Assembly (NCBI GenBank): GCA_019634595.1 | Contig: JAHCBC010000002.1 | Coordinates: forward strand, 682,001-746,000 | Origin: Akkermansiaceae bacterium | GTDB lineage: Bacteria > Verrucomicrobiota > Verrucomicrobiia > Verrucomicrobiales > Akkermansiaceae | Length of the DNA stretch: 64,000 nt | Reading direction: 5' to 3' | Shown here: positions 1-64,000 of the stretch, in pieces | Position numbering within the stretch: position 1 is the first letter of the stretch | How the letters are laid out: each line of letters opens with the position of its first letter | The notes under the pieces: generated by a model | What the model was told of the DNA's origin: nothing | The model's input: the letters and a program-made list of their open reading frames with translations, nothing else | Database searches by the model: none | Position numbers and translations under genes: made by a program

Positions 1-6
1 CTGCGC

Positions 7-888
7 ATGGCCGCCCCGCAGAACATCATCGCGCTGGTATATGACTATGACCAGACGCTCAGCCCCCGCTACATGCAGGATGATGTCTTGTTCCCGCAGT
101 TCGGCATCAACCCGGAGCAATTCTGGAAAAAGTGCAACGCCCTGGTGAGCGACCAGAAATGGGACGGCGAGCTGGCCTACATGAAGTGCCTGCTCGACTA
201 CCTGGGCATGGACAACGTGACCAATGGCCGCCTCAGCGAGCTGGGCGGCGGGCTGCGCTTTTTCCCCGGCCTGCCGGAGCTTTTCGAGGAACTGCCGAAG
301 GCCGCGCTGCGCCCGGAACATGAGATGGCGGGCATCAAGGTGGAGCACTACATCATCTCTTCCGGACTCAAGGCGCTGCTGGACGGCTCCCGCCTGAAGG
401 ACCACGTCCGCGCCATGTTCGGCTGCGAGTTCGGCGAGGATGCGGAGGGCCGCATCAGTTTCCCGAAGCGCGTCATCTCCCACACCTCGAAGACCCAGTT
501 CCTCTTCCGCATCAACAAGGGCATGCTCCGCTATGATGAGGATGTGAACGATCACATGCCTGCCGACCAGCGGCCCATCCCCTTCGAGAACATGGTCTAT
601 GTGGGTGACGGCCCGACCGATGTTCCGTGCTTCACCGTCATGGCCCGCAACGGCGGCCAGGGCATTGCGGTTTATAACCCGGAGGACCCCTCCGGGCGTT
701 CCTTCCGGAAATGCTTCCAGCTTTCCACCCACGCCGGGCGCGTGAAACACATCGCCCCGGCCGACTACCGCCAGGGCTCCCACCTCTGGCTGCTGCTCCA
801 GGAAATGGTCACCGAGATCGCCGACCGTATCCTCTCCCGCCGCATCGACGAGCGCGAACGCTCGACGGTCGCCGCACCGAAGTTCTGA
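7..888 (+). CDS. HAD-family hydrolase
   Basis: A 293-residue soluble protein of the haloacid dehalogenase superfamily. The nucleophile motif DYDQT (residues 13-17) fits HAD motif I (DxDxT/V), and the late GDGPTD motif fits the acidic Mg-binding motif IV. A cap-like insertion lies between them. HAD enzymes are mostly phosphatases; the substrate cannot be read from the sequence. The ATG at 7 is close to the window edge, so a start further upstream cannot be excluded, but the DYDQT motif near residue 13 suits this start. No terminator is visible before the iron-transport genes, whose first ATG lies 133 bases downstream. Confidence 0.85.
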
Positions 889-1021
889 GGAGTTCCGGCC
901 CGGGGAGGCATCGTGCGCCGCGGTTCGGATGCGGGGGTGAAACACCAGCCGCTTGGGAAAAGCAATCCACCGTCAAGGTTTTGGTTTGCCCGAATGGCAT
1001 TTCGCGGCTCGATTCCGGGTG

Positions 1022-2047
1022 ATGAAACCATCCCGCAAGCCTCTCCTCGTTCTGGCCGCCGTCACCGCGGCGTCATCCTTCTTCGGAGCACGTGCCGATG
1101 AACTCAACGTCTACTCCCACCGCCACTACACCGGGGACCAGGCGATCAACCGCCTCTTCACCGAGAAAACCGGCATCAAGGTCAACGTCGTGAACGCGGA
1201 TGCGGACCAGCTCATCGAGCGGTTGAAAACCGAAGGCGCGAACAGCCCGGCGGACCTTCTCGTCACCGTGGATGCCGGACGTCTCCAGCGCGCCAAGGCG
1301 GAGGGCCTGCTCCAGCCTCTGGATTCGGAAGTGCTGAAAAACGCCTCCCCGAAGGAACTGCGCGATCCGGAAGGCTACTGGTATCCCTACACGCTCCGCG
1401 CCCGCGTCATCCTCGCCGCGAAGGACCGCGTGAAAGCCGGTGAGATCAAGACCTATGAGGACCTCGCGAAGCCTGAGTGGCGTGGCCGCCTGCTGGCGCG
1501 TTCCTCCACCAGCAGCTACAACCAGTCCCTGCTCGCCTCCATCGTGAGCGCGAACGGCAAGGATGAGGCCGCGAAGTGGGCGAAAGGCGTCGTCTCGAAC
1601 TTCGCCCGCCCGCCGCAGGGTGGTGACCGCGACCAGATCAAGGCCGTGGCCTCCGGTCTGGCGGACGTCTGCATTTCCAACACCTACTACCTCGGACTGC
1701 TTCTGAACTCGAAGGACGAGGCGGACCGCAAGGCGGGTGAAGCCGTCACCGTGATCTTCCCGAACCAGGATGGCCGCGGCGCCCAGTGCAATGTCAGCGG
1801 CGCGGGTGTGACGAAGCACGCCAAGAACGTCGCCCAGGCGAAGGCCTACCTGGAGTTCCTCGTCAGCCCGGAGATCCAGAAGATGATCGCCAACAGCACC
1901 TACGAGCATCCGGTCAACGGTGACGTCACCCTCAGCCCGACCCACGAAAGTTGGGGCAAGTTCAAGATCGACACGGAAACCTTTCCGAAAATGTCGGAAA
2001 GCCAGCCGGAAGCGACAAGGATCTTTGACCAAGCGGGCTGGAAGTGA
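1022..2047 (+). CDS. Fe(III) ABC transporter, periplasmic iron-binding protein
   Basis: A 341-residue extracellular solute-binding protein of the FbpA/FutA/IdiA type, which captures ferric iron in the periplasm. A signal peptide (MKPSRK, hydrophobic core, cut near GARA-D at 24/25) supports the ATG at 1022; an open frame continues 23 codons further up, but those codons do not look like a secretion signal. Mature residues start DELNVYSHRHYTGDQ, typical of the family. The adjacent tyrosines at 222-223 (SNTYYLG) match the iron-coordinating Tyr pair of FbpA proteins. It overlaps the permease gene by four bases (GTGA) and leads a three-gene operon. Confidence 0.93.
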   Translation: MKPSRKPLLVLAAVTAASSFFGARADELNVYSHRHYTGDQAINRLFTEKTGIKVNVVNADADQLIERLKTEGANSPADLLVTVDAGRLQRAKAEGLLQPLDSEVLKNASPKELRDPEGYWYPYTLRARVILAAKDRVKAGEIKTYEDLAKPEWRGRLLARSSTSSYNQSLLASIVSANGKDEAAKWAKGVVSNFARPPQGGDRDQIKAVASGLADVCISNTYYLGLLLNSKDEADRKAGEAVTVIFPNQDGRGAQCNVSGAGVTKHAKNVAQAKAYLEFLVSPEIQKMIANSTYEHPVNGDVTLSPTHESWGKFKIDTETFPKMSESQPEATRIFDQAGWK

Positions 2048-3696
2048 TTCGGATGGGGCGGATGCCTGCCGATCGTTCCGCGAAACCCCTCCCGCCGCGC
2101 CATGCGGCCGGGAGACGTTTCGTGGTTGCCGGGGTCTGGCTCCCCGCCTTGGTGGTGCTGGTGCCCGTGCTGGTCGTCCTCTGGCGCGCGGGCATGCCCG
2201 GCGGGGAGGAGTGGACCCGCATCTCTGAGGAGCGTCTGCCCGGCTACCTGCGCCAGACGCTGATCCTGGTCGCCGGGGTCACCTCGCTCTCCATCGTTTT
2301 CGGGGTGCCCGCCGCGTGGTTCGTTTCCACTTGCCGTTTCCCGGGCCGCAGGTTTTTCGAGGTGGCCATGCTGCTGCCCATCGCCATGCCTGGCTTCATC
2401 GCCGCCGTGGCCTATGTCGATGCCTTCCGCGGGTTGATTCCTTTCTACATCTGGATCCGGAAAAACTTCGGAGTGGATGCCTTCCTGAAGTCGCAGGAGA
2501 TCATGCCGTGGATCTTCGCCACGGTCGTCCTCGCGGCCACGCTGTTCCCCTATGTCTATCTGAGCTGCCGGGCGGTCTTCGCGCGGCAGGCGGCCGGTCC
2601 GCTGGAGGCGGCGCGCCTGCTGGGTGCGGGTGCCTTCCGCAGGTTCCTCACCATCGCGCTGCCGATGGCCCGCCCCGCTGTGGCGGCGGGTGCCGCGCTG
2701 GTGGCGATGGAGGCCGTGAATGACTACGGCGTGGTTTCCCATTTCGGCCTGTCGCCTCTCACCCCCGGCGTTTTCCGGGCGTGGAATGAAGGCCAGCTCG
2801 TTTCCGCCATGCGGCTCGCCGTGGTGCTCATGGCGGTGGTCGTCGTGCTGCTCGCCGCGGAGCGCTGGCAGCGTGGAGGGAAGAAATTTTCGTCGGACTC
2901 ACCGGACATGCCGCTGACCCGTGCGGACGCCGGCATCACCGGAACGGCGCTGGCGTGGCTGGCCTGCGGCCTGCCGCTGGTCCTCGGCTTCGTCATCCCA
3001 GGCTGGCGGCTGCTGCGTTGGACCCTCGCTTCATGGGATGTCATGAACTGGCCGGACAACCTCCGCGCCGCGGGAAATTCCTTCCTGCTCGCCTCCGGTG
3101 CCGCCCTGCTGGTGGTGGTCGGGACCATCATCCTCGTCGGTGGCTGCCGCGCGTATGGCGGCCGGTGGTTGGTGCTCGCCCGACAGACCGGCATCCTCGG
3201 CTACGCCTATCCCAGCGCGATGGTGGCGGTGGGCACTGGAGTGCTCGTTTCCGTCCTCGCCTTCGACTTTCCCGGCTGGGCGTGGCTCGCGTTGAGCGCC
3301 TCCACCTTCGGCCTGTTCCTCGCCTACTTCATCCGCTTCCTCGCCGTGGGCATCCAGCCCGCGGCCGCCGCGTTCGAGCGCCTGCCCGCCAGCCTGCATG
3401 AGGCGGGCCGCATGCTCGGCACCGGTCCGCTGCGCACGCTGCGGGTGGTGGACCTGCCGCTCATCCGTCCCGCGCTGGTTGCCGGGGCCACGCTCGCGTT
3501 CATCGATGTTTTCAAGGAACTGACCATGACGCTGGTGCTGCGCCCGTTCAACTTCGAGACCCTCGCCACGCTCACCTTTCGCCTCACCGATGAGAGCCGC
3601 ATCCCGGAAGCGGCGCTGCCCGGCCTGCTGATGGTCGCGCTCGGCCTGCTCGGCCTCATCCCACTCGTCCGCCTGATGCGCCCCGCCTCGAAATGA
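2044..3696 (+). CDS. Fe(III) ABC transporter permease, fused two-domain
   Basis: A 550-residue inner-membrane protein with about twelve hydrophobic segments, the length expected for FbpB/SfuB-type permeases, in which two binding-protein-dependent permease domains are fused. Two EAA-loop-like motifs are visible, EAARLLGAGAFRRF near residue 190 and EAGRMLGTGPLRTL near 455, one per half; these contact the ATPase. The GTG at 2044 overlaps the stop of the binding-protein gene; ATGs at 2053 and 2062 are alternative starts. It ends in an ATGA overlap with the ATPase gene, so all three genes are probably translationally coupled. Confidence 0.92.
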   Translation: MIRMGRMPADRSAKPLPPRHAAGRRFVVAGVWLPALVVLVPVLVVLWRAGMPGGEEWTRISEERLPGYLRQTLILVAGVTSLSIVFGVPAAWFVSTCRFPGRRFFEVAMLLPIAMPGFIAAVAYVDAFRGLIPFYIWIRKNFGVDAFLKSQEIMPWIFATVVLAATLFPYVYLSCRAVFARQAAGPLEAARLLGAGAFRRFLTIALPMARPAVAAGAALVAMEAVNDYGVVSHFGLSPLTPGVFRAWNEGQLVSAMRLAVVLMAVVVVLLAAERWQRGGKKFSSDSPDMPLTRADAGITGTALAWLACGLPLVLGFVIPGWRLLRWTLASWDVMNWPDNLRAAGNSFLLASGAALLVVVGTIILVGGCRAYGGRWLVLARQTGILGYAYPSAMVAVGTGVLVSVLAFDFPGWAWLALSASTFGLFLAYFIRFLAVGIQPAAAAFERLPASLHEAGRMLGTGPLRTLRVVDLPLIRPALVAGATLAFIDVFKELTMTLVLRPFNFETLATLTFRLTDESRIPEAALPGLLMVALGLLGLIPLVRLMRPASK

Positions 3697-4688
3697 ATCT
3701 CCTGGAAATCCACAACCTTTCGAAAACCTACCGCGGCGGAGTTCGGCCCGCCGTCCACGGCGCGTCCTTCGCCTCGGCTCCGGGGGAGATCATCTCGCTG
3801 GTCGGTGAGAGTGGCAGCGGGAAGACCACGCTCCTCCGCCTGATCGCCGGGCTGGAGTCGCCGGACGAAGGAACCATCACCCTGGCGGACCGCGTCATCT
3901 CCTCGCCAGGTCGTGGCATCCAGCCGGAGAAGCGCGGCATCGGCATGGTGTTCCAGCACCACGCGCTGTTCCCGCATCTCACGGTGGAGAAGAACATCTC
4001 CTATGGCATCCGCAAGCTGCCCCGGGCGGAGCGCGCGGAAACCGTCCGCTCCCTGCTGGAGCTCGTCGGCCTGCCCGGCTTCGGTGGCCGCTATCCGCAC
4101 CAGCTTTCCGGCGGCGAACGCCAGCGTGTCGCCCTTGCCCGCGCCCTCGCGCCAAAGCCGGAACTCCTGCTCCTCGACGAGCCGTTCGCCAGCCTGGATG
4201 CGGGCCTGCGCGAGGAACTCCGTGAGGAAACCCGCCGCGTACTGAAACGCCACGGCAGCAGCGCCGTCTTCGTCACCCATGACACCGCGGACGCGCTCAC
4301 CGTCGCCGACCGCATCGTCGTGCTCAACCAGGGGACCATCCAGCAGATCGGCACCCCTGCGGAAATCTATGGCCGCCCCGCGAATGCCTACGTCGCCTCC
4401 TTCTTCGGAGCCTGCAACTTCGTGCCGCCCGGGCAGTTGGCCACCTGCCTCCACATCGGCCCCGGTCCGGAAGCGGAAGGCCTCTGGCTCAGGCCGGAAT
4501 CACTCGCCCTCGTCCAGTCCGGCGAAGGCATCACCGGAGTCATCACCACCGTCCGCTTCCGGGGCACCCACCATGAGATCATCCTCGACTGCCGTTGTGA
4601 GGTCCATGGTGTGTTCACCATCCAGCTCCACCACCCGGGAGACCAGCCGGTCGCGGTCGGCGAGACCTGGCTGATCGCCCGGCGGTGA
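3693..4688 (+). CDS. Fe(III) ABC transporter ATP-binding protein
   Basis: A 331-residue ABC ATPase that powers the FbpAB-type importer encoded just upstream. Walker A GESGSGKTT is at 38-46, the Q-loop at GMVFQH, the signature LSGGERQ at 138-144, Walker B LLLLDEP at 158-164 and the switch His in VTHDTADAL. The C-terminal roughly 90 residues form the TOBE-like regulatory extension usual in FbpC/PotA proteins. The start ATG overlaps the permease stop (ATGA). No Fur-box-like site was recognised upstream of the operon. Two small hairpins follow the stop codon. Confidence 0.93.
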   Translation: MNLLEIHNLSKTYRGGVRPAVHGASFASAPGEIISLVGESGSGKTTLLRLIAGLESPDEGTITLADRVISSPGRGIQPEKRGIGMVFQHHALFPHLTVEKNISYGIRKLPRAERAETVRSLLELVGLPGFGGRYPHQLSGGERQRVALARALAPKPELLLLDEPFASLDAGLREELREETRRVLKRHGSSAVFVTHDTADALTVADRIVVLNQGTIQQIGTPAEIYGRPANAYVASFFGACNFVPPGQLATCLHIGPGPEAEGLWLRPESLALVQSGEGITGVITTVRFRGTHHEIILDCRCEVHGVFTIQLHHPGDQPVAVGETWLIARR

Positions 4689-4694
4689 ACGTGG

Positions 4695-4739
4695 CTGCTG
4701 CGTCCCGCAGCAGGCCGTGACATCGGCGTCCCGCCGATG
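4695..4739. repeat. two tandem small hairpins with TCC loops
   Basis: Just after the iron ABC operon are two perfect 8-bp stems with identical three-base loops: CTGCTGCG-TCC-CGCAGCAG (4695-4713) and CATCGGCG-TCC-CGCCGATG (4721-4739). No T tract follows, so they are not classical terminators. They resemble REP-type palindromes and could stabilise the 3' end of the operon mRNA. Confidence 0.5.
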
Positions 4740-4798
4740 ATCCATGGCAGCCATCCGGTTGCGGGGCCGCTGCCGCGTGATCTCGGCGCAAAAGCAAA

Positions 4799-4827
4799 GG
4801 GGCGGACGGTCATGGACCATCCGCCCC
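4799..4827 (-). terminator. Rho-independent terminator of the BNR gene
   Basis: A 13-bp stem with one G-U pair (4799-4811 with 4815-4827) and a three-base loop. Read on the minus strand it is followed by TTTGCTTTTGC. It lies 22 bases past the stop of the minus-strand BNR-repeat gene. Confidence 0.75.
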
Positions 4828-4849
4828 GGGAGGTGTTTGGCAGGGAGTG

Positions 4850-7456
4850 TTACTGCTTCGTCTTGTAGAGTCCCACACCGGCGGCCCACAGCTCGCGGGT
4901 GGCCGGGTTGAAGCGCAGCACCATCGGCTTCACGAAAGGGATGTCGCCGGTGATGTCGGTCCAGGTCGCGCCGTGGTCGGTGGACTTGTGGATGCCACCG
5001 ATGGCCGTGTTGCCCCAGTTGATGTTGGAAACCCAGATCGTCTTCGGGTCGCCCGGATCGACTTCCAGTCCGACGGTGGACATGTGCTGCGGGAAGTTCG
5101 TCAGCTTCTTCCAGGTCTTGCCATGGTCGGTGCTGCGGTGCAGTTGCGCGCCGGAGGCATAGATGGCCCCGTCCGTGGAGACGTGGAGGTTCCAGACGAA
5201 GTTCTCGTTCGCAAAGACATTCTGCCAGGTGTTGCCGCCATCCTCGCTGCGCCAGATGCCTCCGCCCGCGCCGCAGGCACCCCAGAAGATCCGCTTGGAG
5301 TCCGTCGGGTCCACGGCCAGGCCGTAGAACATCCGGCGGCTGCCGGGCTGGTTGGGCATCTGCTTCCACGAAGCACCGCCGTCCGTCGATTTGAAGATCC
5401 CGCCGCCATTGTGGCCGTCCTCCGCATCACCATCGAGGCCCATGTAAACGATGTTGGGATCCTTCGGATCCACCGCCAGCGCGCGCGGGTAGCCCCGGCC
5501 CCACATTGTGCTTTTCTTCAGCCGCTTTTCGGGAAGCCCCTCCTTGATGATCTTGAACGTCTTGCCGCCATCCTCGCTGAGGACCGTGCTCTGGCTGCCA
5601 TCGTCCCATGGGGAAACGGTGGCGATCACGCGTTCCTTGCCTGCCACTTCATTGACGGCAACGCGCCAGTTGTGGCCGCTGAAACCGCGCACATGGGAGA
5701 GCGGCCAGAGCTGCTGCCAGGTCTTTCCGCCGGAGTCGCTCACCAGCGTGCCCTCGTCCATGACCGAAACGAAAGTCCGGCCCTTGGAAAAGCGCACGTC
5801 CGTGATGACGGAGATGTCCGCCCCCGCGTCGCGCTCGGTCCAGGTCACGCCGCCGTCCGTGCTATGCGGGCACCGCCAGTTCGCGCTGATGAACAGCTCC
5901 TTCCCGTCGCGTGGATTCACCGCGATGTTGGTCGGCGCACTGAGCGCCGACATGCCGTTGAAGACGTTGTCCAGCGTCGGGTTCCCCACCGGATCCACCT
6001 TCAGCCTCGATGAGGATTTCCACGTCTTCCCTCCGTCCTCGGAGCGATAGAACTTCCCATTCCAACTGATGCTGCCGATCGCATAGACATGCAGCGGGTT
6101 CGTCGGGCTGACGACCACCTCCATGATTTCCATGCCCTTCTCGATGCCTTCCGAGGATGGCGCCCAGGTCTTGCCGCCGTCGGTGGACTTGTGGATGCCG
6201 TCCTTGTGGAAGGCCCCGTAGATGATGTCCGGGTTCGTCGGGTCGAAGGCGGAGCTGCCGGCCTGCGGCGGCGTGCCCACCCGGTTCCAGGTCTTGCCCG
6301 CATCCTTGCTCAGCAGCAGTCCGTCATTCTGGGTTCCTGCCAGCACCAGCGACGGGTTCTTCGATGAAATGTTCACCGCATACACGGTCCCGGCCGCCAC
6401 CGGGCCGAGCTTGATGTTGCCGAAGAACTGCAGCGTCTTGTCCGTCTTGAAATCACGGATGGTCGCCTTCACCGGTTTGTCCGCCGGACCGCTGGTGAAG
6501 AAAAATTCTTTCAACTCCAGCACCGTCTGCTCCGCAGGCAGGTTGCCGGAAATGGCGAGATCGAAACGATCAATCGCCGCCCAGTCTGGGGTGGGGTTTT
6601 TCGCCGCCGCGTCCGGGTTCTTCTTCGCGTAGCCCGGCTCGACGATGAAATCCGCCGCGCCCATGACGATGTCCTGCCACTCCGTGCTTTTGTAATGCGG
6701 GGCCAGGTTCTTGCTCCGGTAGGTGATGCCGGACTTCGTCCGTGCCGTGAAATAGGAATCCTTCGCGGTCGATCCGTCGCCCTTCACCGTGAAGCCGACT
6801 CCGGAAAGTTCCGACGTGTTCGCCGTCGCCGGGACCGTCACCGGGATGGCGATGTCACCGAAGAATTCGGCGTTCACCTTCCCGTACTGCACGCGCAGCG
6901 AATCCCCGCCGCTTTCAGTTTCCTTCGACCAGGAGACGGTCCACGTCTCCCCGCCGTCCACGGATTTATAGACCTTCCCACCCGGACTCGCCGCGTAGAG
7001 GTTCTTCCCATTCGTCGGGTCCACCGCCAGCGCGCGCACGCTCTTGTCGCGCTCCGCGGTGATGCGGAGTTCCTTTTTCCCGGTGTTGGGCAGTGTCTTC
7101 CAGTTCTCCCCCGCGTCGGTGCTCTTGCTCACCCCGTCCTCGGTGATGGCATAGACCGTGTCGGGATTCGTCCGGTCCACGGCGACCGAATAGACGGCAT
7201 AGGAAACCAGGCCGTTGTTGATCATCTTCCACTGCTTGCCGTGGTCGTCCGTCCGGTAGATCCCCGCGACATCGCCGCCGAGGTAGATGGTCCCTTTCTT
7301 CGTCGGGTGGTACTCCGCTGCCCAGAAAAAGCCGCCGCCGCCCCAGCCCGCCTGCTCCCATTTGGTTTCCGCGGCGATCAAGTGGCCGGGGGAGAGGATC
7401 GTGGAGGCCAGCAGCCCCCATTTCAGTGGTTTGGGTAGGTTTCGTAGCGAGGACAT
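4850..7456 (-). CDS. secreted BNR/Asp-box beta-propeller protein (GH74/sortilin-like)
   Basis: An 868-residue secreted protein. The start ATG at 7456 is followed by a signal peptide with a hydrophobic core (WGLLASTILS) ending near IAA-ET. At least a dozen Asp-box repeats (S-x-D-x-G-x-T-W, for example STDGGKTW, SEDGGNTW, STDHGATW) run along the chain, as in GH74 xyloglucanases, sialidase-like propellers and sortilin (VPS10) folds. A stretch around residues 225-355 lacks Asp boxes and looks like an inserted beta-sandwich domain. The function is probably polysaccharide binding or hydrolysis, but no catalytic pair is assigned. The open frame continues upstream to 9127, antisense to mpl; that part is not coding. 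Confidence 0.85.
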   Translation of the reverse strand: MSSLRNLPKPLKWGLLASTILSPGHLIAAETKWEQAGWGGGGFFWAAEYHPTKKGTIYLGGDVAGIYRTDDHGKQWKMINNGLVSYAVYSVAVDRTNPDTVYAITEDGVSKSTDAGENWKTLPNTGKKELRITAERDKSVRALAVDPTNGKNLYAASPGGKVYKSVDGGETWTVSWSKETESGGDSLRVQYGKVNAEFFGDIAIPVTVPATANTSELSGVGFTVKGDGSTAKDSYFTARTKSGITYRSKNLAPHYKSTEWQDIVMGAADFIVEPGYAKKNPDAAAKNPTPDWAAIDRFDLAISGNLPAEQTVLELKEFFFTSGPADKPVKATIRDFKTDKTLQFFGNIKLGPVAAGTVYAVNISSKNPSLVLAGTQNDGLLLSKDAGKTWNRVGTPPQAGSSAFDPTNPDIIYGAFHKDGIHKSTDGGKTWAPSSEGIEKGMEIMEVVVSPTNPLHVYAIGSISWNGKFYRSEDGGKTWKSSSRLKVDPVGNPTLDNVFNGMSALSAPTNIAVNPRDGKELFISANWRCPHSTDGGVTWTERDAGADISVITDVRFSKGRTFVSVMDEGTLVSDSGGKTWQQLWPLSHVRGFSGHNWRVAVNEVAGKERVIATVSPWDDGSQSTVLSEDGGKTFKIIKEGLPEKRLKKSTMWGRGYPRALAVDPKDPNIVYMGLDGDAEDGHNGGGIFKSTDGGASWKQMPNQPGSRRMFYGLAVDPTDSKRIFWGACGAGGGIWRSEDGGNTWQNVFANENFVWNLHVSTDGAIYASGAQLHRSTDHGKTWKKLTNFPQHMSTVGLEVDPGDPKTIWVSNINWGNTAIGGIHKSTDHGATWTDITGDIPFVKPMVLRFNPATRELWAAGVGLYKTKQ

Positions 7457-7675
7457 GGAGGATCGGGTTGGGGCAGTTGTCAGGGTCAGCCGTAACCTTC
7501 CGGAAGCGGAGATTCTTTCACAAATGGCTGCCGGGATCGCCCGACCTGCCCATATGGCCAAGAAGCCTGTTTTTTGATGGCCTCCGGTGTCCATTCCCAA
7601 AATGACGGGGAAACGGATGATTGACGTCCGGGCAGGGGCATCCACCATCCCGCGACTCACGCATTTTACCGCTAC

Positions 7676-9061
7676 ATGGCAGACAAGACCCGCTTCCACT
7701 TCACCGGCATCTGTGGCACCGCCATGGGGGCTGTCGCCGCCGCCATGAAACAACGCGGTTTCACCGTGACCGGTTCTGACGCCGCGGTGTATCCGCCCAT
7801 GTCCGACTTCCTGCGGGGCCAGGGCATCACCATCGCGGAAGGCTACAAGGAGGAGAACATCCCGGCGGATGCGGATGTGGTCATCATCGGCAACGCCATT
7901 TCCCGCGGGAATCCGGAGGCGGAAGCCGCGCTCGACCGCAAGCTGCTCTACCATTCCCTGCCGGAGGTCATGAAGGAGTTCTTCCTCCGCGGGAAACGGA
8001 ACCTCGTCGTCTCCGGCACCCACGGGAAAACCACCACCTCCTCCATGCTGGCGTCGGTCCTCCGTGACGCGGGGAAAAACCCCGGCTTCATGATCGGCGG
8101 CCTGCCGAAGAATCTCGGCTGCGGCGCTTATTTCCCGGACTCCGAATTCAACGTGCTGGAGGGCGACGAGTACGACACCGCCTTCTTCGACAAGCGCTCG
8201 AAGTTCCTCCACTACCTGCCGGACTGCGTCGTGGTGAACAACATCGAGTTCGACCACGCGGACATCTACAACTCGTTGGACGAGATCAAGCTGACCTTCC
8301 GCCGCCTGCTCAACATCGTCCCCCGCAGCGGTCGCGCCTTCGTCAATGGCGACGACCCCAACTGCCTGGACGTCTCCGCCAACGCGCCATGCCCGGTGAC
8401 CCGCGTGGGCCTCGGCGAGAACTGCGACCTGCGGATCGAAAATGTAAGCTATGAGCCGGAGCGCAGCTCGTTCACCCTCGGTGGCGTGCCCTATTCCGTC
8501 CGCATGACGGGCGAATTCAACGTCCGGAATGCCGCGATGGCCGCCGCCGCCGCCACCTTCGCCGGGCTTTCCGCGGAGGAAATCCGCGCCGGGCTGGAGA
8601 ATTTCGAGGGCGTCGCCCGCCGCCAGGAACTCAAGGGCGAGGTGAACGGCATCAAGGTGGTCGATGACTTCGCCCACCACCCCACCGCCATCAAGCTGGC
8701 GGTGCAGAGCCTGCGCCAGAAATTCAACGGCGACCGCCTGTGGGTGCTTTTCGAGCCGCGCTCGAACACCACCCGCCGTGCCGTTTTCCAGAATGAGTTG
8801 GCCGAAGCGCTGGCCACCGCCGACTGTGCCGTGGTCGCTGCCATCCCGGATCTCCACAAGATCCCGGAAAACGACCGCCTCGACCCCGTGAAGCTGGCGG
8901 ACGACATCAGCCGACTGGGCGGCGAATGCGCCTACCTCGCGGATGTCGATGCCATCGTCGCCTACGTATCCGAGCGGGCCGCCAGCGGGGATGTCATCGC
9001 CGTCCTCAGCAACGGCGGCTTCGGCGGCATCCACGGCAAGCTGCTGGACGCCCTGGCCTGA
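7676..9061 (+). CDS. mpl: UDP-N-acetylmuramate:L-Ala-gamma-D-Glu-meso-DAP ligase
   Basis: A 461-residue cytoplasmic Mur-ligase-family enzyme that joins UDP-MurNAc to the tripeptide recovered from turned-over peptidoglycan. The Rossmann motif GICGTAMGA near the N-terminus and the ATP-binding loop GTHGKTTT at 114-121 are clear, followed by the Mur central (EGDEYDTAFFD) and C-terminal (VDDFAHHPTAI) signatures. GICGTAMG distinguishes Mpl from MurC (GVAGSGMSG in the MurC of this same window), so both de novo and recycling ligases are present. It is transcribed divergently from the BNR-repeat gene across 219 bases. Confidence 0.93.
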   Translation: MADKTRFHFTGICGTAMGAVAAAMKQRGFTVTGSDAAVYPPMSDFLRGQGITIAEGYKEENIPADADVVIIGNAISRGNPEAEAALDRKLLYHSLPEVMKEFFLRGKRNLVVSGTHGKTTTSSMLASVLRDAGKNPGFMIGGLPKNLGCGAYFPDSEFNVLEGDEYDTAFFDKRSKFLHYLPDCVVVNNIEFDHADIYNSLDEIKLTFRRLLNIVPRSGRAFVNGDDPNCLDVSANAPCPVTRVGLGENCDLRIENVSYEPERSSFTLGGVPYSVRMTGEFNVRNAAMAAAAATFAGLSAEEIRAGLENFEGVARRQELKGEVNGIKVVDDFAHHPTAIKLAVQSLRQKFNGDRLWVLFEPRSNTTRRAVFQNELAEALATADCAVVAAIPDLHKIPENDRLDPVKLADDISRLGGECAYLADVDAIVAYVSERAASGDVIAVLSNGGFGGIHGKLLDALA

Positions 9062-9293
9062 AAAGGTAGGGCGCACTGGTGTTCGTGCCCGGCATCTCCG
9101 GCGGTCCGGAGTGAATTTATTCCCCACAAGTGGCCGGGCATCAGGAGCACCCGTTGGTCCAGCCCCGGGGGGAACGTCCCGGGAAACTTCGCGGTGGATG
9201 ATGCTTTCGCCGGATTGCGGACGCTTATTTCCGCTGTTTTCCCCTTATTTGGCTGGAAAATTTGATTGCCGGGGGGCCGGTGAAAGATTGGGG

Positions 9294-9321
9294 TTGGGAT
9301 CAAGCCCTTTTGGTGTATATA
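9294..9321 (+). promoter_or_regulatory. possible sigma70-like promoter of the giant surface protein
   Basis: A TTGGGA hexamer (9294-9299) and a TATATA hexamer (9316-9321), 16 bases apart, lie 23 bases before the ATG at 9345. This is by-eye matching to the -35/-10 consensus only. The rest of the 283-base gap after mpl shows no other clear feature. Confidence 0.3.
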
Positions 9322-9344
9322 CATTTCGAAAACCCCAAAACCCC

Positions 9345-12300
9345 ATGAAACCCTCTCGTCTTCCCGCCTTCCTCCGTCGTGTCCTGGCGTTGGCTGCCCT
9401 GCCCCCCCTTGCTTCGTCCACGGCTCTGGCCGCCACCTGGTATTGGGATACCGACTCGGTCACCGCTGAAGCCCAGCAGGCCGCCGGGACATGGACCAAC
9501 GGCGGCTCCACCTGGTGGGACGGCGCCGCCACCGTGCCGTGGAATAATGCGGCCGGAAACATCGCCCATTTCGGAACCAATACCGGCGCGGGGATCTCCG
9601 GTACGACCGATGCGAGCCGGTTGATCACCGTTTCCGGCACCGTGAACGCCGCGGGGCTGATTTTCAATGCGACGAGCTTGTCCAGCTACATCCTGAGCGA
9701 TGGGCAGATTGCTTTGGCGGCCGGATCGACCATCGACGTGAAGGGATCAGATGGCACTGATACGAATACCAAGCGCCATCGGATCACCGGCGTCATTTCA
9801 GGGAACAACATCAACATCGCGCGCACAACGACAGCTACCCTGGCCATGCTCCGGTTGTCCGGCGGCAACTCCTGGACGGGAAACCTGACGCTCTCCGCGA
9901 ACACGGGGAACGAGGGGATGTTTGTCGAAGCCCTCAACCCAGCCGCCCTCAACAACCTGTCCAGCGTCACCGTCGGGGAGCGTTCGAGCATGATTCTCGC
10001 CTCCGCGGCTCAATTCACCCCGAATTTCTCCATCACCGGCCTCGGCGCGGGCGGCAACCGGGGGGCGATCCGCTTTGATACCATCGGCGCCAGGCTCTCC
10101 GGCTCCGTGACCCTCACCGGAAATGCGACCGTCAACGCCAGCAGCGGCATTACCGCCACCATATCGGGGCCCATCATCCAAGGTAGCAACACACTGGACG
10201 TCAACAGATCAGGTGGTGGTATTCTGATCCTGAGCGCGAACAACAACCTCACCGGGCCGGTGACTGTATGGACCGGGAATCTGGCGTTGTCCGGCAACAA
10301 CACGATTGCAGGAACCATTGCGGTCGGGGCCAACAGTCTGTCTCTCTCCGGTGACAACCAATTCGTCGGAACAGGGCAGATCACTCTCAACGGAGGATCG
10401 CTCACGCTCACCCGGCCGACTTCCGTTCAGGCCGCCGGGTCGATCCCGAATCCCATCATCCTTACCGGAGACGCCAACACCATTGTCGCCATGGTCGGCC
10501 CGGGTGGTTTCTCCGAGAGTGAGTATGCCGCCCTGCCCTCCATGGCAATCGGCGGCGGCGGGTCAGCCGCCTACGGTATGGGCGCTCTGGCAGACTTCAC
10601 GTGGGACGGTGCTCTCTCCGGCACCCGGGCCTTTGCCAAGAGTGGCCCTGGCACCCTCACCCTTTTGGGGAGTCGCAGTGACAGCGGTGGAATCGTCATT
10701 CGTGAAGGCCCGCTCCGGTTCTACCACATCGCCAATGGAGGCCAGAACTCCTCGATCGGACGCTCCCCCTCCGCTGCGGCAAACCTGGTCCTCAGCGGCG
10801 GGCGCCTGATGTACGTCGGACCGGAAGCCCAGACCGACCGGCTGTTCACTCTGAGCGGCAATTCCGTGATCGATTCGTCCGGCCACGGTCCCCTCCGTTT
10901 CACCAATCCCGGCAGCATTGTCACCAGCGGCGCGAACCGCAACCTTACTCTCACCGGCTATGCACCGGGTGAGAACAGGATCGACAGCATCATCCCCAAC
11001 ACGGGCGGCGGGGTGTCCATCACCAAGCAGGGCACGGCGTCGTGGACGCTCACCGGCACGAATGCCCATACCGGCACCACCCGCAACAACGGCGGACTCC
11101 TCACATTGGACTATACCAACGGAGATCCCATCAGCACCGGTCAGGTGCATCTCAACGCGGGGGAGATCCGCATCAAGGGCAAACCGTCCGGCACCGAGGA
11201 AACCTTCAGCACGTTCCGGCTGGCGGTCAACCAGCACACCGCCGGCACGCTGAGATTCGAGGGAAGGGTGAACCTTACCATGACCTCTCTCGACGGTGCG
11301 GGACAGACCCAGCGGAATGACCTCATCGATATCTCAAGCAATCCGAACAATTCCATTTCGGTGGGGAGCACCACCAACCCCATCAGGGTGGTGGGCGGGG
11401 TGCTGCAGGCGAATACCTCCACCGAGACGAATGGACGCGCCAACATCATCCTGCGGGACAAGGATGGGACCTACGGCTTCCCGACATTGAGCGGAATAAC
11501 CACGGGCAACCTGGTCAAAGCCACCCTGACCAACATCCCATCCGGCTCGACCGCCGCCTTCAACGATCTCACAAAGAATTACAGGGTCACGAAAGGGGAC
11601 TATTCCGCCACCGGCGTTTGGAGCGGCAACCTTGAGAATCTGCTTTTCCACACCATCACCTTTGACTCAACCGCTCCCGATGTCTCCACCGACAATGAGA
11701 TCATCCTGAACATGAATGGCACCCGGATGACGCCCACCTCGACCGGAAAAGGCATCCTGATCACGGGAAACAACAATGTGACGATCAACAACATTGACGA
11801 TTTCAATTCCAACACCCAGCCGATCTGGTTCCACAACTATCTCCAGCCGAACGCCACCTTCAAGATAACCGGGGATTTCGACCAACAGTTCCTTATCATC
11901 GGCGGAAGCGGATTCACCGAATATTCAGGTTTCCTGCAAAAGACGGACAATTTCTTCGTCCATGGCTCCGCGGTGCGGATCTCACGCAACCAGATCCTTT
12001 TCGCGACGCAGGGGAACTTCCGGGTGGCCGCGGGTGGTGTCCTCGAGCTGGGCGCGGACTTCTTCCGGCTGGGGCTTTATCCCGAATGGGATGAGGTGGA
12101 TTTCACGAAGCCGTTGAGGACCAGCCAGACCGGCGGCATCGCATTTTACGGGGATTCCGGGCTCAGCGCTTATTCCAATGCTGCGCCGACCCCTACGGTG
12201 CCGATCCCCAGGAGGGTGGTGCACTTCGCGAACACGGATAGCAGCGGCGTTCCGATCAGCCAGGATCTCACTTGGGGGGCTGAGCGCTTCCTCACCCAGC

Positions 12301-13178
12301 CGGATTCCGAGGCGGATGGGGACTACACCTTCAAGCTGTCCTCCGCCAGATCGAACGCCATGCTGGAACTGCGCAACAACATCAACCTGAACGGCCGCAG
12401 CCGGAACATCGAGGTGGCGAATGGCAGTGCGGCCGTTGACGCGCTGCTCAAGGGGGTCCTCAGTGGCAGTGATGCCTCAGGGATCATCAAGTCCGGAGCC
12501 GGCACGCTCCAGCTCGCAGGCCAGAACACCTACAAGGGGGAGACCCGCATCCAGGAGGGCAAACTCATCGCAGGGACCGGGAACCTGCATTCATCCTCCA
12601 GAATCTCCATCGCCACACCGGCCTCCGGCGGCACCGGCACGCTCCAGGTGACCAGTGATCTCTCCGTCGCCGCCGTCATGATCGACGGGGTTGCCCAGCC
12701 TGCGGGCAAGGTGACGCATGCCAGCGTCGACGGAGCCGGATCGCTCTATGTCGGCGCGATCATGACCCCCTACCAGCAGTGGGTCAGCAACAACAACCTG
12801 GGCACGGGTGAGTCCGCCGCCGACTACGACGCGGACTTCGACGGTGTGAAGAACGGCATCGAGTATGCCGTGGGCAGCAACCCGAAGGGTTCCACTCCAT
12901 CGGTTCTGACTCAGGTGGCCGGCAGCCCCAGATCTGTCAGATTCAACCGTGCGACCAGCCCGGTCCGCAGCGACCTGACCCTCTATCTGGAAGCCAGCCC
13001 GGATCTGACGTCGTCCTCTTGGACGGTGTTGGCGACGAGCACCGCGGGTGCCGCGATGATCAGCAGCGTGGGCGCGAGCGCGACCGTGTCGGAGTCCGCA
13101 GGCACCGTCACCGTCACTGACAACAGGACTCCCGTTCCGGGGAAGGTGTTCTATCGCCTGAGGGCCCAAATCCCCTGA
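9345..13178 (+). CDS. giant secreted protein with autotransporter-associated beta-strand repeats
   Basis: A 1277-residue protein. The ATG at 9345 begins a signal peptide (MKPSRLPAFLRR, then a hydrophobic core, cut near ALA-ATWYW); the open frame extends 134 codons further up but without a secretion signal. Most of the chain is low-complexity beta-helix sequence rich in G, N, T and S, with autotransporter-associated beta-strand (PATR-like) units such as GAGTLQLAGQNTYKGETRIQ and GTLTLLGS. There is no C-terminal beta-barrel. Instead the last 160 residues hold DYDADFDGVKNGIEYA, a calcium-binding/dockerin-like signature common at the ends of verrucomicrobial exoproteins. The role is probably adhesion or surface structure. 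Confidence 0.88.
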   Translation: MKPSRLPAFLRRVLALAALPPLASSTALAATWYWDTDSVTAEAQQAAGTWTNGGSTWWDGAATVPWNNAAGNIAHFGTNTGAGISGTTDASRLITVSGTVNAAGLIFNATSLSSYILSDGQIALAAGSTIDVKGSDGTDTNTKRHRITGVISGNNINIARTTTATLAMLRLSGGNSWTGNLTLSANTGNEGMFVEALNPAALNNLSSVTVGERSSMILASAAQFTPNFSITGLGAGGNRGAIRFDTIGARLSGSVTLTGNATVNASSGITATISGPIIQGSNTLDVNRSGGGILILSANNNLTGPVTVWTGNLALSGNNTIAGTIAVGANSLSLSGDNQFVGTGQITLNGGSLTLTRPTSVQAAGSIPNPIILTGDANTIVAMVGPGGFSESEYAALPSMAIGGGGSAAYGMGALADFTWDGALSGTRAFAKSGPGTLTLLGSRSDSGGIVIREGPLRFYHIANGGQNSSIGRSPSAAANLVLSGGRLMYVGPEAQTDRLFTLSGNSVIDSSGHGPLRFTNPGSIVTSGANRNLTLTGYAPGENRIDSIIPNTGGGVSITKQGTASWTLTGTNAHTGTTRNNGGLLTLDYTNGDPISTGQVHLNAGEIRIKGKPSGTEETFSTFRLAVNQHTAGTLRFEGRVNLTMTSLDGAGQTQRNDLIDISSNPNNSISVGSTTNPIRVVGGVLQANTSTETNGRANIILRDKDGTYGFPTLSGITTGNLVKATLTNIPSGSTAAFNDLTKNYRVTKGDYSATGVWSGNLENLLFHTITFDSTAPDVSTDNEIILNMNGTRMTPTSTGKGILITGNNNVTINNIDDFNSNTQPIWFHNYLQPNATFKITGDFDQQFLIIGGSGFTEYSGFLQKTDNFFVHGSAVRISRNQILFATQGNFRVAAGGVLELGADFFRLGLYPEWDEVDFTKPLRTSQTGGIAFYGDSGLSAYSNAAPTPTVPIPRRVVHFANTDSSGVPISQDLTWGAERFLTQPDSEADGDYTFKLSSARSNAMLELRNNINLNGRSRNIEVANGSAAVDALLKGVLSGSDASGIIKSGAGTLQLAGQNTYKGETRIQEGKLIAGTGNLHSSSRISIATPASGGTGTLQVTSDLSVAAVMIDGVAQPAGKVTHASVDGAGSLYVGAIMTPYQQWVSNNNLGTGESAADYDADFDGVKNGIEYAVGSNPKGSTPSVLTQVAGSPRSVRFNRATSPVRSDLTLYLEASPDLTSSSWTVLATSTAGAAMISSVGASATVSESAGTVTVTDNRTPVPGKVFYRLRAQIP

Positions 13179-13203
13179 CGCGGGGAGGATTCCCGGCATT
13201 TCA

Positions 13204-13246
13204 GCGGCGCGGCTCCCGGATTCGGGAGTTGCGCCGCTTCTCTTTT
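13204..13246 (+). terminator. terminator of the giant surface protein gene
   Basis: A 14-bp stem (13204-13217 with 13224-13237, two G-U pairs) with a six-base loop, followed by TTCTCTTTT, 25 bases past the stop codon. Confidence 0.8.
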
Positions 13247-13271
13247 CGCTCACTCTTCCCCCGCAAATCCT

Positions 13272-14129
13272 ATGAACCGACGCAAACTCCTCACGATGGT
13301 GCCTGCCGCTGCGGCCCTTCTTTCGCTCCGCTCGAAAGCCGCCCCCATCCCGGCCTCCGCCGCCACCCAGGCCGGCTTCGCCATTTCCGTCCAGTGCTGG
13401 TCGCTGAAGGAATTCACCCTTTTCGAAGCCATCGAGAAAGCCGCCTCCGCCGGTGCCACCGGAGTCGAGATCTTCCCCGGCCAGAAGCTCTCCCCCGAGG
13501 ATGAGACCAAGGTGGGACCGGACATGGCGGATGACAAGATCGAGGCGCTGAAGGCCCATCTGGAGAAGAACAAGATCGCCGCCGTCAACTTCGGCGTCAC
13601 CGGCATCGACAAGGATGAGGCAAAGGCCCGCCCGGTGTTCGAGTTCGCGAAAAAGCTCGGCCTCTACGGCGTCACCACCGAGTCGCTCGGCTCCCTTGAT
13701 ACCCTTGAGAAACTGGCGAAGGAATACGACGTGAAGGTCTGCTTCCACAACCATCCGAAGCCCACCGCCCTCTGGAACCCGGACACCATCTGGGACGCCA
13801 TCAAGGACCGCCATGAGAACATCGGCTTCTGCGCGGACCTCGGCCACTGGGCCACCTCCGGGCTGGACCCTCTGGAGGTCATCAAAAAGATCGCCCCGCG
13901 CGTCCGTTCCTTCCACATGAAGGACCGCGAGATCGTCGGCAAGCCGAGCCGTGACCGTCCGTTCGGCACCGGCGTGATCGACAACTTCGCCATCCTCGAT
14001 GAGGTCCGCAAACACGGCTTCGCCGGCAACGTCACCATCGAGTACGAATTCAACTGGAAGAACAACGTGACGGAGATCGCCCAGTGCGTCGGCTACCTCC
14101 GCGCCTACTCCGCCACCCGCAAGGGCTGA
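13272..14129 (+). CDS. secreted sugar phosphate isomerase/epimerase-like TIM barrel
   Basis: A 285-residue protein of the AP-endonuclease-2/xylose isomerase-like TIM-barrel superfamily. The N-terminus MNRRKLLTMVPAAAALLSL is a Tat-like signal (RRKLL) with cleavage near AAP. Conserved acidic and His positions include GVEIFPG, CFHNHPKP, GFCADLGHW, FHMKD and IEYEFNW, consistent with metal-dependent sugar isomerases or epimerases. Verrucomicrobia and Planctomycetes carry many exported members with unknown substrates. A strong terminator follows. It is flanked by terminators on both sides, so it is probably transcribed alone. Confidence 0.85.
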   Translation: MNRRKLLTMVPAAAALLSLRSKAAPIPASAATQAGFAISVQCWSLKEFTLFEAIEKAASAGATGVEIFPGQKLSPEDETKVGPDMADDKIEALKAHLEKNKIAAVNFGVTGIDKDEAKARPVFEFAKKLGLYGVTTESLGSLDTLEKLAKEYDVKVCFHNHPKPTALWNPDTIWDAIKDRHENIGFCADLGHWATSGLDPLEVIKKIAPRVRSFHMKDREIVGKPSRDRPFGTGVIDNFAILDEVRKHGFAGNVTIEYEFNWKNNVTEIAQCVGYLRAYSATRKG

Positions 14130-14149
14130 TCCGCCCGCCGCATTCACGG

Positions 14150-14188
14150 AGCCCCGCCCGCGCCACCCCGCGGCCGGGGCTTTTTTAT
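14150..14188 (+). terminator. terminator of the TIM-barrel gene
   Basis: A 13-bp GC-rich stem (14150-14162 with 14169-14181, one mismatch), a six-base loop and a TTTTTT run, 20 bases past the stop. Confidence 0.88.
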
Positions 14189-14199
14189 ATCAACGGAGC

Positions 14200-14215
14200 G
14201 CGGACTTCAGTCCGC
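14200..14215. repeat. short REP-like palindrome
   Basis: GCGGACTTCAGTCCGC forms a perfect 7-bp stem with a two-base loop. It sits in the 308-base gene-free stretch 14130-14437, which otherwise holds the terminator at 14150 and the inverted-repeat doublet at 14263-14435. Confidence 0.5.
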
Positions 14216-14262
14216 TCGGTTTCGCAAAGCCCTATCCTGGGTTGAGCCGAGAACTCGCGTGA

Positions 14263-14435
14263 GTGGCAGGGACCGCATTCCATGCGGTCAGGTTGGGGAA
14301 ATGTCCCTCATCCCGGGATACCATCCATGTGGGCATCATCCCTGATTCTCTCTGAAAGAGGCCCATCAGCCACTGTCATCCCAAGGCATCAGCCGCCGTC
14401 CCCAGCCTGACCGCATGGAATGCGGTCCCTGCCAC
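14263..14435. repeat. REP/BIME-like inverted-repeat doublet
   Basis: Two 36-base arms (14263-14298 and 14400-14435) are inverted copies of each other with a single mismatch, separated by 101 bases. Each arm carries its own palindrome, GACCGCAT-TCC-ATGCGGTC. This is the layout of paired REP sequences (BIMEs) or a small non-coding mobile unit. The 101-base interior shows no open frame or other recognisable signal. The right arm ends two bases before the stop codon of the minus-strand gene at 14438. Confidence 0.75.
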
Positions 14436-14437
14436 TG

Positions 14438-14899
14438 TCACTTATCCGTGATCCTCCTCAGCTTCGGCTTGAGCACCGTTCCATCCATCAGCACCACCCG
14501 ATGGCTTTCGGCGTTATCGTCCACCTTCAGGGTGATGAGATAGTAACTGATCCTTTTCCCGGCCTTGTTGTCCTCCAACAGGTCGAGCTTCCGGACAGGC
14601 AGTCCACCGGATTCCGGCTTCGGCTCCACCGAAGCGGATGCCAACTCGATCGCCTTCGCGGCGGAAAGCGGGGGCATGCCCGATGCGTGGGGCAGCCGCG
14701 CGAGCAGCTCGGGGCTGATGAAGAATTCATAGATGAACTGGAGGTCATCCCCCTTCGGATCGGCCTTCAGTGTCGGGTCCAGCATCACTGCATCCGGCAC
14801 CGCGACCGTAGGTCCTGCATGGAACAGGATCTCCTCCGCATGCGAGGAGCACGGGAACACCAAGCCCAGACATGCCAACGCTGGAATGAACGATTTCAT
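14438..14899 (-). CDS. small secreted protein of unknown function
   Basis: A 153-residue protein with a signal peptide (MKSFIPALACLGLVFPCSSHA-EE). The ATG at 14899 was chosen because the frame upstream (MDSTGNLAKDG) does not suit secretion and because this ATG overlaps the stop of the GNAT gene (ATGA at 14896-14899), implying co-translation. No known domain was recognised. The mature part is mixed alpha/beta with two cysteine-free halves. The cysteine in VFPCSS is not followed by a good lipoprotein context. Function unknown. Confidence 0.7.
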   Translation of the reverse strand: MKSFIPALACLGLVFPCSSHAEEILFHAGPTVAVPDAVMLDPTLKADPKGDDLQFIYEFFISPELLARLPHASGMPPLSAAKAIELASASVEPKPESGGLPVRKLDLLEDNKAGKRISYYLITLKVDDNAESHRVVLMDGTVLKPKLRRITDK

Positions 14900-15444
14900 G
14901 GTTCTGCCATCCTTTGCCAAATTTCCCGTGGAGTCCATTCCTTCCGCAGGCGGATCTCCGCCACCTCAGCCCCGCCGATTCGGATTTTCTTCGATGCGCC
15001 ATCTGCCGTGAAGCCCAGCCGTTGGTAGAAACCGATCCCTCGTTGATTCTGTTCCAGCACCCACAGTGTGGTGGGAGATCCGGAGGGGAAATGGCCCTCC
15101 ATGGCCTCCATCAATTTCTTTCCGCTGCCGCCGCCCCAGCAATCAGGGGAGACATAGATGGCGTGGATCTCGGATGTCGCCGCCCCATCGTCATCGCGGC
15201 TGCCGCCACCGGAAACCCAGCCGGTGATCGATCCTCCCCGAACGGATACCAGTGTGATACTTCCGCGTCCGGCGAGCTCGCGTTCCCAGAACGCGGTGTG
15301 TTTTTCGACGGAGAGAGCGGCAAGGTGTCCATCCGGCAGGATTCCGGCATACGCAGCCTGCCACGATTCAACGTGGATCTCCGCGATGGTCGGTGCATCG
15401 GCGGGAACGGCGTCGCGTATCTGGATTTCATCCGGCATTCGCAT
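14896..15444 (-). CDS. GNAT family N-acetyltransferase
   Basis: A 182-residue acetyltransferase-fold protein. The start IQIRDAVPADAPTIAEIH, the central strand EIHAIYVSPDCWGGGSGKKL (acetyl-CoA pyrophosphate loop, with GGGSGKK replacing the usual Q/RxxGxG/A) and the closing GFYQRLGFTADG are the standard GNAT motifs. The substrate is unknown. It overlaps the following secreted-protein gene by four bases, so the pair forms an operon; nothing in the sequence explains their association. Confidence 0.85.
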   Translation of the reverse strand: MRMPDEIQIRDAVPADAPTIAEIHVESWQAAYAGILPDGHLAALSVEKHTAFWERELAGRGSITLVSVRGGSITGWVSGGGSRDDDGAATSEIHAIYVSPDCWGGGSGKKLMEAMEGHFPSGSPTTLWVLEQNQRGIGFYQRLGFTADGASKKIRIGGAEVAEIRLRKEWTPREIWQRMAEP

Positions 15445-15510
15445 TCATTGGGAAAATCCGCCGGGCGGAAAATTTGTCTGCATGACGGTTGATGCTGGTG
15501 CGCCATGCGA

Positions 15511-15545
15511 AAGAAAAACCCGGACCCCTCGCGGAGGCCGGGTTT
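15511..15545 (-). terminator. terminator of the FAD oxidoreductase gene
   Basis: A stem AAACCCGG/CCGGGTTT (15516-15523 with 15538-15545) and an inner CCTC/GAGG stem. On the minus strand it is followed by TTTTTCTTT. It lies 23 bases past the stop at 15569. Confidence 0.8.
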
Positions 15546-15568
15546 CGGGAAAAGTTGGTGAAGGACTC

Positions 15569-17200
15569 TTACTTCGGCTCCCACGCCAGCACCTGCCCGC
15601 GCTCCTTCAGGCGTGCCTGGAGTTTCGGGACATCCACTTCCTGCACCTTCTGTCCGGCCTTGACCGCCTGGGCCGCGGCGACGCCGGAGGACTCGCCCAG
15701 GACGGCGAAGACCGGCTCCATCCGCGCGGAGGCGTAGGCGATGTACGTGGCGCTGAAGCAGACGGGGACCAGCAGGTTCTCACATTGCTCCGCCTTCGGC
15801 GTGATCGAGCGGTAGGGAACCGGATAAGGATGCCCGGTGCCTTTCGGTCCGCCGATGAACATATTGCCCTCGGTGGCGACGCCGATCTCTCCGCTCTCCG
15901 GGTGCTTCGCCACGTAGCGGCGCGGCGGGTAGGTGTCCACGCCGTAGAGGGCGAGGCCGACGGCATCCTTCTCGTCCGTCTTGTTGAGCACGTCCTTGTG
16001 GGAAAGTTTGTAGGGAGCGTCCATCCGGCGGCTGATGCGGACATACAGTTGGTTCGGCCAGCCGTTGGTGTCCGGGTGCGTTTCCAGCTTCAGTCCCAGC
16101 TTCGCGGTTTTCTCCCGGAACTCCTGCGGAACGCGCGGGTCGGTGGACATGAAGTGGTGCAGTCCGGCGAGGTAGTCGCGGTGCTGCCTCCAGACCTTGG
16201 ATTTGGTGGCGTAGTCGCCATCCTGATAGAAGCGGGAGAGGTTCAGCGGAGCCATCGTCACCAGCGAGTTGCGCTGGTAGTTGTATTCGCCGGAGTTCAT
16301 CCAGCCGGGGAAGATCGCGGAAAGCCTCTCGTCGAGCTTCTTCGGATCAGCGGCGTGCTGCTTCTTCAGGTGCTCCACAAAGCGTCCCACCAGCTCGAAC
16401 TGCGCCGCGTCATATCCCTCCGGGACGCCGAACTCCGCGCGCGCTTCGGGATCATCGGTGACGTAGAACCGGTAGTTGTAGGCTTGCGTGTAGTCGTCCG
16501 CAGCACCCAGCGGCTTGCCATGATCGGCATCGACCAGTGGCAGCACGCCGCTGGTGGGATCGCCGGGTTTCACGTAGGGATCGATGGGGGTCCAGTTGGT
16601 CTGCTTGCCCACGCCCGCCGGTTCCTCGTTGAACTCGGAGGCGGCTTCGCGGCCCACGGAGTAGGAAACCCCGGCCTTTGCCATCAGGTCGCCTTCATAG
16701 GATGCATCGATGAAAACCTTCGCCTGGATCTGCTTTTCAGGGGAACCGGGGAGCGCTTCCGGGATCGGGATGCCTTCCTTGTCGGGCGGGGCGTTCTCCA
16801 GCGTGAGCGTCGTGATTTTCGCTCCTTCCTTGGTGGTGGATTTCACCCGGTGCTCGCGGACGATCTCGATGTTCTCCGCCTTCAGCCATGCCTCGAAATC
16901 GCGGCGCAGCAGGCTGGGGAAATTCCCGAAGGTGAAAATCTTCGACTGCGTGAGGCCGCCGACGGCCCTCGGTTCCGGACAGTCCTGCTTCGTCTTGATG
17001 CCCGCGCCGAGGATGCCTCCGACCCAGCGGGACGGCTCGATGAGGATGACGCTCGCGCCTTCCTGCTTGGCCGCGATGGCCGCGTTGATGCCGGCGGGCG
17101 TCGCGCCATAGACGCAGACATCAGCCTTGATGGTGTCCTGGGCGTGGGCGGCGGCGATGAGCGCCGCGAGGAAAGGGATGGTTCGTAGGGATCGGATCAT
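15569..17200 (-). CDS. secreted FAD-dependent oxidoreductase (FAD_oxidored family)
   Basis: A 543-residue exported flavoprotein. The signal peptide MIRSLRTIPFLAALIAAAHA is followed by the dinucleotide-binding strand ADVCVYGATPAGINAAIAA, in which the classical GxGxxG is GATPAG, and by an acidic strand end VILIEPS. The closing region FSATYIAYASARMEPVFAVL is typical of the family sometimes annotated as xanthan lyase-like FAD-dependent oxidoreductases, common in Verrucomicrobia and Planctomycetes. The substrate is unknown, possibly a polysaccharide-derived compound. The start codon overlaps the stop of the PEP-CTERM gene (ATGA, 17197-17200), so the two are co-translated. Confidence 0.88.
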   Translation of the reverse strand: MIRSLRTIPFLAALIAAAHAQDTIKADVCVYGATPAGINAAIAAKQEGASVILIEPSRWVGGILGAGIKTKQDCPEPRAVGGLTQSKIFTFGNFPSLLRRDFEAWLKAENIEIVREHRVKSTTKEGAKITTLTLENAPPDKEGIPIPEALPGSPEKQIQAKVFIDASYEGDLMAKAGVSYSVGREAASEFNEEPAGVGKQTNWTPIDPYVKPGDPTSGVLPLVDADHGKPLGAADDYTQAYNYRFYVTDDPEARAEFGVPEGYDAAQFELVGRFVEHLKKQHAADPKKLDERLSAIFPGWMNSGEYNYQRNSLVTMAPLNLSRFYQDGDYATKSKVWRQHRDYLAGLHHFMSTDPRVPQEFREKTAKLGLKLETHPDTNGWPNQLYVRISRRMDAPYKLSHKDVLNKTDEKDAVGLALYGVDTYPPRRYVAKHPESGEIGVATEGNMFIGGPKGTGHPYPVPYRSITPKAEQCENLLVPVCFSATYIAYASARMEPVFAVLGESSGVAAAQAVKAGQKVQEVDVPKLQARLKERGQVLAWEPK

Positions 17201-17916
17201 GATGTTCTGTGGATGCGTCTGCGGGTGAAGGGAAGAAGGAAAAGGAAGCCGGCGGTGAGAAGGGCGGAGGGTTCCGGAATGGTGGTGAGCTGCACGTTGT
17301 CGATCCGCACTCCGCCCGTGTCCGTGGTGGTCGAGCTGTTGTCGAAGCCATAGAGCCGGAACTCGACGGAGGTGAGGCCCTGGTAGGCGGGATTGGAAGC
17401 CAGGTTGATGAGGGCCAGGTGCGGCGACGAGCCGCCGGGCGGGGTGAAGCCATTGACTCCGGCGCCGCTGGCGACGAGGTAGGCCCCGGTGGTATAGATC
17501 GTGGTCGCGAAGGCATCGACACTGGACCGGACGAAGATGGTGCCTTCGATGTTGATGGAGCCGCCATAGTTGAAGCTCAGGGTGTCCAGGTTGAGCGTGC
17601 CGGTGACCGCCGTGACGGTGAAGGTCCAGTAGTCGTTGGCGGCGACGGTGGAGATTTCATCGGTGCCGTTGGTTTCCGCGGTGAACATCGCCGCGGAACG
17701 GTTGCCGGTGGTATAGTTGTAGGTGGAGTAGCGGAGGGCGCCACCGTTGATGCCGGAGCCGACGCCGAACGGCTGCGCCGTCGAGTTCGGATCCGTGTCC
17801 GATGATGTGGGGGTGGCGCTGCCACCATCGAACTGGTAGGACGCCACGGTGGCAGCGGGGGACATGGCAACCCCACCGAGGCAGGCCATGAGAATGAGGG
17901 CGGAGGTTTTTTTCAT
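17197..17916 (-). CDS. PEP-CTERM sorting domain protein
   Basis: A 239-residue exported protein with an N-terminal signal (MKKTSALILMACLGGVAMSPA) and the C-terminal tripartite sorting signal: PEP (IPEPSALL), a hydrophobic stretch (LTAGFLFLLPF) and a basic tail (TRRRIHR). In PEP-CTERM/exosortase systems this signal is cleaved and the protein anchored or released at the surface, often with exopolysaccharide; no exosortase gene is in this window. The mature part is a beta-rich domain (DNVQLTTI near the end). It is translationally coupled to the FAD oxidoreductase and divergent from a histidine kinase gene. Confidence 0.9.
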   Translation of the reverse strand: MKKTSALILMACLGGVAMSPAATVASYQFDGGSATPTSSDTDPNSTAQPFGVGSGINGGALRYSTYNYTTGNRSAAMFTAETNGTDEISTVAANDYWTFTVTAVTGTLNLDTLSFNYGGSINIEGTIFVRSSVDAFATTIYTTGAYLVASGAGVNGFTPPGGSSPHLALINLASNPAYQGLTSVEFRLYGFDNSSTTTDTGGVRIDNVQLTTIPEPSALLTAGFLFLLPFTRRRIHRTS

Positions 17917-17976
17917 GGGTTTGCGGAACAGGATTCCGGAAGCTTGGATCAGGATGGTATTCCATGGGCAAGTGGT

Positions 17977-17998
17977 CCACTACACGGACGTGTAGTGG
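17977..17998. promoter_or_regulatory. perfect dyad, likely operator between divergent genes
   Basis: CCACTACACG-GA-CGTGTAGTGG is a perfect 10-bp inverted repeat with a two-base spacer. It lies 61 bases upstream of the PEP-CTERM gene start (17916) and 33 bases upstream of the histidine kinase ATG (18031). Its size and symmetry suit a dimeric regulator, and the obvious candidate is the NarL-type response regulator encoded at 20073. No T tract follows, so it is unlikely to be a terminator. Confidence 0.65.
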
Positions 17999-18030
17999 GC
18001 AGCCGCGAGATGATCCGTGATGTTCCTCCG

Positions 18031-20076
18031 ATGCTCCGTGCCCTGAAGATCCCAGCCATCTTCGCCTGCCTGCAGGTGATGTCCGCGGGGCAGGTGCTGA
18101 CCACCTCCGCGGAACTGCGCGCCATGGCACCCACGCGGCTGGCGGAGAAGCTGCCGGTGAAAATTTCCGGCGTGGTGACATCCGTGCGCGGGAAGGAGTA
18201 TCCGGAGTTCATCATCCAGGATGAAACGGGAGGACTGGTCGCCAGCCTGAATGAGCGGGTGGGCGACAAGGTGGTGGCCGGGCAGCGGGTGGAGATCGAG
18301 GGCGTGACGAACGAACAGACGCCCAGCCCGCGGGTGAGGGTGAGAAAACTGTCGGCCGGACCCATCGTCGGACTGCCGGAGCCGATGAAGGTAAGCCCGC
18401 TGGAACTGAGGGACGGATCGAAGGACGCGAACTACATCGAGTTCCAGGGAGTCATTCGTGCTGCGAAGATCGAGGAAGGCGTGCCGCCGACGAGGTTGGT
18501 GCTGGATTTCGGCCCGGAAAGCAGGCGGCTGCGGGTGTGGGTATCGCACTTCGACGACGCGGTGCGGGCGAAGTTGGTGCCGGACGTGGAGGTGAGGGTG
18601 AGGGGCGTGTGCAACTCCTGGCGCGGGCCGAATTTCCAACCGTTCAGCACCTTCGTGACGGTGTCCGATCCGCAGGAAATCAAGGTGCTGAAAGAGGCGC
18701 CGGACGACTGGGAAAAGATGCGGGAGCGATCTCTGGAGGAGCTGCTGGTGCTGCCGGTGGATGATTTCATGGCGCACCGGGCGGTGGCGGGCGGGGTGGT
18801 CACGCTTTCGTGGCCCGACGGGCAGTTGGTCCTGCAGCGGGGCGGGCACGCCATCCGGCTGCGGACGGATGCGGCGGCCGCACTCCGGCTGGGGGACCGG
18901 GTGGTGGCGGCGGGATTCCCCTCGCTGGCGGGGGGCAGGGTGGTGCTGGAGAATGCGGAGGTGGAGCGGACCGGTGCGGCGGGTCTGGTGGAGCCGGAGG
19001 AGATTTCCCCCCAGCGGTTGCTGGACGAAAGCGGCGGCACGGACCGGGAGGCCCGGCTGCTGAGGATGGCGGGGAGATTCAAGGAAACGATCCGGGAGGG
19101 AGGCCGCCAGACGCTGGTGATCGCGGCGGAGAAGCGGGATTTCCGGGCGGTCCTGCCGGAAGGCGAAGTCCTGCCTGAGGGCTTGGAGCCCGGCGTGGAG
19201 GTGGTGGTGGAAGGCGTGTGCCGCGTGGGCTTCAGCGATGTGGCGGGACGCTACGGAAAGGGCGCGGATGTGTTCGACCTGCAACTGCCCGACGCGCGGG
19301 CCATCAAGATCGGCGGGAACCGGTCATGGCTGACGGTGGGCGGCGTGCTGATGGCGCTGGGGCCGGTGCTCGCGGGGGCGCTCCTGTGGGTGGTGGTGCT
19401 GCGGAGGAGGGTGGGGAAAAGGAGCGACCTGCTGGTGAGGGAAATCCGCGCGCGGCATGACGCGGAGCTGGTGGCTGCGGAGCGGATGCGCCTCGCCGCG
19501 GACCTGCACGATACGATTTCCCAGTCCCTTTCCGGAGCCGCGATGCAGCTTGAGGTCGCCGGAAACCTGGCGGAGGAGGGGATCGGTGCGGAGGATCATC
19601 TGGCGTTGGCGAAGCGGCTGCTCGACCGGGGCAGGGAGGATCTGCGGAGGACCGTCTGGGACCTGAGCCCCAGTGCCCTTGCCGGTGAGGATCTGGGCAC
19701 CGCGCTCGAAAAGGTGGCGCGTGAAAGCGGTGCGGGTTGTGAGGTCACCGTCAACAGGTCCGGCGACATAGACTCCCTGCCGGAGCGGATCCGCATCCAC
19801 CTTTTCCGTGCCGGGCAGGAAGCGTTGGCCAACGCACTGCGGCATGGCGGCGCGCGGAGGCTTGGGATCTCGGTCGGTGTGTCCGGCGGCATCGCCACGC
19901 TGGAGATCGTGGACGATGGCTGCGGCTTCGACCCCGCGACGGTTCCGGGACCGGATGAGGGGCATTTCGGCCTGCGTTCGCTCAAGGAAAGGATCGCCCG
20001 GCTGGGCGGCGCTCTGGAAGTCGCCAGCTCCCCGTCAGGCACCCGCATCACCGCCACCGTCCCGCTGGAATCATGA
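18031..20076 (+). CDS. NarL-family sensor histidine kinase
   Basis: A 681-residue membrane sensor kinase. From the ATG at 18031: a signal/anchor (MLRALKIPAIFACLQVMSAG), about 400 extracytoplasmic residues with OB-fold-like repeats (KISGVVTSVRG near 43-53 is one), one membrane span at about 432-457, then a coiled stretch leading to a HisKA_3 box with DLHDTISQ (His at 493) and a C-terminal HATPase (NALRHGG, DDGCGF, GLRSLKER). It autophosphorylates and passes phosphate to the regulator overlapping it by four bases. The TTG at 17944 and ATG at 18010 are alternative starts; the TTG would put the operator dyad inside the gene. Confidence 0.9.
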   Translation: MLRALKIPAIFACLQVMSAGQVLTTSAELRAMAPTRLAEKLPVKISGVVTSVRGKEYPEFIIQDETGGLVASLNERVGDKVVAGQRVEIEGVTNEQTPSPRVRVRKLSAGPIVGLPEPMKVSPLELRDGSKDANYIEFQGVIRAAKIEEGVPPTRLVLDFGPESRRLRVWVSHFDDAVRAKLVPDVEVRVRGVCNSWRGPNFQPFSTFVTVSDPQEIKVLKEAPDDWEKMRERSLEELLVLPVDDFMAHRAVAGGVVTLSWPDGQLVLQRGGHAIRLRTDAAAALRLGDRVVAAGFPSLAGGRVVLENAEVERTGAAGLVEPEEISPQRLLDESGGTDREARLLRMAGRFKETIREGGRQTLVIAAEKRDFRAVLPEGEVLPEGLEPGVEVVVEGVCRVGFSDVAGRYGKGADVFDLQLPDARAIKIGGNRSWLTVGGVLMALGPVLAGALLWVVVLRRRVGKRSDLLVREIRARHDAELVAAERMRLAADLHDTISQSLSGAAMQLEVAGNLAEEGIGAEDHLALAKRLLDRGREDLRRTVWDLSPSALAGEDLGTALEKVARESGAGCEVTVNRSGDIDSLPERIRIHLFRAGQEALANALRHGGARRLGISVGVSGGIATLEIVDDGCGFDPATVPGPDEGHFGLRSLKERIARLGGALEVASSPSGTRITATVPLES

Positions 20077-20702
20077 GTGCCTCACCCGTCATCCGTCTGC
20101 TGCTCGCGGACGACCACTACATCGTCCTGATGGGTCTGAAGTCGCTGTTGAAGCTGCGGAAGGAGTTCAAGGTGGTGGCCACCGCCGGGGACGGGGAGGA
20201 GGTCGTCGCGCTCTACCGCGAGCACCAGCCGGACATCGCCCTGCTGGACCTGCGGATGCCGAAGCTCGACGGCATCCAGGCCACGGAGCGGGTGCGCGCG
20301 GAGTTTCCGGATGCCAGGATCATCCTGTTGACCAGCTTTGACCGGGAGGAGGAAATCCACCAGGCGCTGAAGGCGGGGGTGGCCGGTTACCTTCTCAAGG
20401 AATCAAAGCTCCCGGAGCTGTCGGAGGCCATCCGGACCGTGTTTCGTGGAGGGAAGTGGTTTCCCAAGGAAATCCTCGACCTGGCAAGGGAGCGGGCCGC
20501 CCTGCCGGAGCTGTCGAAGCGCGAGGTGGAGGTTCTCGACCTCGTGGCGAAGGGCCTCACCAACAAGGAAATCGCGGGCGTGCTCGGCTTCAGTGAGGAC
20601 GGGGCGAAGCACCACCTGCGGAAGATCTACGAAAAGCTGGGCGTCAACGTCCGTGCGGAGGCCATCAGCGAAGCCCTGCGGCGCGGCATCCTGCGGGAGT
20701 AG
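20073..20702 (+). CDS. NarL/FixJ-family response regulator
   Basis: A 209-residue two-domain regulator. The receiver domain shows the acidic pair LLLADDHY, the phosphoacceptor in ALLDLRMPKLDG and the conserved Lys region AGVAGYLLKES. The C-terminal LuxR-type helix-turn-helix is LSKREVEVLDLVAKGLTNKE onward. It is cognate to the kinase that overlaps it (ATGA at 20073-20076). The dyad in the divergent promoter at 17977-17998 makes autoregulation and control of the PEP-CTERM/FAD oxidoreductase pair plausible, though unproven. Confidence 0.93.
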   Translation: MSASPVIRLLLADDHYIVLMGLKSLLKLRKEFKVVATAGDGEEVVALYREHQPDIALLDLRMPKLDGIQATERVRAEFPDARIILLTSFDREEEIHQALKAGVAGYLLKESKLPELSEAIRTVFRGGKWFPKEILDLARERAALPELSKREVEVLDLVAKGLTNKEIAGVLGFSEDGAKHHLRKIYEKLGVNVRAEAISEALRRGILRE

Positions 20703-20709
20703 ATCCCGT

Positions 20710-21393
20710 TCATTCCTCCCACATGCGGGAGCGCAGTGCCTCGGCGGCGGCGCGGGCCTCCGCTTCCTTTTTGCTCTTGCCCTTGCCGGTCGCGAGGATC
20801 TTGTCCCGCCAGGAAACCTCCGCCTGGAACACCCGGCGGTGGTCGGGCCCCGTCTCGCCGATGATGCGGTAGGAGGGGGCCTGCGGATGGAGGGCCTGCA
20901 GGCATTCCTGCAGTTCCCCTTTCGGATTGCGCTCCTCCGGGCTGGACGCCATCGCGCCGATCTCGCTTTCGAAAAGCCGCAGCACCAGCTTCGTCGCCGG
21001 GCCGGGGCCGGCATCCAGATAGACCGCGCCGATCAGCGACTCAAAGGCATCCGCCAGCGTCGAGAGACGGCGGCGGCCGCCGGTCGCTTCCTCGCCTTTC
21101 CCCAGCAGCACGTAGTCGCCCAGGTGGATCGCCATTGCGAAACGGGCGAGCGCGCGGCGTGAGACCACGCGGGAGCGCAGTTTGGTGAGCTTCCCTTCGG
21201 TGAAGTCAGGGAACATCCGGTAGAGTTCCTCCGTGACGATCAGTTGGAGGACGGCATCACCCAGGAATTCCAGCCGCTGGTTGTCGAAATGGGGCCTCTG
21301 TGACTCGTAGGCCAGACTGGGATGGGTAAGCGCTTCCGCCAGCAGAAGTGAATTGCGGAATTTGTATTGAATCCTGCTCTCTAGAGGCTGCAT
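20710..21393 (-). CDS. rnc: ribonuclease III
   Basis: A 227-residue endonuclease for double-stranded RNA (rRNA and mRNA processing). The catalytic signature RLEFLGDAVL is at residues 40-49, and the second acidic cluster is DAFESLIGAVYLDAG. The C-terminal about 70 residues form a double-stranded-RNA-binding domain (NPKGELQECLQ through GKSKKEAEARAAAEAL). It is convergent with the response regulator gene with only seven bases between the stops, and tRNA-His lies upstream on the same strand. Confidence 0.95.
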   Translation of the reverse strand: MQPLESRIQYKFRNSLLLAEALTHPSLAYESQRPHFDNQRLEFLGDAVLQLIVTEELYRMFPDFTEGKLTKLRSRVVSRRALARFAMAIHLGDYVLLGKGEEATGGRRRLSTLADAFESLIGAVYLDAGPGPATKLVLRLFESEIGAMASSPEERNPKGELQECLQALHPQAPSYRIIGETGPDHRRVFQAEVSWRDKILATGKGKSKKEAEARAAAEALRSRMWEE

Positions 21394-21428
21394 CGTTCAG
21401 TATCCAGGGGGTTCCTTCCCCCTTGTCC

Positions 21429-21446
21429 GGGACCACTACGGGTCCC
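21429..21446. other. hairpin between tRNA-His and rnc
   Basis: GGGACC-ACTACG-GGTCCC, a 6-bp perfect stem located 12 bases past the 3' end of the minus-strand tRNA. It has no T tract. It may be a processing or weak termination element. Confidence 0.35.
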
Positions 21447-21458
21447 CGATAAGAAAGA

Positions 21459-21535
21459 TGGGGTGATCGACGGGACTCGAACCCGCGACAACCGGAATCA
21501 CAATCCGGGGCTCTACCAACTGAGCTACGACCACC
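21459..21535 (-). tRNA. tRNA-His (GTG)
   Basis: Read on the minus strand: an 8-bp acceptor GGTGGTCG/CGATCACC including the G(-1):C73 pair unique to tRNA-His, a D arm (AGCTCAGTTGGTAGAGC), an anticodon stem CCGGA-TTGTGAT-TCCGG with anticodon GTG, and a T arm GCGGG-TTCGAGT-CCCGT. The 3' CCA is encoded (21459-21461). No integrase or attachment-site duplication is seen beside it. Confidence 0.96.
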
Positions 21536-21688
21536 ATTTGTTTCAGGCGGACGGGAGGACTAAGGGATGATCCCCGGTTTGCAAAGTGAAAAATATGAGG
21601 TTCATGGATTTCCCCCGGTGAAGTTCCGGCGGCGTCCTCCAAATCCCTCTCGACGGCGGCGGGAGCAGGTGGCATCCACTTGGATCTC

Positions 21689-22375
21689 ATGAAACTCCGG
21701 CTCTGTCTCCTTCTCTGTCTTTTTACCGCCACTCCGGCCTTCGCCTCGAAGCTGGTCGATAACCTGAAGGCCGGAAAGGACCAGACCGTCGTCGTATATG
21801 GCACTAGCCTCACGGCGGGTGGAAAGTGGGTGGCCTCCACCAAGGAGTGGCTCTCCTCCATCAATCCGGACGCGAAGGTCAACATCATCAACGGCGGCCA
21901 GTCCGGCCAGAACTCGCTCGTTGGCTTGGCAAAGCTGGATGACGTGGTCATCGCGAAAAAGCCGGACACCGTGTTCATCGAGTTCGCCGTGAACGACGCC
22001 TTCCTTTATCCCGAGGAACAGAAGCGGGTGTCCGCAAAGCAGAGCGGGGAGAACCTCGAAACCATGATCAAAAGGATCCGCAAGGCGCTGCCGGATGCGG
22101 AGATCATCATCCAGACCATGAACCCGGCCTGGGATTCCCCGAAAGGCAACGGCTCCGCCTCCAAGCGCCCCGACCTGGCGGCTTGCTATGAGAGCTACCG
22201 GAAAGTCGCCGCCAAGCACGGCCTGCTGCTCATCGACCACCACAGGAACTGGGAACAGATCCGCGCGGAGAACGAGGACCTGTTCCGGACCTACGTCATG
22301 GACGGCATCCACCCGACGGCGGAGGCCTCGGTGAAAGTCACCTTTCCTGAAGTGAAGAAGATGCTGGAAAAATAA
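21689..22375 (+). CDS. secreted SGNH/GDSL-type hydrolase (copy 1)
   Basis: A 228-residue exported esterase-like protein with a signal peptide (MKLRLCLLLCLFTATPAFA). SGNH blocks: nucleophile block VVVYGTSLT (GTSL instead of GDSL), Gly block GGQSGQNS, Asn block EFAVND and the catalytic Asp-His block DGIHPT. Such enzymes usually deacetylate sugars or cleave esters. The ATG at 21689 is preferred to an in-frame TTG at 21680 because it begins the signal peptide. A paralogue follows 15 bases downstream. Confidence 0.88.
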   Translation: MKLRLCLLLCLFTATPAFASKLVDNLKAGKDQTVVVYGTSLTAGGKWVASTKEWLSSINPDAKVNIINGGQSGQNSLVGLAKLDDVVIAKKPDTVFIEFAVNDAFLYPEEQKRVSAKQSGENLETMIKRIRKALPDAEIIIQTMNPAWDSPKGNGSASKRPDLAACYESYRKVAAKHGLLLIDHHRNWEQIRAENEDLFRTYVMDGIHPTAEASVKVTFPEVKKMLEK

Positions 22376-22390
22376 TCCACCGGACGTCCC

Positions 22391-23086
22391 ATGAAACCCA
22401 GATTCCTGATATCCGCCGGAGCCCTCCTGCTTGCCATGTCGGGCCTTTGCCCCGCCTCGCAGCTCGTTGACAATCTCAAGGCCGGAAAAGCCCAGACCGT
22501 CGTCGTCTATGGCACCAGCCTCACAAGGGGCGGCGAATGGACCAAGGCCCTGGAGGCCTGGCTGGTGACGGTGAATCCGGATGCGAAGGTCACCTTCATC
22601 AACAGCGGGCAGTCCGGGAAAAACTCGATCGTCGGGCTGCAGAAGCTCGACGAGGCCGTGATCGCGAACAAGCCGGACACGGTGATCATCGAGTTCGCGG
22701 TGAACGACGCGGGCAAGCATGAGGGTAAGCCAGCCGCCGTTTCGCAGGAGCAGTGCGGTAAGAACCTCGGAGAGATGATCGACCGGATCAAGAAGGCGCT
22801 GCCGGGCACGGAGATCGTCCTACAGACGATGAATCCGGCGTGGGACGCGCCGAACGGCAACCGCTCCGGATCCATTCGTCCGGAACTGCCGTCCTACTAC
22901 GAGGTCTACCGGAAAGTCGCCGCGGAGCGCGGGCTGTTGCTGGTCGATCACCACAAGAACTGGCTGAAGATCCGCGAGGAGGACGAGGAGCTGTTCAAGA
23001 CCTACGTCAAGGACGGCGTCCACCCGACGAAGGAGGCATCGGTGAAAGTCACCTTCCCGGCGCTGAAGGCGGCGCTGGAGAAGTGA
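22391..23086 (+). CDS. secreted SGNH/GDSL-type hydrolase (copy 2)
   Basis: A 231-residue paralogue of the preceding gene, clearly a tandem duplication: both share SQLVDNLKAGK/SKLVDNLKAGK, VVVYGTSLT, SGQ.N, EFAVND, QTMNPAWD and DG.HPT.EASVKVTFP. It has a signal peptide (MKPRFLISAGALLLAMSGLCPA) and the same SGNH blocks. The two copies differ most between the Asn block and MNPAWD. It is probably co-transcribed with copy 1 and ends at a strong bidirectional terminator. Confidence 0.88.
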   Translation: MKPRFLISAGALLLAMSGLCPASQLVDNLKAGKAQTVVVYGTSLTRGGEWTKALEAWLVTVNPDAKVTFINSGQSGKNSIVGLQKLDEAVIANKPDTVIIEFAVNDAGKHEGKPAAVSQEQCGKNLGEMIDRIKKALPGTEIVLQTMNPAWDAPNGNRSGSIRPELPSYYEVYRKVAAERGLLLVDHHKNWLKIREEDEELFKTYVKDGVHPTKEASVKVTFPALKAALEK

Positions 23087-23114
23087 CCGGCGGAACTTCT
23101 CTCCCTATCAAATG

Positions 23115-23147
23115 AAAAAGGCGCGGTTCGCACCGCGCCTTTTTTTT
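23115..23147. terminator. bidirectional terminator
   Basis: AAAAAGGCGCGGT-TCGC-ACCGCGCCTTTTT, a 13-bp perfect stem with a tetraloop and T runs on both strands. It serves the SGNH pair (plus) and cstA (minus), which converge here. Confidence 0.95.
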
Positions 23148-23169
23148 GTGATTGGGACCGGGATCCGGA

Positions 23170-25284
23170 TCAGGCCTTCTCGCCGTCGAGCGCGACGTAG
23201 GGGCCTTCGTGGAGGACCGGCTTCTTGGTGCCGTTGATGATCTTGATCCACTCGCGGGCGCAGCCGATGACGATGACCGCGACCAGCACCATGAACAGGG
23301 CCGTGATGCCGATGTCCATGCGGGCGTTGAACAGCGCCGTCTCCGCCGTCTTGATCTGTGCGGCGGTGAGGTTGGCGGCATTCTCCAGGATGGCCTTCTG
23401 CTTGCCCACTTCAGGCAGGAATCCGGCCGCCTTCGCGGAGAAGATCTTCATGTAGCCGGCGGTGAAGGTCACGCAGACCAGGAAGGCCAGCGGCACTCCC
23501 GTGCACCATGCGTACTTCGCGCGGCCCATCTTGATGATGACCGTGGTCCCCAGCGAGAAGGCGATGACCGCCAGAAGCTGGTTGGCGATGCCGAACAGCG
23601 GCCACAGGCTCTTCGCGATGCCGTTCGGGTCGATGGCTCCCTGGTAGAGGAAGTAACCCCAGGCCGCGACCAGCAGGCCGCTGGTGAGGACGTTGGCGCC
23701 CCAGGACTTCGTGTTGCCCAGCGGCTTGTAGAAGCCGCCCAGCAGGTCCTGCATGATGAAGCGGCCCACCCGGGTGCCGGCATCCAGCGTGGTGAGGATG
23801 AACAGCGCCTCGAACATGATGGCAAAGTGATACCAGAGGCCCAGCAGGCCGTGGCCGAGGCCGAACTTCTTGAAGACGGAGTCGAACATCACCGCCATGC
23901 CGACGGCGAAGGTGGGCGCGCCACCTGTCTTGCCGATGAGCGTGGGTTCCTCCATGTCGGCCGCCATCGTGTTCATCCGCTCCATCGTGATGGGGAATGC
24001 GGCGGTGCCGTCAGGATTCTTCACTGAGTTCACCCGGTCCACGGCCCCCTGCAGGGCGGCCTGGTTTTCCGGAGCGGAGATCGGCGCGTCGCTGAGGGCG
24101 ACCGGCGTGTTGATGGCGAAGTATTCACCCGGCTGCAGGGAGCAGGCGGCGATGATGGCCATCAGCGCGACGAGCATCTCCGTGACCATGGAGCCGTAGC
24201 CCACCAGCCGGATGTGCTTTTCCCTTTCCAGCAGCTTCGGCGTCGTGCCGGAGGAAATCACCGAGTGGAAGCCGGAGATGGCACCGCAGGCGATGGTGAT
24301 GCAGACGAAGGGGAAGACCGGACCGGGCACCACCCAGCCGCTGCCGTCCACGAACTGCGTCACGGCGGGCATCTGCAGCTTCGGCGCGATGATGACGACG
24401 AAGATCCCGAGGATGGCAACGGTCCCCAGCTTCATGAAGGTGCTGAGGTAGTCACGCGGCGCGAGCAGCAGCCAGACCGGCAGCACGGAGGCGAAGAAGC
24501 CGTAGATCATGATGGCCCAGGCCAGATCCGTGGAGGACCAGGTGAGGCTTTGGTAGAGGGCCGTTCCCGGCTTGATCAGGCCCCCGGCCCACACGCAGAC
24601 CAGCAGGCCGATGACACCGGCGATGGTGACGGACTTCACGCTGACACCGCCGCGGATGGCCAGGCCCATGATCATCGCCAGCGGGATGGTCATCGCGATG
24701 GTGAACAGGCCCCACGGGCTGTGGGAGAGCGCCTTGACCACCACCAGGCCGAGCACGGCGAGGATGATCGTCATGATCGCCAGCAGGCTGAAGAGGGCGA
24801 CGACGCCCACCACGGGGTTCACTTCCTCCTTGAGCATCTGGCCGAGCGACTTGCCCTCGCGGCGCATGGAGGAAAAGAGGATCACCGCGTCATGCACGCC
24901 GCCACCCAGCGTGGCGCCGATGAGGATCCAGAGCGTGCCGGGCAGGTAGCCGAACTGGGCGGCCAGCACCGGGCCGACAAGCGGGCCAGGACCGGCGATG
25001 GCGGCGAAGTGGTGGCCGAACACGACCCACTTGTTCGTGGGCACGTAGTCCTTGCCGTCCGCCTTGGTCACGGCAGGGGGGGCGCGGCGGTCATCGAGCA
25101 CCAGCACCTTGGCCATCAGCCAGGCACTGTAGAAGCGGTAACTGACGGCGAACGCGCAGGCACCGGCCACGACGAGCCAGAGGGCGTTGACTTTCTCTCC
25201 GGTCTGGAAGGCGGCGATCGCCACGGCGGCGACGCCTAGCAGGGACACGGCGATCCAGATCAGGATCTTGACGAATTTGGGCAT
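23170..25284 (-). CDS. cstA: carbon starvation protein A family transporter
   Basis: A 704-residue membrane protein with about 16-18 hydrophobic spans. Family hallmarks near the N-terminus are VPTNKWVVFGHHFAAIAGPG and GPVLAAQFGYLPG. CstA proteins import peptides or pyruvate with protons during starvation. The ATG at 25284 (MPKFVKILIW) places the first span at the N-terminus; an upstream in-frame start adds 12 unlikely residues. The MFS gene ends 46 bases upstream on the same strand, so they may share a transcript. Confidence 0.93.
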   Translation of the reverse strand: MPKFVKILIWIAVSLLGVAAVAIAAFQTGEKVNALWLVVAGACAFAVSYRFYSAWLMAKVLVLDDRRAPPAVTKADGKDYVPTNKWVVFGHHFAAIAGPGPLVGPVLAAQFGYLPGTLWILIGATLGGGVHDAVILFSSMRREGKSLGQMLKEEVNPVVGVVALFSLLAIMTIILAVLGLVVVKALSHSPWGLFTIAMTIPLAMIMGLAIRGGVSVKSVTIAGVIGLLVCVWAGGLIKPGTALYQSLTWSSTDLAWAIMIYGFFASVLPVWLLLAPRDYLSTFMKLGTVAILGIFVVIIAPKLQMPAVTQFVDGSGWVVPGPVFPFVCITIACGAISGFHSVISSGTTPKLLEREKHIRLVGYGSMVTEMLVALMAIIAACSLQPGEYFAINTPVALSDAPISAPENQAALQGAVDRVNSVKNPDGTAAFPITMERMNTMAADMEEPTLIGKTGGAPTFAVGMAVMFDSVFKKFGLGHGLLGLWYHFAIMFEALFILTTLDAGTRVGRFIMQDLLGGFYKPLGNTKSWGANVLTSGLLVAAWGYFLYQGAIDPNGIAKSLWPLFGIANQLLAVIAFSLGTTVIIKMGRAKYAWCTGVPLAFLVCVTFTAGYMKIFSAKAAGFLPEVGKQKAILENAANLTAAQIKTAETALFNARMDIGITALFMVLVAVIVIGCAREWIKIINGTKKPVLHEGPYVALDGEKA

Positions 25285-25330
25285 GGGAGCGGTTTTTAGT
25301 GGGATTCCAAGGCGGCGCAATGCGGAAATA

Positions 25331-26794
25331 TCAGTCCTCAGGCAGCGGCTGGCCTTTCGTTTCCGGGAGGAACGGCAGGACGACCACGCCGAGCAGGAAG
25401 ATCACGCACATCCAGGAGGCGGCGTCGCGGAAGGCATCGATCTTCGCGGCGGCCTTCAGCGCGGCGAGCGCGGAGTCCGATGCGGAGGCACCGGCGGCTT
25501 TCACCGCTTCCGCTTCCGCGGTTTTGGCGAAGGTGGCGATCATCGTGCCCAGCAGCAGCGGACCGAGCGCGGCCAGATAGCGGCCCACGTTGTAGCAGAA
25601 GGAAACACCCGTCGCGCGCAGGCGGGTCGGGAACAGCTCCGGAAGATAGATGGAGAATCCGGCGAACACCGTGAGGTGGAAGAAACCCATCAGGGGGGTC
25701 ATCCACAGGATGTCCCAGCGGCCGTTGATGGTTCCCAGCTTCTGGAAGACGAAGACCGTCACCAGCAGGGAGCCGATGAATGAGATGGCGAAGGCTTTTT
25801 TCCGCCCCCAGGCTTCCGTGGCGCGGGTGAAGGCGAGCATCCCGGCGAACGCGCCGACGTTGAACACCAGCAGGTTGATGGACATCCAGGTCTGCTTGCC
25901 CTTGCTGATTTCCTGTGCTCCGGCTCCGGCTTCGCGGAGGCTGTTGGTGATGATGTCACCGACCAGATCGCTCGAGAAAACCCCGATGCCCCACAGGCCG
26001 ACGACACCGGCACAGGAGAGGGTCATGCCCAGCAGCGCATGCTTGCGCCAGGTCGGGTGGCCGAAGAGGTCCTTGTAGGAACCGGCCTTTTTGCCCTGCG
26101 CGGTTGCCCGCTCGCGGGCCTCCAGCCATGCCGGCGGCTCTTTCATCCGCATCTGGATCACGGCGACCAGGAAGGCGGGCAGCGCGCCGATCACGAACAG
26201 CCATTTCCAATAGGTCGGGCTGTCACCGAAGTGGGTGAGGGCGATGGTGAGGCCGATGAGGCCCGCGCTCACGTTACCCACCGCTGAGAAGGACTGGAGC
26301 ACTCCGAGCGCCCGCGGACGGACTTCACCGGGAACGGTATCCGCGACCAGAGCCACGGCCAGACCGAACACCCCGCCGACACCCAGACCGGTGATGAAAC
26401 GGTAGATGCAGAAGTCGATGAAATGGACCGAAAGCGCCGAAAGTCCCGTCGCGATCGAGTAGAGCAACACGCAGGTGGAGAGCATCTTGGCCCTGCCGAA
26501 CCGGTCACCGAGCGAACCGAAGATCATCCCGCCCGTGGCCCAGCCGAGGATGAAGATGGAGGTGGCGAGCGTTCCCGCCGTGGTGGTGATGAATCCCAGC
26601 TCGATGGTTTGGTTCTGGCCCAGCAGCGAGGTCATCGCGGGGCTGCGCGCCAGGTTGAAAAGCTGTTGGTCAAGGCAGTCGAAAAGCCACGCCAGGGTGG
26701 CTACGACGAACACGAGACGCTGATAGGGGCCGAGCTTGCCCCACCAGCTTTTGCCGGTGGGTACGGAGGGATGGGAAGGGTAGGGCTGTGACAT
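25331..26794 (-). CDS. MFS transporter
   Basis: A 487-residue major facilitator superfamily carrier with 12 predicted spans. The loop 2-3 motif is GSLGDRFGRAKML and the later ELFPTRLRATGVSFCYN resembles sugar/organic-anion porter signatures. The first span carries FDCLDQQLFNLARSPAM. The substrate is unknown; metabolite/sugar uptake is likely. The ATG at 26794 (MSQPYPSHPS) was chosen because the 70 residues before it in the same frame have no MFS features. It is divergent from the CNNM gene across 158 bases and upstream of cstA. Confidence 0.88.
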   Translation of the reverse strand: MSQPYPSHPSVPTGKSWWGKLGPYQRLVFVVATLAWLFDCLDQQLFNLARSPAMTSLLGQNQTIELGFITTTAGTLATSIFILGWATGGMIFGSLGDRFGRAKMLSTCVLLYSIATGLSALSVHFIDFCIYRFITGLGVGGVFGLAVALVADTVPGEVRPRALGVLQSFSAVGNVSAGLIGLTIALTHFGDSPTYWKWLFVIGALPAFLVAVIQMRMKEPPAWLEARERATAQGKKAGSYKDLFGHPTWRKHALLGMTLSCAGVVGLWGIGVFSSDLVGDIITNSLREAGAGAQEISKGKQTWMSINLLVFNVGAFAGMLAFTRATEAWGRKKAFAISFIGSLLVTVFVFQKLGTINGRWDILWMTPLMGFFHLTVFAGFSIYLPELFPTRLRATGVSFCYNVGRYLAALGPLLLGTMIATFAKTAEAEAVKAAGASASDSALAALKAAAKIDAFRDAASWMCVIFLLGVVVLPFLPETKGQPLPED

Positions 26795-26952
26795 CGTTCG
26801 GGGCTTCGTTTCAGGACTCCAGAGTGCCGGAGAGGTTCCGGCAAGTCCGAAAGAACGCCCATTCGGGGTGGTAGCTTTCGGGCGGGGGTGTAAAACCAAG
26901 GAAAAATTCAAATTGAAATGAACCCGTTCCGGGCCGACAATCGACGTCTTCA

Positions 26953-28308
26953 ATGAGCTCAGTCCTGTTTGAGATCGTCCTGATCTTCGTCCTCCTCCTC
27001 GCAAACGGCGTGTTCGCCATGACGGAAATCGCGATCGTTTCCTCCCGCCGGGGAAAACTCCAGGCCATGGCGGAAGGCGGGAACAAGGGCGCGGCGAAGG
27101 CGCTGGAGCTGGCGGATACCCCGGAGCGCTTCCTTTCCACCGTCCAGATCGGCATCACCCTGATCGGCATCCTCGCCAGCATATTCGGGGGTGCCCGCAT
27201 CGCGGACAAGCTCGCGGTCAGCATGGAGGGCATCCCCTGGCTCGGCCAGTTCGCGGACAACACGGCTTTCATCATTGTCATCGGCGCCCTGACCTATTTT
27301 TCACTCGTCATCGGGGAACTGGTGCCGAAGCGGCTGGCCATGCAGTATCCGGAGTCCATCGCCAGCGTCATGGCCAGGCCGATGGCGTTCATATCGAGGA
27401 TCACCGCGATTTTCGTGTATTTCCTTTCCGGCTCCACGACTTTCATTCTCAGATTGTTGGGTCTGGGGTCGGCAACCGCCGAGGGAATGTCCAAAGATGA
27501 GTTCCGCGTGCTGATCCGCGAGGGCGTCATCGCTGGCACCATCGAGCAGGGCGAGTCCACCATGATGGAGGGCGTGCTGGCATTCGAGAAACTGGACGTC
27601 TATGACCTCATGATCCCGCGTCCGAAGGTGGTCTGGATCGATGTGGAGTCCAAACATGAGGACACCTGGCCGGTCATCGTCCGCAGTTCCCAGAGCTTTT
27701 TCCCCGTCTATCAGAAGGACCGGGACAACCTGGTGGGGGTGATTTCGATCAAGGATTGCTACGCCCAGCTTGCCGCCGGGGTGCCCATTTCCTTTCGCCA
27801 CCTCATGCGCCCGCCGCTCTTGGTTCCGGAAGTGCAGAAAGCCAGCGCCACGCTGGAAACCTTCCGCGCCACCGGGGACCACGTCGCCTTCGTGGTGGAT
27901 GAGTTCGGCGGTGTCATCGGCATGGTGACCCTCATCGACCTGATGGAGTCCATCGTCGGTGACGTGCCATCGGTGGAGGAGAGGCGGACGTTGTCGATCC
28001 AGCAACGGACCGACGGAAGCTGGCTCATCGACGGGCTTTTCGAGATCGAGAAACTCGGCCGCCACCTCGCCGGTTTCACCCATCCGGTGGAGGCCGGGGA
28101 CGAATACCAGACCGTCGCCGGATTCTTCGGCGCGAAGCTGGCGCGGGTCCCCGTCGAAGGCGACATCATCCGCGACAGCGGCTGGATCTTCGAGATCGTG
28201 GACATGGACGGCATCCGCGTCGACAAGGTGATCGCCAGTGTCGATCCGGACGCGGTGAAGGAGGAGGAAGTGGAAAATGTGGAAGAGATTACAGTGGCGG
28301 GGAACTGA
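26953..28308 (+). CDS. CNNM/CBS-domain membrane protein (hemolysin-family, HlyC/CorC type)
   Basis: A 451-residue protein: an N-terminal DUF21/CNNM transmembrane domain (about 1-190, beginning FEIVLIFVLLLANGVFAMTE with the family signature GELVPKRLA), a CBS pair (about 205-320, DLMIPRPKV, VDEFGGVIGMVT) and a C-terminal CorC/HlyC domain (about 345-435, GDEYQTVAGFF). The family is linked to Mg/Co and other divalent cation transport rather than to haemolysis. TerC follows after 21 bases, so the two probably form a metal-homeostasis operon. Confidence 0.92.
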   Translation: MSSVLFEIVLIFVLLLANGVFAMTEIAIVSSRRGKLQAMAEGGNKGAAKALELADTPERFLSTVQIGITLIGILASIFGGARIADKLAVSMEGIPWLGQFADNTAFIIVIGALTYFSLVIGELVPKRLAMQYPESIASVMARPMAFISRITAIFVYFLSGSTTFILRLLGLGSATAEGMSKDEFRVLIREGVIAGTIEQGESTMMEGVLAFEKLDVYDLMIPRPKVVWIDVESKHEDTWPVIVRSSQSFFPVYQKDRDNLVGVISIKDCYAQLAAGVPISFRHLMRPPLLVPEVQKASATLETFRATGDHVAFVVDEFGGVIGMVTLIDLMESIVGDVPSVEERRTLSIQQRTDGSWLIDGLFEIEKLGRHLAGFTHPVEAGDEYQTVAGFFGAKLARVPVEGDIIRDSGWIFEIVDMDGIRVDKVIASVDPDAVKEEEVENVEEITVAGN

Positions 28309-28329
28309 ACCTGAGGGCAGCGTTCCGCA

Positions 28330-29403
28330 ATGATTTGGGCCTGGTTGATCTTCCTCGGTTTCGTGTTACTCATGCTCGCGCTGGACCTCGGCGTGTTCCA
28401 TCGCAAGTCCCACGTGGTGGGGATGAAGGAAGCCCTCAGTTGGTCCGCGGTGTGGATCACCCTCGGCCTCGCGTTCTCCGTGGCGGTGTATTTCGCCTAT
28501 GAGAACCATTGGTTCGATCTGGGGAACACCCGCGACGCGGTGGACGGGGTGGTGAACAACGGCCGGTTGGCCGCCACCAAGTACCTCACCGGGTATGTGG
28601 TGGAGAAGTCCCTCAGCGTGGACAACATCTTCGTCATCGCCATGGTTTTCGGCTCGCTGGCGGTCCCCGCCCAGTACCAGCACCGGGTGTTGTTCTGGGG
28701 TATCCTCGGCGCGCTGGTGATGCGCGGCGCCATGATCGGCATCGGCGCGGCCCTCGTGCAGAATTTCCACTGGATCCTGTATGTCTTCGGTGTGTTCCTG
28801 ATCATCACCGGACTGAAGATGCTCTTCATGAAGGAGAAGGAGGAGCACCCGGAGAACAACGCGCTGGTCCGCTTCCTCAAGAAACGCTTCCCCATCACCC
28901 GGGATTTCCACGGCCAGCACTTCCTCGTGAAGGCGGGCGCACCCACCTCCCAGGAGCCGGAGACCCCCGGTGCGGTGGTCGTTCCGGATCCCGTCGTGCA
29001 GGCGGCTCCCGCCGGAAAATGGCTGCTCACCCCGCTCGCGGTGGCGCTCATCCTGGTGGAGTTCACGGACGTCATCTTCGCGGTGGACTCCATCCCCGCC
29101 ATCTTCGCCATCACGGCGGATCCCTTCCTGGTCTTCACCAGCAACGTCTTCGCCATCCTCGGCCTGCGTTCGCTCTACTTCGCCCTGGCGGGGATGATCG
29201 CGAAGTTCCGCTACCTCAAGCCCGCCCTCTCCCTCATCCTGCTGGTGGTCGGTGTGAAGATGCTCACCGCCAAGTACCTCAAGGCCTGGCTCGGGGAGTC
29301 CTTCAACTTCGTGGTGCTTGGCGTCATCCTCGCCCTCCTGGTGGCGGGTGTGGTCACCTCGCTCGTTGTGGGTGCGGAGGACGATGAAAAGAAAGGCGCT
29401 TGA
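28330..29403 (+). CDS. TerC/Alx family integral membrane protein
   Basis: A 357-residue protein with about eight to nine spans and the TerC signatures LDLGVFHRK near residue 20, VEKSLSVDNIFV near 94 and VEFTDVIFAVDSIPAIFAIT near 243. The repeated acidic residues inside membrane spans are the presumed ion-binding sites. TerC/Alx proteins export manganese or support exported metalloproteins. A longer loop (SQEPETPGAVV...) separates the two halves. It is co-directional with, and only 21 bases from, the CNNM gene. Confidence 0.93.
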   Translation: MIWAWLIFLGFVLLMLALDLGVFHRKSHVVGMKEALSWSAVWITLGLAFSVAVYFAYENHWFDLGNTRDAVDGVVNNGRLAATKYLTGYVVEKSLSVDNIFVIAMVFGSLAVPAQYQHRVLFWGILGALVMRGAMIGIGAALVQNFHWILYVFGVFLIITGLKMLFMKEKEEHPENNALVRFLKKRFPITRDFHGQHFLVKAGAPTSQEPETPGAVVVPDPVVQAAPAGKWLLTPLAVALILVEFTDVIFAVDSIPAIFAITADPFLVFTSNVFAILGLRSLYFALAGMIAKFRYLKPALSLILLVVGVKMLTAKYLKAWLGESFNFVVLGVILALLVAGVVTSLVVGAEDDEKKGA

Positions 29404-29426
29404 TCCGGGTGGTTGCCCCGTTTTCT

Positions 29427-29449
29427 CCACGCCAGCGTGGTCCGTTTTT
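29427..29449 (+). terminator. weak terminator after terC
   Basis: CCACG-CCAG-CGTGG followed by TCCGTTTTT, 24 bases past the stop. The stem is short (5 bp). Confidence 0.5.
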
Positions 29450-29504
29450 CATGCGCTCGCGGGGGAGATTGACCGGACGTCCCGGCTCATCTAACACATG
29501 AGCC

Positions 29505-29870
29505 ATGCGTCCTTTCTCTCTCATTGTGGTGGCGGCCTTGTGCCTGGGTTCCGTCGGTTGCCTGACCTCCGCTTCCAGCTCGGAGGCCGGTGATCAGGCG
29601 GTGCTGGACCGCTATGCGGAGGGCTTCGGAAGCCGCACGAAGGCGTTCCAGCCGAAGGGCTTCCGCTGGCCGAATGGCAAGGGCTACAGCACGGACGAGA
29701 AGGTGGTGGAAATCAGCCGTGTCGATTCCCGCACCAGCAGCTTCGGAAAACGTGAGATCAAGGCGCGTTTGACCATCGAAACCTCTCGCTGGGTGGAAGT
29801 GGACGGAAAAAGGCAGGGAAGCCCGAAGGTCAGCAAAAGGACCGAGGAGCGCTGGCTGCCCGCGGAGTGA
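29505..29870 (+). CDS. small lipoprotein of unknown function
   Basis: A 121-residue protein with a signal peptide and plausible lipobox (LGSVGC, Cys 19). The mature part is charged and beta-rich, with repeated K/E pairs and a closing RTEERWLPAE. No family was recognised. It is convergent with the DUF3482 GTPase gene, with 21 bases between the stops. Confidence 0.72.
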   Translation: MRPFSLIVVAALCLGSVGCLTSASSSEAGDQAVLDRYAEGFGSRTKAFQPKGFRWPNGKGYSTDEKVVEISRVDSRTSSFGKREIKARLTIETSRWVEVDGKRQGSPKVSKRTEERWLPAE

Positions 29871-29891
29871 TGGTCATGGGGTGACTCCCTT

Positions 29892-31331
29892 TCAGACCTC
29901 CTCGAGCGCGGCGACCAGCGCTTGGAATACCTCCGGCTCCAGCGCGCGGTTCGGAGAGCCTTTCAGGCAGGAGTTGAACCACTTCGCCAGGACATCCCGG
30001 CGCTCGCGCGGGAAATGCCGTGTGAAGCCCTCCCCGGTGCCTTCCAGCACTTCCACATCCCGGCGCCCATGCGCACGGGCGAGCATCTGCCGGTAGCGGC
30101 TGAGGATGCCGTCCAACAGCACCCAGGGGAAATTCGGGTTCTTCGGCGGACCCATCGAGAGAGTCTTGCCTTCCCCGGCACCCAGCTTGATGCCGCCGGT
30201 CAGATCGATCCGCAGGTCCGGCAGGCTGCCGCCCTTGAACCACGCGGCGGCCCCTCCCAGCAGTCCGCCGAGGACGGTTCCCGCACCATGGGTCAGTCCG
30301 CCCGTCGCGGCATCCACCGCCAGACCTCCCGCCGCGCCGGTCAGGGCGGAGACGAGCGCCAGTTGGCCGCGCTTCAGGCCCCACTTCGTCCATGTTTCAT
30401 CGCTTTCCAGGTCGATGCCATGGAAGGCATCGATGTTCGTGTCCGCCTTCAGCAGGTGATGGCGGTGGATCTTCAGCAGCGCGGCGAAGCAGTCCTTCTC
30501 GAGCGCGGACAGCTTTTCGAAGTACTGCTTTCCCAGCAGCTCCGCCTTCCGTTCCCGCCGGGATGGCAGGGTCAGGTCCCTCTCCTCCAGCGTCGCCTCC
30601 ACCCGCAGGGAGAGTGCTTCCTCGAAGAAGCCGATGATGATCTCCGCGGATTCCTCCCGCCTCCGCTCCCACTCATCCTCCACCAGGCGGATGGTCTCCT
30701 CCAGTTTCCCCCGGTGGCGTTCCTCGATCTCCAGCAGGGACTTGAGAAGCCTCAGCCGTTCCTCGTAGCGGGCTTGGTGGGCGTCGAAGCTGCGGACGAG
30801 ATTGAAGGTCCCGCCCAGGCTGGTCCGCCAGGCTTCCTCATCTGGTCCGGTGGCATCGGCACGCCGGTTCAGCAGCGCCAGCCGCGGCCGGCCGGTCCAG
30901 CGCAGGATCTCCATTTCCGCCAGGAAGTCATCCCGCAGCGGCTTCGCCGGATCGACCACATAGAGAACGCCCGCGCCTTCCAGCAGCGGCTCCAGCAGGC
31001 GCTTCTCGTCCCCGAAATCCTCGCCCGCCTCCGCCACGAAGCGGCGCAGCGTTTCCAGGTTCGGCGTGCCCTCCCCATGCAGGGAACGGATGACCCGCAG
31101 CGCCTCCACCGGCCGGGAGAAGCCCGGGGTGTCGATGAAACGGATGCACTCCCGGCCTCCGAAGATCACCCGGTGGGGCTGGCAACGCGTCGTTTCACCC
31201 GGGGTTGCGCTCACCCGGACCACGTCCTGGTCATCGATTTCCAGCAACGTGGCGATCACGGCGGACTTGCCCATGTTCACCCGCCCGACCACCGCGAACG
31301 CGGGGACGTCAGAGGTCACCAGGCCGTTCAT
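29892..31331 (-). CDS. Era-like GTPase with DUF3482-type C-terminus
   Basis: A 479-residue P-loop GTPase. G1 is GRVNMGKS (16-23), a probable G2 Thr lies in SATPGETT, and G3 is DTPG (67-70). The G4 region reads LLNRRAD rather than NKxD, so guanine specificity may be altered. Downstream is a long helical part and a glycine-rich hydrophobic hairpin-like stretch at about 325-367 (LTGAAGGLAVDAATGG) that could insert in a membrane, as in DUF3482 proteins. Its start overlaps the pseudokinase stop by four bases (ATGA). The substrate process is unknown; membrane-associated switching is an inference. Confidence 0.82.
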   Translation of the reverse strand: MNGLVTSDVPAFAVVGRVNMGKSAVIATLLEIDDQDVVRVSATPGETTRCQPHRVIFGGRECIRFIDTPGFSRPVEALRVIRSLHGEGTPNLETLRRFVAEAGEDFGDEKRLLEPLLEGAGVLYVVDPAKPLRDDFLAEMEILRWTGRPRLALLNRRADATGPDEEAWRTSLGGTFNLVRSFDAHQARYEERLRLLKSLLEIEERHRGKLEETIRLVEDEWERRREESAEIIIGFFEEALSLRVEATLEERDLTLPSRRERKAELLGKQYFEKLSALEKDCFAALLKIHRHHLLKADTNIDAFHGIDLESDETWTKWGLKRGQLALVSALTGAAGGLAVDAATGGLTHGAGTVLGGLLGGAAAWFKGGSLPDLRIDLTGGIKLGAGEGKTLSMGPPKNPNFPWVLLDGILSRYRQMLARAHGRRDVEVLEGTGEGFTRHFPRERRDVLAKWFNSCLKGSPNRALEPEVFQALVAALEEV

Positions 31332-32743
31332 GGCACCACCGTGATGGATTCCCTCCCGAAAATCTGGATCTTCGGGCGTTTGCCGAATTTGCCCGCTCCC
31401 ACGCCGACCTTGCCGCGGATGCGGATCGTTTTGCCCACCAGTTTCGTAAGTTCATCAAAATCCAGCGGGCCGGTGGCATCCCTTGACATGACGAAGCCGC
31501 AGGCATCGTTGCGCTCGGTCATCTCGAACTGGAGGAAAATCTGCGTCTTGTCCGGATTGCGGGACACGCCTGTCAGCTTGCCCTCCAAGGTCACGTTCTG
31601 GTTGAGCTTTTTCAGCACCTCGTCGGAATCCTTCACCTGATACACGGTTCCGGAAGATGAATCTGCCGCGGGTGGGGTGGATGTGGGAGCCGGTTCCGCC
31701 GCCGCTGCGGCAGGAGCTTCTTTCTCTTCCTCTTCGTCGTACTGCGACGGCAACGGCGGGGCGTAGTCGAGCGCGGATTTGCGGACGGGTGGCTGGGCTG
31801 CCGCGGCGCGGGCCTGGAAGAACTTCTTGAATGGGACTTCGCCGGTTTTCGCGATCCATCCGCCGATGCCCAGGGCGATGAGGAGGCCGGTCACGCCCAG
31901 GATTGCCGGGGTCTTGGAAGCCTTTGCTTTTTGGATCGGGACCATCTGCACCTGGACGGTGGCGGCGCGCGGCACCATCGGACGGGTCGATTGCCGGACG
32001 AGGCGGGAAGTGGGAGGTGGTGGCGGAGCGCCCGTCGCGGCCGCCAGATTCTCACGCGTCTCCGCGAGGGTGGCCTGGAAGGCATGCTGTTTCAGCCATT
32101 TCAGCCACAGGGCGAGGCCGTTGCCCGTCTGGTCGTTCACCAGCTTGTTCTTCCACCCCATCAGGTCCTCGGTGAGCTGGATGAGGGGCTTCAGGCTGCG
32201 GCGTTCCTCATCGGACCCCAGCCATTTGAACGGGGAGATGCCGAAGGTGGTCCCGCGCTTTGCGTCATCCGGGGCTTCGATGATGGACGCGGGATCCGTT
32301 TCCACCCACACCGCCTGCTCCGCGAGCAACTCGGAAATCACCTCTGAAACCTCCAGGGCGCCCATGAGGATGTCGATGGCGCGGCGGGTCTGCAGCGGAC
32401 CGCCGGCGAGTTGCTGTGAGATGGGGGTGCCTTCCACCCATTCGCTGACGATGAACGGCACGCCGTCCACCGGATCACAGCCGCCTGCGATGACACCCCG
32501 CAGGGCCGGGTGGATGGCGCAGGTGAACCGCTGCACCGCGATGTCGAAGGCGGTCCGCTCCTCTTCCTGCAAGCCTCCTTCACCCATCCCGCGCGGAAAA
32601 AAGCGGCGGACGGTCACATCGGTGCCAGCCTCCAGGTCCTTGGCGCGGAAAATCACGCCGGACGAATCCTGTGAGATGAGTTCCTCGATGTGGAAGCGGG
32701 CTGCCAAGGGAGATGAAATTACTGTTTTTCGCGGCCAAGCCAA
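31328..32743 (-). CDS. membrane-anchored pseudokinase-like protein
   Basis: A 471-residue protein. Residues about 15-235 resemble a Ser/Thr protein kinase (FHIEELISQDSSGVIFRAKD as P-loop, hinge SEWVEGTPISQ), but the VAIK lysine region reads VTVRRF and there is no HRD or DFG: the corresponding stretches read VWVETDPASI and FGISPF. A proline-rich linker, one span at about 278-298, an acidic/Ala-Pro linker, and a C-terminal OB-fold-like domain (about 366-471, NVTLEGKLTGV) follow. It is probably a non-catalytic scaffold or sensor. It lies between a CBM9-like gene (23 bases upstream) and the GTPase (overlap). Confidence 0.75.
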   Translation of the reverse strand: MAWPRKTVISSPLAARFHIEELISQDSSGVIFRAKDLEAGTDVTVRRFFPRGMGEGGLQEEERTAFDIAVQRFTCAIHPALRGVIAGGCDPVDGVPFIVSEWVEGTPISQQLAGGPLQTRRAIDILMGALEVSEVISELLAEQAVWVETDPASIIEAPDDAKRGTTFGISPFKWLGSDEERRSLKPLIQLTEDLMGWKNKLVNDQTGNGLALWLKWLKQHAFQATLAETRENLAAATGAPPPPPTSRLVRQSTRPMVPRAATVQVQMVPIQKAKASKTPAILGVTGLLIALGIGGWIAKTGEVPFKKFFQARAAAAQPPVRKSALDYAPPLPSQYDEEEEKEAPAAAAAEPAPTSTPPAADSSSGTVYQVKDSDEVLKKLNQNVTLEGKLTGVSRNPDKTQIFLQFEMTERNDACGFVMSRDATGPLDFDELTKLVGKTIRIRGKVGVGAGKFGKRPKIQIFGRESITVVP

Positions 32744-32766
32744 GCGATCTTTGAGCCTCCTGCCAA

Positions 32767-33453
32767 TCAGCGTGGAGGCACCGGCGCGAACTGGAGCTTA
32801 CGGAAAAGGGACGGTTGGTGGAAATCCGGCTCCCCGCCCCCCAGGTCCGCCACGCTCATATACCGGGGTTCCGGATGGCCGAGGATGAAAGTCACATTGC
32901 CAACGGATTGCGGCCCGAAGTCGATCCGGGCGCGGAGCAGGTCCAGCGGGATGGAAAGCGCGGCCACCCATCCCCCGTCGGGAGCCAGTTCGGAGAACGC
33001 GGCGACCTCCGGCATGACGATGTCAGCCTCTTCCTCCCGGATTCTCGGCCCCTTGAACTCGCAGCTCCACCAGGCGGCGTTGGGGGAGAGGTTGAACTCG
33101 AAGTAGCGGTCCCCAGCCGGCGTCGCCAGGAACAGCTCCGCCACATCGTGCTGCCAGAGACCGGGCATGAACTTTCCGGGGCGCGACTGGGAGTGGAGAG
33201 AGGCCGGCTTCCGGTGCGTGGCGATGAACCACAGCCGCCGTCCGTCCATGGCCAGGGAGAACCCCGCCGGATCCTCCAACGGAACTCCATGCCAATCCTT
33301 TGTCAGACCCAGCAGCGGGACATCGAGGGAGCCCCAAGCGAGAGGGGTTTTGCTTTCGAAAACGGTCACATTCCGTGTCTGTCCTGCCGCGCCCGCCGTG
33401 TCCAGACCGGGGGTCTTAAAAAAATCTCGCACATCTTGGAAAATCATGGTCAT
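32767..33453 (-). CDS. CBM9/DOMON-like carbohydrate-binding fold protein
   Basis: A 228-residue beta-sandwich protein resembling family 9 carbohydrate-binding (DOMON-like) modules: VAELFLATPAGDRYFEFNLSP, the tryptophan-rich AWWSCEFKG and the closing FHQPSLFRKL are family-type features. There is no signal peptide, so it is either cytoplasmic or exported by another route. It is the first gene of a likely operon with the pseudokinase and the DUF3482 GTPase. The start ATG at 33453 has a second in-frame ATG two codons later. It is divergent from the DUF1287 gene with 48 bases between. Confidence 0.75.
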   Translation of the reverse strand: MTMIFQDVRDFFKTPGLDTAGAAGQTRNVTVFESKTPLAWGSLDVPLLGLTKDWHGVPLEDPAGFSLAMDGRRLWFIATHRKPASLHSQSRPGKFMPGLWQHDVAELFLATPAGDRYFEFNLSPNAAWWSCEFKGPRIREEEADIVMPEVAAFSELAPDGGWVAALSIPLDLLRARIDFGPQSVGNVTFILGHPEPRYMSVADLGGGEPDFHQPSLFRKLQFAPVPPR

Positions 33454-33501
33454 CCGGTCCCGTAAATGCTACTGCGTCCCCGACCCCCAGAAGCATCGAT
33501 C

Positions 33502-34311
33502 ATGGCCCGCAAAGGATCAGGTTTTTACAATACCATCGAGTACATCGGTCCCCGTCCGCAGAAGCCCAAACGGCCGAACATTTTCGGCGGCTGGGTCATT
33601 CTGGTGATCGCGGGCGGCATCGCCTTCTGGTTCGGCAAGCCTCTCGTCCAGTCCCTCCAGGCGGCGCAGAACGGGACCACCCAGGAAGACACGAACTCCG
33701 TCATCGCGCGCCTGAGTGAATCCTCCTCGCCGGGCGACCGTCTCGCCGAAGTGGCCATCTCGCATTCCCGGGAGTCCGTTTCCTTCGATGCTTCCTACTA
33801 CAAGATCGATTTCCCCGGCGGTGACGTGCCGGCCAACAAGGGCAAGGCGGAGGACGTGATCGTCCGCTGCTACCGCCGCCTGGGAGTGGACCTGCAGGCG
33901 CTGGTCAACCAGGACATGACCGCCAACTTCCAGGACTATCCGCCGCTTTTCGCAGCGACCGCCCCGGACCCGAACATCGACCACCGCCGGGCCGCGAACC
34001 TCCACCGCTTCTTCAGCCGCCATGGCGAAAAGCTGGAGAACACCCGGAATCCGGCGGATTACCGTCCCGGTGACATCGTCGTCTGGTCCCTTGCCAACGG
34101 CAAGACCCACATTGGCATCGTCGTCCCGAACCCTACCGGCAAGGCGAATGATCCATGGGTTGTCCATAACAACGGCGCTGGCGTGAAGTGGGAGAGCGGC
34201 CTGTTCGACTCCACCATCACCGGTCATTTCCGCTACTCCCCGAAGAGCCGTGACACCGCGTCAGCCCTCCCGCAAAAGGACGCGGACGCTCCGGAAATCG
34301 AAAGCTTCTGA
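33502..34311 (+). CDS. membrane-anchored DUF1287 protein
   Basis: A 269-residue protein: a short cytoplasmic N-terminus, one span (about 32-49, GGWVILVIAGGIAFWFG), and a C-terminal DUF1287 domain with YKIDFPGGDVPANKGKAEDV, RRLGVDLQ, GDIVVW and THIGIVV. DUF1287 is related to NlpC/P60-like cysteine peptidase folds; here the usual Cys position reads DVIVRCYRR. The ATG at 33502 was chosen over 33466 because conserved-looking residues begin at MARKGSG. An 18-base tandem duplication lies just after the stop. Confidence 0.8.
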   Translation: MARKGSGFYNTIEYIGPRPQKPKRPNIFGGWVILVIAGGIAFWFGKPLVQSLQAAQNGTTQEDTNSVIARLSESSSPGDRLAEVAISHSRESVSFDASYYKIDFPGGDVPANKGKAEDVIVRCYRRLGVDLQALVNQDMTANFQDYPPLFAATAPDPNIDHRRAANLHRFFSRHGEKLENTRNPADYRPGDIVVWSLANGKTHIGIVVPNPTGKANDPWVVHNNGAGVKWESGLFDSTITGHFRYSPKSRDTASALPQKDADAPEIESF

Positions 34312-34312
34312 T

Positions 34313-34348
34313 GGTTTTTCCTGGAAGACGGGTTTTTCCTGGAAGACG
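34313..34348. repeat. perfect 18-bp tandem duplication
   Basis: GGTTTTTCCTGGAAGACG occurs twice head-to-tail without mismatch, starting two bases after the stop codon of the DUF1287 gene. It probably reflects recent slippage. Confidence 0.9.
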
Positions 34349-34409
34349 CGGGGAAATCCCCGGCGGACTTCGCTTGCGAACAGGCCGCAGCCGCGCATGG
34401 TAGTGGTCG

Positions 34410-35195
34410 ATGACCGCCCGTTCCCTGCTCATGTTCCCGTTTCTCGCGGCGCTTTCCCATGCCGCTCCCGTGAAATCCGGCCACGCCACCGCGGAGTGGA
34501 TCACTGCTGCGACCACCATCGAAGGTGGGAAACCCATCCAGACCGGCATCCGCATGGTGATCGAGGAGGGTTGGCACAGCTATTGGACCAACCCGGGGGA
34601 GTCCGGCATGAAGCTGAAAGTGGCCTGGGATCTCCCCGAGGGATGGACCGCGGGCGAGGTGGGGTATCCGGCCCCGAAAAAATTCCTCACCGGTGAGCTG
34701 CCGGGCTATGGATACGAGAGGGAGGTGATCTTCCCCGTGACGCTCACTCCGCCTGCGGGAGCCTCCGGCTCCGTCCAGCTCGGCGCGAAGGTGTCGTGGC
34801 TCACCTGCAATGACGCTTCCTGCATCCCGGGCAAGGCGGAACTGAAGCTTTCACCTGCCGCTGGATCCGCGGAACATGCCGCTGCCATCGACAAGGCGCG
34901 TGCCCTGGTCCCAAAACCACTGGAAGGCCTGAAGCTGGAAGTTTCCGAAACGGCGGACGCCGTCGGCCTCACCCTGGAGACGCCGGAGGGATTCGATGCC
35001 GCGGGCTGGGAGGTTTTTCCCGCGACCGAGATGGCCTTGGATCATTACAAAGCCGTCGAATTCCGGAAGGACGCCGCCAAATGGACTGCCAAAGCGGGGA
35101 AAAACACCTATGCCGACGGGCCGCTCAAGGAACTGGTTTTGGTCCTGGTGAAGAAGGGCGAATCTCCCCTGGAAGTGGCTTGGAAGGCAAAATGA
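34410..35195 (+). CDS. stand-alone DsbD N-terminal (DsbD-alpha-like) protein
   Basis: A 261-residue exported protein matching only the periplasmic N-terminal domain of thiol:disulfide interchange protein DsbD. The signal peptide is MTARSLLMFPFLAALSHA. The features HSYWTNPGESG, GYEREVIFPV and SWLTCNDASCIPGKA are family-typical; the last contains the cysteine pair (C-x4-C). The membrane and thioredoxin domains of full DsbD are absent. A redoxin gene follows after 91 bases, so the two may act together in periplasmic redox chemistry. Confidence 0.83.
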   Translation: MTARSLLMFPFLAALSHAAPVKSGHATAEWITAATTIEGGKPIQTGIRMVIEEGWHSYWTNPGESGMKLKVAWDLPEGWTAGEVGYPAPKKFLTGELPGYGYEREVIFPVTLTPPAGASGSVQLGAKVSWLTCNDASCIPGKAELKLSPAAGSAEHAAAIDKARALVPKPLEGLKLEVSETADAVGLTLETPEGFDAAGWEVFPATEMALDHYKAVEFRKDAAKWTAKAGKNTYADGPLKELVLVLVKKGESPLEVAWKAK

Positions 35196-35286
35196 TCACT
35201 TTTATGGAATAAAAACCATTGGACAAACGTCCCAACCTCGCCTCGGTTACGGGGCATTTTAAACGCCAAACCTAAATCATAACCCC

Positions 35287-35886
35287 ATGAAACTACTCGC
35301 ATACGCCACCCTCGCCGGAGCCTTCGCGCTCGCCTCCGTGACCGCCAAAGAGGTCGGAAAAGCAGCGCCTGAGTTCTCCGTCCAGGACACCGCTGGCAAG
35401 GAAGTCTCCCTCGCTGACCATAAGGGAAAAACCATCGTCCTCGAGTGGGTGAACTTCGGCTGCCCGTTCGTGAAAAAGCACTACGGCAGCGGCAACATGC
35501 AGAAACTGCAGGAAACCTACACCGCCAAGGAAGTGGTCTGGCTGACCGTCAGCTCCGCCAACAAGGACAAGGCGGACGTTTTCGTTGAAGGCTCCAAGCT
35601 CGCCGAAGCCGCCAAGGACCAGGGCAGCAAGGCCACCGCGATCCTCGTTGATGGCGATGGCAAGCTCGGCAAGAGCTACGGCGCGGAAGTCACCCCGCAC
35701 ATGATGATCATCGACAAGGAAGGCAAGCTCGCCTACCGCGGTGAGATCGACTCCCTCCACACCACCGAGCAGTCCGATGTCGCCAAGGCCGACAAGACCT
35801 TCGCCAACGCGCTCGACAATGTGCTCGCCGGCAAGCCGGTCGAGAACGCCAACAACAAGCCATACGGCTGCGGTGTGAAATACTGA
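35287..35886 (+). CDS. exported redoxin/thioredoxin-like protein
   Basis: A 199-residue thioredoxin-fold protein of the redoxin/AhpC-TSA type with a signal peptide (MKLLAYATLAGAFALASVTA). The active-site-like region reads NFGCPFVKKHY, with a single cysteine instead of CxxC. The cis-proline region is VTPHMMIID. The only other cysteine is at the extreme C-terminus (PYGCGVKY), a candidate resolving residue. Related proteins occur widely in Verrucomicrobia and Planctomycetes. It is probably a periplasmic peroxidase or reductase, downstream of the DsbD-alpha-like gene. Confidence 0.87.
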   Translation: MKLLAYATLAGAFALASVTAKEVGKAAPEFSVQDTAGKEVSLADHKGKTIVLEWVNFGCPFVKKHYGSGNMQKLQETYTAKEVVWLTVSSANKDKADVFVEGSKLAEAAKDQGSKATAILVDGDGKLGKSYGAEVTPHMMIIDKEGKLAYRGEIDSLHTTEQSDVAKADKTFANALDNVLAGKPVENANNKPYGCGVKY

Positions 35887-35913
35887 TTTCCGGTTCCCGC
35901 TTTGTTCCGGATG

Positions 35914-35950
35914 CCCTTCCACCCTCCGGGTGGAGGGGTTTCTTCGTTTT
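35914..35950 (+). terminator. terminator after the redoxin gene
   Basis: An 11-bp stem (35914-35924 with 35928-35938, one T-G pair) with loop TCC, followed by TTTCTTCGTTTT. Confidence 0.78.
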
Positions 35951-36009
35951 GGATTCCCCCCATGCGGTTCCGCTTGGATTCCAGCGGAGAAGCCGTCAGT
36001 TTTCCGTCC

Positions 36010-36378
36010 ATGAACGGCTGGCACCGGAGACACGCATGGAGAGCTTTGTTTCTGGCGGTTTGTTGCCTGCTGCCTTCCTGCGGCTTGATCAAGATGCCAT
36101 TCCGGGTGGCCGGGGCCGTGGTGGAGGGAACCTACGTCGGCGGGAAGAAAGTCGCCAAGAACACCTCGGATGCCTTGGAAAAGCGGAAACTCCGCAAGCA
36201 GAAGGAAGAGGAGGAGGCCGCGAAGAAGGATGCGAGGGGCAAAACCCCGCAGCAGAAGACCGCGGAGCCGCAGGCAGCGCCGCCGTCCGCGGATTCCCTC
36301 CCGGTCGATCAATCGCCCGCCATCCCCGTGGATGACACCATCCCCATCCCGGTGGAGCCGCTTGCCCTGCCGCAGTAG
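36010..36378 (+). CDS. small lipoprotein with charged coiled region
   Basis: A 122-residue protein. The ATG at 36010 begins a signal peptide ending in a lipobox (CCLLPSC, Cys about residue 24); the frame is open further up to 35902, which would overlap the terminator of the previous gene. After GLIKMPFRVAGAVVEGTYVGGKK comes a Lys/Glu-rich helix (EKRKLRKQKEEEEAAKK) and a Pro/Ala-rich tail. No known domain. It is probably an outer-membrane or periplasm-facing lipoprotein of unknown role. Confidence 0.68.
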   Translation: MNGWHRRHAWRALFLAVCCLLPSCGLIKMPFRVAGAVVEGTYVGGKKVAKNTSDALEKRKLRKQKEEEEAAKKDARGKTPQQKTAEPQAAPPSADSLPVDQSPAIPVDDTIPIPVEPLALPQ

Positions 36379-36412
36379 CCGCAGCAGCGCAGTCTTCTTT
36401 CCGCCAGGATGA

Positions 36413-37639
36413 TCAGGCGGGTGCCTTGTCCAGCTCGAAGGCGTCGTGGACGGCGCGGGCGGCGTCCTCGATGTGGATCTCATCCACCGTCACGGCGATC
36501 TTGATTTCCGAGGTGGAGATCATGCCGATGTTGATGTTCTTGTCGCCCAGCGCCTTGAACATGGTGGCCGCGACTCCGGAGTGGGAGCGCATGCCGATGC
36601 CGACGGCGGAAAGCTTGGCGATGCCGGCCTCGGTCTCGATCTTCGCGTCCGGGGAAAGCTCCGCCAGCACCGGCTTCAGCGCGGCCTGGGCCTTGCCGAG
36701 GTCGCTGGAATGCATGGTGAACGAGTGGCGGGCCGCTCCGTCGTGGGCGATGTTGGACACGATCATGTCCAGGTTGATCTCGGCTTCGGCGAGCGCGCCG
36801 AGGATCTTGCCGGACATGCCGGGGGCATCTGGGATGCCGGCGATGGTGACGCGGGCCTGAGAGCGTTCGATGGAGATACCACGGATGACGACGTCTTCCA
36901 TATTTGCGTGTTCTTCTAGCACCAGGGTGCCGGGGTTATCGTTGAGAGAGGAGCGGACTTCGAAAATGACGCCGAATTTCTTCGCGAACTCGACGGAGCG
37001 GGACTGCATGACCTTGGAGCCGGAGGACGCCATTTCCAGCATCTCGTCATAGGAAATTTCCGGCAGCTTGCGGGCGTTTTTGACGATCCGCGGGTCGCAG
37101 GTATAGACGCCATCCACATCCGTGAGGATCTGGCAGACGTCCGCTTTCAGCGCGGCGGCCACGGCGATGGCGGTCAGGTCGGACCCACCACGGCCCAGCG
37201 TGTGGATCATGCCTTCCTTGGTCACGCCTTGGAAACCGGCGACGACGAGGGTCTTGCCCTCGTCGAGCAGGCCCTTCATCAGGGAGCCGTTGATGTCGGC
37301 GATGCGGCCACGGGTGTGGGAACCGGTGGTCTGGATGCCCGCCTGGCGGCCGGTGATGGAGGCCGCAGGCACGCCGAGATCGTGCAATGCCATGGTCACC
37401 AGGGCGATGGATTGCTGCTCCCCGGTGGAAACGAGGACGTCCAGTTCGCGCTCGGAAGGATTCTCCGAGAGTTCCTTCGCCATCTTGATGAGGCCGTCGG
37501 TCACGCCGGACATCGCGGAAACGACGGCAACCACCTGGTTGCCCTCGTCGCGGGTGCGTTTCAGGCGCGAGGCGACATTTCGGATGCGATCAAGGCTACC
37601 GACGGAGGTTCCGCCGTATTTCTGGACGATGAGGGCCAT
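36413..37639 (-). CDS. lysC: aspartate kinase
   Basis: A 408-residue aspartokinase that starts lysine/threonine/methionine and DAP synthesis by phosphorylating aspartate. The kinase domain opens with VQKYGGTSVGS and contains STGEQQS, RGGSDLTA (in LGRGGSDLTAIAVA) and DVDGVYTCDPR. Two C-terminal ACT domains (from about residue 260) indicate feedback control by amino acids. It is of the monofunctional, about 400-residue class. DAP supplied by this route feeds the peptidoglycan enzymes elsewhere in the window. No leader or riboswitch was recognised upstream. Confidence 0.95.
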   Translation of the reverse strand: MALIVQKYGGTSVGSLDRIRNVASRLKRTRDEGNQVVAVVSAMSGVTDGLIKMAKELSENPSERELDVLVSTGEQQSIALVTMALHDLGVPAASITGRQAGIQTTGSHTRGRIADINGSLMKGLLDEGKTLVVAGFQGVTKEGMIHTLGRGGSDLTAIAVAAALKADVCQILTDVDGVYTCDPRIVKNARKLPEISYDEMLEMASSGSKVMQSRSVEFAKKFGVIFEVRSSLNDNPGTLVLEEHANMEDVVIRGISIERSQARVTIAGIPDAPGMSGKILGALAEAEINLDMIVSNIAHDGAARHSFTMHSSDLGKAQAALKPVLAELSPDAKIETEAGIAKLSAVGIGMRSHSGVAATMFKALGDKNINIGMISTSEIKIAVTVDEIHIEDAARAVHDAFELDKAPA

Positions 37640-37675
37640 GGGCGGCGGGGAGTCAAAGCGGCGCGGCGGGGAGTT

Positions 37676-38002
37676 TCAAGCCAAGATTGGTGGAGCGATC
37701 AATGGGGTGGCTCCGGTCGGGCATCCGCAGCGGCCAGTTCCCAGATTCCCGGGTCGAATCCGACGTGCCTCAGTTGCCCGGCGGATCATAGCCCGGCGCG
37801 AAAACCATGCCACAAGGAGCAGGGCGGCGATCACGGGAAACGTCAGATTGCCCCACGGCATCCATCCCACCAGCAACAACGTGCCACCGCCGCCGAAGAA
37901 CATCCCGGTGAGTGCGATGCGGGCGTGGCACCGGACCTGCCGGATGACTGCCGCGCGGTCACTGCCGGTCATTTCTTCAAGGAGCGTGGAAATGGCGACC
38001 AT
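37676..38002 (-). CDS. small membrane protein of unknown function
   Basis: A protein of 108 residues from the ATG at 38002. Two adjacent hydrophobic segments (IALTGMFFGGGGTLLLVGW and LTFPVIAALLLVAWF) follow a charged N-terminal helix and precede an Arg-rich stretch. A TTG at 38014 would extend it by four residues and overlap the stop of the acetyltransferase gene (TTGA), so it is probably co-translated with that gene. No family recognised. Confidence 0.6.
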   Translation of the reverse strand: MVAISTLLEEMTGSDRAAVIRQVRCHARIALTGMFFGGGGTLLLVGWMPWGNLTFPVIAALLLVAWFSRRAMIRRATEARRIRPGNLGTGRCGCPTGATPLIAPPILA

Positions 38003-38010
38003 GGTGGGTT

Positions 38011-38472
38011 TCAATCGAGTTCCAGTTTCATGAGCGTGACCTCTTTGTCGCGGTGCCGCTCATGCCCCATGACCGACCACCCCTGCCTTTCATAAAACGA
38101 GGCACGGTCCGGGGTGAACAGATAGAGCGTCGAAAAGCCCCGCTCCCTGGCAATCTCCACGATCCCCGAGCAGACAAGTGTCCCCGTTCCCCGGCTCCGT
38201 TTGCCCTCGGGCACGAACACGCTCGCCAGCCACGGGCTCAGGTCGGGTCGGCTATCCAGATCAAATTCTACCAGACGGGCGACGCCCATTGGTTCGTCGT
38301 CCTCCACGGCGATCAGGGTCGTGGGTAGTCCCCGGGCATCAGGCTCCTGACGCAGCGCATGCTCCGCGGTTTCGGGCGAACGGCCCGGTAGATGGCGGCC
38401 CCATTCGTTGTAAAGCCACCCGGCGACAGCAGGGATCAGCCCGGGGATGGTGTGTGAGGGTATGAGCTGCAC
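38011..38472 (-). CDS. GNAT family N-acetyltransferase
   Basis: An acetyltransferase-fold protein of about 153 residues. The domain runs from QLIPSHTIPGLIPAVAGWLYNEWG through VARLVEFDLDSRPDLSPWLASVFV to the acetyl-CoA loop GKRSRGTGTLV (R-x-x-G-x-G-like) and the closing SFYERQGWSVMG. The frame is open up to 38655, but residues before the domain look non-coding; a GTG at 38472 starts right at the domain and is preferred, with TTG at 38511 and ATG at 38595 as alternatives. It is divergent from murJ. Confidence 0.75.
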   Translation of the reverse strand: MQLIPSHTIPGLIPAVAGWLYNEWGRHLPGRSPETAEHALRQEPDARGLPTTLIAVEDDEPMGVARLVEFDLDSRPDLSPWLASVFVPEGKRSRGTGTLVCSGIVEIARERGFSTLYLFTPDRASFYERQGWSVMGHERHRDKEVTLMKLELD

Positions 38473-38678
38473 GATTCCGATGGAATTACCCTGTATTCCT
38501 GTGGTTCTCAAGGTTCGTTGTTCCGGCAGCCTGATGGAGCGGTGCCGGACGGTTGCCGCACTCCATAAGCTGGCGCAATCCCCGGACACCCCCATCCACG
38601 CGTCATGGCGCGCGATAACCGAATCCCGTGGAAATGGTAGCCAGCCGCCGGGCACGCGGTTAGAACGGCCTCCGGAAA

Positions 38679-40277
38679 ATGTCTGCCAAAGCGACTTGGA
38701 AAGTGAGCGCCGCCGTGATGGCGAGCCGGGTGCTGGGTTTGGTCCGCGATATGGTCTTCGCGGCGCTGTTCGGCGGCGGCTGGATGGCGGATGCCTTCAA
38801 CCTCGCCTACCGGATCCCGAACCTGCTGCGCGACTTGTTTGCGGAGGGCGCGCTTTCCCAGGCGTTCGTCACCACTTTTTCCAAGCGCCTGAAAAGCGAG
38901 GGTGACAGCTCCGCCTGGCAGCTCGCCAACAAGATGGTGACGCTGACCGCCATCTTCATGGCCGGGGTTGCCCTGCTGGGGATCCTGGCCGCGCCGTGGA
39001 TCGTGGATCTGCTCACCGCCCTCTCGAAATCCGGGGCGACCGACCGGGTCTATGATCCCGCCCAGATCGCGCTGATGGTGACCATGGTGCGGATCATGTA
39101 TCCGTTCATCCTGGTGCTCTCGCTGGCAGCGCTGGTGATGGGGATGCTGAACGCGAAGAACGTCTTCGGCATGCCGGCGCTGGCTTCGTGCTTTTTCAAT
39201 CTCGGCTCCATTATCGGCGGGGTGTCCATCGGCTGGTGGATGGATCCGGAGTGGGGTCCCCGCAGCCTCATCGGGTTTTCCATCGGGGTGGTGATCGGCG
39301 GGCTGGCCCAGTTGGCCTGCCAGTTTCCCGCCCTTTGGAAGACGGGCTACCGCTTCGTGGCGGACTTCAACTGGCGGGATTCCGGAGTCGCCCAGGTCCT
39401 GAAGTTGATGGGGCCGGCGGTGATCGCCGCGTCCGTCACCCAGGTGAACGTGGTGGTGAACTCCATGTTCGCCTACGGTGTCGGCGAGGGCGCGGTGAGC
39501 TGGCTGAACTACGCCTTCCGCCTGATGCAGCTCCCCATCGGCGTGTTCGGGGTGGCGGTGGCCACGGTGACCCTGCCCGCGTTGTCACGGGCGGCCATCG
39601 GTGGGATCTCGGCGGATTTCCGCCCCACGCTGGCGAAGGGCCTGCGGCTGGTCGCTTTCCTGGTGCTGCCCTCCACCATCGGCCTGGCGCTGCTGGCGGG
39701 GCCGATCATCAGCGTGCTTTTCGAGCGCGGATCCTTCGATGCGAACGACCGCGTGCAGACGGCCGCCGCGCTGCAGGCATACGGTTGCGGCCTGCTGTTC
39801 TACGCGTGGCTGAAGGTGCTGCAACCCGCCTTCTACGCCATCGACAAGCGCTGGCTGCCCATGATGATGAGCTTCGCCGCGCTGGGCCTGAACCTCGGCT
39901 TCAACTACCTCTTCGTATTCGTGCTGAAGTGGGGGCACGAGTCGCTGGCGATGACCACCAGCATCGTCGCGGGCGTGAATTTCCTCTGCCTGTATCTGGC
40001 GATGGCGAAGTTCTCCGGGGACCTCGGGACGCCGGAGTTGCTGAAGACATTCGCCAAGCTCGCCGTCGCGGGTGCCATCATGGGCGGCGTGTGCTGGACT
40101 TCGAACCAATTTGTATTCGGCAGCGATCCCACCCACTTCCATCTCATCCTCCGCATCGTCGTGCTGGGGGCGACCATCGGAGTTGCCGCCGCGATCTACT
40201 TCGCCATCACCAAGGTACTGCGGGTGGGCGAGGCGAACGAGGCGCTGGGCATGGTCCTGCGGCGGTTCAGGCGGTGA
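38679..40277 (+). CDS. murJ: lipid II flippase MurJ
   Basis: A 532-residue, 13-14-span member of the MVF/MATE-like family that flips lipid II across the inner membrane for peptidoglycan synthesis. The N-terminus has the family signature SRVLGLVRDMVFAALFGGG and DAFNLAYRIPNLLRDLFAEGALSQAFV. Later AVSWLNYAFRLMQLPIGVFG and FERGSFDA are also typical. It is convergent with the AT-rich KAP-LRR gene; the two stops are separated by two bases, with no terminator visible. Confidence 0.95.
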   Translation: MSAKATWKVSAAVMASRVLGLVRDMVFAALFGGGWMADAFNLAYRIPNLLRDLFAEGALSQAFVTTFSKRLKSEGDSSAWQLANKMVTLTAIFMAGVALLGILAAPWIVDLLTALSKSGATDRVYDPAQIALMVTMVRIMYPFILVLSLAALVMGMLNAKNVFGMPALASCFFNLGSIIGGVSIGWWMDPEWGPRSLIGFSIGVVIGGLAQLACQFPALWKTGYRFVADFNWRDSGVAQVLKLMGPAVIAASVTQVNVVVNSMFAYGVGEGAVSWLNYAFRLMQLPIGVFGVAVATVTLPALSRAAIGGISADFRPTLAKGLRLVAFLVLPSTIGLALLAGPIISVLFERGSFDANDRVQTAAALQAYGCGLLFYAWLKVLQPAFYAIDKRWLPMMMSFAALGLNLGFNYLFVFVLKWGHESLAMTTSIVAGVNFLCLYLAMAKFSGDLGTPELLKTFAKLAVAGAIMGGVCWTSNQFVFGSDPTHFHLILRIVVLGATIGVAAAIYFAITKVLRVGEANEALGMVLRRFRR

Positions 40278-40279
40278 AG

Positions 40280-42934
40280 TTATTTTCGAAGTCTTAGCTT
40301 TGGGTTATTTATCTTGAGCTTCCTAATGCCGATCTGCGAAACATCTGTATCTCTTAAATCGAGGGTCGCGAGTTTAGGTATCTTAAGCAAATGAGCAACC
40401 GCTTCGTCTGTGATCCTGGTTCCGCGCAAAGAAATGAATTGAAGTTCATGGGAATCAGAAAGTGCCAGGATGGCATTATCGGATATTGACGTATTATCGA
40501 GATACAGCTTCGATAGATTCTTAAGACTCGATAGAGAGTCGATCCCATCATCCGTAATTTGAGTATCGCCTATCGCTAGGGTAGCTATCTCGGAAAGTTT
40601 CGAGAGATCCCGCAAACCCTTGTCATCTATTTGATTTTTGCTGAGGAATAAGTTCGTGAGGTTAGGCATCTTAGAAAGATAAATAAGACCATTGTTGGTA
40701 ATTTTTGTCCCGCGAACTTGAAGGCTCGAAATTGATGGTATTTCAGAAATACTTCTGAGTGAATCGTCTGAAATCGAAGTGTAGCTTAATCCCAGTGTCG
40801 TGAGATTCGTTAAATTCGAAAAATATGATATGCATGAATCGGTGACAAACGAATGCGAGAGATCCAAAGTTTTCAGGCTTTTAAGTTTCGAGAGGTGGGT
40901 CGCCCCTTGATCACTGATCGAAGTGTGGGAAAAATATAGGTTCTCCAGATCATGGTGTCTGGAAAGAATCTCTAAGCCATTGTCTGTAATTTGTGTACCA
41001 ACTGCCGAAACAGAGGATAGATTTCGCAATTTAATTAGCTGCGATAATGTGGAGTCGGTGATAAGTGTTCCATCAAGATCAATGTAAGAGATTTTGGGTA
41101 AAAGATGTATGGATGAAAGGTCCTCGTCACTTGCTTCAGCGGGTAAGAAAAGCTCATCAATGGATTCAATGTCTTTCGAATCGATGTTTTCATTATCAGA
41201 TTTTCCTAGGCTTTCCATTATTGCCTGCCGCAAAATTGGAGATAATGATTCGATGATCTTATTGGCGGAAACAATCGACGACGATCCGTGAGTTGGAGAG
41301 CTTTGGGCCACCTCGGCCGAGAAAGGGATCCTTAGTATGGAAAATACGAATAAATTCTCAAAATGAGAAATAGGTATCGTTTGCCCTCGTTCTTGGGAGG
41401 GGCGGCTTGAGATGAGAGCATCGTACCATAGGCGTTCCTCGGGAAGATCGGATTTCTCAATATAAGAGTTATCAATTTCTGTGTAGCTATCCAATCTTTC
41501 CTTTTGTTCGGTAGTGCGAGTGGGGGGTTTAAAATCGGGGTTGGAACAAAGAAATAGCGAGAGATTCTGAATCCATAAAAGAAATTTCTGAGTTCGAAAT
41601 AGGTAGGATGTAGTTTCTCTTCCTAATTGATGCGCGCTTTCTAAGTGTCGTTGAAGTAGATAAGTTGAGACGCCTTGCGCGAATAGCAGAGAAGTAACCT
41701 CAAGTGGAAGTTTTAATGTTTGAATGATCGCTTCATTGTCTGCTATCCAAGTCCTTGACGAGTCGTGAAGTCTGATATTGTCTGCTGCCATGCGGCCCCG
41801 CAGAATCGCGCTGTTAAGGAGTCTTTTGATTTCTCGCGGATTGTGGCGTGCGAGATGAGTCAGCCCGGCGTGTAATCTTTCTCGGGCTGAGGTCGGATCT
41901 GGTGCCGATTCTTCTTCCCCAAACATTTCGTCCAAATATCCTCCTGTCTGGCGATTTACTCCACTTAGGGTAATATTGAGAAAGTCTTTTATCTGTGTCT
42001 CGCTCGGAGACACATCAACCTCAACTTGAAAAATTTTATTCAGGTAGTGCTCACTCTTGTGAGCGTCGGCGAGCCCGTGATCGCTGTATCGCTTTTTAAC
42101 AATGGCGTCTACTACAGTCCGATCCAATCCACAGATAAAAATTAGCGGTTTTATGCTGAGGTAGAGTTTGATAGCTTCCAATACCTCTAGGGTCACCTCC
42201 GGTAAGCATCTATCCAGATCGTCGATAAAAAGAGCCATTCGATCACTGCGAGAAACTCCGTCATCGTCACGTTTTGGTAGAAAGCGGGTTACCCAGTCTT
42301 CCAAGGTTGCCTCAAACTGATTGAGATACGGCTTTTGGGGATGATTGGCCCTTTCCCATTCTTGGTGGATGTCTTGAAATACTTCGCCTGAAATCTCAAA
42401 TTTTCCTGCTTGTTCCGGTCCGAACGAAAATTTTGTGTGTCCCAAGGCATGGAGAAAACTGCGGCCTAAGAAAGCACCGAATTTGCGTGCGGCCTCCTTC
42501 AAGCCGTTAACTAGATGTTCTTTATCTGTGGCATTAACTCGGAACATCGCAAGGATGACCTCGGATATAATTCCTCGCCATACATCTTCTCGTGTATGAT
42601 ATTTCCAAGGCTCAAACCAAATAGCGTGAACATTTGGATGCCCGCCAACTCGGTCGTTGTTCATTGTGTTCCATTCGGAAAGCTTCGCGGCCAGCCATTT
42701 CATCGCAGAAGTCTTGCCCGTGCCCCAATCGCCGTAGATTGCGATAGTTAATGGGCACTTTGTCTCTTTGTGGCGGAGAATATCGAAGATAGCAGACAAT
42801 CTCGAAGATAGTTCAAGGTTGTCGTGAAGCGAAAGATCATCTGGAGAATCATCTACAGGATGATCCGAGAGAATCGTCATCCGAGGGGGTTCAACTTTAA
42901 ACCGGGGAGGAAGGGTGCCTGAACTGGAACTCAT
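40280..42934 (-). CDS. KAP-family P-loop NTPase fused to leucine-rich repeats
   Basis: An 884-residue protein. Residues about 30-400 form a KAP NTPase: DNLELSSRLSAIFDIL, Walker A GDWGTGKTS (68-76), WFEPWKYHTRED (106-117), Walker B ALFIDDLDRCLPE (234-246), then FICGLDRTVVDA and NPREIKRLLN. No membrane span interrupts the NTPase, unlike many KAP proteins. After a helical middle (400-600) come ten 24-residue leucine-rich repeats (about 625-865) of the form ITDxGLxxLSxLxxLxxLxLxxTx, beginning ITDSTLSQL. The gene is much AT-richer than its surroundings and has no partner gene. KAP NTPases include phage-exclusion protein PifA; a sensor-effector role is inferred. Confidence 0.85.
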   Translation of the reverse strand: MSSSSGTLPPRFKVEPPRMTILSDHPVDDSPDDLSLHDNLELSSRLSAIFDILRHKETKCPLTIAIYGDWGTGKTSAMKWLAAKLSEWNTMNNDRVGGHPNVHAIWFEPWKYHTREDVWRGIISEVILAMFRVNATDKEHLVNGLKEAARKFGAFLGRSFLHALGHTKFSFGPEQAGKFEISGEVFQDIHQEWERANHPQKPYLNQFEATLEDWVTRFLPKRDDDGVSRSDRMALFIDDLDRCLPEVTLEVLEAIKLYLSIKPLIFICGLDRTVVDAIVKKRYSDHGLADAHKSEHYLNKIFQVEVDVSPSETQIKDFLNITLSGVNRQTGGYLDEMFGEEESAPDPTSARERLHAGLTHLARHNPREIKRLLNSAILRGRMAADNIRLHDSSRTWIADNEAIIQTLKLPLEVTSLLFAQGVSTYLLQRHLESAHQLGRETTSYLFRTQKFLLWIQNLSLFLCSNPDFKPPTRTTEQKERLDSYTEIDNSYIEKSDLPEERLWYDALISSRPSQERGQTIPISHFENLFVFSILRIPFSAEVAQSSPTHGSSSIVSANKIIESLSPILRQAIMESLGKSDNENIDSKDIESIDELFLPAEASDEDLSSIHLLPKISYIDLDGTLITDSTLSQLIKLRNLSSVSAVGTQITDNGLEILSRHHDLENLYFSHTSISDQGATHLSKLKSLKTLDLSHSFVTDSCISYFSNLTNLTTLGLSYTSISDDSLRSISEIPSISSLQVRGTKITNNGLIYLSKMPNLTNLFLSKNQIDDKGLRDLSKLSEIATLAIGDTQITDDGIDSLSSLKNLSKLYLDNTSISDNAILALSDSHELQFISLRGTRITDEAVAHLLKIPKLATLDLRDTDVSQIGIRKLKINNPKLRLRK

Positions 42935-43111
42935 GCGTTCAATTAACTATTAGGTAGTCGTATCAGAACGGCAGAAAAACGGGAGAGAAAATGAGCGAAG
43001 CCGTTATCTTTTCGGATCCCGAAAGACCCGAGGGTAGGCGACATCTCATCTAAGATTATCGAATGTCACAAGCTTGCGCGTTGGCGATAGTGGTCTAGCT
43101 TCCGTGAAGCC
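42935..43111. other. AT-rich upstream region of the KAP-LRR gene
   Basis: 177 bases between the divergent KAP-LRR gene and the plus-strand operon. The first about 140 bases share the low GC of the KAP gene and the composition changes near 43080. No inverted repeat, integrase site or clear promoter hexamers could be fixed by eye. The AATTAACTATTAGG segment just before the start is the most promoter-like part. Confidence 0.35.
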
Positions 43112-43744
43112 ATGGGACGCCGCTCCGTTGTGATCAAAGCCATCCTCGCGCTCGCGCTGGTCTGGGGCGTGGTGTGGGGCGTGAGGTCCTGGGCGGGCGC
43201 GCGGAAGATCACGGCGGAGAAGGTGAATCGGGAGATCGTGGCCGCGGACTTCGAGGACTGGTCGGGCGGGAAGGGGCAGTCGGATGATCCGGGGGAGCGG
43301 GAGCGGGAGATCCGGAGAATCGCCGGGATGATCAACCGGCTGGACTTCCATGAACGGGAGAAGAACCGCCAGAACCGGACCGGTGAGGAGTTTTTCCGGA
43401 AGCTCAGCGCGGAGGAGCGGTCCCTGTTCGTGGATCTGACGGTGATGGAGTCGATGAACCGTTTCATGGAGGCGCTGGATGGACTGGAACCGGCGGAGCG
43501 GAAGCGCTTCGTGCAGCAGGCGCTCAAGGAGATCGACGAGGGGAAAACGGCGGAGGAAATGGCGCGGGCGGAGGCGCTTGGGGATGATCTCCTCGACCGC
43601 ATCAGCGAGGAGGGGATGCAGGCGTATTTCAAAAAGGCGAGCGCGGATACAAAGCTGGATCTGGCACCGCTGATGGAGGCGATGAACGAGGTGATGCAGG
43701 GCATGCGCGGGAACGATTTCGGAGGGATCGGCGGAAAGAGATGA
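43112..43744 (+). CDS. hypothetical membrane-anchored helical protein
   Basis: A 210-residue protein with an N-terminal anchor (VVIKAILALALVWGVVWGV) followed by a highly charged, helical body (EREREIRRIAGMINRLDF, ERKRFVQQALKEIDEGK) and a glycine-rich tail. No family recognised. It is the first gene of a four-gene operon: it overlaps the pseudopilin gene by four bases (ATGA), and the ABC ATPase and permease follow. The role may be tied to secretion or envelope transport, by context only. Confidence 0.72.
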   Translation: MGRRSVVIKAILALALVWGVVWGVRSWAGARKITAEKVNREIVAADFEDWSGGKGQSDDPGEREREIRRIAGMINRLDFHEREKNRQNRTGEEFFRKLSAEERSLFVDLTVMESMNRFMEALDGLEPAERKRFVQQALKEIDEGKTAEEMARAEALGDDLLDRISEEGMQAYFKKASADTKLDLAPLMEAMNEVMQGMRGNDFGGIGGKR

Positions 43745-44268
43745 AAGCGCGCGGAATGACCCTGACGGAGATGATGTTCGTGGTCGCCATCATCGCCATT
43801 CTCGCGGGGATCGGCTATCCGCTCGGCGTGAGGATGCTGGGACGGGCGCGGGAGTCCGCCTGCCTGACGAACCTGGCGGGCATCGGCGGGGCGCTGGATG
43901 TTTATCTGCGGGATCATGGCGGACGGTTGCCGGAACTCAGGCCCGGGCGGGGATCAAAGAAGATCGACGCCCCGGTGCTGGACACCGTCCTGCTGGAGTA
44001 CACACAGACCGACCGCGTGTTCTGCTGCCCGGCGGGGGTGAAGGAGTTCAACAAGACCGGCTGCAGCTATTTCTGGAACTCCGCCATGAACGGATCCACG
44101 GTGGCGGACGCGACGTTCTTCAACATGCGCAACAGCCCGGAGACGATCCCCCTCGTCACGGACAAGGAAGCGTGGCACCCGCACGACACGAACATCCTCT
44201 ATGCGGATGGCAGTGCCTCGAACAAGATCCGCTTCAAGATCGGGAATTCGCAGGAGAAAGGGAAATAG
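43741..44268 (+). CDS. type II secretion/pseudopilin-like protein
   Basis: A 175-residue pseudopilin. The short leader MKARG precedes the class III cleavage context G-MTLTEMMFVVAIIAILAG, with Glu at +5 of the mature form and the usual hydrophobic helix. The C-terminal part (GSKKIDAPVLDTVLLEY, CPAGVKEFNKTGCSYFWNSAM, LYADGS) is like the verrucomicrobial/planctomycete type II-secretion-domain proteins. It overlaps the preceding gene (ATGA) and is followed five bases later by an ABC ATPase; other secretion components are absent here. Confidence 0.87.
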   Translation: MKARGMTLTEMMFVVAIIAILAGIGYPLGVRMLGRARESACLTNLAGIGGALDVYLRDHGGRLPELRPGRGSKKIDAPVLDTVLLEYTQTDRVFCCPAGVKEFNKTGCSYFWNSAMNGSTVADATFFNMRNSPETIPLVTDKEAWHPHDTNILYADGSASNKIRFKIGNSQEKGK

Positions 44269-44273
44269 CGGCC

Positions 44274-45164
44274 ATGCTCGAAGTGAACGGACTCTGGAAA
44301 ACCTTCGGCGGCAAAGCGGCGCTGGAGGATGTTTCGTTCAGCGTGGGCAGGGGTGAGATCTTCGGCCTGTTGGGCCACAACGGAGCGGGCAAGAGCACGT
44401 CGCTGGGCATCATCCTCGGGATGGTTGCGGCGGATCGCGGGGAGGTGACGATCGATGGCATCTCCGTGGCGAAGGACCGGGCGCGCGCATTGGGAAAAGT
44501 TGGCGCGATCTTCGAGGCACCGGCATTCTACGATTACCTGAGCGGCTGGGAGAACCTGCGGCTGCTGATGAGCTACACCTGCCCGTTCGACGCGGGGATG
44601 GCCCGGGACGTCGTGCAGCGTGTGGGCCTGGCGGACCGCATTCATTCCAAGGTGCGGACCTACAGCCACGGGATGAGGCAGCGGCTCGCGCTCGCGCAGT
44701 CCCTGCTGCCGGAACCGGAAGTGCTGCTGCTGGACGAGCCGACCGACGGGCTGGACCCGGAAGGCATCAAATGGTTCCGCGACTTCATCCTCGGCTTGCG
44801 CGACGAGCGCGGGACGACCGTCCTTTTCAACTCCCACCTGCTCGCGGAGGTCGAGCTGATGTGCGACCGCGTGGCCATCCTCCGCAAGGGCAGGCGCGTG
44901 TTCGAGGGCAGCGTCGATGGCCTGAACGAGGACACCCCGGTCTATGAGGCGGACCTCCAGCCTTGGGGAACCGCCGTCGGCCTCATCCATGGAGCGGGTG
45001 GTGAAGTCCTGGGTGAGGGACGGCTGTCCCTGCCGCACGAGGTGGACCCGGCGGACTTTGTCGGAACCCTCGTCGGTGCGGGTGTGCGGGTCCGTGCGTT
45101 CGCGCCGGTGAAGCGGTCGCTGGAGGACCTCTACATGGAAATCCTGAATGGAGGGGAAAGGTAG
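44274..45164 (+). CDS. ABC-2 type transporter ATP-binding protein
   Basis: A 296-residue ABC ATPase for export. Walker A is GHNGAGKST, the signature is YSHGMRQRLALAQSLL (SHGMRQ in place of LSGGQ, as in many ABC-2 exporters), Walker B is VLLLDEPTDGLDPEG and the switch region is FNSHLLAE. The ATG at 44274 is preceded by an AGGAGAAAGG ribosome-binding site at 44253-44262, one of the few good ones in the window; the open frame extends further up into the pseudopilin gene. The permease gene follows after two bases. Confidence 0.9.
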   Translation: MLEVNGLWKTFGGKAALEDVSFSVGRGEIFGLLGHNGAGKSTSLGIILGMVAADRGEVTIDGISVAKDRARALGKVGAIFEAPAFYDYLSGWENLRLLMSYTCPFDAGMARDVVQRVGLADRIHSKVRTYSHGMRQRLALAQSLLPEPEVLLLDEPTDGLDPEGIKWFRDFILGLRDERGTTVLFNSHLLAEVELMCDRVAILRKGRRVFEGSVDGLNEDTPVYEADLQPWGTAVGLIHGAGGEVLGEGRLSLPHEVDPADFVGTLVGAGVRVRAFAPVKRSLEDLYMEILNGGER

Positions 45165-45166
45165 CC

Positions 45167-46015
45167 ATGCTGTTCCTGCAACAACTCCGGGGGGAACTCA
45201 GGAAGCTGTTCGCCAGGCCGCGGACCTGGATGGGCTACGGCGCGTTCCTGGTCATGGAGGCGGTGATCCTGTTCGTCTACAAGCTGGACCGCAGCCAGCA
45301 GGTCATGCGGGGGATGGTCGAGCGCAACGGTCTGGAGTTCGGCACCTACTACAGCTCCCTGACCATCACCTTCACCATCATGCTCATCAGCATGGTGCTG
45401 CTCGGCGCGATCTACTTCGCCCTGGTGGCCGGGGACATCGTGGCGAAGGAAAATGAAGACGGGAACCTGCGGCTGGTTTTCGCCCGGCCCATCAGCCGCT
45501 TCCGGCTGTTGCTGGTGAAGTATTCGGCGGTCTGCCTCTACACCTTCACCTTCGTGTTCTTTGTCGGCATCTCCGGATACCTGATGGCGGTCGCCGCCGT
45601 CGGATGGGAAGGAGGACTGCTGGTCATCGAGCAGAAGATGAAAGTCTTCGCCGCGTATCCGGAGTGGATCGACGGGGCGAAGCGGCTCGCGTTGGCGGCA
45701 ACCGGCATCGGCCTCAGCATGATCACGCTTTCCTCCATCGCCTTCATGTTCTCCTGCCTGAAGATCAAGCCGGCGGCGGCGTCCATCATCACGCTGACCA
45801 TCCTGTTCGTGGACATGATCCTGCAGGAGTTCCCGTTCTTCAAACCCTACGAAAGCTGGTTCGTCACCTGGCGGATGAGCGCGTGGGTGTTCCTGATGGA
45901 GCACCACATTTCCTGGCCGAAGGTCATCGAGTCCTACGCCTTCCTCAGCGGGCTGAACATCACGCTGTTCATCTTGGGCTGGCTGTCGTTCCAGACCCGG
46001 GATTTCAAGACGTGA
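45167..46015 (+). CDS. ABC-2 type transporter permease
   Basis: A 282-residue membrane protein with six spans of the ABC-2/NatB-like type. It begins LRGELRKLFARPRTWMGYGAF and contains AGDIVAKENEDGNLRLVFARP, a motif common in this permease class before the third span. It pairs with the ATPase two bases upstream. The substrate is unknown (drug, lipid, polysaccharide or peptide). It ends three bases from the stop of a convergent small gene. Confidence 0.88.
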   Translation: MLFLQQLRGELRKLFARPRTWMGYGAFLVMEAVILFVYKLDRSQQVMRGMVERNGLEFGTYYSSLTITFTIMLISMVLLGAIYFALVAGDIVAKENEDGNLRLVFARPISRFRLLLVKYSAVCLYTFTFVFFVGISGYLMAVAAVGWEGGLLVIEQKMKVFAAYPEWIDGAKRLALAATGIGLSMITLSSIAFMFSCLKIKPAAASIITLTILFVDMILQEFPFFKPYESWFVTWRMSAWVFLMEHHISWPKVIESYAFLSGLNITLFILGWLSFQTRDFKT

Positions 46016-46018
46016 GGG

Positions 46019-46282
46019 CTATGGTCCCAGGAGCGGCTGGTGGCCGGTCCACAGAAAATCGATGATGCATTTGGCGGCAAGGCCGAGGATCAGGAGCATG
46101 GCAATGCCGGAGATGATGGCGTCCATCCGACCGCTCCGGATGCTGCGGTGAAACAAGACGCAGCCGACGATGAAGGCTGGCAGGATGCCGACGGTGGTGA
46201 TGAGGGAGAAATGCCCGCACATGCATGAGGTCATACCACCCCAGGTCGCGGCACTGGCTGCCAGCAGCCAGATGAGGAGCAT
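46019..46282 (-). CDS. small membrane protein of unknown function
   Basis: An 87-residue protein with three hydrophobic segments (MLLIWLLAASAATWGG, LITTVGILPAFIVGCVLF, IISGIAMLLILGLAAKCII). The frame is open to 46333, but those first codons lie inside the terminator hairpin of the upstream gene, so the ATG at 46282 is preferred. There are cysteines at TSCMCGH. No family recognised. Confidence 0.55.
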   Translation of the reverse strand: MLLIWLLAASAATWGGMTSCMCGHFSLITTVGILPAFIVGCVLFHRSIRSGRMDAIISGIAMLLILGLAAKCIIDFLWTGHQPLLGP

Positions 46283-46312
46283 CGGAGATCGGCCGGTCTT
46301 TTCACCGGAACG

Positions 46313-46349
46313 AAAAACGGCGGGCTTCATCATTTGATGAAGCCCGCCG
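46313..46349 (-). terminator. terminator of the M15-like peptidase gene
   Basis: A 14-bp perfect stem (46318-46331 with 46336-46349) with loop ATTT. On the minus strand it is followed by TTTTTCG. It lies 23 bases past the stop at 46373. Confidence 0.9.
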
Positions 46350-46372
46350 CGTCCGGGAAAATCAAGATCCGA

Positions 46373-47059
46373 TCACCAGTTGACGTTCACGCCACGGGTG
46401 TCGATGTGGGTGAAGCTGCCGTAGCCGCCGACACCGCCCTTGAAGAGGCCGCGGTCGCGGAGGTTGCGGGTGGCGGCGGTGATGGAGGAAGCCTTGGCGG
46501 GGAACTTCACATCCACGGCGACGTTCGCCTGGTGCCAGGAGCCGACCTTCGCGCCTTCGCACTGGGCGTTATAGACCGGGCAGCGGTAGGCGGAGACGAT
46601 CTCGTCCACCGGCATGTTGAGATAAACGGCGATGCGGTCCACCACGCGGAGGGTGTAGCCCATGCGGGTCCACCACTGCTTCGGGGGCAGGCGGTTCCAG
46701 ACGGCGCCCTTCTGCTTGGCGTGGGCTGCGATGACCTGCTGGGGTTCCAGGCGCTGGAGCTTGAGCGAGGCGAGGTAGCGGGTGTATTCCGGAAGGAGGG
46801 ATCCCTGGATGCCTGCCCATTCACCGGGGATGCCGTTGAAGGAGGCTGCCTCGATCGCGTTGCCGGTCCTGCGGGCCGGGACACTGGAGCCGGACCTTAC
46901 TTCCACGACGGGAGGGGTGTCCTTTTTCTGAAAGAGAAACGCGCTTGCTTGGGTAGAAGTAGCTGCAAGGCCGATGCTGGCGAGGCTGATGGTTCCGAGC
47001 GCGCCGCGACGTGTGGTCAGCGGGGATGTTTCCTTCGCGGAAGAGTCGTTGAAAAGCAT
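46373..47059 (-). CDS. exported M15-family (YcbK/DUF882-like) peptidase
   Basis: A 228-residue protein with a Tat-like signal (TTRRGALGTISLASIG, cut near QASA-FLF). The C-terminal half contains EIVSAYRCPVYNAQ, GSWHQANVAVDVKF and YGSFTHIDTRG: the His...Asp...His pattern (WHQ-x4-VD and HID) of M15 zinc D-alanyl-D-alanine carboxypeptidases and L,D-endopeptidases. The usual SxHxxGxAxD motif appears as SWHQANVAVD, with A-N for the common x-G. It probably trims peptidoglycan in the periplasm. Confidence 0.82.
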   Translation of the reverse strand: MLFNDSSAKETSPLTTRRGALGTISLASIGLAATSTQASAFLFQKKDTPPVVEVRSGSSVPARRTGNAIEAASFNGIPGEWAGIQGSLLPEYTRYLASLKLQRLEPQQVIAAHAKQKGAVWNRLPPKQWWTRMGYTLRVVDRIAVYLNMPVDEIVSAYRCPVYNAQCEGAKVGSWHQANVAVDVKFPAKASSITAATRNLRDRGLFKGGVGGYGSFTHIDTRGVNVNW

Positions 47060-47247
47060 GTGGTGCGTGCTGAGTGAAATTTTGGAAGGTGGTTAGCGAA
47101 TCCCGTGCCAAATGCCTCGTCGGAGAGGTCCAGGGGCGCAAAATTCCCGGCTACGAAAGCAGACAAGCGGAGGGTCGCAAGAAAAAACGACCTAACCGCC
47201 TCTAACAGTCGGAAAGATCGCTTTTTGCGGTATTCACAATGTAACCC

Positions 47248-48939
47248 TTACATTTCCAATGGTTCGGCTTTTCCGCGTCGGAGCAGGAATGCCACAGCCA
47301 GTCCTCCGGCACCGGTGAGGATGATCCCCAGATCGCCCACCATTCCGTAGAGGGATTTGCCCGGACGGATTGGCACGGAAACCCGCGCAAGAAGTGTGCC
47401 ATTGGTGAAATGGCTGCCTTTCCTGTCAGTCAGTGTCGTCGCCCGGCCGGTGGTGTCCACGCTGGCGGTGACGCCCGTGTTGGCGGACCGGAGCATCGGG
47501 CGGCGGAGTTCGATGGCCCGGAACTTCGCGTTCGCGAAGTGCTGGGCGGCTGCCGGGCTTTCCTTGAACCACCCGTCGTTGGTGACATTCACGATGACCT
47601 GCGGCCCGTTTTTCAGAAAGCGCCGGGTCAAACGCGGAACGGTATCCTCGAAGCAAACGGTGGGGATGATGCCGATCCGCGTCCCGGCGGCGGTGGCGGC
47701 GGTGAGGGGCTCGAAGGATTTGCCGGAGGCGAACGAGCCGCCATATTCCACGCCCGCCTGTTGCTGGTAGATCTTTTTCAGGAACGGGATCGAATCCACG
47801 AACGGGATCGTCTCGCCGAAGATGACCAGGTGATGCTTGCGGAAGGTCTGGAGTTCGTCGGCAGGGGACATGGCCACCAGGGAGTTGTAGGTGTTGCCGT
47901 CGGGTTTCGGCAGGAGGGCGTCGCCATCATTCGTGGCCTCCAGTTCGATGGCTCCGAACATGAGGGTGAAATCCCCGCCCTCGCGGACATTCCGGAGCGT
48001 ATCGAGGTTTTCCTGCCAGGTCCCCCACCCTCCGTCATCCGTGCGCAGGAACCGGCCGGTGAGCGCGCTTTCCGGCCAGATGACCCAGTCCGGGAAAGTC
48101 TCCGCCGCCTTCGCTTTCTCCAGCGCTTCCAGCGTGGCGTCCTCGTAGGCCATGTGGATCTCCGCCGGGTCCCACAGGTAGCGGGCGGCATCCTGCGGGA
48201 TATTGTTCTGGACGAGCAGCGCGCGCAGCGGAGTGGTGGCCCGTGATTCTTCCTGGTGGATGCGCATCCAACCGTAGAGCGGAACCAGCGCGATGATCAG
48301 ATACCCGGTCACCGGATTTTTCCACCCGATGCGGTCGCTGCCCTTGTTCCTCGCCTTCCATCCGCCCGCCATCTGATAGCGCTGGATGTCCACCGCGAAC
48401 AGACCACAGACCCAGACGACGAGCAGGGAAATCCCGCACACCCCCAGGAGATCCGCCGTCTGGGCGATGAGGGGGACATCATGGAAAGCGATCCCCAGTC
48501 CGTTCCAGCCGAAGCCGGTGAAAAGCCAGCTCCTGAGCCATTCGAGAAACGCGAAAACGGCGGCATTGGCAAAGGTGATGCCGACATGGGATTTCTCCTG
48601 CAGCAAGATGCGGGGCCTTCCCAAGGTGGTGGCGAAAGCTCCGAACGCACCCCAGAACAGGCCGAGATAAAGCGGCAGCACCACCGCGCCCAGCGGGGAG
48701 ACGACGGACAGCCAGCGGAGCTGGATCGCGAAGCCGACGATACCCGCCAGCCATCCCAGGCCGAACCCTTTCCACGCCGCCCTGCGTTCGTCCGTGGTCC
48801 AGAGGACCGTGAGGAGCATGATGAGGGAGGGTAGAATAAGGACACCGTTCCTGCTGCCGGACGCCTCCCAACCGACGATGCCGCCGGCGAGCAGGACGGG
48901 TCCCACCCTGTGGAGGAGAATGCGCGGGATACGGGACAT
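47248..48939 (-). CDS. lnt: apolipoprotein N-acyltransferase
   Basis: A 563-residue membrane enzyme that adds the third acyl chain to lipoproteins. The first about 220 residues hold hydrophobic spans; the rest is a nitrilase-fold domain with WPESALTGRF (catalytic Glu), a lysine in FRKHHLVIFGETIPF, and CFEDTVPRLTRRF (catalytic Cys). RSANTGVTASVD is also family-typical. The ATG at 48939 (MSRIPRILLHRVGPVLL) was chosen because the upstream in-frame residues are His/Pro-rich and unlike Lnt. It follows ftsZ on the same strand after 116 bases; lipoproteins encoded in the window are potential substrates. Confidence 0.9.
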   Translation of the reverse strand: MSRIPRILLHRVGPVLLAGGIVGWEASGSRNGVLILPSLIMLLTVLWTTDERRAAWKGFGLGWLAGIVGFAIQLRWLSVVSPLGAVVLPLYLGLFWGAFGAFATTLGRPRILLQEKSHVGITFANAAVFAFLEWLRSWLFTGFGWNGLGIAFHDVPLIAQTADLLGVCGISLLVVWVCGLFAVDIQRYQMAGGWKARNKGSDRIGWKNPVTGYLIIALVPLYGWMRIHQEESRATTPLRALLVQNNIPQDAARYLWDPAEIHMAYEDATLEALEKAKAAETFPDWVIWPESALTGRFLRTDDGGWGTWQENLDTLRNVREGGDFTLMFGAIELEATNDGDALLPKPDGNTYNSLVAMSPADELQTFRKHHLVIFGETIPFVDSIPFLKKIYQQQAGVEYGGSFASGKSFEPLTAATAAGTRIGIIPTVCFEDTVPRLTRRFLKNGPQVIVNVTNDGWFKESPAAAQHFANAKFRAIELRRPMLRSANTGVTASVDTTGRATTLTDRKGSHFTNGTLLARVSVPIRPGKSLYGMVGDLGIILTGAGGLAVAFLLRRGKAEPLEM

Positions 48940-48976
48940 GGACGGAGGAGGTGGGTGGGGATCGGGATGAAAGCAG

Positions 48977-49012
48977 GGATGATGCCTGCCTCGCGGCGTC
49001 ATGGCATCATCC
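48977..49012. terminator. hairpin between ftsZ and lnt, possible terminator
   Basis: GGATGATGCC (48977-48986) pairs with GGCATCATCC (49003-49012) across a 16-base loop. There is no T tract, so Rho-independent termination is doubtful; it may attenuate read-through from ftsZ into lnt. Confidence 0.4.
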
Positions 49013-49055
49013 GTTCAATGCGGATCCTCAGGTTCCGCCTGCGCCGCCAGTGTTC

Positions 49056-50747
49056 CTACTTCTTCTTCCGCAGGAAAGGCGGAAGGTCGAGATCCTCCCC
49101 GTTCACGACGTTCGGGCTCACCCCTTCGAAGCGGCCACGCGGTGCGGTGTCAAAGGAGAGTTCCGGTTGGGCCGTCGGGGTCTTCACGCCCAGCTTCAGT
49201 TTCGGTGGTTCGGCGGCGGGCTTGGCTTCGGCGGCGGGCACGTCCTCGAGATCCGGTGGAAACTCATCATCCGCGCGGGGCGCAGGGGGCTTGGGCGTCC
49301 AGAGGTTTTTCCCCGCGCCTGAATCGGCATCGGGGGCGAGCCGCATGACATTCTCCGGCTTCGGGACGGAGGCGGCGGGCAGGTGGGTCGCGGGTTTTTC
49401 CTCGGGTTCCGGCGCGGAGGGCGGGGCCGCCGCTTCGACGGGTGAGTCGGCGAAGGCTTCCGCGAAGGGCGGCTCGTCATCCCATACGTCAACCGCCGCC
49501 ACCGGCTCCGGTTCAGGTTGTGGCTCCGGTTCCGGCTCGGGCAGGGGTTTGGCTTCCGGCTGCTGCTTTGAAGTGAACATCGGCTCCAGCTCTGTTTCTG
49601 GTTCCGGCTCCGGTTTTGACTCCTCAACCGGCGGGAGGGTGTCCGCGAATGTCGTTTCGGGCTCAGGTTTGGCGGTGATTGCCGGAGTGGAGAAGGAAGC
49701 AAAACTGTCGGACGGATCCAGCACCGGATTCTCCGGGAGGGATGACGACAGGGAATCCCTCGGTGCCGCACGGAGGTGGTCTTCCGGCAGGGCGCTGATG
49801 AGCGTCACGGAAAGGGAATCCCGCATCGCCGGGTCGATCGCCGCGCCGAAGAGAACATGCGCCTTTTCCGGAACGAACTTCTGGAGCCGCTGCATCAGCA
49901 GCTCGATTTCATAAAGGGTGAGGTCTTCCCCGCCGGAAAGGTGGACGAGCACGGTCTGGGCGTCCTTGAGCAGCGCGCCCTGGTCGAGCAGCGGGCTGGC
50001 CAGCGCGTTGCGCAGCGCCTTGGCGGCGCGGTCCTTGCCTTCCGCCAGGCCGGAGCCGAACAGGCAGCGGGAACGGTTCGTCCGCAGGGCGCTCATCAGA
50101 TCGTCCAGCCCCACGTTGATCAGGCCCGGCCGGATCACCAGGCGGATGACCGCCTTGATGGATTCGCAGATCATCAGGTCCGCGGCGGCGAAGGCTTCGT
50201 GGATGCCCTGTTTCGCCAGCACCAGTTCGCCCATCCGGTTGTTGTCAAAGGTGACCAGCGCGTTCGAGAGGACCGCCAGCTCGTTGAGCGACGTTTCCGC
50301 CTGCTCCCGGCGGCGCTTGCCCTCGAAGAAGAACGGCATGGTGGCGAACACCACCACGAACGCGCCTTCCTCCCGGGCGATGCGGGTGACGATGGGAGCC
50401 GCGCCGGAGCCGGTGCCACCGCCGAGGCCGACACAGAGGAAAACGATGCGGCGGCCGCGCAGCGAGTCGCGGATCTCACTTTCCGCCTCAAGCATCGCCT
50501 GCTGGCCGAGTTCCGGATCACCGCCGGTGCCCAGGCCCTTCGTCAGGTTGCGGCCGAGCTGGATCTTTTCGCCGGCCACCGCGGCGGACAGCGTCCGGAT
50601 GTCCGTGTTCAGCGCCAGGAGTTCGGCGCCCTCCATGCCATCGAGGGCGACGCGTTCGAGGATATTCGTCCCCCCACCACCGAGGCCGATGATTTTCACG
50701 CTCGAGGTGGGGATGGTTTGCTGGGGATCGCGGGTGTAGGAAATCAT
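49056..50747 (-). CDS. ftsZ: cell division protein FtsZ, divergent, with long acidic linker
   Basis: A 563-residue tubulin homologue that forms the division ring. The nucleotide site is GLGGGGTNILERV (21-33), the tubulin signature GGGTGSG is at 109-115, and the C-terminal peptide is EDLDLPPFLRKKK. About 220 residues rich in Pro and Glu separate the globular part from that peptide, much longer than in E. coli (383 residues in all). The T7 loop reads GLINVGLDDL, where most FtsZ have a GLxNxDFADV form, so one catalytic Asp is Gly. The ATG at 50747 (MISYTRDP) was chosen over 50774. It is the last dcw gene here, separated from ftsA by an inserted element. Confidence 0.92.
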   Translation of the reverse strand: MISYTRDPQQTIPTSSVKIIGLGGGGTNILERVALDGMEGAELLALNTDIRTLSAAVAGEKIQLGRNLTKGLGTGGDPELGQQAMLEAESEIRDSLRGRRIVFLCVGLGGGTGSGAAPIVTRIAREEGAFVVVFATMPFFFEGKRRREQAETSLNELAVLSNALVTFDNNRMGELVLAKQGIHEAFAAADLMICESIKAVIRLVIRPGLINVGLDDLMSALRTNRSRCLFGSGLAEGKDRAAKALRNALASPLLDQGALLKDAQTVLVHLSGGEDLTLYEIELLMQRLQKFVPEKAHVLFGAAIDPAMRDSLSVTLISALPEDHLRAAPRDSLSSSLPENPVLDPSDSFASFSTPAITAKPEPETTFADTLPPVEESKPEPEPETELEPMFTSKQQPEAKPLPEPEPEPQPEPEPVAAVDVWDDEPPFAEAFADSPVEAAAPPSAPEPEEKPATHLPAASVPKPENVMRLAPDADSGAGKNLWTPKPPAPRADDEFPPDLEDVPAAEAKPAAEPPKLKLGVKTPTAQPELSFDTAPRGRFEGVSPNVVNGEDLDLPPFLRKKK

Positions 50748-50760
50748 TTTGGGAAACTTT

Positions 50761-50799
50761 GGAACATTGAACATCGAACGTCCAACATCGAACGTCGAA
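50761..50799 (+). repeat. inverted repeat arm, left
   Basis: 39 bases built from the heptamer series GAACATT-GAACATC-GAACGTC-CAACATC-GAACGTC. It matches the right arm in inverse orientation at 36 of 39 positions and sits 13 bases upstream of the ftsZ start codon, so it lies in the ftsZ leader. Confidence 0.85.
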
Positions 50800-50809
50800 G
50801 TGAAGAGAG

Positions 50810-51181
50810 CTATTTGCGGCGTTTTTCGGCGGTGTTGATGCTGGTGACGAAGATGCGGATCAATTGGTCGGTTTCATCGAGCAAGGGAGCCAGTTTCTGA
50901 TCAGGGAGGATCTCGGACCGGATGATCAGTTTGAGCCAGCGTTGTGACTCGCGGAACTCCTTGAGGGCGAGGCGTAATTTGTGGATGAAATCAGCAGGGG
51001 ATTCGGCGCCTTGGGCTTCACCGTGATGGGAAAGCGGAGCAGTCCCCGAGCGGAGAAGTTGGTTGCCTATGTGCCGGGCGGCAAAGTCCGGTCCCAGCGA
51101 GCGGGTGAGAGTGATGATCCGGGCACCGTAGTCCAAAAGACGATCCTCCAGATCGTAGGATGCTTTCGGGTCATCTTCCAT
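50810..51181 (-). CDS. four-helix-bundle protein (S23/IVP family)
   Basis: A 123-residue all-helical protein of the family first described from 23S rRNA intervening sequences, related in fold to the Avd accessory protein of diversity-generating retroelements. Typical elements are YDLEDRLLDYGARIITLTRSL near the N-terminus, GNQLLRSGTAPLSHHGEA (family form IxxQLxRSxTSxxANxxEA) and the central helix FIHKLRLALKEFRESQRWLKLI. The start ATG touches the first base of the right inverted repeat. Molecular role unknown; possibly nucleic-acid binding as a pentamer, as in known relatives. It sits between ftsA and ftsZ. Confidence 0.87.
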   Translation of the reverse strand: MEDDPKASYDLEDRLLDYGARIITLTRSLGPDFAARHIGNQLLRSGTAPLSHHGEAQGAESPADFIHKLRLALKEFRESQRWLKLIIRSEILPDQKLAPLLDETDQLIRIFVTSINTAEKRRK

Positions 51182-51219
51182 TCGATGTTCGATGTTGGAC
51201 GTTCAATGTTCGATGTTCC
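51181..51219 (-). repeat. inverted repeat arm, right
   Basis: 39 bases, the inverse partner of 50761-50799. On the minus strand the heptamers read GAACATC-GAACATT-GAACGTC-CAACATC-GAACATC. Two bases separate it from the ftsA stop codon. Confidence 0.85.
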
Positions 51220-51221
51220 GG

Positions 51222-52433
51222 CTATCGTCCCATCCAGAAAAGACGCGCGATCCGTCCGAGGCAGCCAGGCGGTTTGGCGCGTTCGGTTTCCAGGATCTGG
51301 GCGTAACGGATGAGGCCGATGGCGGTGGCGAAGCGGGGGTCCTTGAAGTTGTTCTGCGAACCGCTGAAGTCGGAGGATTCCGGGCGGTAGATGTCGCGTC
51401 CGAAAACCTCGAACGCCAGCTCGCTGAAGCCGCGCATCTGGCTGGTGCCGCCGGTGAGGAAGATGCCCGCGCCGATGTTTTCGACCGCGCCTTCCGGCAG
51501 CCGTTGCTTCACCAGCTTGAGCGTTTCCTCCAGCCGCTGGCGGATGACCTCGTTGAGGATGCTGCGCTTCACCTCCACGTCCGCGAAGCCGCGTTCGTCG
51601 GTCAGCTTGGCGGTGCCGACGGCCTTCGCCGGATCCGCGGACGCGTCGCCTTCGGTGACCTTCAGGGCCTCCGCCTTTGAAAATGGCAGGCCGGTGACGA
51701 GGTGGATGTCATTCGTCACATGGTCGCCGCCCACGGGGATGCAGCCGGAAGCCGCGATCGAGCCGCCGAGGTAGAGGGCGTAGTCGGTGGTGCCGCCTCC
51801 GATGTCGATCACCAGCGCGCCGCGCTCGCGTTGCTCCGGGTCGAGCGCCATTTGCGCGGTGGCGATGGGGGCGAAAACGACGTCGTCCACTTCCAGCGGC
51901 ATCTCACGGACCAGCTTGATACTGTTCTGGATGCGGTTGCCGATGCCGTGGACGATGTGGAAGTCGGCTTCCACGGTCTTGCCGAAGAGGCCGACGGGGG
52001 AGGTGTTGTGCTCCAGTCCATCCAGCCAGTAGTTGCGGATGATGTTGTGGATATAGACGTGGTCGGCCGGGATGTGGACATCCTTCGCGATGTCCCGGGC
52101 CTCCTGGACGTGTTCCGGAGCCACGGTCGGATCTCCCTCCGGGAGACGGAAGGTGCCGCGGTTGTTCACCCCCTGGATGTGGGAGCCGGTCACCGCCAGA
52201 TACACGCTGCCGATCTCCACGTCGCTGGCATCCTCCGCCTTCACCAGCGCGTCCTTCAGGCAGGCGCGGGCCTGCGGGAAATCATTGATCTCCCCCTTGC
52301 GGACGCCCGCCGTGTTGGTGACTCCGATGCCCAGGATCTTGATCGCGGTGTCCGGCTTCACCTCGCCGACGACCATGCAGGTCTTGCTGGTTCCGATTTC
52401 GAGTCCGACGTGAATTTTCGAGCGGCGTGCCAT
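51222..52433 (-). CDS. ftsA: cell division protein FtsA
   Basis: A 403-residue actin-like protein that tethers FtsZ to the membrane and recruits the divisome. The ATPase elements are GLEIGTSKTCMVVGE (phosphate 1), LVIDIGGGTTDYALY (phosphate 2) and IFLTGGTSQMRGF (adenosine). The SHS2 (1C) domain is in the first third (SVYLAVTGSHIQG). The C-terminus GCLGRIARLFWMGR is the membrane-targeting amphipathic helix. It lies 15 bases downstream of ftsQ. The inserted four-helix-bundle element separates it from ftsZ by 474 bases, which may affect their relative expression. Confidence 0.95.
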   Translation of the reverse strand: MARRSKIHVGLEIGTSKTCMVVGEVKPDTAIKILGIGVTNTAGVRKGEINDFPQARACLKDALVKAEDASDVEIGSVYLAVTGSHIQGVNNRGTFRLPEGDPTVAPEHVQEARDIAKDVHIPADHVYIHNIIRNYWLDGLEHNTSPVGLFGKTVEADFHIVHGIGNRIQNSIKLVREMPLEVDDVVFAPIATAQMALDPEQRERGALVIDIGGGTTDYALYLGGSIAASGCIPVGGDHVTNDIHLVTGLPFSKAEALKVTEGDASADPAKAVGTAKLTDERGFADVEVKRSILNEVIRQRLEETLKLVKQRLPEGAVENIGAGIFLTGGTSQMRGFSELAFEVFGRDIYRPESSDFSGSQNNFKDPRFATAIGLIRYAQILETERAKPPGCLGRIARLFWMGR

Positions 52434-52448
52434 GTTCGGGTGCGCGGA

Positions 52449-53420
52449 TCAGCGGCTGTTGAGGAGGGTGTTCAGATCACGGGAACGCCGGTCGCGGCGC
52501 ACGTCGTCCGCCGTCGGCTCAGGCACGATGAGCGCCTTCGGAGGAGGGGCGGAGCCGCGGAGCGTGACCGGGACGTTGATCTTCGGGATGAGATTGATGG
52601 TGGCGATGGAATAGTTGCCGCGGCTGGCGTGGTCGATGGCGGCGCGGAAATTGGAGATCTGGCGTTCGTGGTCGCCCAGGCCGAAGGTGGCGGCGAGGCC
52701 ATCCCGCGTCACCAGCTCCAGCGACCAACTGTTCGCCTGCCGCAGGGATTCGATCCGGGCGATGGAGCCGGGGTCGGCTTTCGTGGCGGCATCCAGCAGG
52801 CGCATGCAGCGCGCGAGTTCAGGATGATCCACGGTCTTTCCGGAGGTGATCCCATGCTCACCCCCTCCGGGAAGCAGGATGACGGGAAGTTTCTCCGCGG
52901 TTTCGAACTGGACCGTGGTGCAGGGGAAGGCGTGGCCGTCGTGGTCGATGAGCAGGCCGCCCGGTTTGCGTTCGAACGGTTCGTTTCCGACCGCCGCCCA
53001 TGCGCACGGAACACGGGAAAGCACGCGCACATGCAGGGTCCCGGGCAGGCGGCGCTCCACCTGTACGGCGGAAAGCGCGGGCACGCCACGCAAGCGTTCG
53101 GCCACTTGGTCGATGTCCAGGGTGAAGAGATTCACCTGGGGGTCGATGTCCGCGATCTGATAGACGCCGAACTCGTCGATGGCGCTGTTTTCATTGAGAT
53201 CCACGGTCTGCAGGCGGAAGTCCGGGTTCTCATGGAACGCATGGCGGATGCCCTTCCATGCCCCCCAACCAGCGGCTCCGACCATACCGGCGATGAGCGC
53301 GTATTTCATGCACCTGCCGAAGATCCGGAGAAAGCCGAACCACGCGATGCGCGGCGACATCACGCGGACCTGGAGGACGCTTGATTGCGGGCGCTTGCTG
53401 GGTCTGGAGGTCTTCTTCAT
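52449..53420 (-). CDS. ftsQ: cell division protein FtsQ
   Basis: A 323-residue bitopic divisome protein: a basic N-terminal cytoplasmic segment, one span (MKYALIAGMVGAAGWGAW, about 38-55), then a POTRA domain (FRLQTVDLNENSAIDEFGV...LFTLDIDQVAERLRGVPALSAVQVERRLPGTLHVRV) and an FtsQ/DivIB beta domain. The about 40-residue C-terminal tail is Arg/Asp/Pro-rich (DDVRRDRRSRD). It is placed between ddl (31 bases) and ftsA (15 bases) as in classical dcw clusters. Confidence 0.92.
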   Translation of the reverse strand: MKKTSRPSKRPQSSVLQVRVMSPRIAWFGFLRIFGRCMKYALIAGMVGAAGWGAWKGIRHAFHENPDFRLQTVDLNENSAIDEFGVYQIADIDPQVNLFTLDIDQVAERLRGVPALSAVQVERRLPGTLHVRVLSRVPCAWAAVGNEPFERKPGGLLIDHDGHAFPCTTVQFETAEKLPVILLPGGGEHGITSGKTVDHPELARCMRLLDAATKADPGSIARIESLRQANSWSLELVTRDGLAATFGLGDHERQISNFRAAIDHASRGNYSIATINLIPKINVPVTLRGSAPPPKALIVPEPTADDVRRDRRSRDLNTLLNSR

Positions 53421-53451
53421 GGCGGTGGGGCGGGCGGTGGGGCCCGTGGTT

Positions 53452-54372
53452 CTAGCGTTCCACTTTCAGTGACAGTTCGGCGATGGTCTGGCAGAGGGCG
53501 GGGAAAGGGATGCCGGCGGCGGCAGCGGCCTTCGGCAGCAGGCTGGTCTCGGTCATGCCGGGGATGGTGTTCGCTTCGAGGACGAACGGACGGTTGTCTT
53601 TGTCGAGCAGGACGTCCACCCGGGCATAGACCTCGATGCCCAGCGCGTTGTAGGCGGCCAGTGCGGCTTCCTGCACCGCGCGGGTCGTATCCTCATCCAG
53701 CTCCGCGGGGCAGATATACTGGCTGCCTTTTCCGCCGGAAAGCCATGGATACTTGCTGGAGAAGTCATAGTCGCCGTCCGGCGGGATGATGTGGACGACC
53801 GGCAGCGGGGTGCCGTCAAGGATGCCCACGGTCAGTTCTTTGCCCTCGATGAATTCCTCGAGGAGCACCTCATCGTATTTCTCCGCGGCTTTCAGCAGCG
53901 CGGTTGGGACCTGGTCCTGTTCCTTCACGATCTGGATGCCCACGCTGGAGCCTTCCAGCGGCGGCTTGACCACCAGCGGCGCCTTGATGGTTGGGTTCGG
54001 CAGCAGGCCGGGGGAGAGGGAAAGGGTTTCCGAGCGGGCGGTGGGGACACCCGCCGCCACGAAGCGTTCCTTGGCGAGGGTCTTGTTGATGGCGAGCTTG
54101 CTGCTGGCGGAACCCGCACCGGTGTACGGGATGCCCCGTGCTTCCAGGAAATCCTGGAGCTGGCCGTCCTCGCCGAAGGTACCGTGGATGGCGTTGAAGG
54201 CCAGATCGGTTCCCTCGGGCAGATCAATCGTGGTGCCGGTCACATCGACTGCGACGGCGTCGTATCCCGCGTCGGTGAGAGCCTTGAGGATGGCCTTGCC
54301 GGTGGCGAGCGAAACGTCGCGTTCAGCGCCGGGACCGCCCATCAGGACGGCGATTTTCTTTCCTTGGAGCAT
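53452..54372 (-). CDS. ddl: D-alanine--D-alanine ligase
   Basis: A 306-residue ATP-grasp enzyme that makes the D-Ala-D-Ala dipeptide for peptidoglycan. It begins KKIAVLMGGPGAERDVSLATG (family HG/GGxSAERxVS loop with P for the usual S), and contains FNAIHGTFGEDGQLQ, KPPLEGSSVGIQIV, EEFIEGKELTVGIL and FVLEANTIPGMTETSLLPKAA. The ATG at 54372 was chosen because the upstream open frame is antisense-like Arg/His-rich sequence. The murC-murB stop lies five bases upstream of this start. Confidence 0.95.
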   Translation of the reverse strand: MLQGKKIAVLMGGPGAERDVSLATGKAILKALTDAGYDAVAVDVTGTTIDLPEGTDLAFNAIHGTFGEDGQLQDFLEARGIPYTGAGSASSKLAINKTLAKERFVAAGVPTARSETLSLSPGLLPNPTIKAPLVVKPPLEGSSVGIQIVKEQDQVPTALLKAAEKYDEVLLEEFIEGKELTVGILDGTPLPVVHIIPPDGDYDFSSKYPWLSGGKGSQYICPAELDEDTTRAVQEAALAAYNALGIEVYARVDVLLDKDNRPFVLEANTIPGMTETSLLPKAAAAAGIPFPALCQTIAELSLKVER

Positions 54373-54377
54373 GGCTT

Positions 54378-56678
54378 TCAGAAATCGGGTTCGTCTTCGC
54401 CGAGGATCTTGACCTCCGTTTCGAGATCGACGTAACGCTCGGCTTTGGCTTTGGCCTGGATGGATTCGATGAGGGTGAGGATCTCGGTGGCGGATGCGCC
54501 GCCGGTGTTGACGATGAAGTTTCCGTGCGACTCGGAAACGGCTGCCTTGCCGACGGAGGTGCCCTTCAGGCCCATGGAATCGACGAGGCGGCCCGCCGCG
54601 ATGACTTCCGGATTCTTGAAGACACATCCAGCGGATGCGGCGATGGGCTGTGAACTACGGCGCTTTTCGCGGGATTCTTCCCACCGGGCCTTGATGTTTT
54701 CCGGTTTGTCCGGCTTGCCCTTGAAAACAGCTTGGAGCGCGAAGTTGCGGCGGAGTTCCGCCACGTTCCGGTAGCTGGCGACGATCTCGTCCCGCTCCCG
54801 GGTGCGGATCACGCCGTCCTCATCCAGGAAGGTGACGCGCACCACCTGGTCGAAGGTCTCGGAACCCATGGCACCCGCGTTCATCCTCAGTGCGCCGCCG
54901 ACGTTTCCGGGGATGCCCTCCATCCATTCGAAGCCGCCGATGCCGTGGCCGCCGGCCGCGCTGGCCAGCTTCTTGAGCCGGACACCGGTTCCGGCCGTGA
55001 CGTGGCCCTTGCCGTCCACGGTCACTTCGGAAAACACACCGCCAGTCGGGTGGATGACGGCACCGCGGATGCCGCCGTCCCGCACCAGCAGGTTCGAGCC
55101 ACGGCCGACCACCCGCACGGGGATGCCGCGCTCCCGGCAATAGCTGACCAGGAAAGCGAAGGCGTAGAAGCTGTGCGGCTCCATCCAGTACTGCGCCGGT
55201 CCCCCGACGAGCATGGTGGTGTGCTTCTTCATCGGCTCGTAAAGACGGCCCTCGATCTCGCCTTCCGGCATCAGCGCGCGCATCTCCTCCAGCACCTTGA
55301 GGTCCGCGGAGATCTTCGTCCCGATTTCATGGACGTTGCCGGCGCCCAGCGTGATGAGCAGATCTCCCGGCTCCAGCGCGTTGCCCACGGCGTGGTGGGC
55401 GGTTGCCAGGTCCGGCACGTAGGTCACGCGGATGTCGCCGTGTTTCTCGACGGCGTCCACAAGGGTCTGCCCGGAAATGCCCTCGATGGGCTTCTCCGAA
55501 GCGGCATAGACGTCCGTGATGAAAATGCGGTCGGCGGCCTGCAGGACCTTGCCGAAGTCATCCGCCAGTGCCTGGGTGCGCGTGTAGCGGTGGGGCTGGA
55601 ACAGGACGACCACCCGGCCCGGCTTCAGCGAGCGGGCGGTCTGCAGCGTGGCCGCCAGCTCGGACGGATGGTGGCCGTAGTCATCGACGATGCGGTAGTC
55701 CTTCGAGAGATACTTCGTTTCGAAGCGCCGCTTGGCTCCGGCGAAGGTGGCGAGCGCACGAGCGACCTTCGCGAACTCCGCGCCGCAACTGTCCGCCAGC
55801 GCGATCGCACCGAGGGCGTTGAGGATATTATGGTTCCCGGGAATGCCGAGCTCCACATCGCCCATAGGCTCGCCGTTTTTCATCACGCAGAAGGCGGAGG
55901 AACCCTTCAGGTCACGGATGTCGGAGGCGGTGTAGTCGGCGTCTTCCCAGCCGTAGGAAATGGCATTCGGGCGCTCCGAGCAGATCTCGTGCGCCACAGG
56001 GTCTTCCGCGCAATAGACGATCTTGCCGGTGGTCTGGTCCGCCAGCTTGGTGAAGACCTCCTTGATGTGATCCAGGTCGCGGTAGAAATCGAGGTGCTCC
56101 GCCTCGATGTTGAGGATGATCGAGTGCTCCGGATGATAAAGGGCGAGCGTGCCGTCGCTTTCATCCCCTTCCGCCACCATGTGGGTGCCGTCTTCGGACC
56201 ATTTCGCGTTCGCTCCCAGGATCGGGATTTCCGCACCGACGTAGTGGCTCGGCTTTTGTCCCGCCTCACGCAGCACGTGGGCGGTCATGGAAGAGGTCGT
56301 GGTTTTTCCGTGGGTGCCGGAAATGACGATGCCCTTTTTCGTGTGGAGGATGGCGGCCAGGCACTCCGCGCGGCGCAGCAGGGGGATGCCCGCATCGTTC
56401 GCGGCGGCGTAGGCAGGGTTTTCCGGCCGGATGGCTGAGGAATAAACGACCAGATCCGCGTCCTTCACGGCCTCACCGGTCTGCGGCGACCAGAATTCCA
56501 GGCCGATCTTCTGCATCCGCTCGGTTTCCCGGGTGGTCACCCGGTCGCAGCCGCTCACCCGGTGGCCCATGCCCAGCAGCAGCAGCGCAAGGCCGCTCAT
56601 GCCCGAACCGGCGACGCCGATGAGGTGGATGTGCAGCGGGTTGCTGCGGTCGGTGAGGCGCTGGCTGAGATCGGTCAT
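54378..56678 (-). CDS. murC/murB: bifunctional MurC-MurB fusion
   Basis: A 766-residue fusion of UDP-MurNAc--L-Ala ligase and UDP-GlcNAc-enolpyruvate reductase. The MurC half (about 1-465): GVAGSGMSG (21-29), ATP loop GTHGKTTT (121-128), DDYGHHPSE (332-340). The MurB half (about 485-766): FAD site GRGSNLLV (526-533), GIPGNVGGALRMNAGAMG (588-605) and SAGCVFKNP (682-690), in which a Cys takes the place of the Ser proton donor of E. coli MurB. The first two dedicated steps of the pathway after MurA are thus joined in one chain. Its start overlaps the murG stop (ATGA). Confidence 0.95.
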   Translation of the reverse strand: MTDLSQRLTDRSNPLHIHLIGVAGSGMSGLALLLLGMGHRVSGCDRVTTRETERMQKIGLEFWSPQTGEAVKDADLVVYSSAIRPENPAYAAANDAGIPLLRRAECLAAILHTKKGIVISGTHGKTTTSSMTAHVLREAGQKPSHYVGAEIPILGANAKWSEDGTHMVAEGDESDGTLALYHPEHSIILNIEAEHLDFYRDLDHIKEVFTKLADQTTGKIVYCAEDPVAHEICSERPNAISYGWEDADYTASDIRDLKGSSAFCVMKNGEPMGDVELGIPGNHNILNALGAIALADSCGAEFAKVARALATFAGAKRRFETKYLSKDYRIVDDYGHHPSELAATLQTARSLKPGRVVVLFQPHRYTRTQALADDFGKVLQAADRIFITDVYAASEKPIEGISGQTLVDAVEKHGDIRVTYVPDLATAHHAVGNALEPGDLLITLGAGNVHEIGTKISADLKVLEEMRALMPEGEIEGRLYEPMKKHTTMLVGGPAQYWMEPHSFYAFAFLVSYCRERGIPVRVVGRGSNLLVRDGGIRGAVIHPTGGVFSEVTVDGKGHVTAGTGVRLKKLASAAGGHGIGGFEWMEGIPGNVGGALRMNAGAMGSETFDQVVRVTFLDEDGVIRTRERDEIVASYRNVAELRRNFALQAVFKGKPDKPENIKARWEESREKRRSSQPIAASAGCVFKNPEVIAAGRLVDSMGLKGTSVGKAAVSESHGNFIVNTGGASATEILTLIESIQAKAKAERYVDLETEVKILGEDEPDF

Positions 56679-57772
56679 GATGGGGAGACGGTGGCTTCGA
56701 TGGCGCGGCAGACACGATCCGCGGCGTCCGGGATCGCGAGTGCGCGGGCGGCTTGTGCCATGCGCTCACGGGTTTGCAAGTCTGTCAAAATTCCGGTGGC
56801 CATTCCGGCCAGGGTGGCGGCGTCCAGATCCTTCTGCTGGATGAGGTGCGCGGCTCCTGCCTTGGCGAAAACTTCCGCGTTTTTTGTCTGGTGGTCGTCC
56901 GCGGCGAAGGGGAACGGCACCAGGATGGACGGAATCCCTGCAATGGCGATCTCCGTCAGGCTGGAGGCACCGGAGCGGGAGATGACCAGATCCGCCACGG
57001 CATACGCGGACGGCATCTGGTCGCAGAATCCCAGGATCTTGTGGTTCTCGCGTCCGCCGGCGATCTGGCTGACCGCTTCGAAGTCCAGGTTTCCGGCGAT
57101 GTGGAGGATCTGGAAATCCGGCGGCAGCAGTTTGCCTGCTTCCGCGCACAGCCGGTTGAGTCCCTGCGCTCCCTGGCTGCCGCCCGTCACCACGATGGTC
57201 GGCCTGGAGGGATCCAGGCCGAAACGGGCGGCGGCTTCTTCACGGCTGGGCAGGGCCAGGATTTCCGGCCGGACCGGCGTACCCGTCAGTTCCGGATGAT
57301 GTTTCGGGAAAAAGGCCTTGGCCGGCTCCAGTCCCAGGAAAACCTGGGTGCAGAAGCGGCTGGTCAGCACGTTCGCCCGGCCCGGCCGCGCGTTGGAGTC
57401 ATGGATGAAGGTTTTCAGTCCCAGCTTGTGACCGGCGTACACGGGTGGCAGGGAAGTGAAGCCTCCCATACCCAGCACCGCGTCCGGCTGGTAGCTGCGG
57501 ATCAGTTTTTTTGAGTGGCCGATGGCCTTCCAGAGCTTCAGCAGGAAAGGAATCATTTTCGGTGAGGTGGTCGCCGGCTTGGCAACCGCCTGCACCCGCT
57601 CGAACCGCAGGTGGCTGTATTTCGCGGACGCCTGGGAATCGATCTTCTTCTCCGAGATCAGCAGCATCGCGTCATGTCCGTTCGCCTTGAGAGCCTCTGC
57701 CACGGCGATCCCCGGGAACAGGTGGCCACCCGTGCCACCACAGGCGATGAGTATTTTGAGAGGCTTGGACAC
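56675..57772 (-). CDS. murG: MurG glycosyltransferase
   Basis: A 365-residue membrane-associated GT28 enzyme that adds GlcNAc to lipid I to give lipid II. The N-terminal KILIACGGTGGHLFPGIAVA glycine loop, the second loop TGGSQGAQGLN and the UDP-GlcNAc site ISRSGASSLTEIAIAGIPSILVPFP with FAADDHQ are all present. The GTG at 57772 places the GGTGGH loop close to the N-terminus as in other MurG; an ATG at 57862 would add 30 residues unlike the family. It is first in the minus-strand dcw segment; ftsW, mraY and other dcw genes are not upstream. Confidence 0.93.
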   Translation of the reverse strand: MSKPLKILIACGGTGGHLFPGIAVAEALKANGHDAMLLISEKKIDSQASAKYSHLRFERVQAVAKPATTSPKMIPFLLKLWKAIGHSKKLIRSYQPDAVLGMGGFTSLPPVYAGHKLGLKTFIHDSNARPGRANVLTSRFCTQVFLGLEPAKAFFPKHHPELTGTPVRPEILALPSREEAAARFGLDPSRPTIVVTGGSQGAQGLNRLCAEAGKLLPPDFQILHIAGNLDFEAVSQIAGGRENHKILGFCDQMPSAYAVADLVISRSGASSLTEIAIAGIPSILVPFPFAADDHQTKNAEVFAKAGAAHLIQQKDLDAATLAGMATGILTDLQTRERMAQAARALAIPDAADRVCRAIEATVSPS

Positions 57773-57978
57773 GTGGAGAAATTCGGTGGGGGCGATGATC
57801 GGAAAGCGCACATCGCCGGGGAAGAGGGGGATTTCCCCTGCGCTGGCGGAGATGTAAAACAAATCCTAATTATCAAGCAAACCCCAAAAGGGGGAATCCG
57901 GAGCTTTTTGGAAGGGCATTCCCGGTTTTTTCAGGATGTGGCAATGGGAAGGAACTTGCAAAATGCCCCTCATATGCT

Positions 57979-58782
57979 ATGGGCTGCGCCGCCCGAATGG
58001 AAGTGGTTTCAGACATTGCGTTGCCGGTGGATCCCTCTCCCCGGATTGTTGAGGCTCCGGCCGTGCCGGACAGGAAGCGCCAGCATGCCCTGAGCATCCC
58101 GGTTTCCCATTCAAAGGCTCCGGGGCGTTTCTATGATGCGTGCCGGGTGTTCTGGCTGGGTATTTTCAAATGCACCATGCGGATCCATACCTGCGGCCTG
58201 GAAAAGATGGCGGGCCTGGAGGATGGGGTGTTGCTGGCGGTCAGCCATGTGAGCCACCTCGATCCCATCGTGGTCAGCGCGATGGTGGCGCGGCGGATCA
58301 GTTGGGTCTCGCGGATCGAGTTTTTCCAGAACTGGATTTCCAGAAAAGTGCTCTACCACGGCGGAGCGTTCCGGGTGGATCGCCGTGGCGCGGCGTTGCC
58401 CACCATCCGCGAGGGGTTGAAGCGCCTCGGGCGGGGTGAAGTGGTCGGCATTTTCCCCGAAGGGGAGGTCATGCAGGGCGAACGCTCCGTCCTGCGGGGA
58501 GCCTCGGTGAAGCGCGGCGTCTGTACGCTGGCGGCCCGTTCCGGTTGTCCCGTGGTGCCGGTGGTGGTGGTGGGGACGGACAGATTGAGGCATGTCGGTC
58601 CATGGCTTCCCGCAAAACGGGGCACGCTGTGGATGTTGGTTGGCGAGCCGTTGCAGGCTGGACCGGAAGATCATACCAAGGAAGGCCGCCGCAGGTTCGC
58701 GGCCCGTCTGGAAGCGGAATATGTGAAGCTCTACGCCGAAATCAGGCGGACCTTCAGCTTGCCGGAAACCATCGTTCCCTGA
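57979..58782 (+). CDS. PlsC-like lysophospholipid acyltransferase
   Basis: A 267-residue 1-acyl-glycerol-3-phosphate acyltransferase-type protein. The catalytic HxxxxD box is SHVSHLDP, and the glycerol-phosphate/substrate box is FPEGEVM, with GGAFRVDRRG between them (motif II). The N-terminal about 45 residues are unrelated to the domain; starts at 57979 or 57997 are both possible. It probably acylates lysophosphatidic acid or another lipid at the membrane. It is divergent from murG and convergent with a PEP-CTERM gene. Confidence 0.87.
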   Translation: MGCAARMEVVSDIALPVDPSPRIVEAPAVPDRKRQHALSIPVSHSKAPGRFYDACRVFWLGIFKCTMRIHTCGLEKMAGLEDGVLLAVSHVSHLDPIVVSAMVARRISWVSRIEFFQNWISRKVLYHGGAFRVDRRGAALPTIREGLKRLGRGEVVGIFPEGEVMQGERSVLRGASVKRGVCTLAARSGCPVVPVVVVGTDRLRHVGPWLPAKRGTLWMLVGEPLQAGPEDHTKEGRRRFAARLEAEYVKLYAEIRRTFSLPETIVP

Positions 58783-58826
58783 AAAAAGGAACGGCTCCAA
58801 CATCCGCGCGGCGGACGTTGGAGCCG
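58783..58826 (-). terminator. terminator of the PEP-CTERM gene
   Basis: A 15-bp stem with one G-U pair (58794-58808 with 58812-58826) and a three-base loop. On the minus strand it is followed by GTTCCTTTTTT. It lies 14 bases past the stop at 58841. Confidence 0.85.
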
Positions 58827-58840
58827 GAATATGGAATTCC

Positions 58841-59596
58841 TCAGCGGCGGCGGCGGAACGCCAGCCCGAGTCCTGCAATACCGGCGAGGAGACCGGCGGT
58901 CGGCTCCGGAACTACCGGTGTGGCGATCGCGAACGCGATGCCGCCGTTGTAACTGCTGTTGGCCAGGAAATTGACCGTGAACGAGTTTCCGGTGGCCTTG
59001 ATCGGGATGATGGCTCCCCGGCTCACGCTCCCCACGGCATCGGATGCATACATCCCGGGGCTGATTTCGATCAGTGTGCCCGTAGCACCTCCGAAGTCGG
59101 ACGGATGGATGTCGGCCGTGGGGGCCTCGAGGCCCGAAACCAACTCGATCCGCTGGATGTTGCCATCAGGACGGTTGTCGAGGCTGCGGATGAGGAACAC
59201 GGACCCTGCGGGGAACATCCCCTCGTCGAGGGCCACCGACATGGTGAATCCCTGCAGCCCGGGGTGGTCGGGTGCCGTGGCACGGAGGGAGAATGTCGTT
59301 TCGTTGTCCCGGTGGAGCGTGTCTCCGTTGAGAAGTTCGGCCTCATAAGGCTCGCCGGTATAGTTGATGGCACCCGGGGCGAAGAAGCCGTTGTTGATAC
59401 TGGTGAAGGTGATCGATCCGGTACCCAGTCCGTTTCCGAAATCGAGGGTGAGGACATTGTCCGGAGATGACGACCAGGAGCCTGTCAGGACATTGGACAT
59501 ATCGACGGTGTAAAGGTCGGTCTGTGCGTGGGCTTGCGAAATGAAGGCAGCCGACAGCAGCGAAACCAACCACAACGGGGTGGCGAGCGTTTTCAT
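58841..59596 (-). CDS. PEP-CTERM sorting domain protein
   Basis: A 251-residue exported protein: signal peptide MKTLATPLWLVSLLSAAFISQAHA, a beta-rich body (DLYTVDMSNVLTGSW, ITFTSINNGFFAPG) and a C-terminal sorting signal with PEP (VPEPTAG), a hydrophobic span (LLAGIAGLGLAF) and a basic end (RRRR). The ATG at 59596 was chosen because 18 upstream in-frame residues do not fit a signal. No exosortase is in the window. It is followed by a good terminator and is probably monocistronic. Function unknown; surface or matrix attachment by analogy. Confidence 0.88.
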   Translation of the reverse strand: MKTLATPLWLVSLLSAAFISQAHAQTDLYTVDMSNVLTGSWSSSPDNVLTLDFGNGLGTGSITFTSINNGFFAPGAINYTGEPYEAELLNGDTLHRDNETTFSLRATAPDHPGLQGFTMSVALDEGMFPAGSVFLIRSLDNRPDGNIQRIELVSGLEAPTADIHPSDFGGATGTLIEISPGMYASDAVGSVSRGAIIPIKATGNSFTVNFLANSSYNGGIAFAIATPVVPEPTAGLLAGIAGLGLAFRRRR

Positions 59597-59792
59597 GGGG
59601 GGTGGGGGGATCTTTTGGGGACGGGGGGCGTCCGCAGAAAGCTGCCCCAAAAAAGGCTGAATTTTTTAGAAAAGTCAACCTTCTTTTGTTCGGATAGCCG
59701 TAATATGCAAAATTACCCGGCGGATCCTCAAATTCTCCGCGGGAAAGCGCGCTCATTCGGGGGCACGACTTCCGGGCGAAAATCCCCGGACC

Positions 59793-60608
59793 TCAGCAGA
59801 GGCGGATCATGTCCTTCACAAACTGGCCCCAGAGGAACAGCAGGCCGCGCTTCGAATACTTGAAATGGCCGTCGCCTGTCAGGCGGATGATGCCGGAGGC
59901 GAGGTTGTGTTCCACCTGGCTGCGCATTTCCTTCTCGATGCTGTCCTCAATCACTTCCGGGTCTGGCATGCGGAGGTCGTCCGCGACTTTCATCCGGACC
60001 AGGAACTCCTGATGGTTGGTGAGGATCTGGTGGAAGCAGCTCCGCTCGCACGGGACATGGTTCCAGCGGACGTTCGGCGGGCAGCGGAGGGTGGGAGCGA
60101 AGGGGAAATTCGTCGTCCTCCAGATGTTACCCTTCGAGTCATGCGAGGTGATCGAAATGAAGGCGAAGGTGACGTCGCACTGCTCGCACAGGCAGACGGC
60201 AGCGATGGCCCGTTCCTCCGGGTGCCAGAACAGGCGGAAGAACTGCTGCATGCCCGCCCATTCCCAGCCGCAGTCGGAGACATGCTCGAAGCCTGCCTCA
60301 TCCATGGCGGAGGCGGCCTCCGTCGCGTTCGGGAAATGGGATGGATTCGGCAGCGACTTGTGGGAAAGCCGGTTGTCGAGCGGCAGCTTCATCCGCCGGA
60401 CTCGGGTCAGCAGCTCGATCCACGGCAGCAGGAACCACATCGTCGCTCCCATCGCACCCACCACGACCTTCCCGCTGACGAAGTAGAACAGGAAGAAGGT
60501 GGCCCCGAGGAACAGGGCCGCACCCAGCTTCCGCAGCACGAACTGCCGGGAACTGCGCAGCGCAACGGCGAGGACGAACAAGCCGATGACGATCAGGGTT
60601 TCACGCAT
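59793..60608 (-). CDS. membrane protein of unknown function
   Basis: A 271-residue protein with two to three N-terminal hydrophobic segments (ETLIVIGLFVLAVAL, LGAALFLGATFFLFYFV, VVVGAMGATMWFLLPWI) and a cytoplasmic or periplasmic alpha/beta domain with several cysteines (AVCLCEQCDVTF, RCPPNV, PCERSC). A CxxC appears as LCEQC. No family recognised. It follows the M29-like aminopeptidase on the same strand after 57 bases and may be in its transcript. Confidence 0.68.
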   Translation of the reverse strand: MRETLIVIGLFVLAVALRSSRQFVLRKLGAALFLGATFFLFYFVSGKVVVGAMGATMWFLLPWIELLTRVRRMKLPLDNRLSHKSLPNPSHFPNATEAASAMDEAGFEHVSDCGWEWAGMQQFFRLFWHPEERAIAAVCLCEQCDVTFAFISITSHDSKGNIWRTTNFPFAPTLRCPPNVRWNHVPCERSCFHQILTNHQEFLVRMKVADDLRMPDPEVIEDSIEKEMRSQVEHNLASGIIRLTGDGHFKYSKRGLLFLWGQFVKDMIRLC

Positions 60609-60665
60609 GGGTTGGGAGGCGGAATGGGAAATCTGCGGCCGGAGTGCCGCGGGTGCGAGAACTTT

Positions 60666-61880
60666 TCAATGGCCTTCCGCGAGGGCGTCCATCAGGTAGC
60701 GTGACGGGCGGAAATTCTCGATGAGCACCTCCCGCTGGTCCCCGCGTTTCATGCGGACCTGGCTGATGTTGAAGTTCGGCGTCTTGTGCGGCGCGAACAG
60801 GATGTCATCGTGGGTGGAGTTCTCGTGCTTCTTGAACATCTCCGGGATGATGTCCCCGCCGAGATGGTCGTCGCGGCCGGTGGCGAGGTGGCAGGTGCCC
60901 AGAACCTTCTCGTCCTGGATGTCCGCGCCGGAGACGGGCAGCACCTGGGTGCCGAAGCCCAGCTCCCCCAGCGTGCCGGTCATCGGGTCATCCTTGAGGC
61001 GGGCGTTGTGGGCATCAATGGTCGCCTGGTTGCCGGCGATGAGGGTGGAGGAAATGATGCGGCGGTCCGTGACCTCCAGCACGCCCAGGGTGCCGTCCTC
61101 ATACTTCATCGGGAACTGGCCGCGGGCGTCGTTCGGGACGAAATAGACCTCGCCGGCAGGGAGGTTCGCCACATCCGGGGTGCGGCCATTGCAGAGGCCG
61201 TGGGATTTCTGCGCCTCCTGGTTGCCCAGGCCGAGCCAGGCGGTGAGTACGCGGCCGTCCTCGAGGGCGAAGTCGATCTCGATGGAGTCCGCCTTCGTCA
61301 GGGCGGTGCGGAGTTTTTCCGCATCGCGGGAAACTTCGTGGTAGTCCGCGGCCAGTCCGCTGTTGAGGATGATGTCATTCAGCCCGTGCAGCGTCGCGCC
61401 GCGGAAGCCGTATTCCTTGCACTTCGCGGTCAGAGGAGCCGTCGCGGAAAAGGTGGAGATGCAGAGGATGATGTCGTAGTTCGGGTAAATGTTGCGGTCC
61501 AGGGACAGGTGGTTGCCCGCGGTGTCCCAGACGTCGTCCGCCAGATCCAGGTTCGAGCCGTAGGTGCACTTGTAGGCGAACATCTCCCCGCCCGTCATGC
61601 CCAGCTTCTCCATGCTTCCCTTCCTGAGGCCCTCGTAGAAATGCTTGTGGGCGTTCTTCTGGACGGGAAAGCCTTCCTCATTGAGGAAGGCGAAGTCCTT
61701 GATGAGTCCCGCAGGCTCATCGAAGTCGATCAGGATACAGACCCGACAGCCCTCGGTCGGGGTGAAAACGGTATCCAGGAGCCGGGTGAGGTTGAACGGG
61801 GGGAACTTGCGGTTCTCCGGGTGGAGGAGGATTTCCTCGCGGAGGTAGTCCGGCAGGCTGGGAGCGGCGGCGTGAAGCAT
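60666..61880 (-). CDS. M29-like aminopeptidase
   Basis: A 404-residue protein whose C-terminal half resembles thermophilic metallo-aminopeptidases (M29, AmpS/PepS): NLPAGEVYFVP, GTLGELGFGTQ, DEKVLGTCHLATGRDDHLGG and THDDILFAP supply the Glu, Glu, His, His and Asp positions used as ligands in that family. The N-terminal half is less conserved and carries DFDEPAGLI. It may cleave N-terminal residues from peptides, but the divergence is large. Upstream on the same strand, 72 bases away, is the MYG1-family gene. Confidence 0.72.
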   Translation of the reverse strand: MLHAAAPSLPDYLREEILLHPENRKFPPFNLTRLLDTVFTPTEGCRVCILIDFDEPAGLIKDFAFLNEEGFPVQKNAHKHFYEGLRKGSMEKLGMTGGEMFAYKCTYGSNLDLADDVWDTAGNHLSLDRNIYPNYDIILCISTFSATAPLTAKCKEYGFRGATLHGLNDIILNSGLAADYHEVSRDAEKLRTALTKADSIEIDFALEDGRVLTAWLGLGNQEAQKSHGLCNGRTPDVANLPAGEVYFVPNDARGQFPMKYEDGTLGVLEVTDRRIISSTLIAGNQATIDAHNARLKDDPMTGTLGELGFGTQVLPVSGADIQDEKVLGTCHLATGRDDHLGGDIIPEMFKKHENSTHDDILFAPHKTPNFNISQVRMKRGDQREVLIENFRPSRYLMDALAEGH

Positions 61881-61952
61881 AGATGTTGCTAACTTAGGAA
61901 CGATGCGGCATGCCGCAAGGGGCTATTTTGGAATGGTTCTGCCGGTGTTTTT

Positions 61953-62819
61953 TCAGACCCAGGAGCGGGTGAGCAGCTCCTTGAGCCGCTCCGCATCCGT
62001 GGCGGACGTCTTTGCCACGAACCCGCGGGCATGGGCGAAATGGACGTCGGCTTCCGCCTCGATGCGGGTGAAATCCAGCCCCGGATGGTCATTGTGGCGG
62101 GAAAGCGCATAGCCCGCACCACGGCGGTCCGGATACACCAGCCCGGCGATGCCCTGCTCCTCCGGCGGCAGGGACTGGATGTAGCGCCCCATCCCGGAGG
62201 ACGGCTCGTCCGGCAGCGGCTCGATCCTAGGCATGGCCAGCACACGGAACGGGCCGGACTCATGGGCGATCTCCCAGACCTGCGCGTTCCGCGAGATGTA
62301 GTCCAGCCGCTCGCGCAGGTTCCGCAGGTAGGAAAGAAGATCATCACCGATCCATTTCATCGCCTCCCAAAGTGTGTCCCCCGGCGCGAGCGCGGTGGTG
62401 GAGGCGAACCTGCGCAGCAGCGTGAGGTCCACGGGCGACTGGAGTTTCGACAGCGTCTCCCGTTCCACGCCCAGCCAACGGGCGGTCTCCACCGGCCCAC
62501 GGGTGTCGAACCATTCCGCGGGCTCCAGCCAGTCACAGAAGGCGCGGGCGTCATCGTAGATACCCAGATCCATCATCACCAGGCTCAGCGCGCACATCGG
62601 CGGATGGTCCTTCGGAAACTGGTGGTGGTCGAAGTTCCCGCGGGCGGCGTCATGCTCGCCCCCCACATCGACCACGGCGGTGGAAAGGTCGTCCAGATCC
62701 TCCCGGGTCGGCTCGCGGCGCACGACGGGCGCCTGGTGCACGGAGATGAGCAGGCAGCAGGCGAGGAACTCGTCTTTGTGGGAGCCGCCGGGGTGGGTCA
62801 GGATCAGGGAATAGCTCAT
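61953..62819 (-). CDS. MYG1 family protein (UPF0160)
   Basis: A 288-residue protein of the MYG1/GAMM1 family, related to DHH phosphoesterases and nucleases. It starts MSYSLILTHPGGSHKDEFLA (metal-binding HxGxxHxDE element, here HPGGSHKDE), with VVDVGGEHD, RGNFDHHQ (DHH-like) and the late GLVYPDRRGAGYALSR. The ATG at 62819 precedes the conserved motif directly; the longer in-frame extension is not family-like. Eukaryotic MYG1 is a 3'-5' exoribonuclease; the bacterial role is not established. Confidence 0.87.
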   Translation of the reverse strand: MSYSLILTHPGGSHKDEFLACCLLISVHQAPVVRREPTREDLDDLSTAVVDVGGEHDAARGNFDHHQFPKDHPPMCALSLVMMDLGIYDDARAFCDWLEPAEWFDTRGPVETARWLGVERETLSKLQSPVDLTLLRRFASTTALAPGDTLWEAMKWIGDDLLSYLRNLRERLDYISRNAQVWEIAHESGPFRVLAMPRIEPLPDEPSSGMGRYIQSLPPEEQGIAGLVYPDRRGAGYALSRHNDHPGLDFTRIEAEADVHFAHARGFVAKTSATDAERLKELLTRSWV

Positions 62820-62958
62820 GGGGCGATGGTTGGAGGAAAGGCACTTTAGACCCGGATCGGGACATGGGAAGAATTTTGCGGAAACAGGAAATGAAGGCTC
62901 ACGCGCTTTTTGCCGGACTTTCATCGGATCTTCATCCATCCGGGTAAGCTATCCGGCC

Positions 62959-63552
62959 ATGGACAACGAAACACTCCGCGCGGTGCTCCCACGGCAACTG
63001 CGCTTCTGGTCGCTCCACTGCACGCTCAATGCCCTGCCCAGCCTCGCCATCGCCCTCGGTTGGCTGGGCCTGTGGCAAAGTGGTCACGCCATCCTGGCCA
63101 TGGTGTCCGCCATCGTTTCGTTCATCCTCCTATATACACTGGCGACTTCGCTGATCCGCCCGCTTGCTGACGACGGCAGCATCCTCTCGCGGGCGCTCAA
63201 GCTCGGGACGAAGATCCGCGTGTGGATCTCGGTAACCAGCTTGCCGGCCATTGCCACCGGCGGTGGAGCCTTTTTTACTCCGGACTTCTGGTGCGGCTTC
63301 GGAGCATCTGCGATCGTCAGATCGCTTGGGATCTTCTCGTCGACTGGACGGCTTCCGGGTGTTTTCAAGCCGGAACCCCCGCGGATCGGAGATGCGTCGT
63401 TCGGTTTGGTCTATCTCACCACCATGCTGGAGGGGCTGCTGCTCTCCATGCTCCTGTTCATGCTGTCCTTCTTTTGCGTGATTCTGCTCCAAAGACGGGA
63501 CCGGAAAATGGCCTGCGCGTCCGGAAGTCCGGTTGGGGAAGCCGTGAATTGA
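62959..63552 (+). CDS. membrane protein of unknown function
   Basis: A 197-residue protein with four hydrophobic segments (LPSLAIALGWLGLW, ILAMVSAIVSFILLYTLA, the weak IRVWISVTSLPAIATGGG, and LEGLLLSMLLFMLSFFCVILL). The ATG at 62959 (MDNETLRAVLPRQLRFW) was chosen because upstream in-frame sequence overlaps the divergent MYG1 promoter. No family recognised. typA follows 107 bases downstream on the same strand. Confidence 0.68.
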   Translation: MDNETLRAVLPRQLRFWSLHCTLNALPSLAIALGWLGLWQSGHAILAMVSAIVSFILLYTLATSLIRPLADDGSILSRALKLGTKIRVWISVTSLPAIATGGGAFFTPDFWCGFGASAIVRSLGIFSSTGRLPGVFKPEPPRIGDASFGLVYLTTMLEGLLLSMLLFMLSFFCVILLQRRDRKMACASGSPVGEAVN

Positions 63553-63659
63553 GACGGATTCGCCGGAAAAGCTTGAAAATCACGCCTTGCCAGCGGCGGG
63601 AAAAGCGTGCATAGCCCCGGCCCCGCCCGCGCCGGGAGGTCCACTCATCGCCATTTCCC

Positions 63660-64000
63660 ATGTCACTCAAGATCCGAAACCTCGCCATCATCGCCCACGT
63701 TGACCATGGGAAGACCACTCTCGTTGACCAGCTCCTCCAGGCTGGCGGCACCTACCGTGAGAACCAGGCGCAGCAGGAGCGGGCGATGGACTCCATGGAC
63801 CTGGAAAAGGAAAAGGGCATCACCATCAAGGCGAAGAACACCTCCATCCACTGGGAAGGCTACACGATCAACATCGTGGACACCCCGGGCCACGCCGACT
63901 TCGGCGCGGAGGTGGAGCGCGTGATGAAGATGGTGGACGGCGTGCTTCTCGTCGTGGACGCCTTCGGCGGTCCGCAGGCCCAGACCCGCTTCGTTCTCCG
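63660..64000 (+). CDS. typA: translational GTPase TypA/BipA (partial, 5' end)
   Basis: The first 113 codons of a ribosome-binding GTPase; the gene runs off the window. G1 is [10 protein letters not shown] (13-22), G2 lies in KGITIKAKN, and G3 is DTPGHADFG. The sequence [18 protein letters not shown] and the G2 context EKEKGITI are closer to TypA/BipA than to EF-G or LepA. TypA acts in ribosome assembly and stress or cold adaptation. A GGGAGG at 63634-63639 is rather far (20 bases) upstream of the ATG. Confidence 0.92.

Follow-up and report, generated by a model that had tools for sequence, protein, structure and literature searches.

The feature lying between ftsA and ftsZ is, in our judgement, probably a selfish element of the class of the 23S rRNA intervening sequences (IVSs), in which a ring of the encoded S23 protein recognises the element's own heptamer arms and an enzyme that we have not identified moves the element; both the binding and the movement are inferred.

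Anatomy of the element between ftsA and ftsZ

In the window, by which we mean the whole 64,000-nucleotide stretch that was analysed, the element occupies 459 bp (50761..51219, minus strand), has the same orientation as ftsA and ftsZ, and contains a single S23/IVP gene and no transposase gene. ftsA (51222..52433, minus strand; PF14450 and PF02491) has its stop codon 2 nt ahead of the element, and ftsZ (49056..50747, minus strand; PF00091 and PF12327) has its probable ATG, at 50747, 13 nt past it, matching the gaps given in an earlier note on this DNA. That note had described two inverted arms of 39 bases with 36/39 matches, which we reproduced; the repeat extends to 46 nt in each arm, with 41/46 inverted matches (89% complementary) and 367 nt between the arms. 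This pair scores 63 as an inverted repeat; the best of 1,942 random window positions with its geometry reached only 29, which excludes chance.

The upstream arm (51174..51219, minus strand) consists of a heptamer array and an inner TGGAAGA (51174..51180, minus strand), while the downstream arm (50761..50806, plus strand) is its inverted copy, with an inner GTGAAGA (50800..50806, plus strand). The proposal that the arms are runs of a degenerate heptamer was borne out for both (T-Y-S-A-A-C-R), as was the contact between the S23 start codon and an arm: the ATG (51179-51181) falls just within the 46-nt upstream arm, overlapping its inner GAAGA motif. GC content is 56.7% in the S23 gene, approximately 44% in the arms, and 65-66% in ftsA and ftsZ. 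An ATG within the downstream arm (50772-50774) is in frame with ftsZ and adds nine codons to it (MFNVPKFPK-MISYTRD); by this route the element could change the ftsZ start.

The inner gene (50810..51181, minus strand) encodes a protein of 123 aa whose assignment to the S23/IVP family, made earlier without database searches, is upheld by profile matches to PF05635 (23S_rRNA_IVP, E=1.1e-11) and TIGR02436 (“four helix bundle protein”, E=4e-20). An AF2 model of the protein has four helices (pLDDT 94.4), and its best fold matches are the S23 structures 2RLD and 2GSC, with five chains each, followed by Avd (4DWL; TM 0.65-0.71), so that the suspected kinship of fold with Avd also stands. One of these relatives, XCC0516 (2GSC), is reported to be a homopentameric torus (cited in PMC4990558). 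Among the S23 genes of the genus, dN/dS was 0.02-0.14 for the pairs in which it could be computed, indicating strong purifying selection and therefore a functional protein. No match to a defence-system family was found, and a search for S23 in phages, limited to a single query, returned no match.

The predicted fold of the mRNA closes the S23 ORF in a terminal stem made by the two arms (z=-4.6). Such pairing makes RNase III cleavage between ftsA and ftsZ likely, though cleavage itself is inferred; the long stem formed by the arms in the mRNA may be cut as it is in rRNA IVSs.

Heptamer arms and the S23 lineage

Heptamer arms generally accompany S23/IVP genes across many phyla, a finding that goes beyond what the earlier note had claimed; in all, the comparison took in more than 200 relatives from across the bacteria. 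From 125 S23 ORFs of the genus and its near relatives, 112 distinct genes with enough flanking sequence were scored, arms being called at an inverted-repeat score of 28 or more. Inverted arms were present in 92 of the 112, with a period of 7 in 83 and a period of 8 in seven; the mean self-identity of the arms reached 0.63 at lag 7 and was 0.58 at lag 14, whereas most other lags gave about 0.27. As controls we took 142 further long ORFs from these loci; nine had an inverted repeat and only one had heptamer arms, that one being a gene-less heptamer pair (Fisher p about 1e-40 for arms in S23 genes versus controls). A sample drawn from Proteobacteria, Bacillota, Bacteroidota, Planctomycetes, Acidobacteria, Patescibacteria, Chloroflexi, and other phyla gave arms in 51/75 S23 genes (period 7 in 44) against a control rate of 2.4%, and in one proteobacterial order 12/29 S23 genes had arms, ten of them with period 7. 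No clear arms were found at the remaining 20/112 S23 genes of the genus set, 24/75 in the other phyla, and 17/29 in the single order. The number of units per arm peaks at five and is mostly three to six, with a median array length of 32 nt. In the genus set, 58/91 elements start no more than 15 nt from the stop codon of a co-directional long ORF (3.3% of random positions do so), and 15/91 have their right end at a convergent stop; there are also elements that run antisense to their neighbours or converge on them.

The heptamer itself differs between S23 lineages, with GAACATC, AGTTTTC, AGACACA, CCAGAGA, GATTTTG, GGTTGAT, GTGATCA, and others each accompanying a lineage. Even within the window genome, five of the S23 genes differ visibly in their arms (GAACATC, AAGCACT, GTTGATG, CAGGATG, and GGTCAAT), and the heptamer is therefore not a genome-wide repeat. 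Arm similarity was correlated with S23 identity (Mantel r 0.545; maximum over 2,000 permutations 0.11): arms were alike (0.6 or more) in 84% of S23 pairs above 80% identity, in 38% of pairs at 60-80%, and in at most 3% of pairs below that. Within groups of related S23 genes, many of them at one conserved locus, an element's own two arms ranked as closer to each other than to the arms of other members (own-pair rank 0.83-0.90 in the two largest groups), indicating that both arms change together. The AGACACA and AGTTTTC lineages (L099-L145) are found at the same conserved locus in many genomes of the genus, which implies that some S23 elements have long been present and were passed on vertically. 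At one such locus, arms of GTGATCA type replace AGTTTTC in some members while the S23 gene remains recognisable, a switch that is not predicted by a fixed binding code alone; nor is the co-inheritance of S23 and arms proof of binding.

Could the arms have arisen with no recognition by a protein at all, through replication slippage and quasipalindrome template switching that make and homogenise 7-nt repeats around an ordinary gene? The variable number of units and the concerted change of both arms at conserved loci are what slippage would give, and heptamer repeats were previously attributed to it (PMC4692102). We nevertheless find this very improbable, because the arrays are specific to S23 genes (83/112 versus 1/142 controls) in many phyla and are gene-proximal, and because their interior is ordered, with an odd unit GTCCAAC and an inner GAAGA, and one sequence recurs at many sites.

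The reading that we prefer, recognition of the arms by S23, supposes that an S23/IVP protein travels with a pair of inverted arms; rings of five chains are known from solved relatives of the protein, and the arms have about five degenerate heptamers with an inner GAAGA. TRAP, a ring that binds regularly spaced repeats, may offer an analogue for the S23 ring. The correspondence here is between the five chains of the solved S23 relatives and the peak of five units per arm, with no binding data. By inference, an S23 pentamer would bind its cognate arms as DNA or as the stem in RNA, with roughly one 7-nt unit per subunit in the manner of TRAP; binding might take place on RNA or on exposed single strands and would protect or pair the ends of the element. 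The fixed 7-nt pitch and the lineage-following heptamers yield a testable prediction, namely that each S23 ring binds its own arms.

Insertion sites, arm copies, and candidate moving enzymes

An S23 gene is absent from the ftsA-ftsZ spacer in all 23 relatives of the genus whose junction could be read (L040-L062), and likewise in four more distant genomes (L064-L067); the ftsA-ftsZ spacing in these loci is 0-148 nt, taken to the first ftsZ match. The element is accordingly a private insertion of the window genome among those sampled, and the outcome that would have refuted the earlier note, in which all relatives carry the gene at this site, did not occur. These empty spacers also bear on the idea that S23 is a domesticated regulator tuning cell division from between ftsA and ftsZ. 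Its co-directional position between two division genes and the purifying selection on S23 genes of the genus are compatible with such a role; however, only the window genome has the copy at this site, among the 24 genomes of the genus whose junction is readable, and other copies stand beside unrelated genes (oppD-oppF, cas6-cas4, nrdB-nrdA, and 23S rRNA), so that we give the idea almost no credence. The element settles even between essential division genes.

In four relatives, unrelated and gene-less heptamer-like arrays occupy the ftsA-ftsZ spacer: G023 (L044), G014 (L048), G016 (L046), and G022 (L057). These arrays were recognised by eye, the clearest being an inverted pair of GATCGTA type in G023, and no match to that pair was found among the S23 genes of G023. 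They suggest that the spacer has been hit repeatedly and independently.

S23 genes bounded by heptamer arms, which the earlier note had proposed to look for, are present in relatives, and those of the same lineage are at other sites. The S23 proteins closest to that of the window (56-73% identical) have the same GAACATC arms at three different sites. In G007 and G009 the site separates a pair of ABC-transporter ATPase genes (oppD/oppF-like; loci L010 and L011); in G023 it is flanked by a binding-protein gene and a CoA-transferase-like gene, and in G006 it follows an exosortase-like gene. The other loci of this lineage are L014 and L015, and neighbours were named by inspection of the sequence. 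With the window site, this lineage and its arms are thus found at four sites in one genus. The oppD-oppF junction exists in four states. It holds the full element in G007 and G009, a decayed form in G006 with the arms and the last 24 codons of S23, a miniature in G023 with the arms and a short gene-less interior, and no element in the window genome (G000) and G004, where oppD abuts oppF. The co-occurrence of these states in one genus supports mobility and shows a route to gene-less pairs, which would be deletion derivatives.

The arms also recur through the host genome, where a periodic-pattern scan of the fetched regions found about 35 dispersed arms, the window's two included, as the earlier note had suggested should be sought. 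They form 11 inverted pairs, of which ten enclose 50-247 bp without an S23 gene, and there are solo arms as well. The order of units is kept, with the odd unit GTCCAAC in mid-array and GAAGA immediately inside 26/35 arms, and the arms are therefore not free-running tandem repeats. No target-site duplication was visible at the 11 pairs, no signal of insertion into pre-existing hairpins was detected, and no convincing S23 remnant was found within the gene-less pairs of the host, the one match having E=0.003 (L071). Across genomes, those with a close S23 have 3-31 GAACATC arms and others mostly 0-5 (MWU p=0.001); the exceptions are G001 and G002, with 25-30 arms and no close S23. The assembly of G002 is incomplete, and S23 lies at a contig end in G012 and G024.

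Two further arrangements were seen among the arm copies. The gene-less elements L073:4037-4359 and L081:4045-4359 have in common a nested inverted repeat in their interior (CATGGAGTGCGGCAG...CTGCCGCACTCCATG), which seems to belong to another repeat family lodged within the element. Long direct, rather than inverted, arrays of the GAACATC arm in steps of about 21 bases (three heptamers) are present at G023:C117:2-193, G009:C8:213993-214073, G009:C5:6134-6212, and G006:C348:26081-26189.

One could hold that the arms act at the RNA level only, as a stem processed by RNase III that excises S23 from a polycistronic transcript, with S23 as cargo or regulator and rare recombination spreading the element. 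We consider this unlikely without being able to set it aside, since the terminal stem predicted in the mRNA, the RNase III excision of the Coxiella IVS (PMC4990558), the co-variation of arms in orthologous elements at one locus, and the co-directionality of most elements with the upstream gene all agree with it. On the other hand, an RNase III stem does not require a fixed 7-nt pitch, the antisense and convergent elements do not fit, and the dispersed arms, the ten gene-less pairs, and the empty and full sites require copying.

The empty sites, the other sites, and the arm copies support the earlier note's picture of a minimal element that jumps without its own transposase; movement remains an inference. 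In the mechanism that we favour, an enzyme not encoded in the element would cut or copy it and move it, and insertion would go to spacers right behind stop codons, where damage to the host may be small. That no transposition event has been observed, no enzyme identified, and no target duplication seen sets the limits of reading the feature as a mobile element. The search for a reverse transcriptase or transposase with matching ends, proposed in the earlier note, found none. A reverse transcriptase as required partner was rejected, as the host's three RVT_1 genes are on other contigs and none is at an arm site; moreover, no RVT_1 match was found in the S23-bearing genome G006 or the single-contig genome G064, and a reverse transcriptase is therefore not generally needed for persistence. 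RAYT/Y1 transposases were likewise rejected as owners of the arms, the RAYT genes near some arm sites being flanked by palindromes of their own that are unrelated to the heptamers.

A further possibility is that the elements are mobilised in trans by a Y1 (IS200/RAYT) transposase of the host, much as REPs are by RAYTs, with S23 as a mere helper or passenger. Y1_Tnp genes occur in 60/61 genomes of the genus, and the element's hairpin-forming ends and lack of a visible duplication would suit such an enzyme; Y1 transposases are still possible helpers despite the different palindromes. As an explanation of the elements we think it quite unlikely, given those palindromes, the genome G056, which has S23 genes and in which no Y1_Tnp was found, and the fact that the heptamer tracks S23 and not a transposase.

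Separately, a Y1/RAYT domain was observed in frame inside two host proteins, with both host ORFs open on either side: in the L116 (G000:C5:75232-78408) and L118 (G000:C2:345277-348480) pair, one member is MetH, in which the domain splits the B12 activation domain, and the other is GcpE/IspG. Y1_Tnp matches in open frames of more than 1,000 aa occur in many genomes of the genus, and such insertion may be recurrent.

Relation to known elements

The function of the S23/IVP protein and the origin of the 23S IVSs have been open for more than 25 years (PMC4990558). We regard as evenly balanced the broader proposition that S23/IVP proteins and heptamer arms define a class of mobile elements that lack a transposase, extend throughout the bacteria, and use a protein-repeat recognition code particular to each lineage (a ring of five-fold symmetry reading about five 7-nt units). 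The 23S IVSs would be one niche of this class, and the long-unexplained heptamer repeats of cyanobacteria, Xanthomonas, and Beggiatoaceae would be its arms and gene-less derivatives. If true, it would give a single explanation for several separately described families of intergenic heptamer repeats. Our literature searches, which mostly did not cover subscription journals, found no paper linking S23 genes generally with heptamer arms; what looks new is the general architecture and its coupling to S23 lineage, together with the existence of gene-less derivatives and the use of ordinary spacers between genes as sites.

The intergenic repeats in question include GGGAATC of Xanthomonas and GGGGA(C/T)T of Nostoc, reported in PMC4692102, and TAACTGA of Beggiatoaceae and cyanobacteria, reported in PMC4679880. 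Like S23 arms, they are degenerate 7-nt arrays in intergenic positions near gene ends, and those of Xanthomonas are often convergent inverted pairs (70 in Xcc; PMC4692102). The accessible portions of the two papers contain no mention of a link with S23/IVP. An S23 gene (L282) from the order to which Rhodanobacter belongs has GGGAATC as its arm heptamer. On cyanobacterial plasmids (the L183/L184 set), S23 elements were seen in a type I-D CRISPR operon, between cas6 and cas4, in Anabaena sp. 90, and, in antisense, between nrdB and nrdA in Nostoc edaphicum.

Diversity-generating retroelements resemble the S23 elements through Avd (4DWL; DGR complex 8UB7), which is likewise a four-helix bundle (TM about 0.7) with several chains per entry, but the window element has no reverse transcriptase beside it, and thus no nearby reverse transcriptase with template and variable repeats as expected of a DGR. 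MITEs and REP elements with their RAYTs are also short, with inverted ends, many copies that include gene-less ones, and a transposase that acts in trans or is unknown. Of the features that define a MITE, the window element has short length with terminal inverted repeats, no transposase, and multiple copies (ten gene-less pairs and the S23 copy), whereas a target-site duplication and ends in common with an identifiable autonomous transposon are lacking, the arms being shared with S23 elements. S23 elements differ from both groups in having heptamer arrays as ends, in carrying the S23 gene, and in showing no target duplication, and RAYT palindromes are of another kind.

The closest likeness is to the 23S rRNA IVSs of Coxiella, Leptospira, Salmonella, and others, which have about 430-460 nt, one S23/IVP ORF, and complementary termini forming a stem (PMC4990558), and which have been termed selfish (PMC4990558). 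The Coxiella IVS has terminal repeats, is excised by RNase III, and has heptameric GACAGAT repeats beside its S23p ORF (Warrier et al., PMC4990558); AGAAGA, like the GACAGAT repeats, adjoins that ORF (PMC4990558). The Coxiella ORF is reported to be decaying (PMC4990558), in contrast to the S23 genes of the genus, which are under purifying selection. The window element differs further in its site in a protein operon, in the several genome sites that bear its arms, and in its gene-less relatives. A direct connection is provided by plasmid AZO_p2 of Azospirillum lipoferum, where a 23S rRNA gene (Rfam LSU_rRNA_bacteria, 2529 bits) contains an S23 gene flanked by AGAGGAC/GGATGAC arms: a heptamer-armed S23 element within such a gene places the classical 23S IVSs in the same class. 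Of the features expected of an IVS, the window element has the PF05635 ORF and the stem-forming termini and lacks the location in 23S rRNA; given its site between ftsA and ftsZ, it is not an rRNA IVS in the strict sense. In protein and architecture it is a member of the S23/IVS class.
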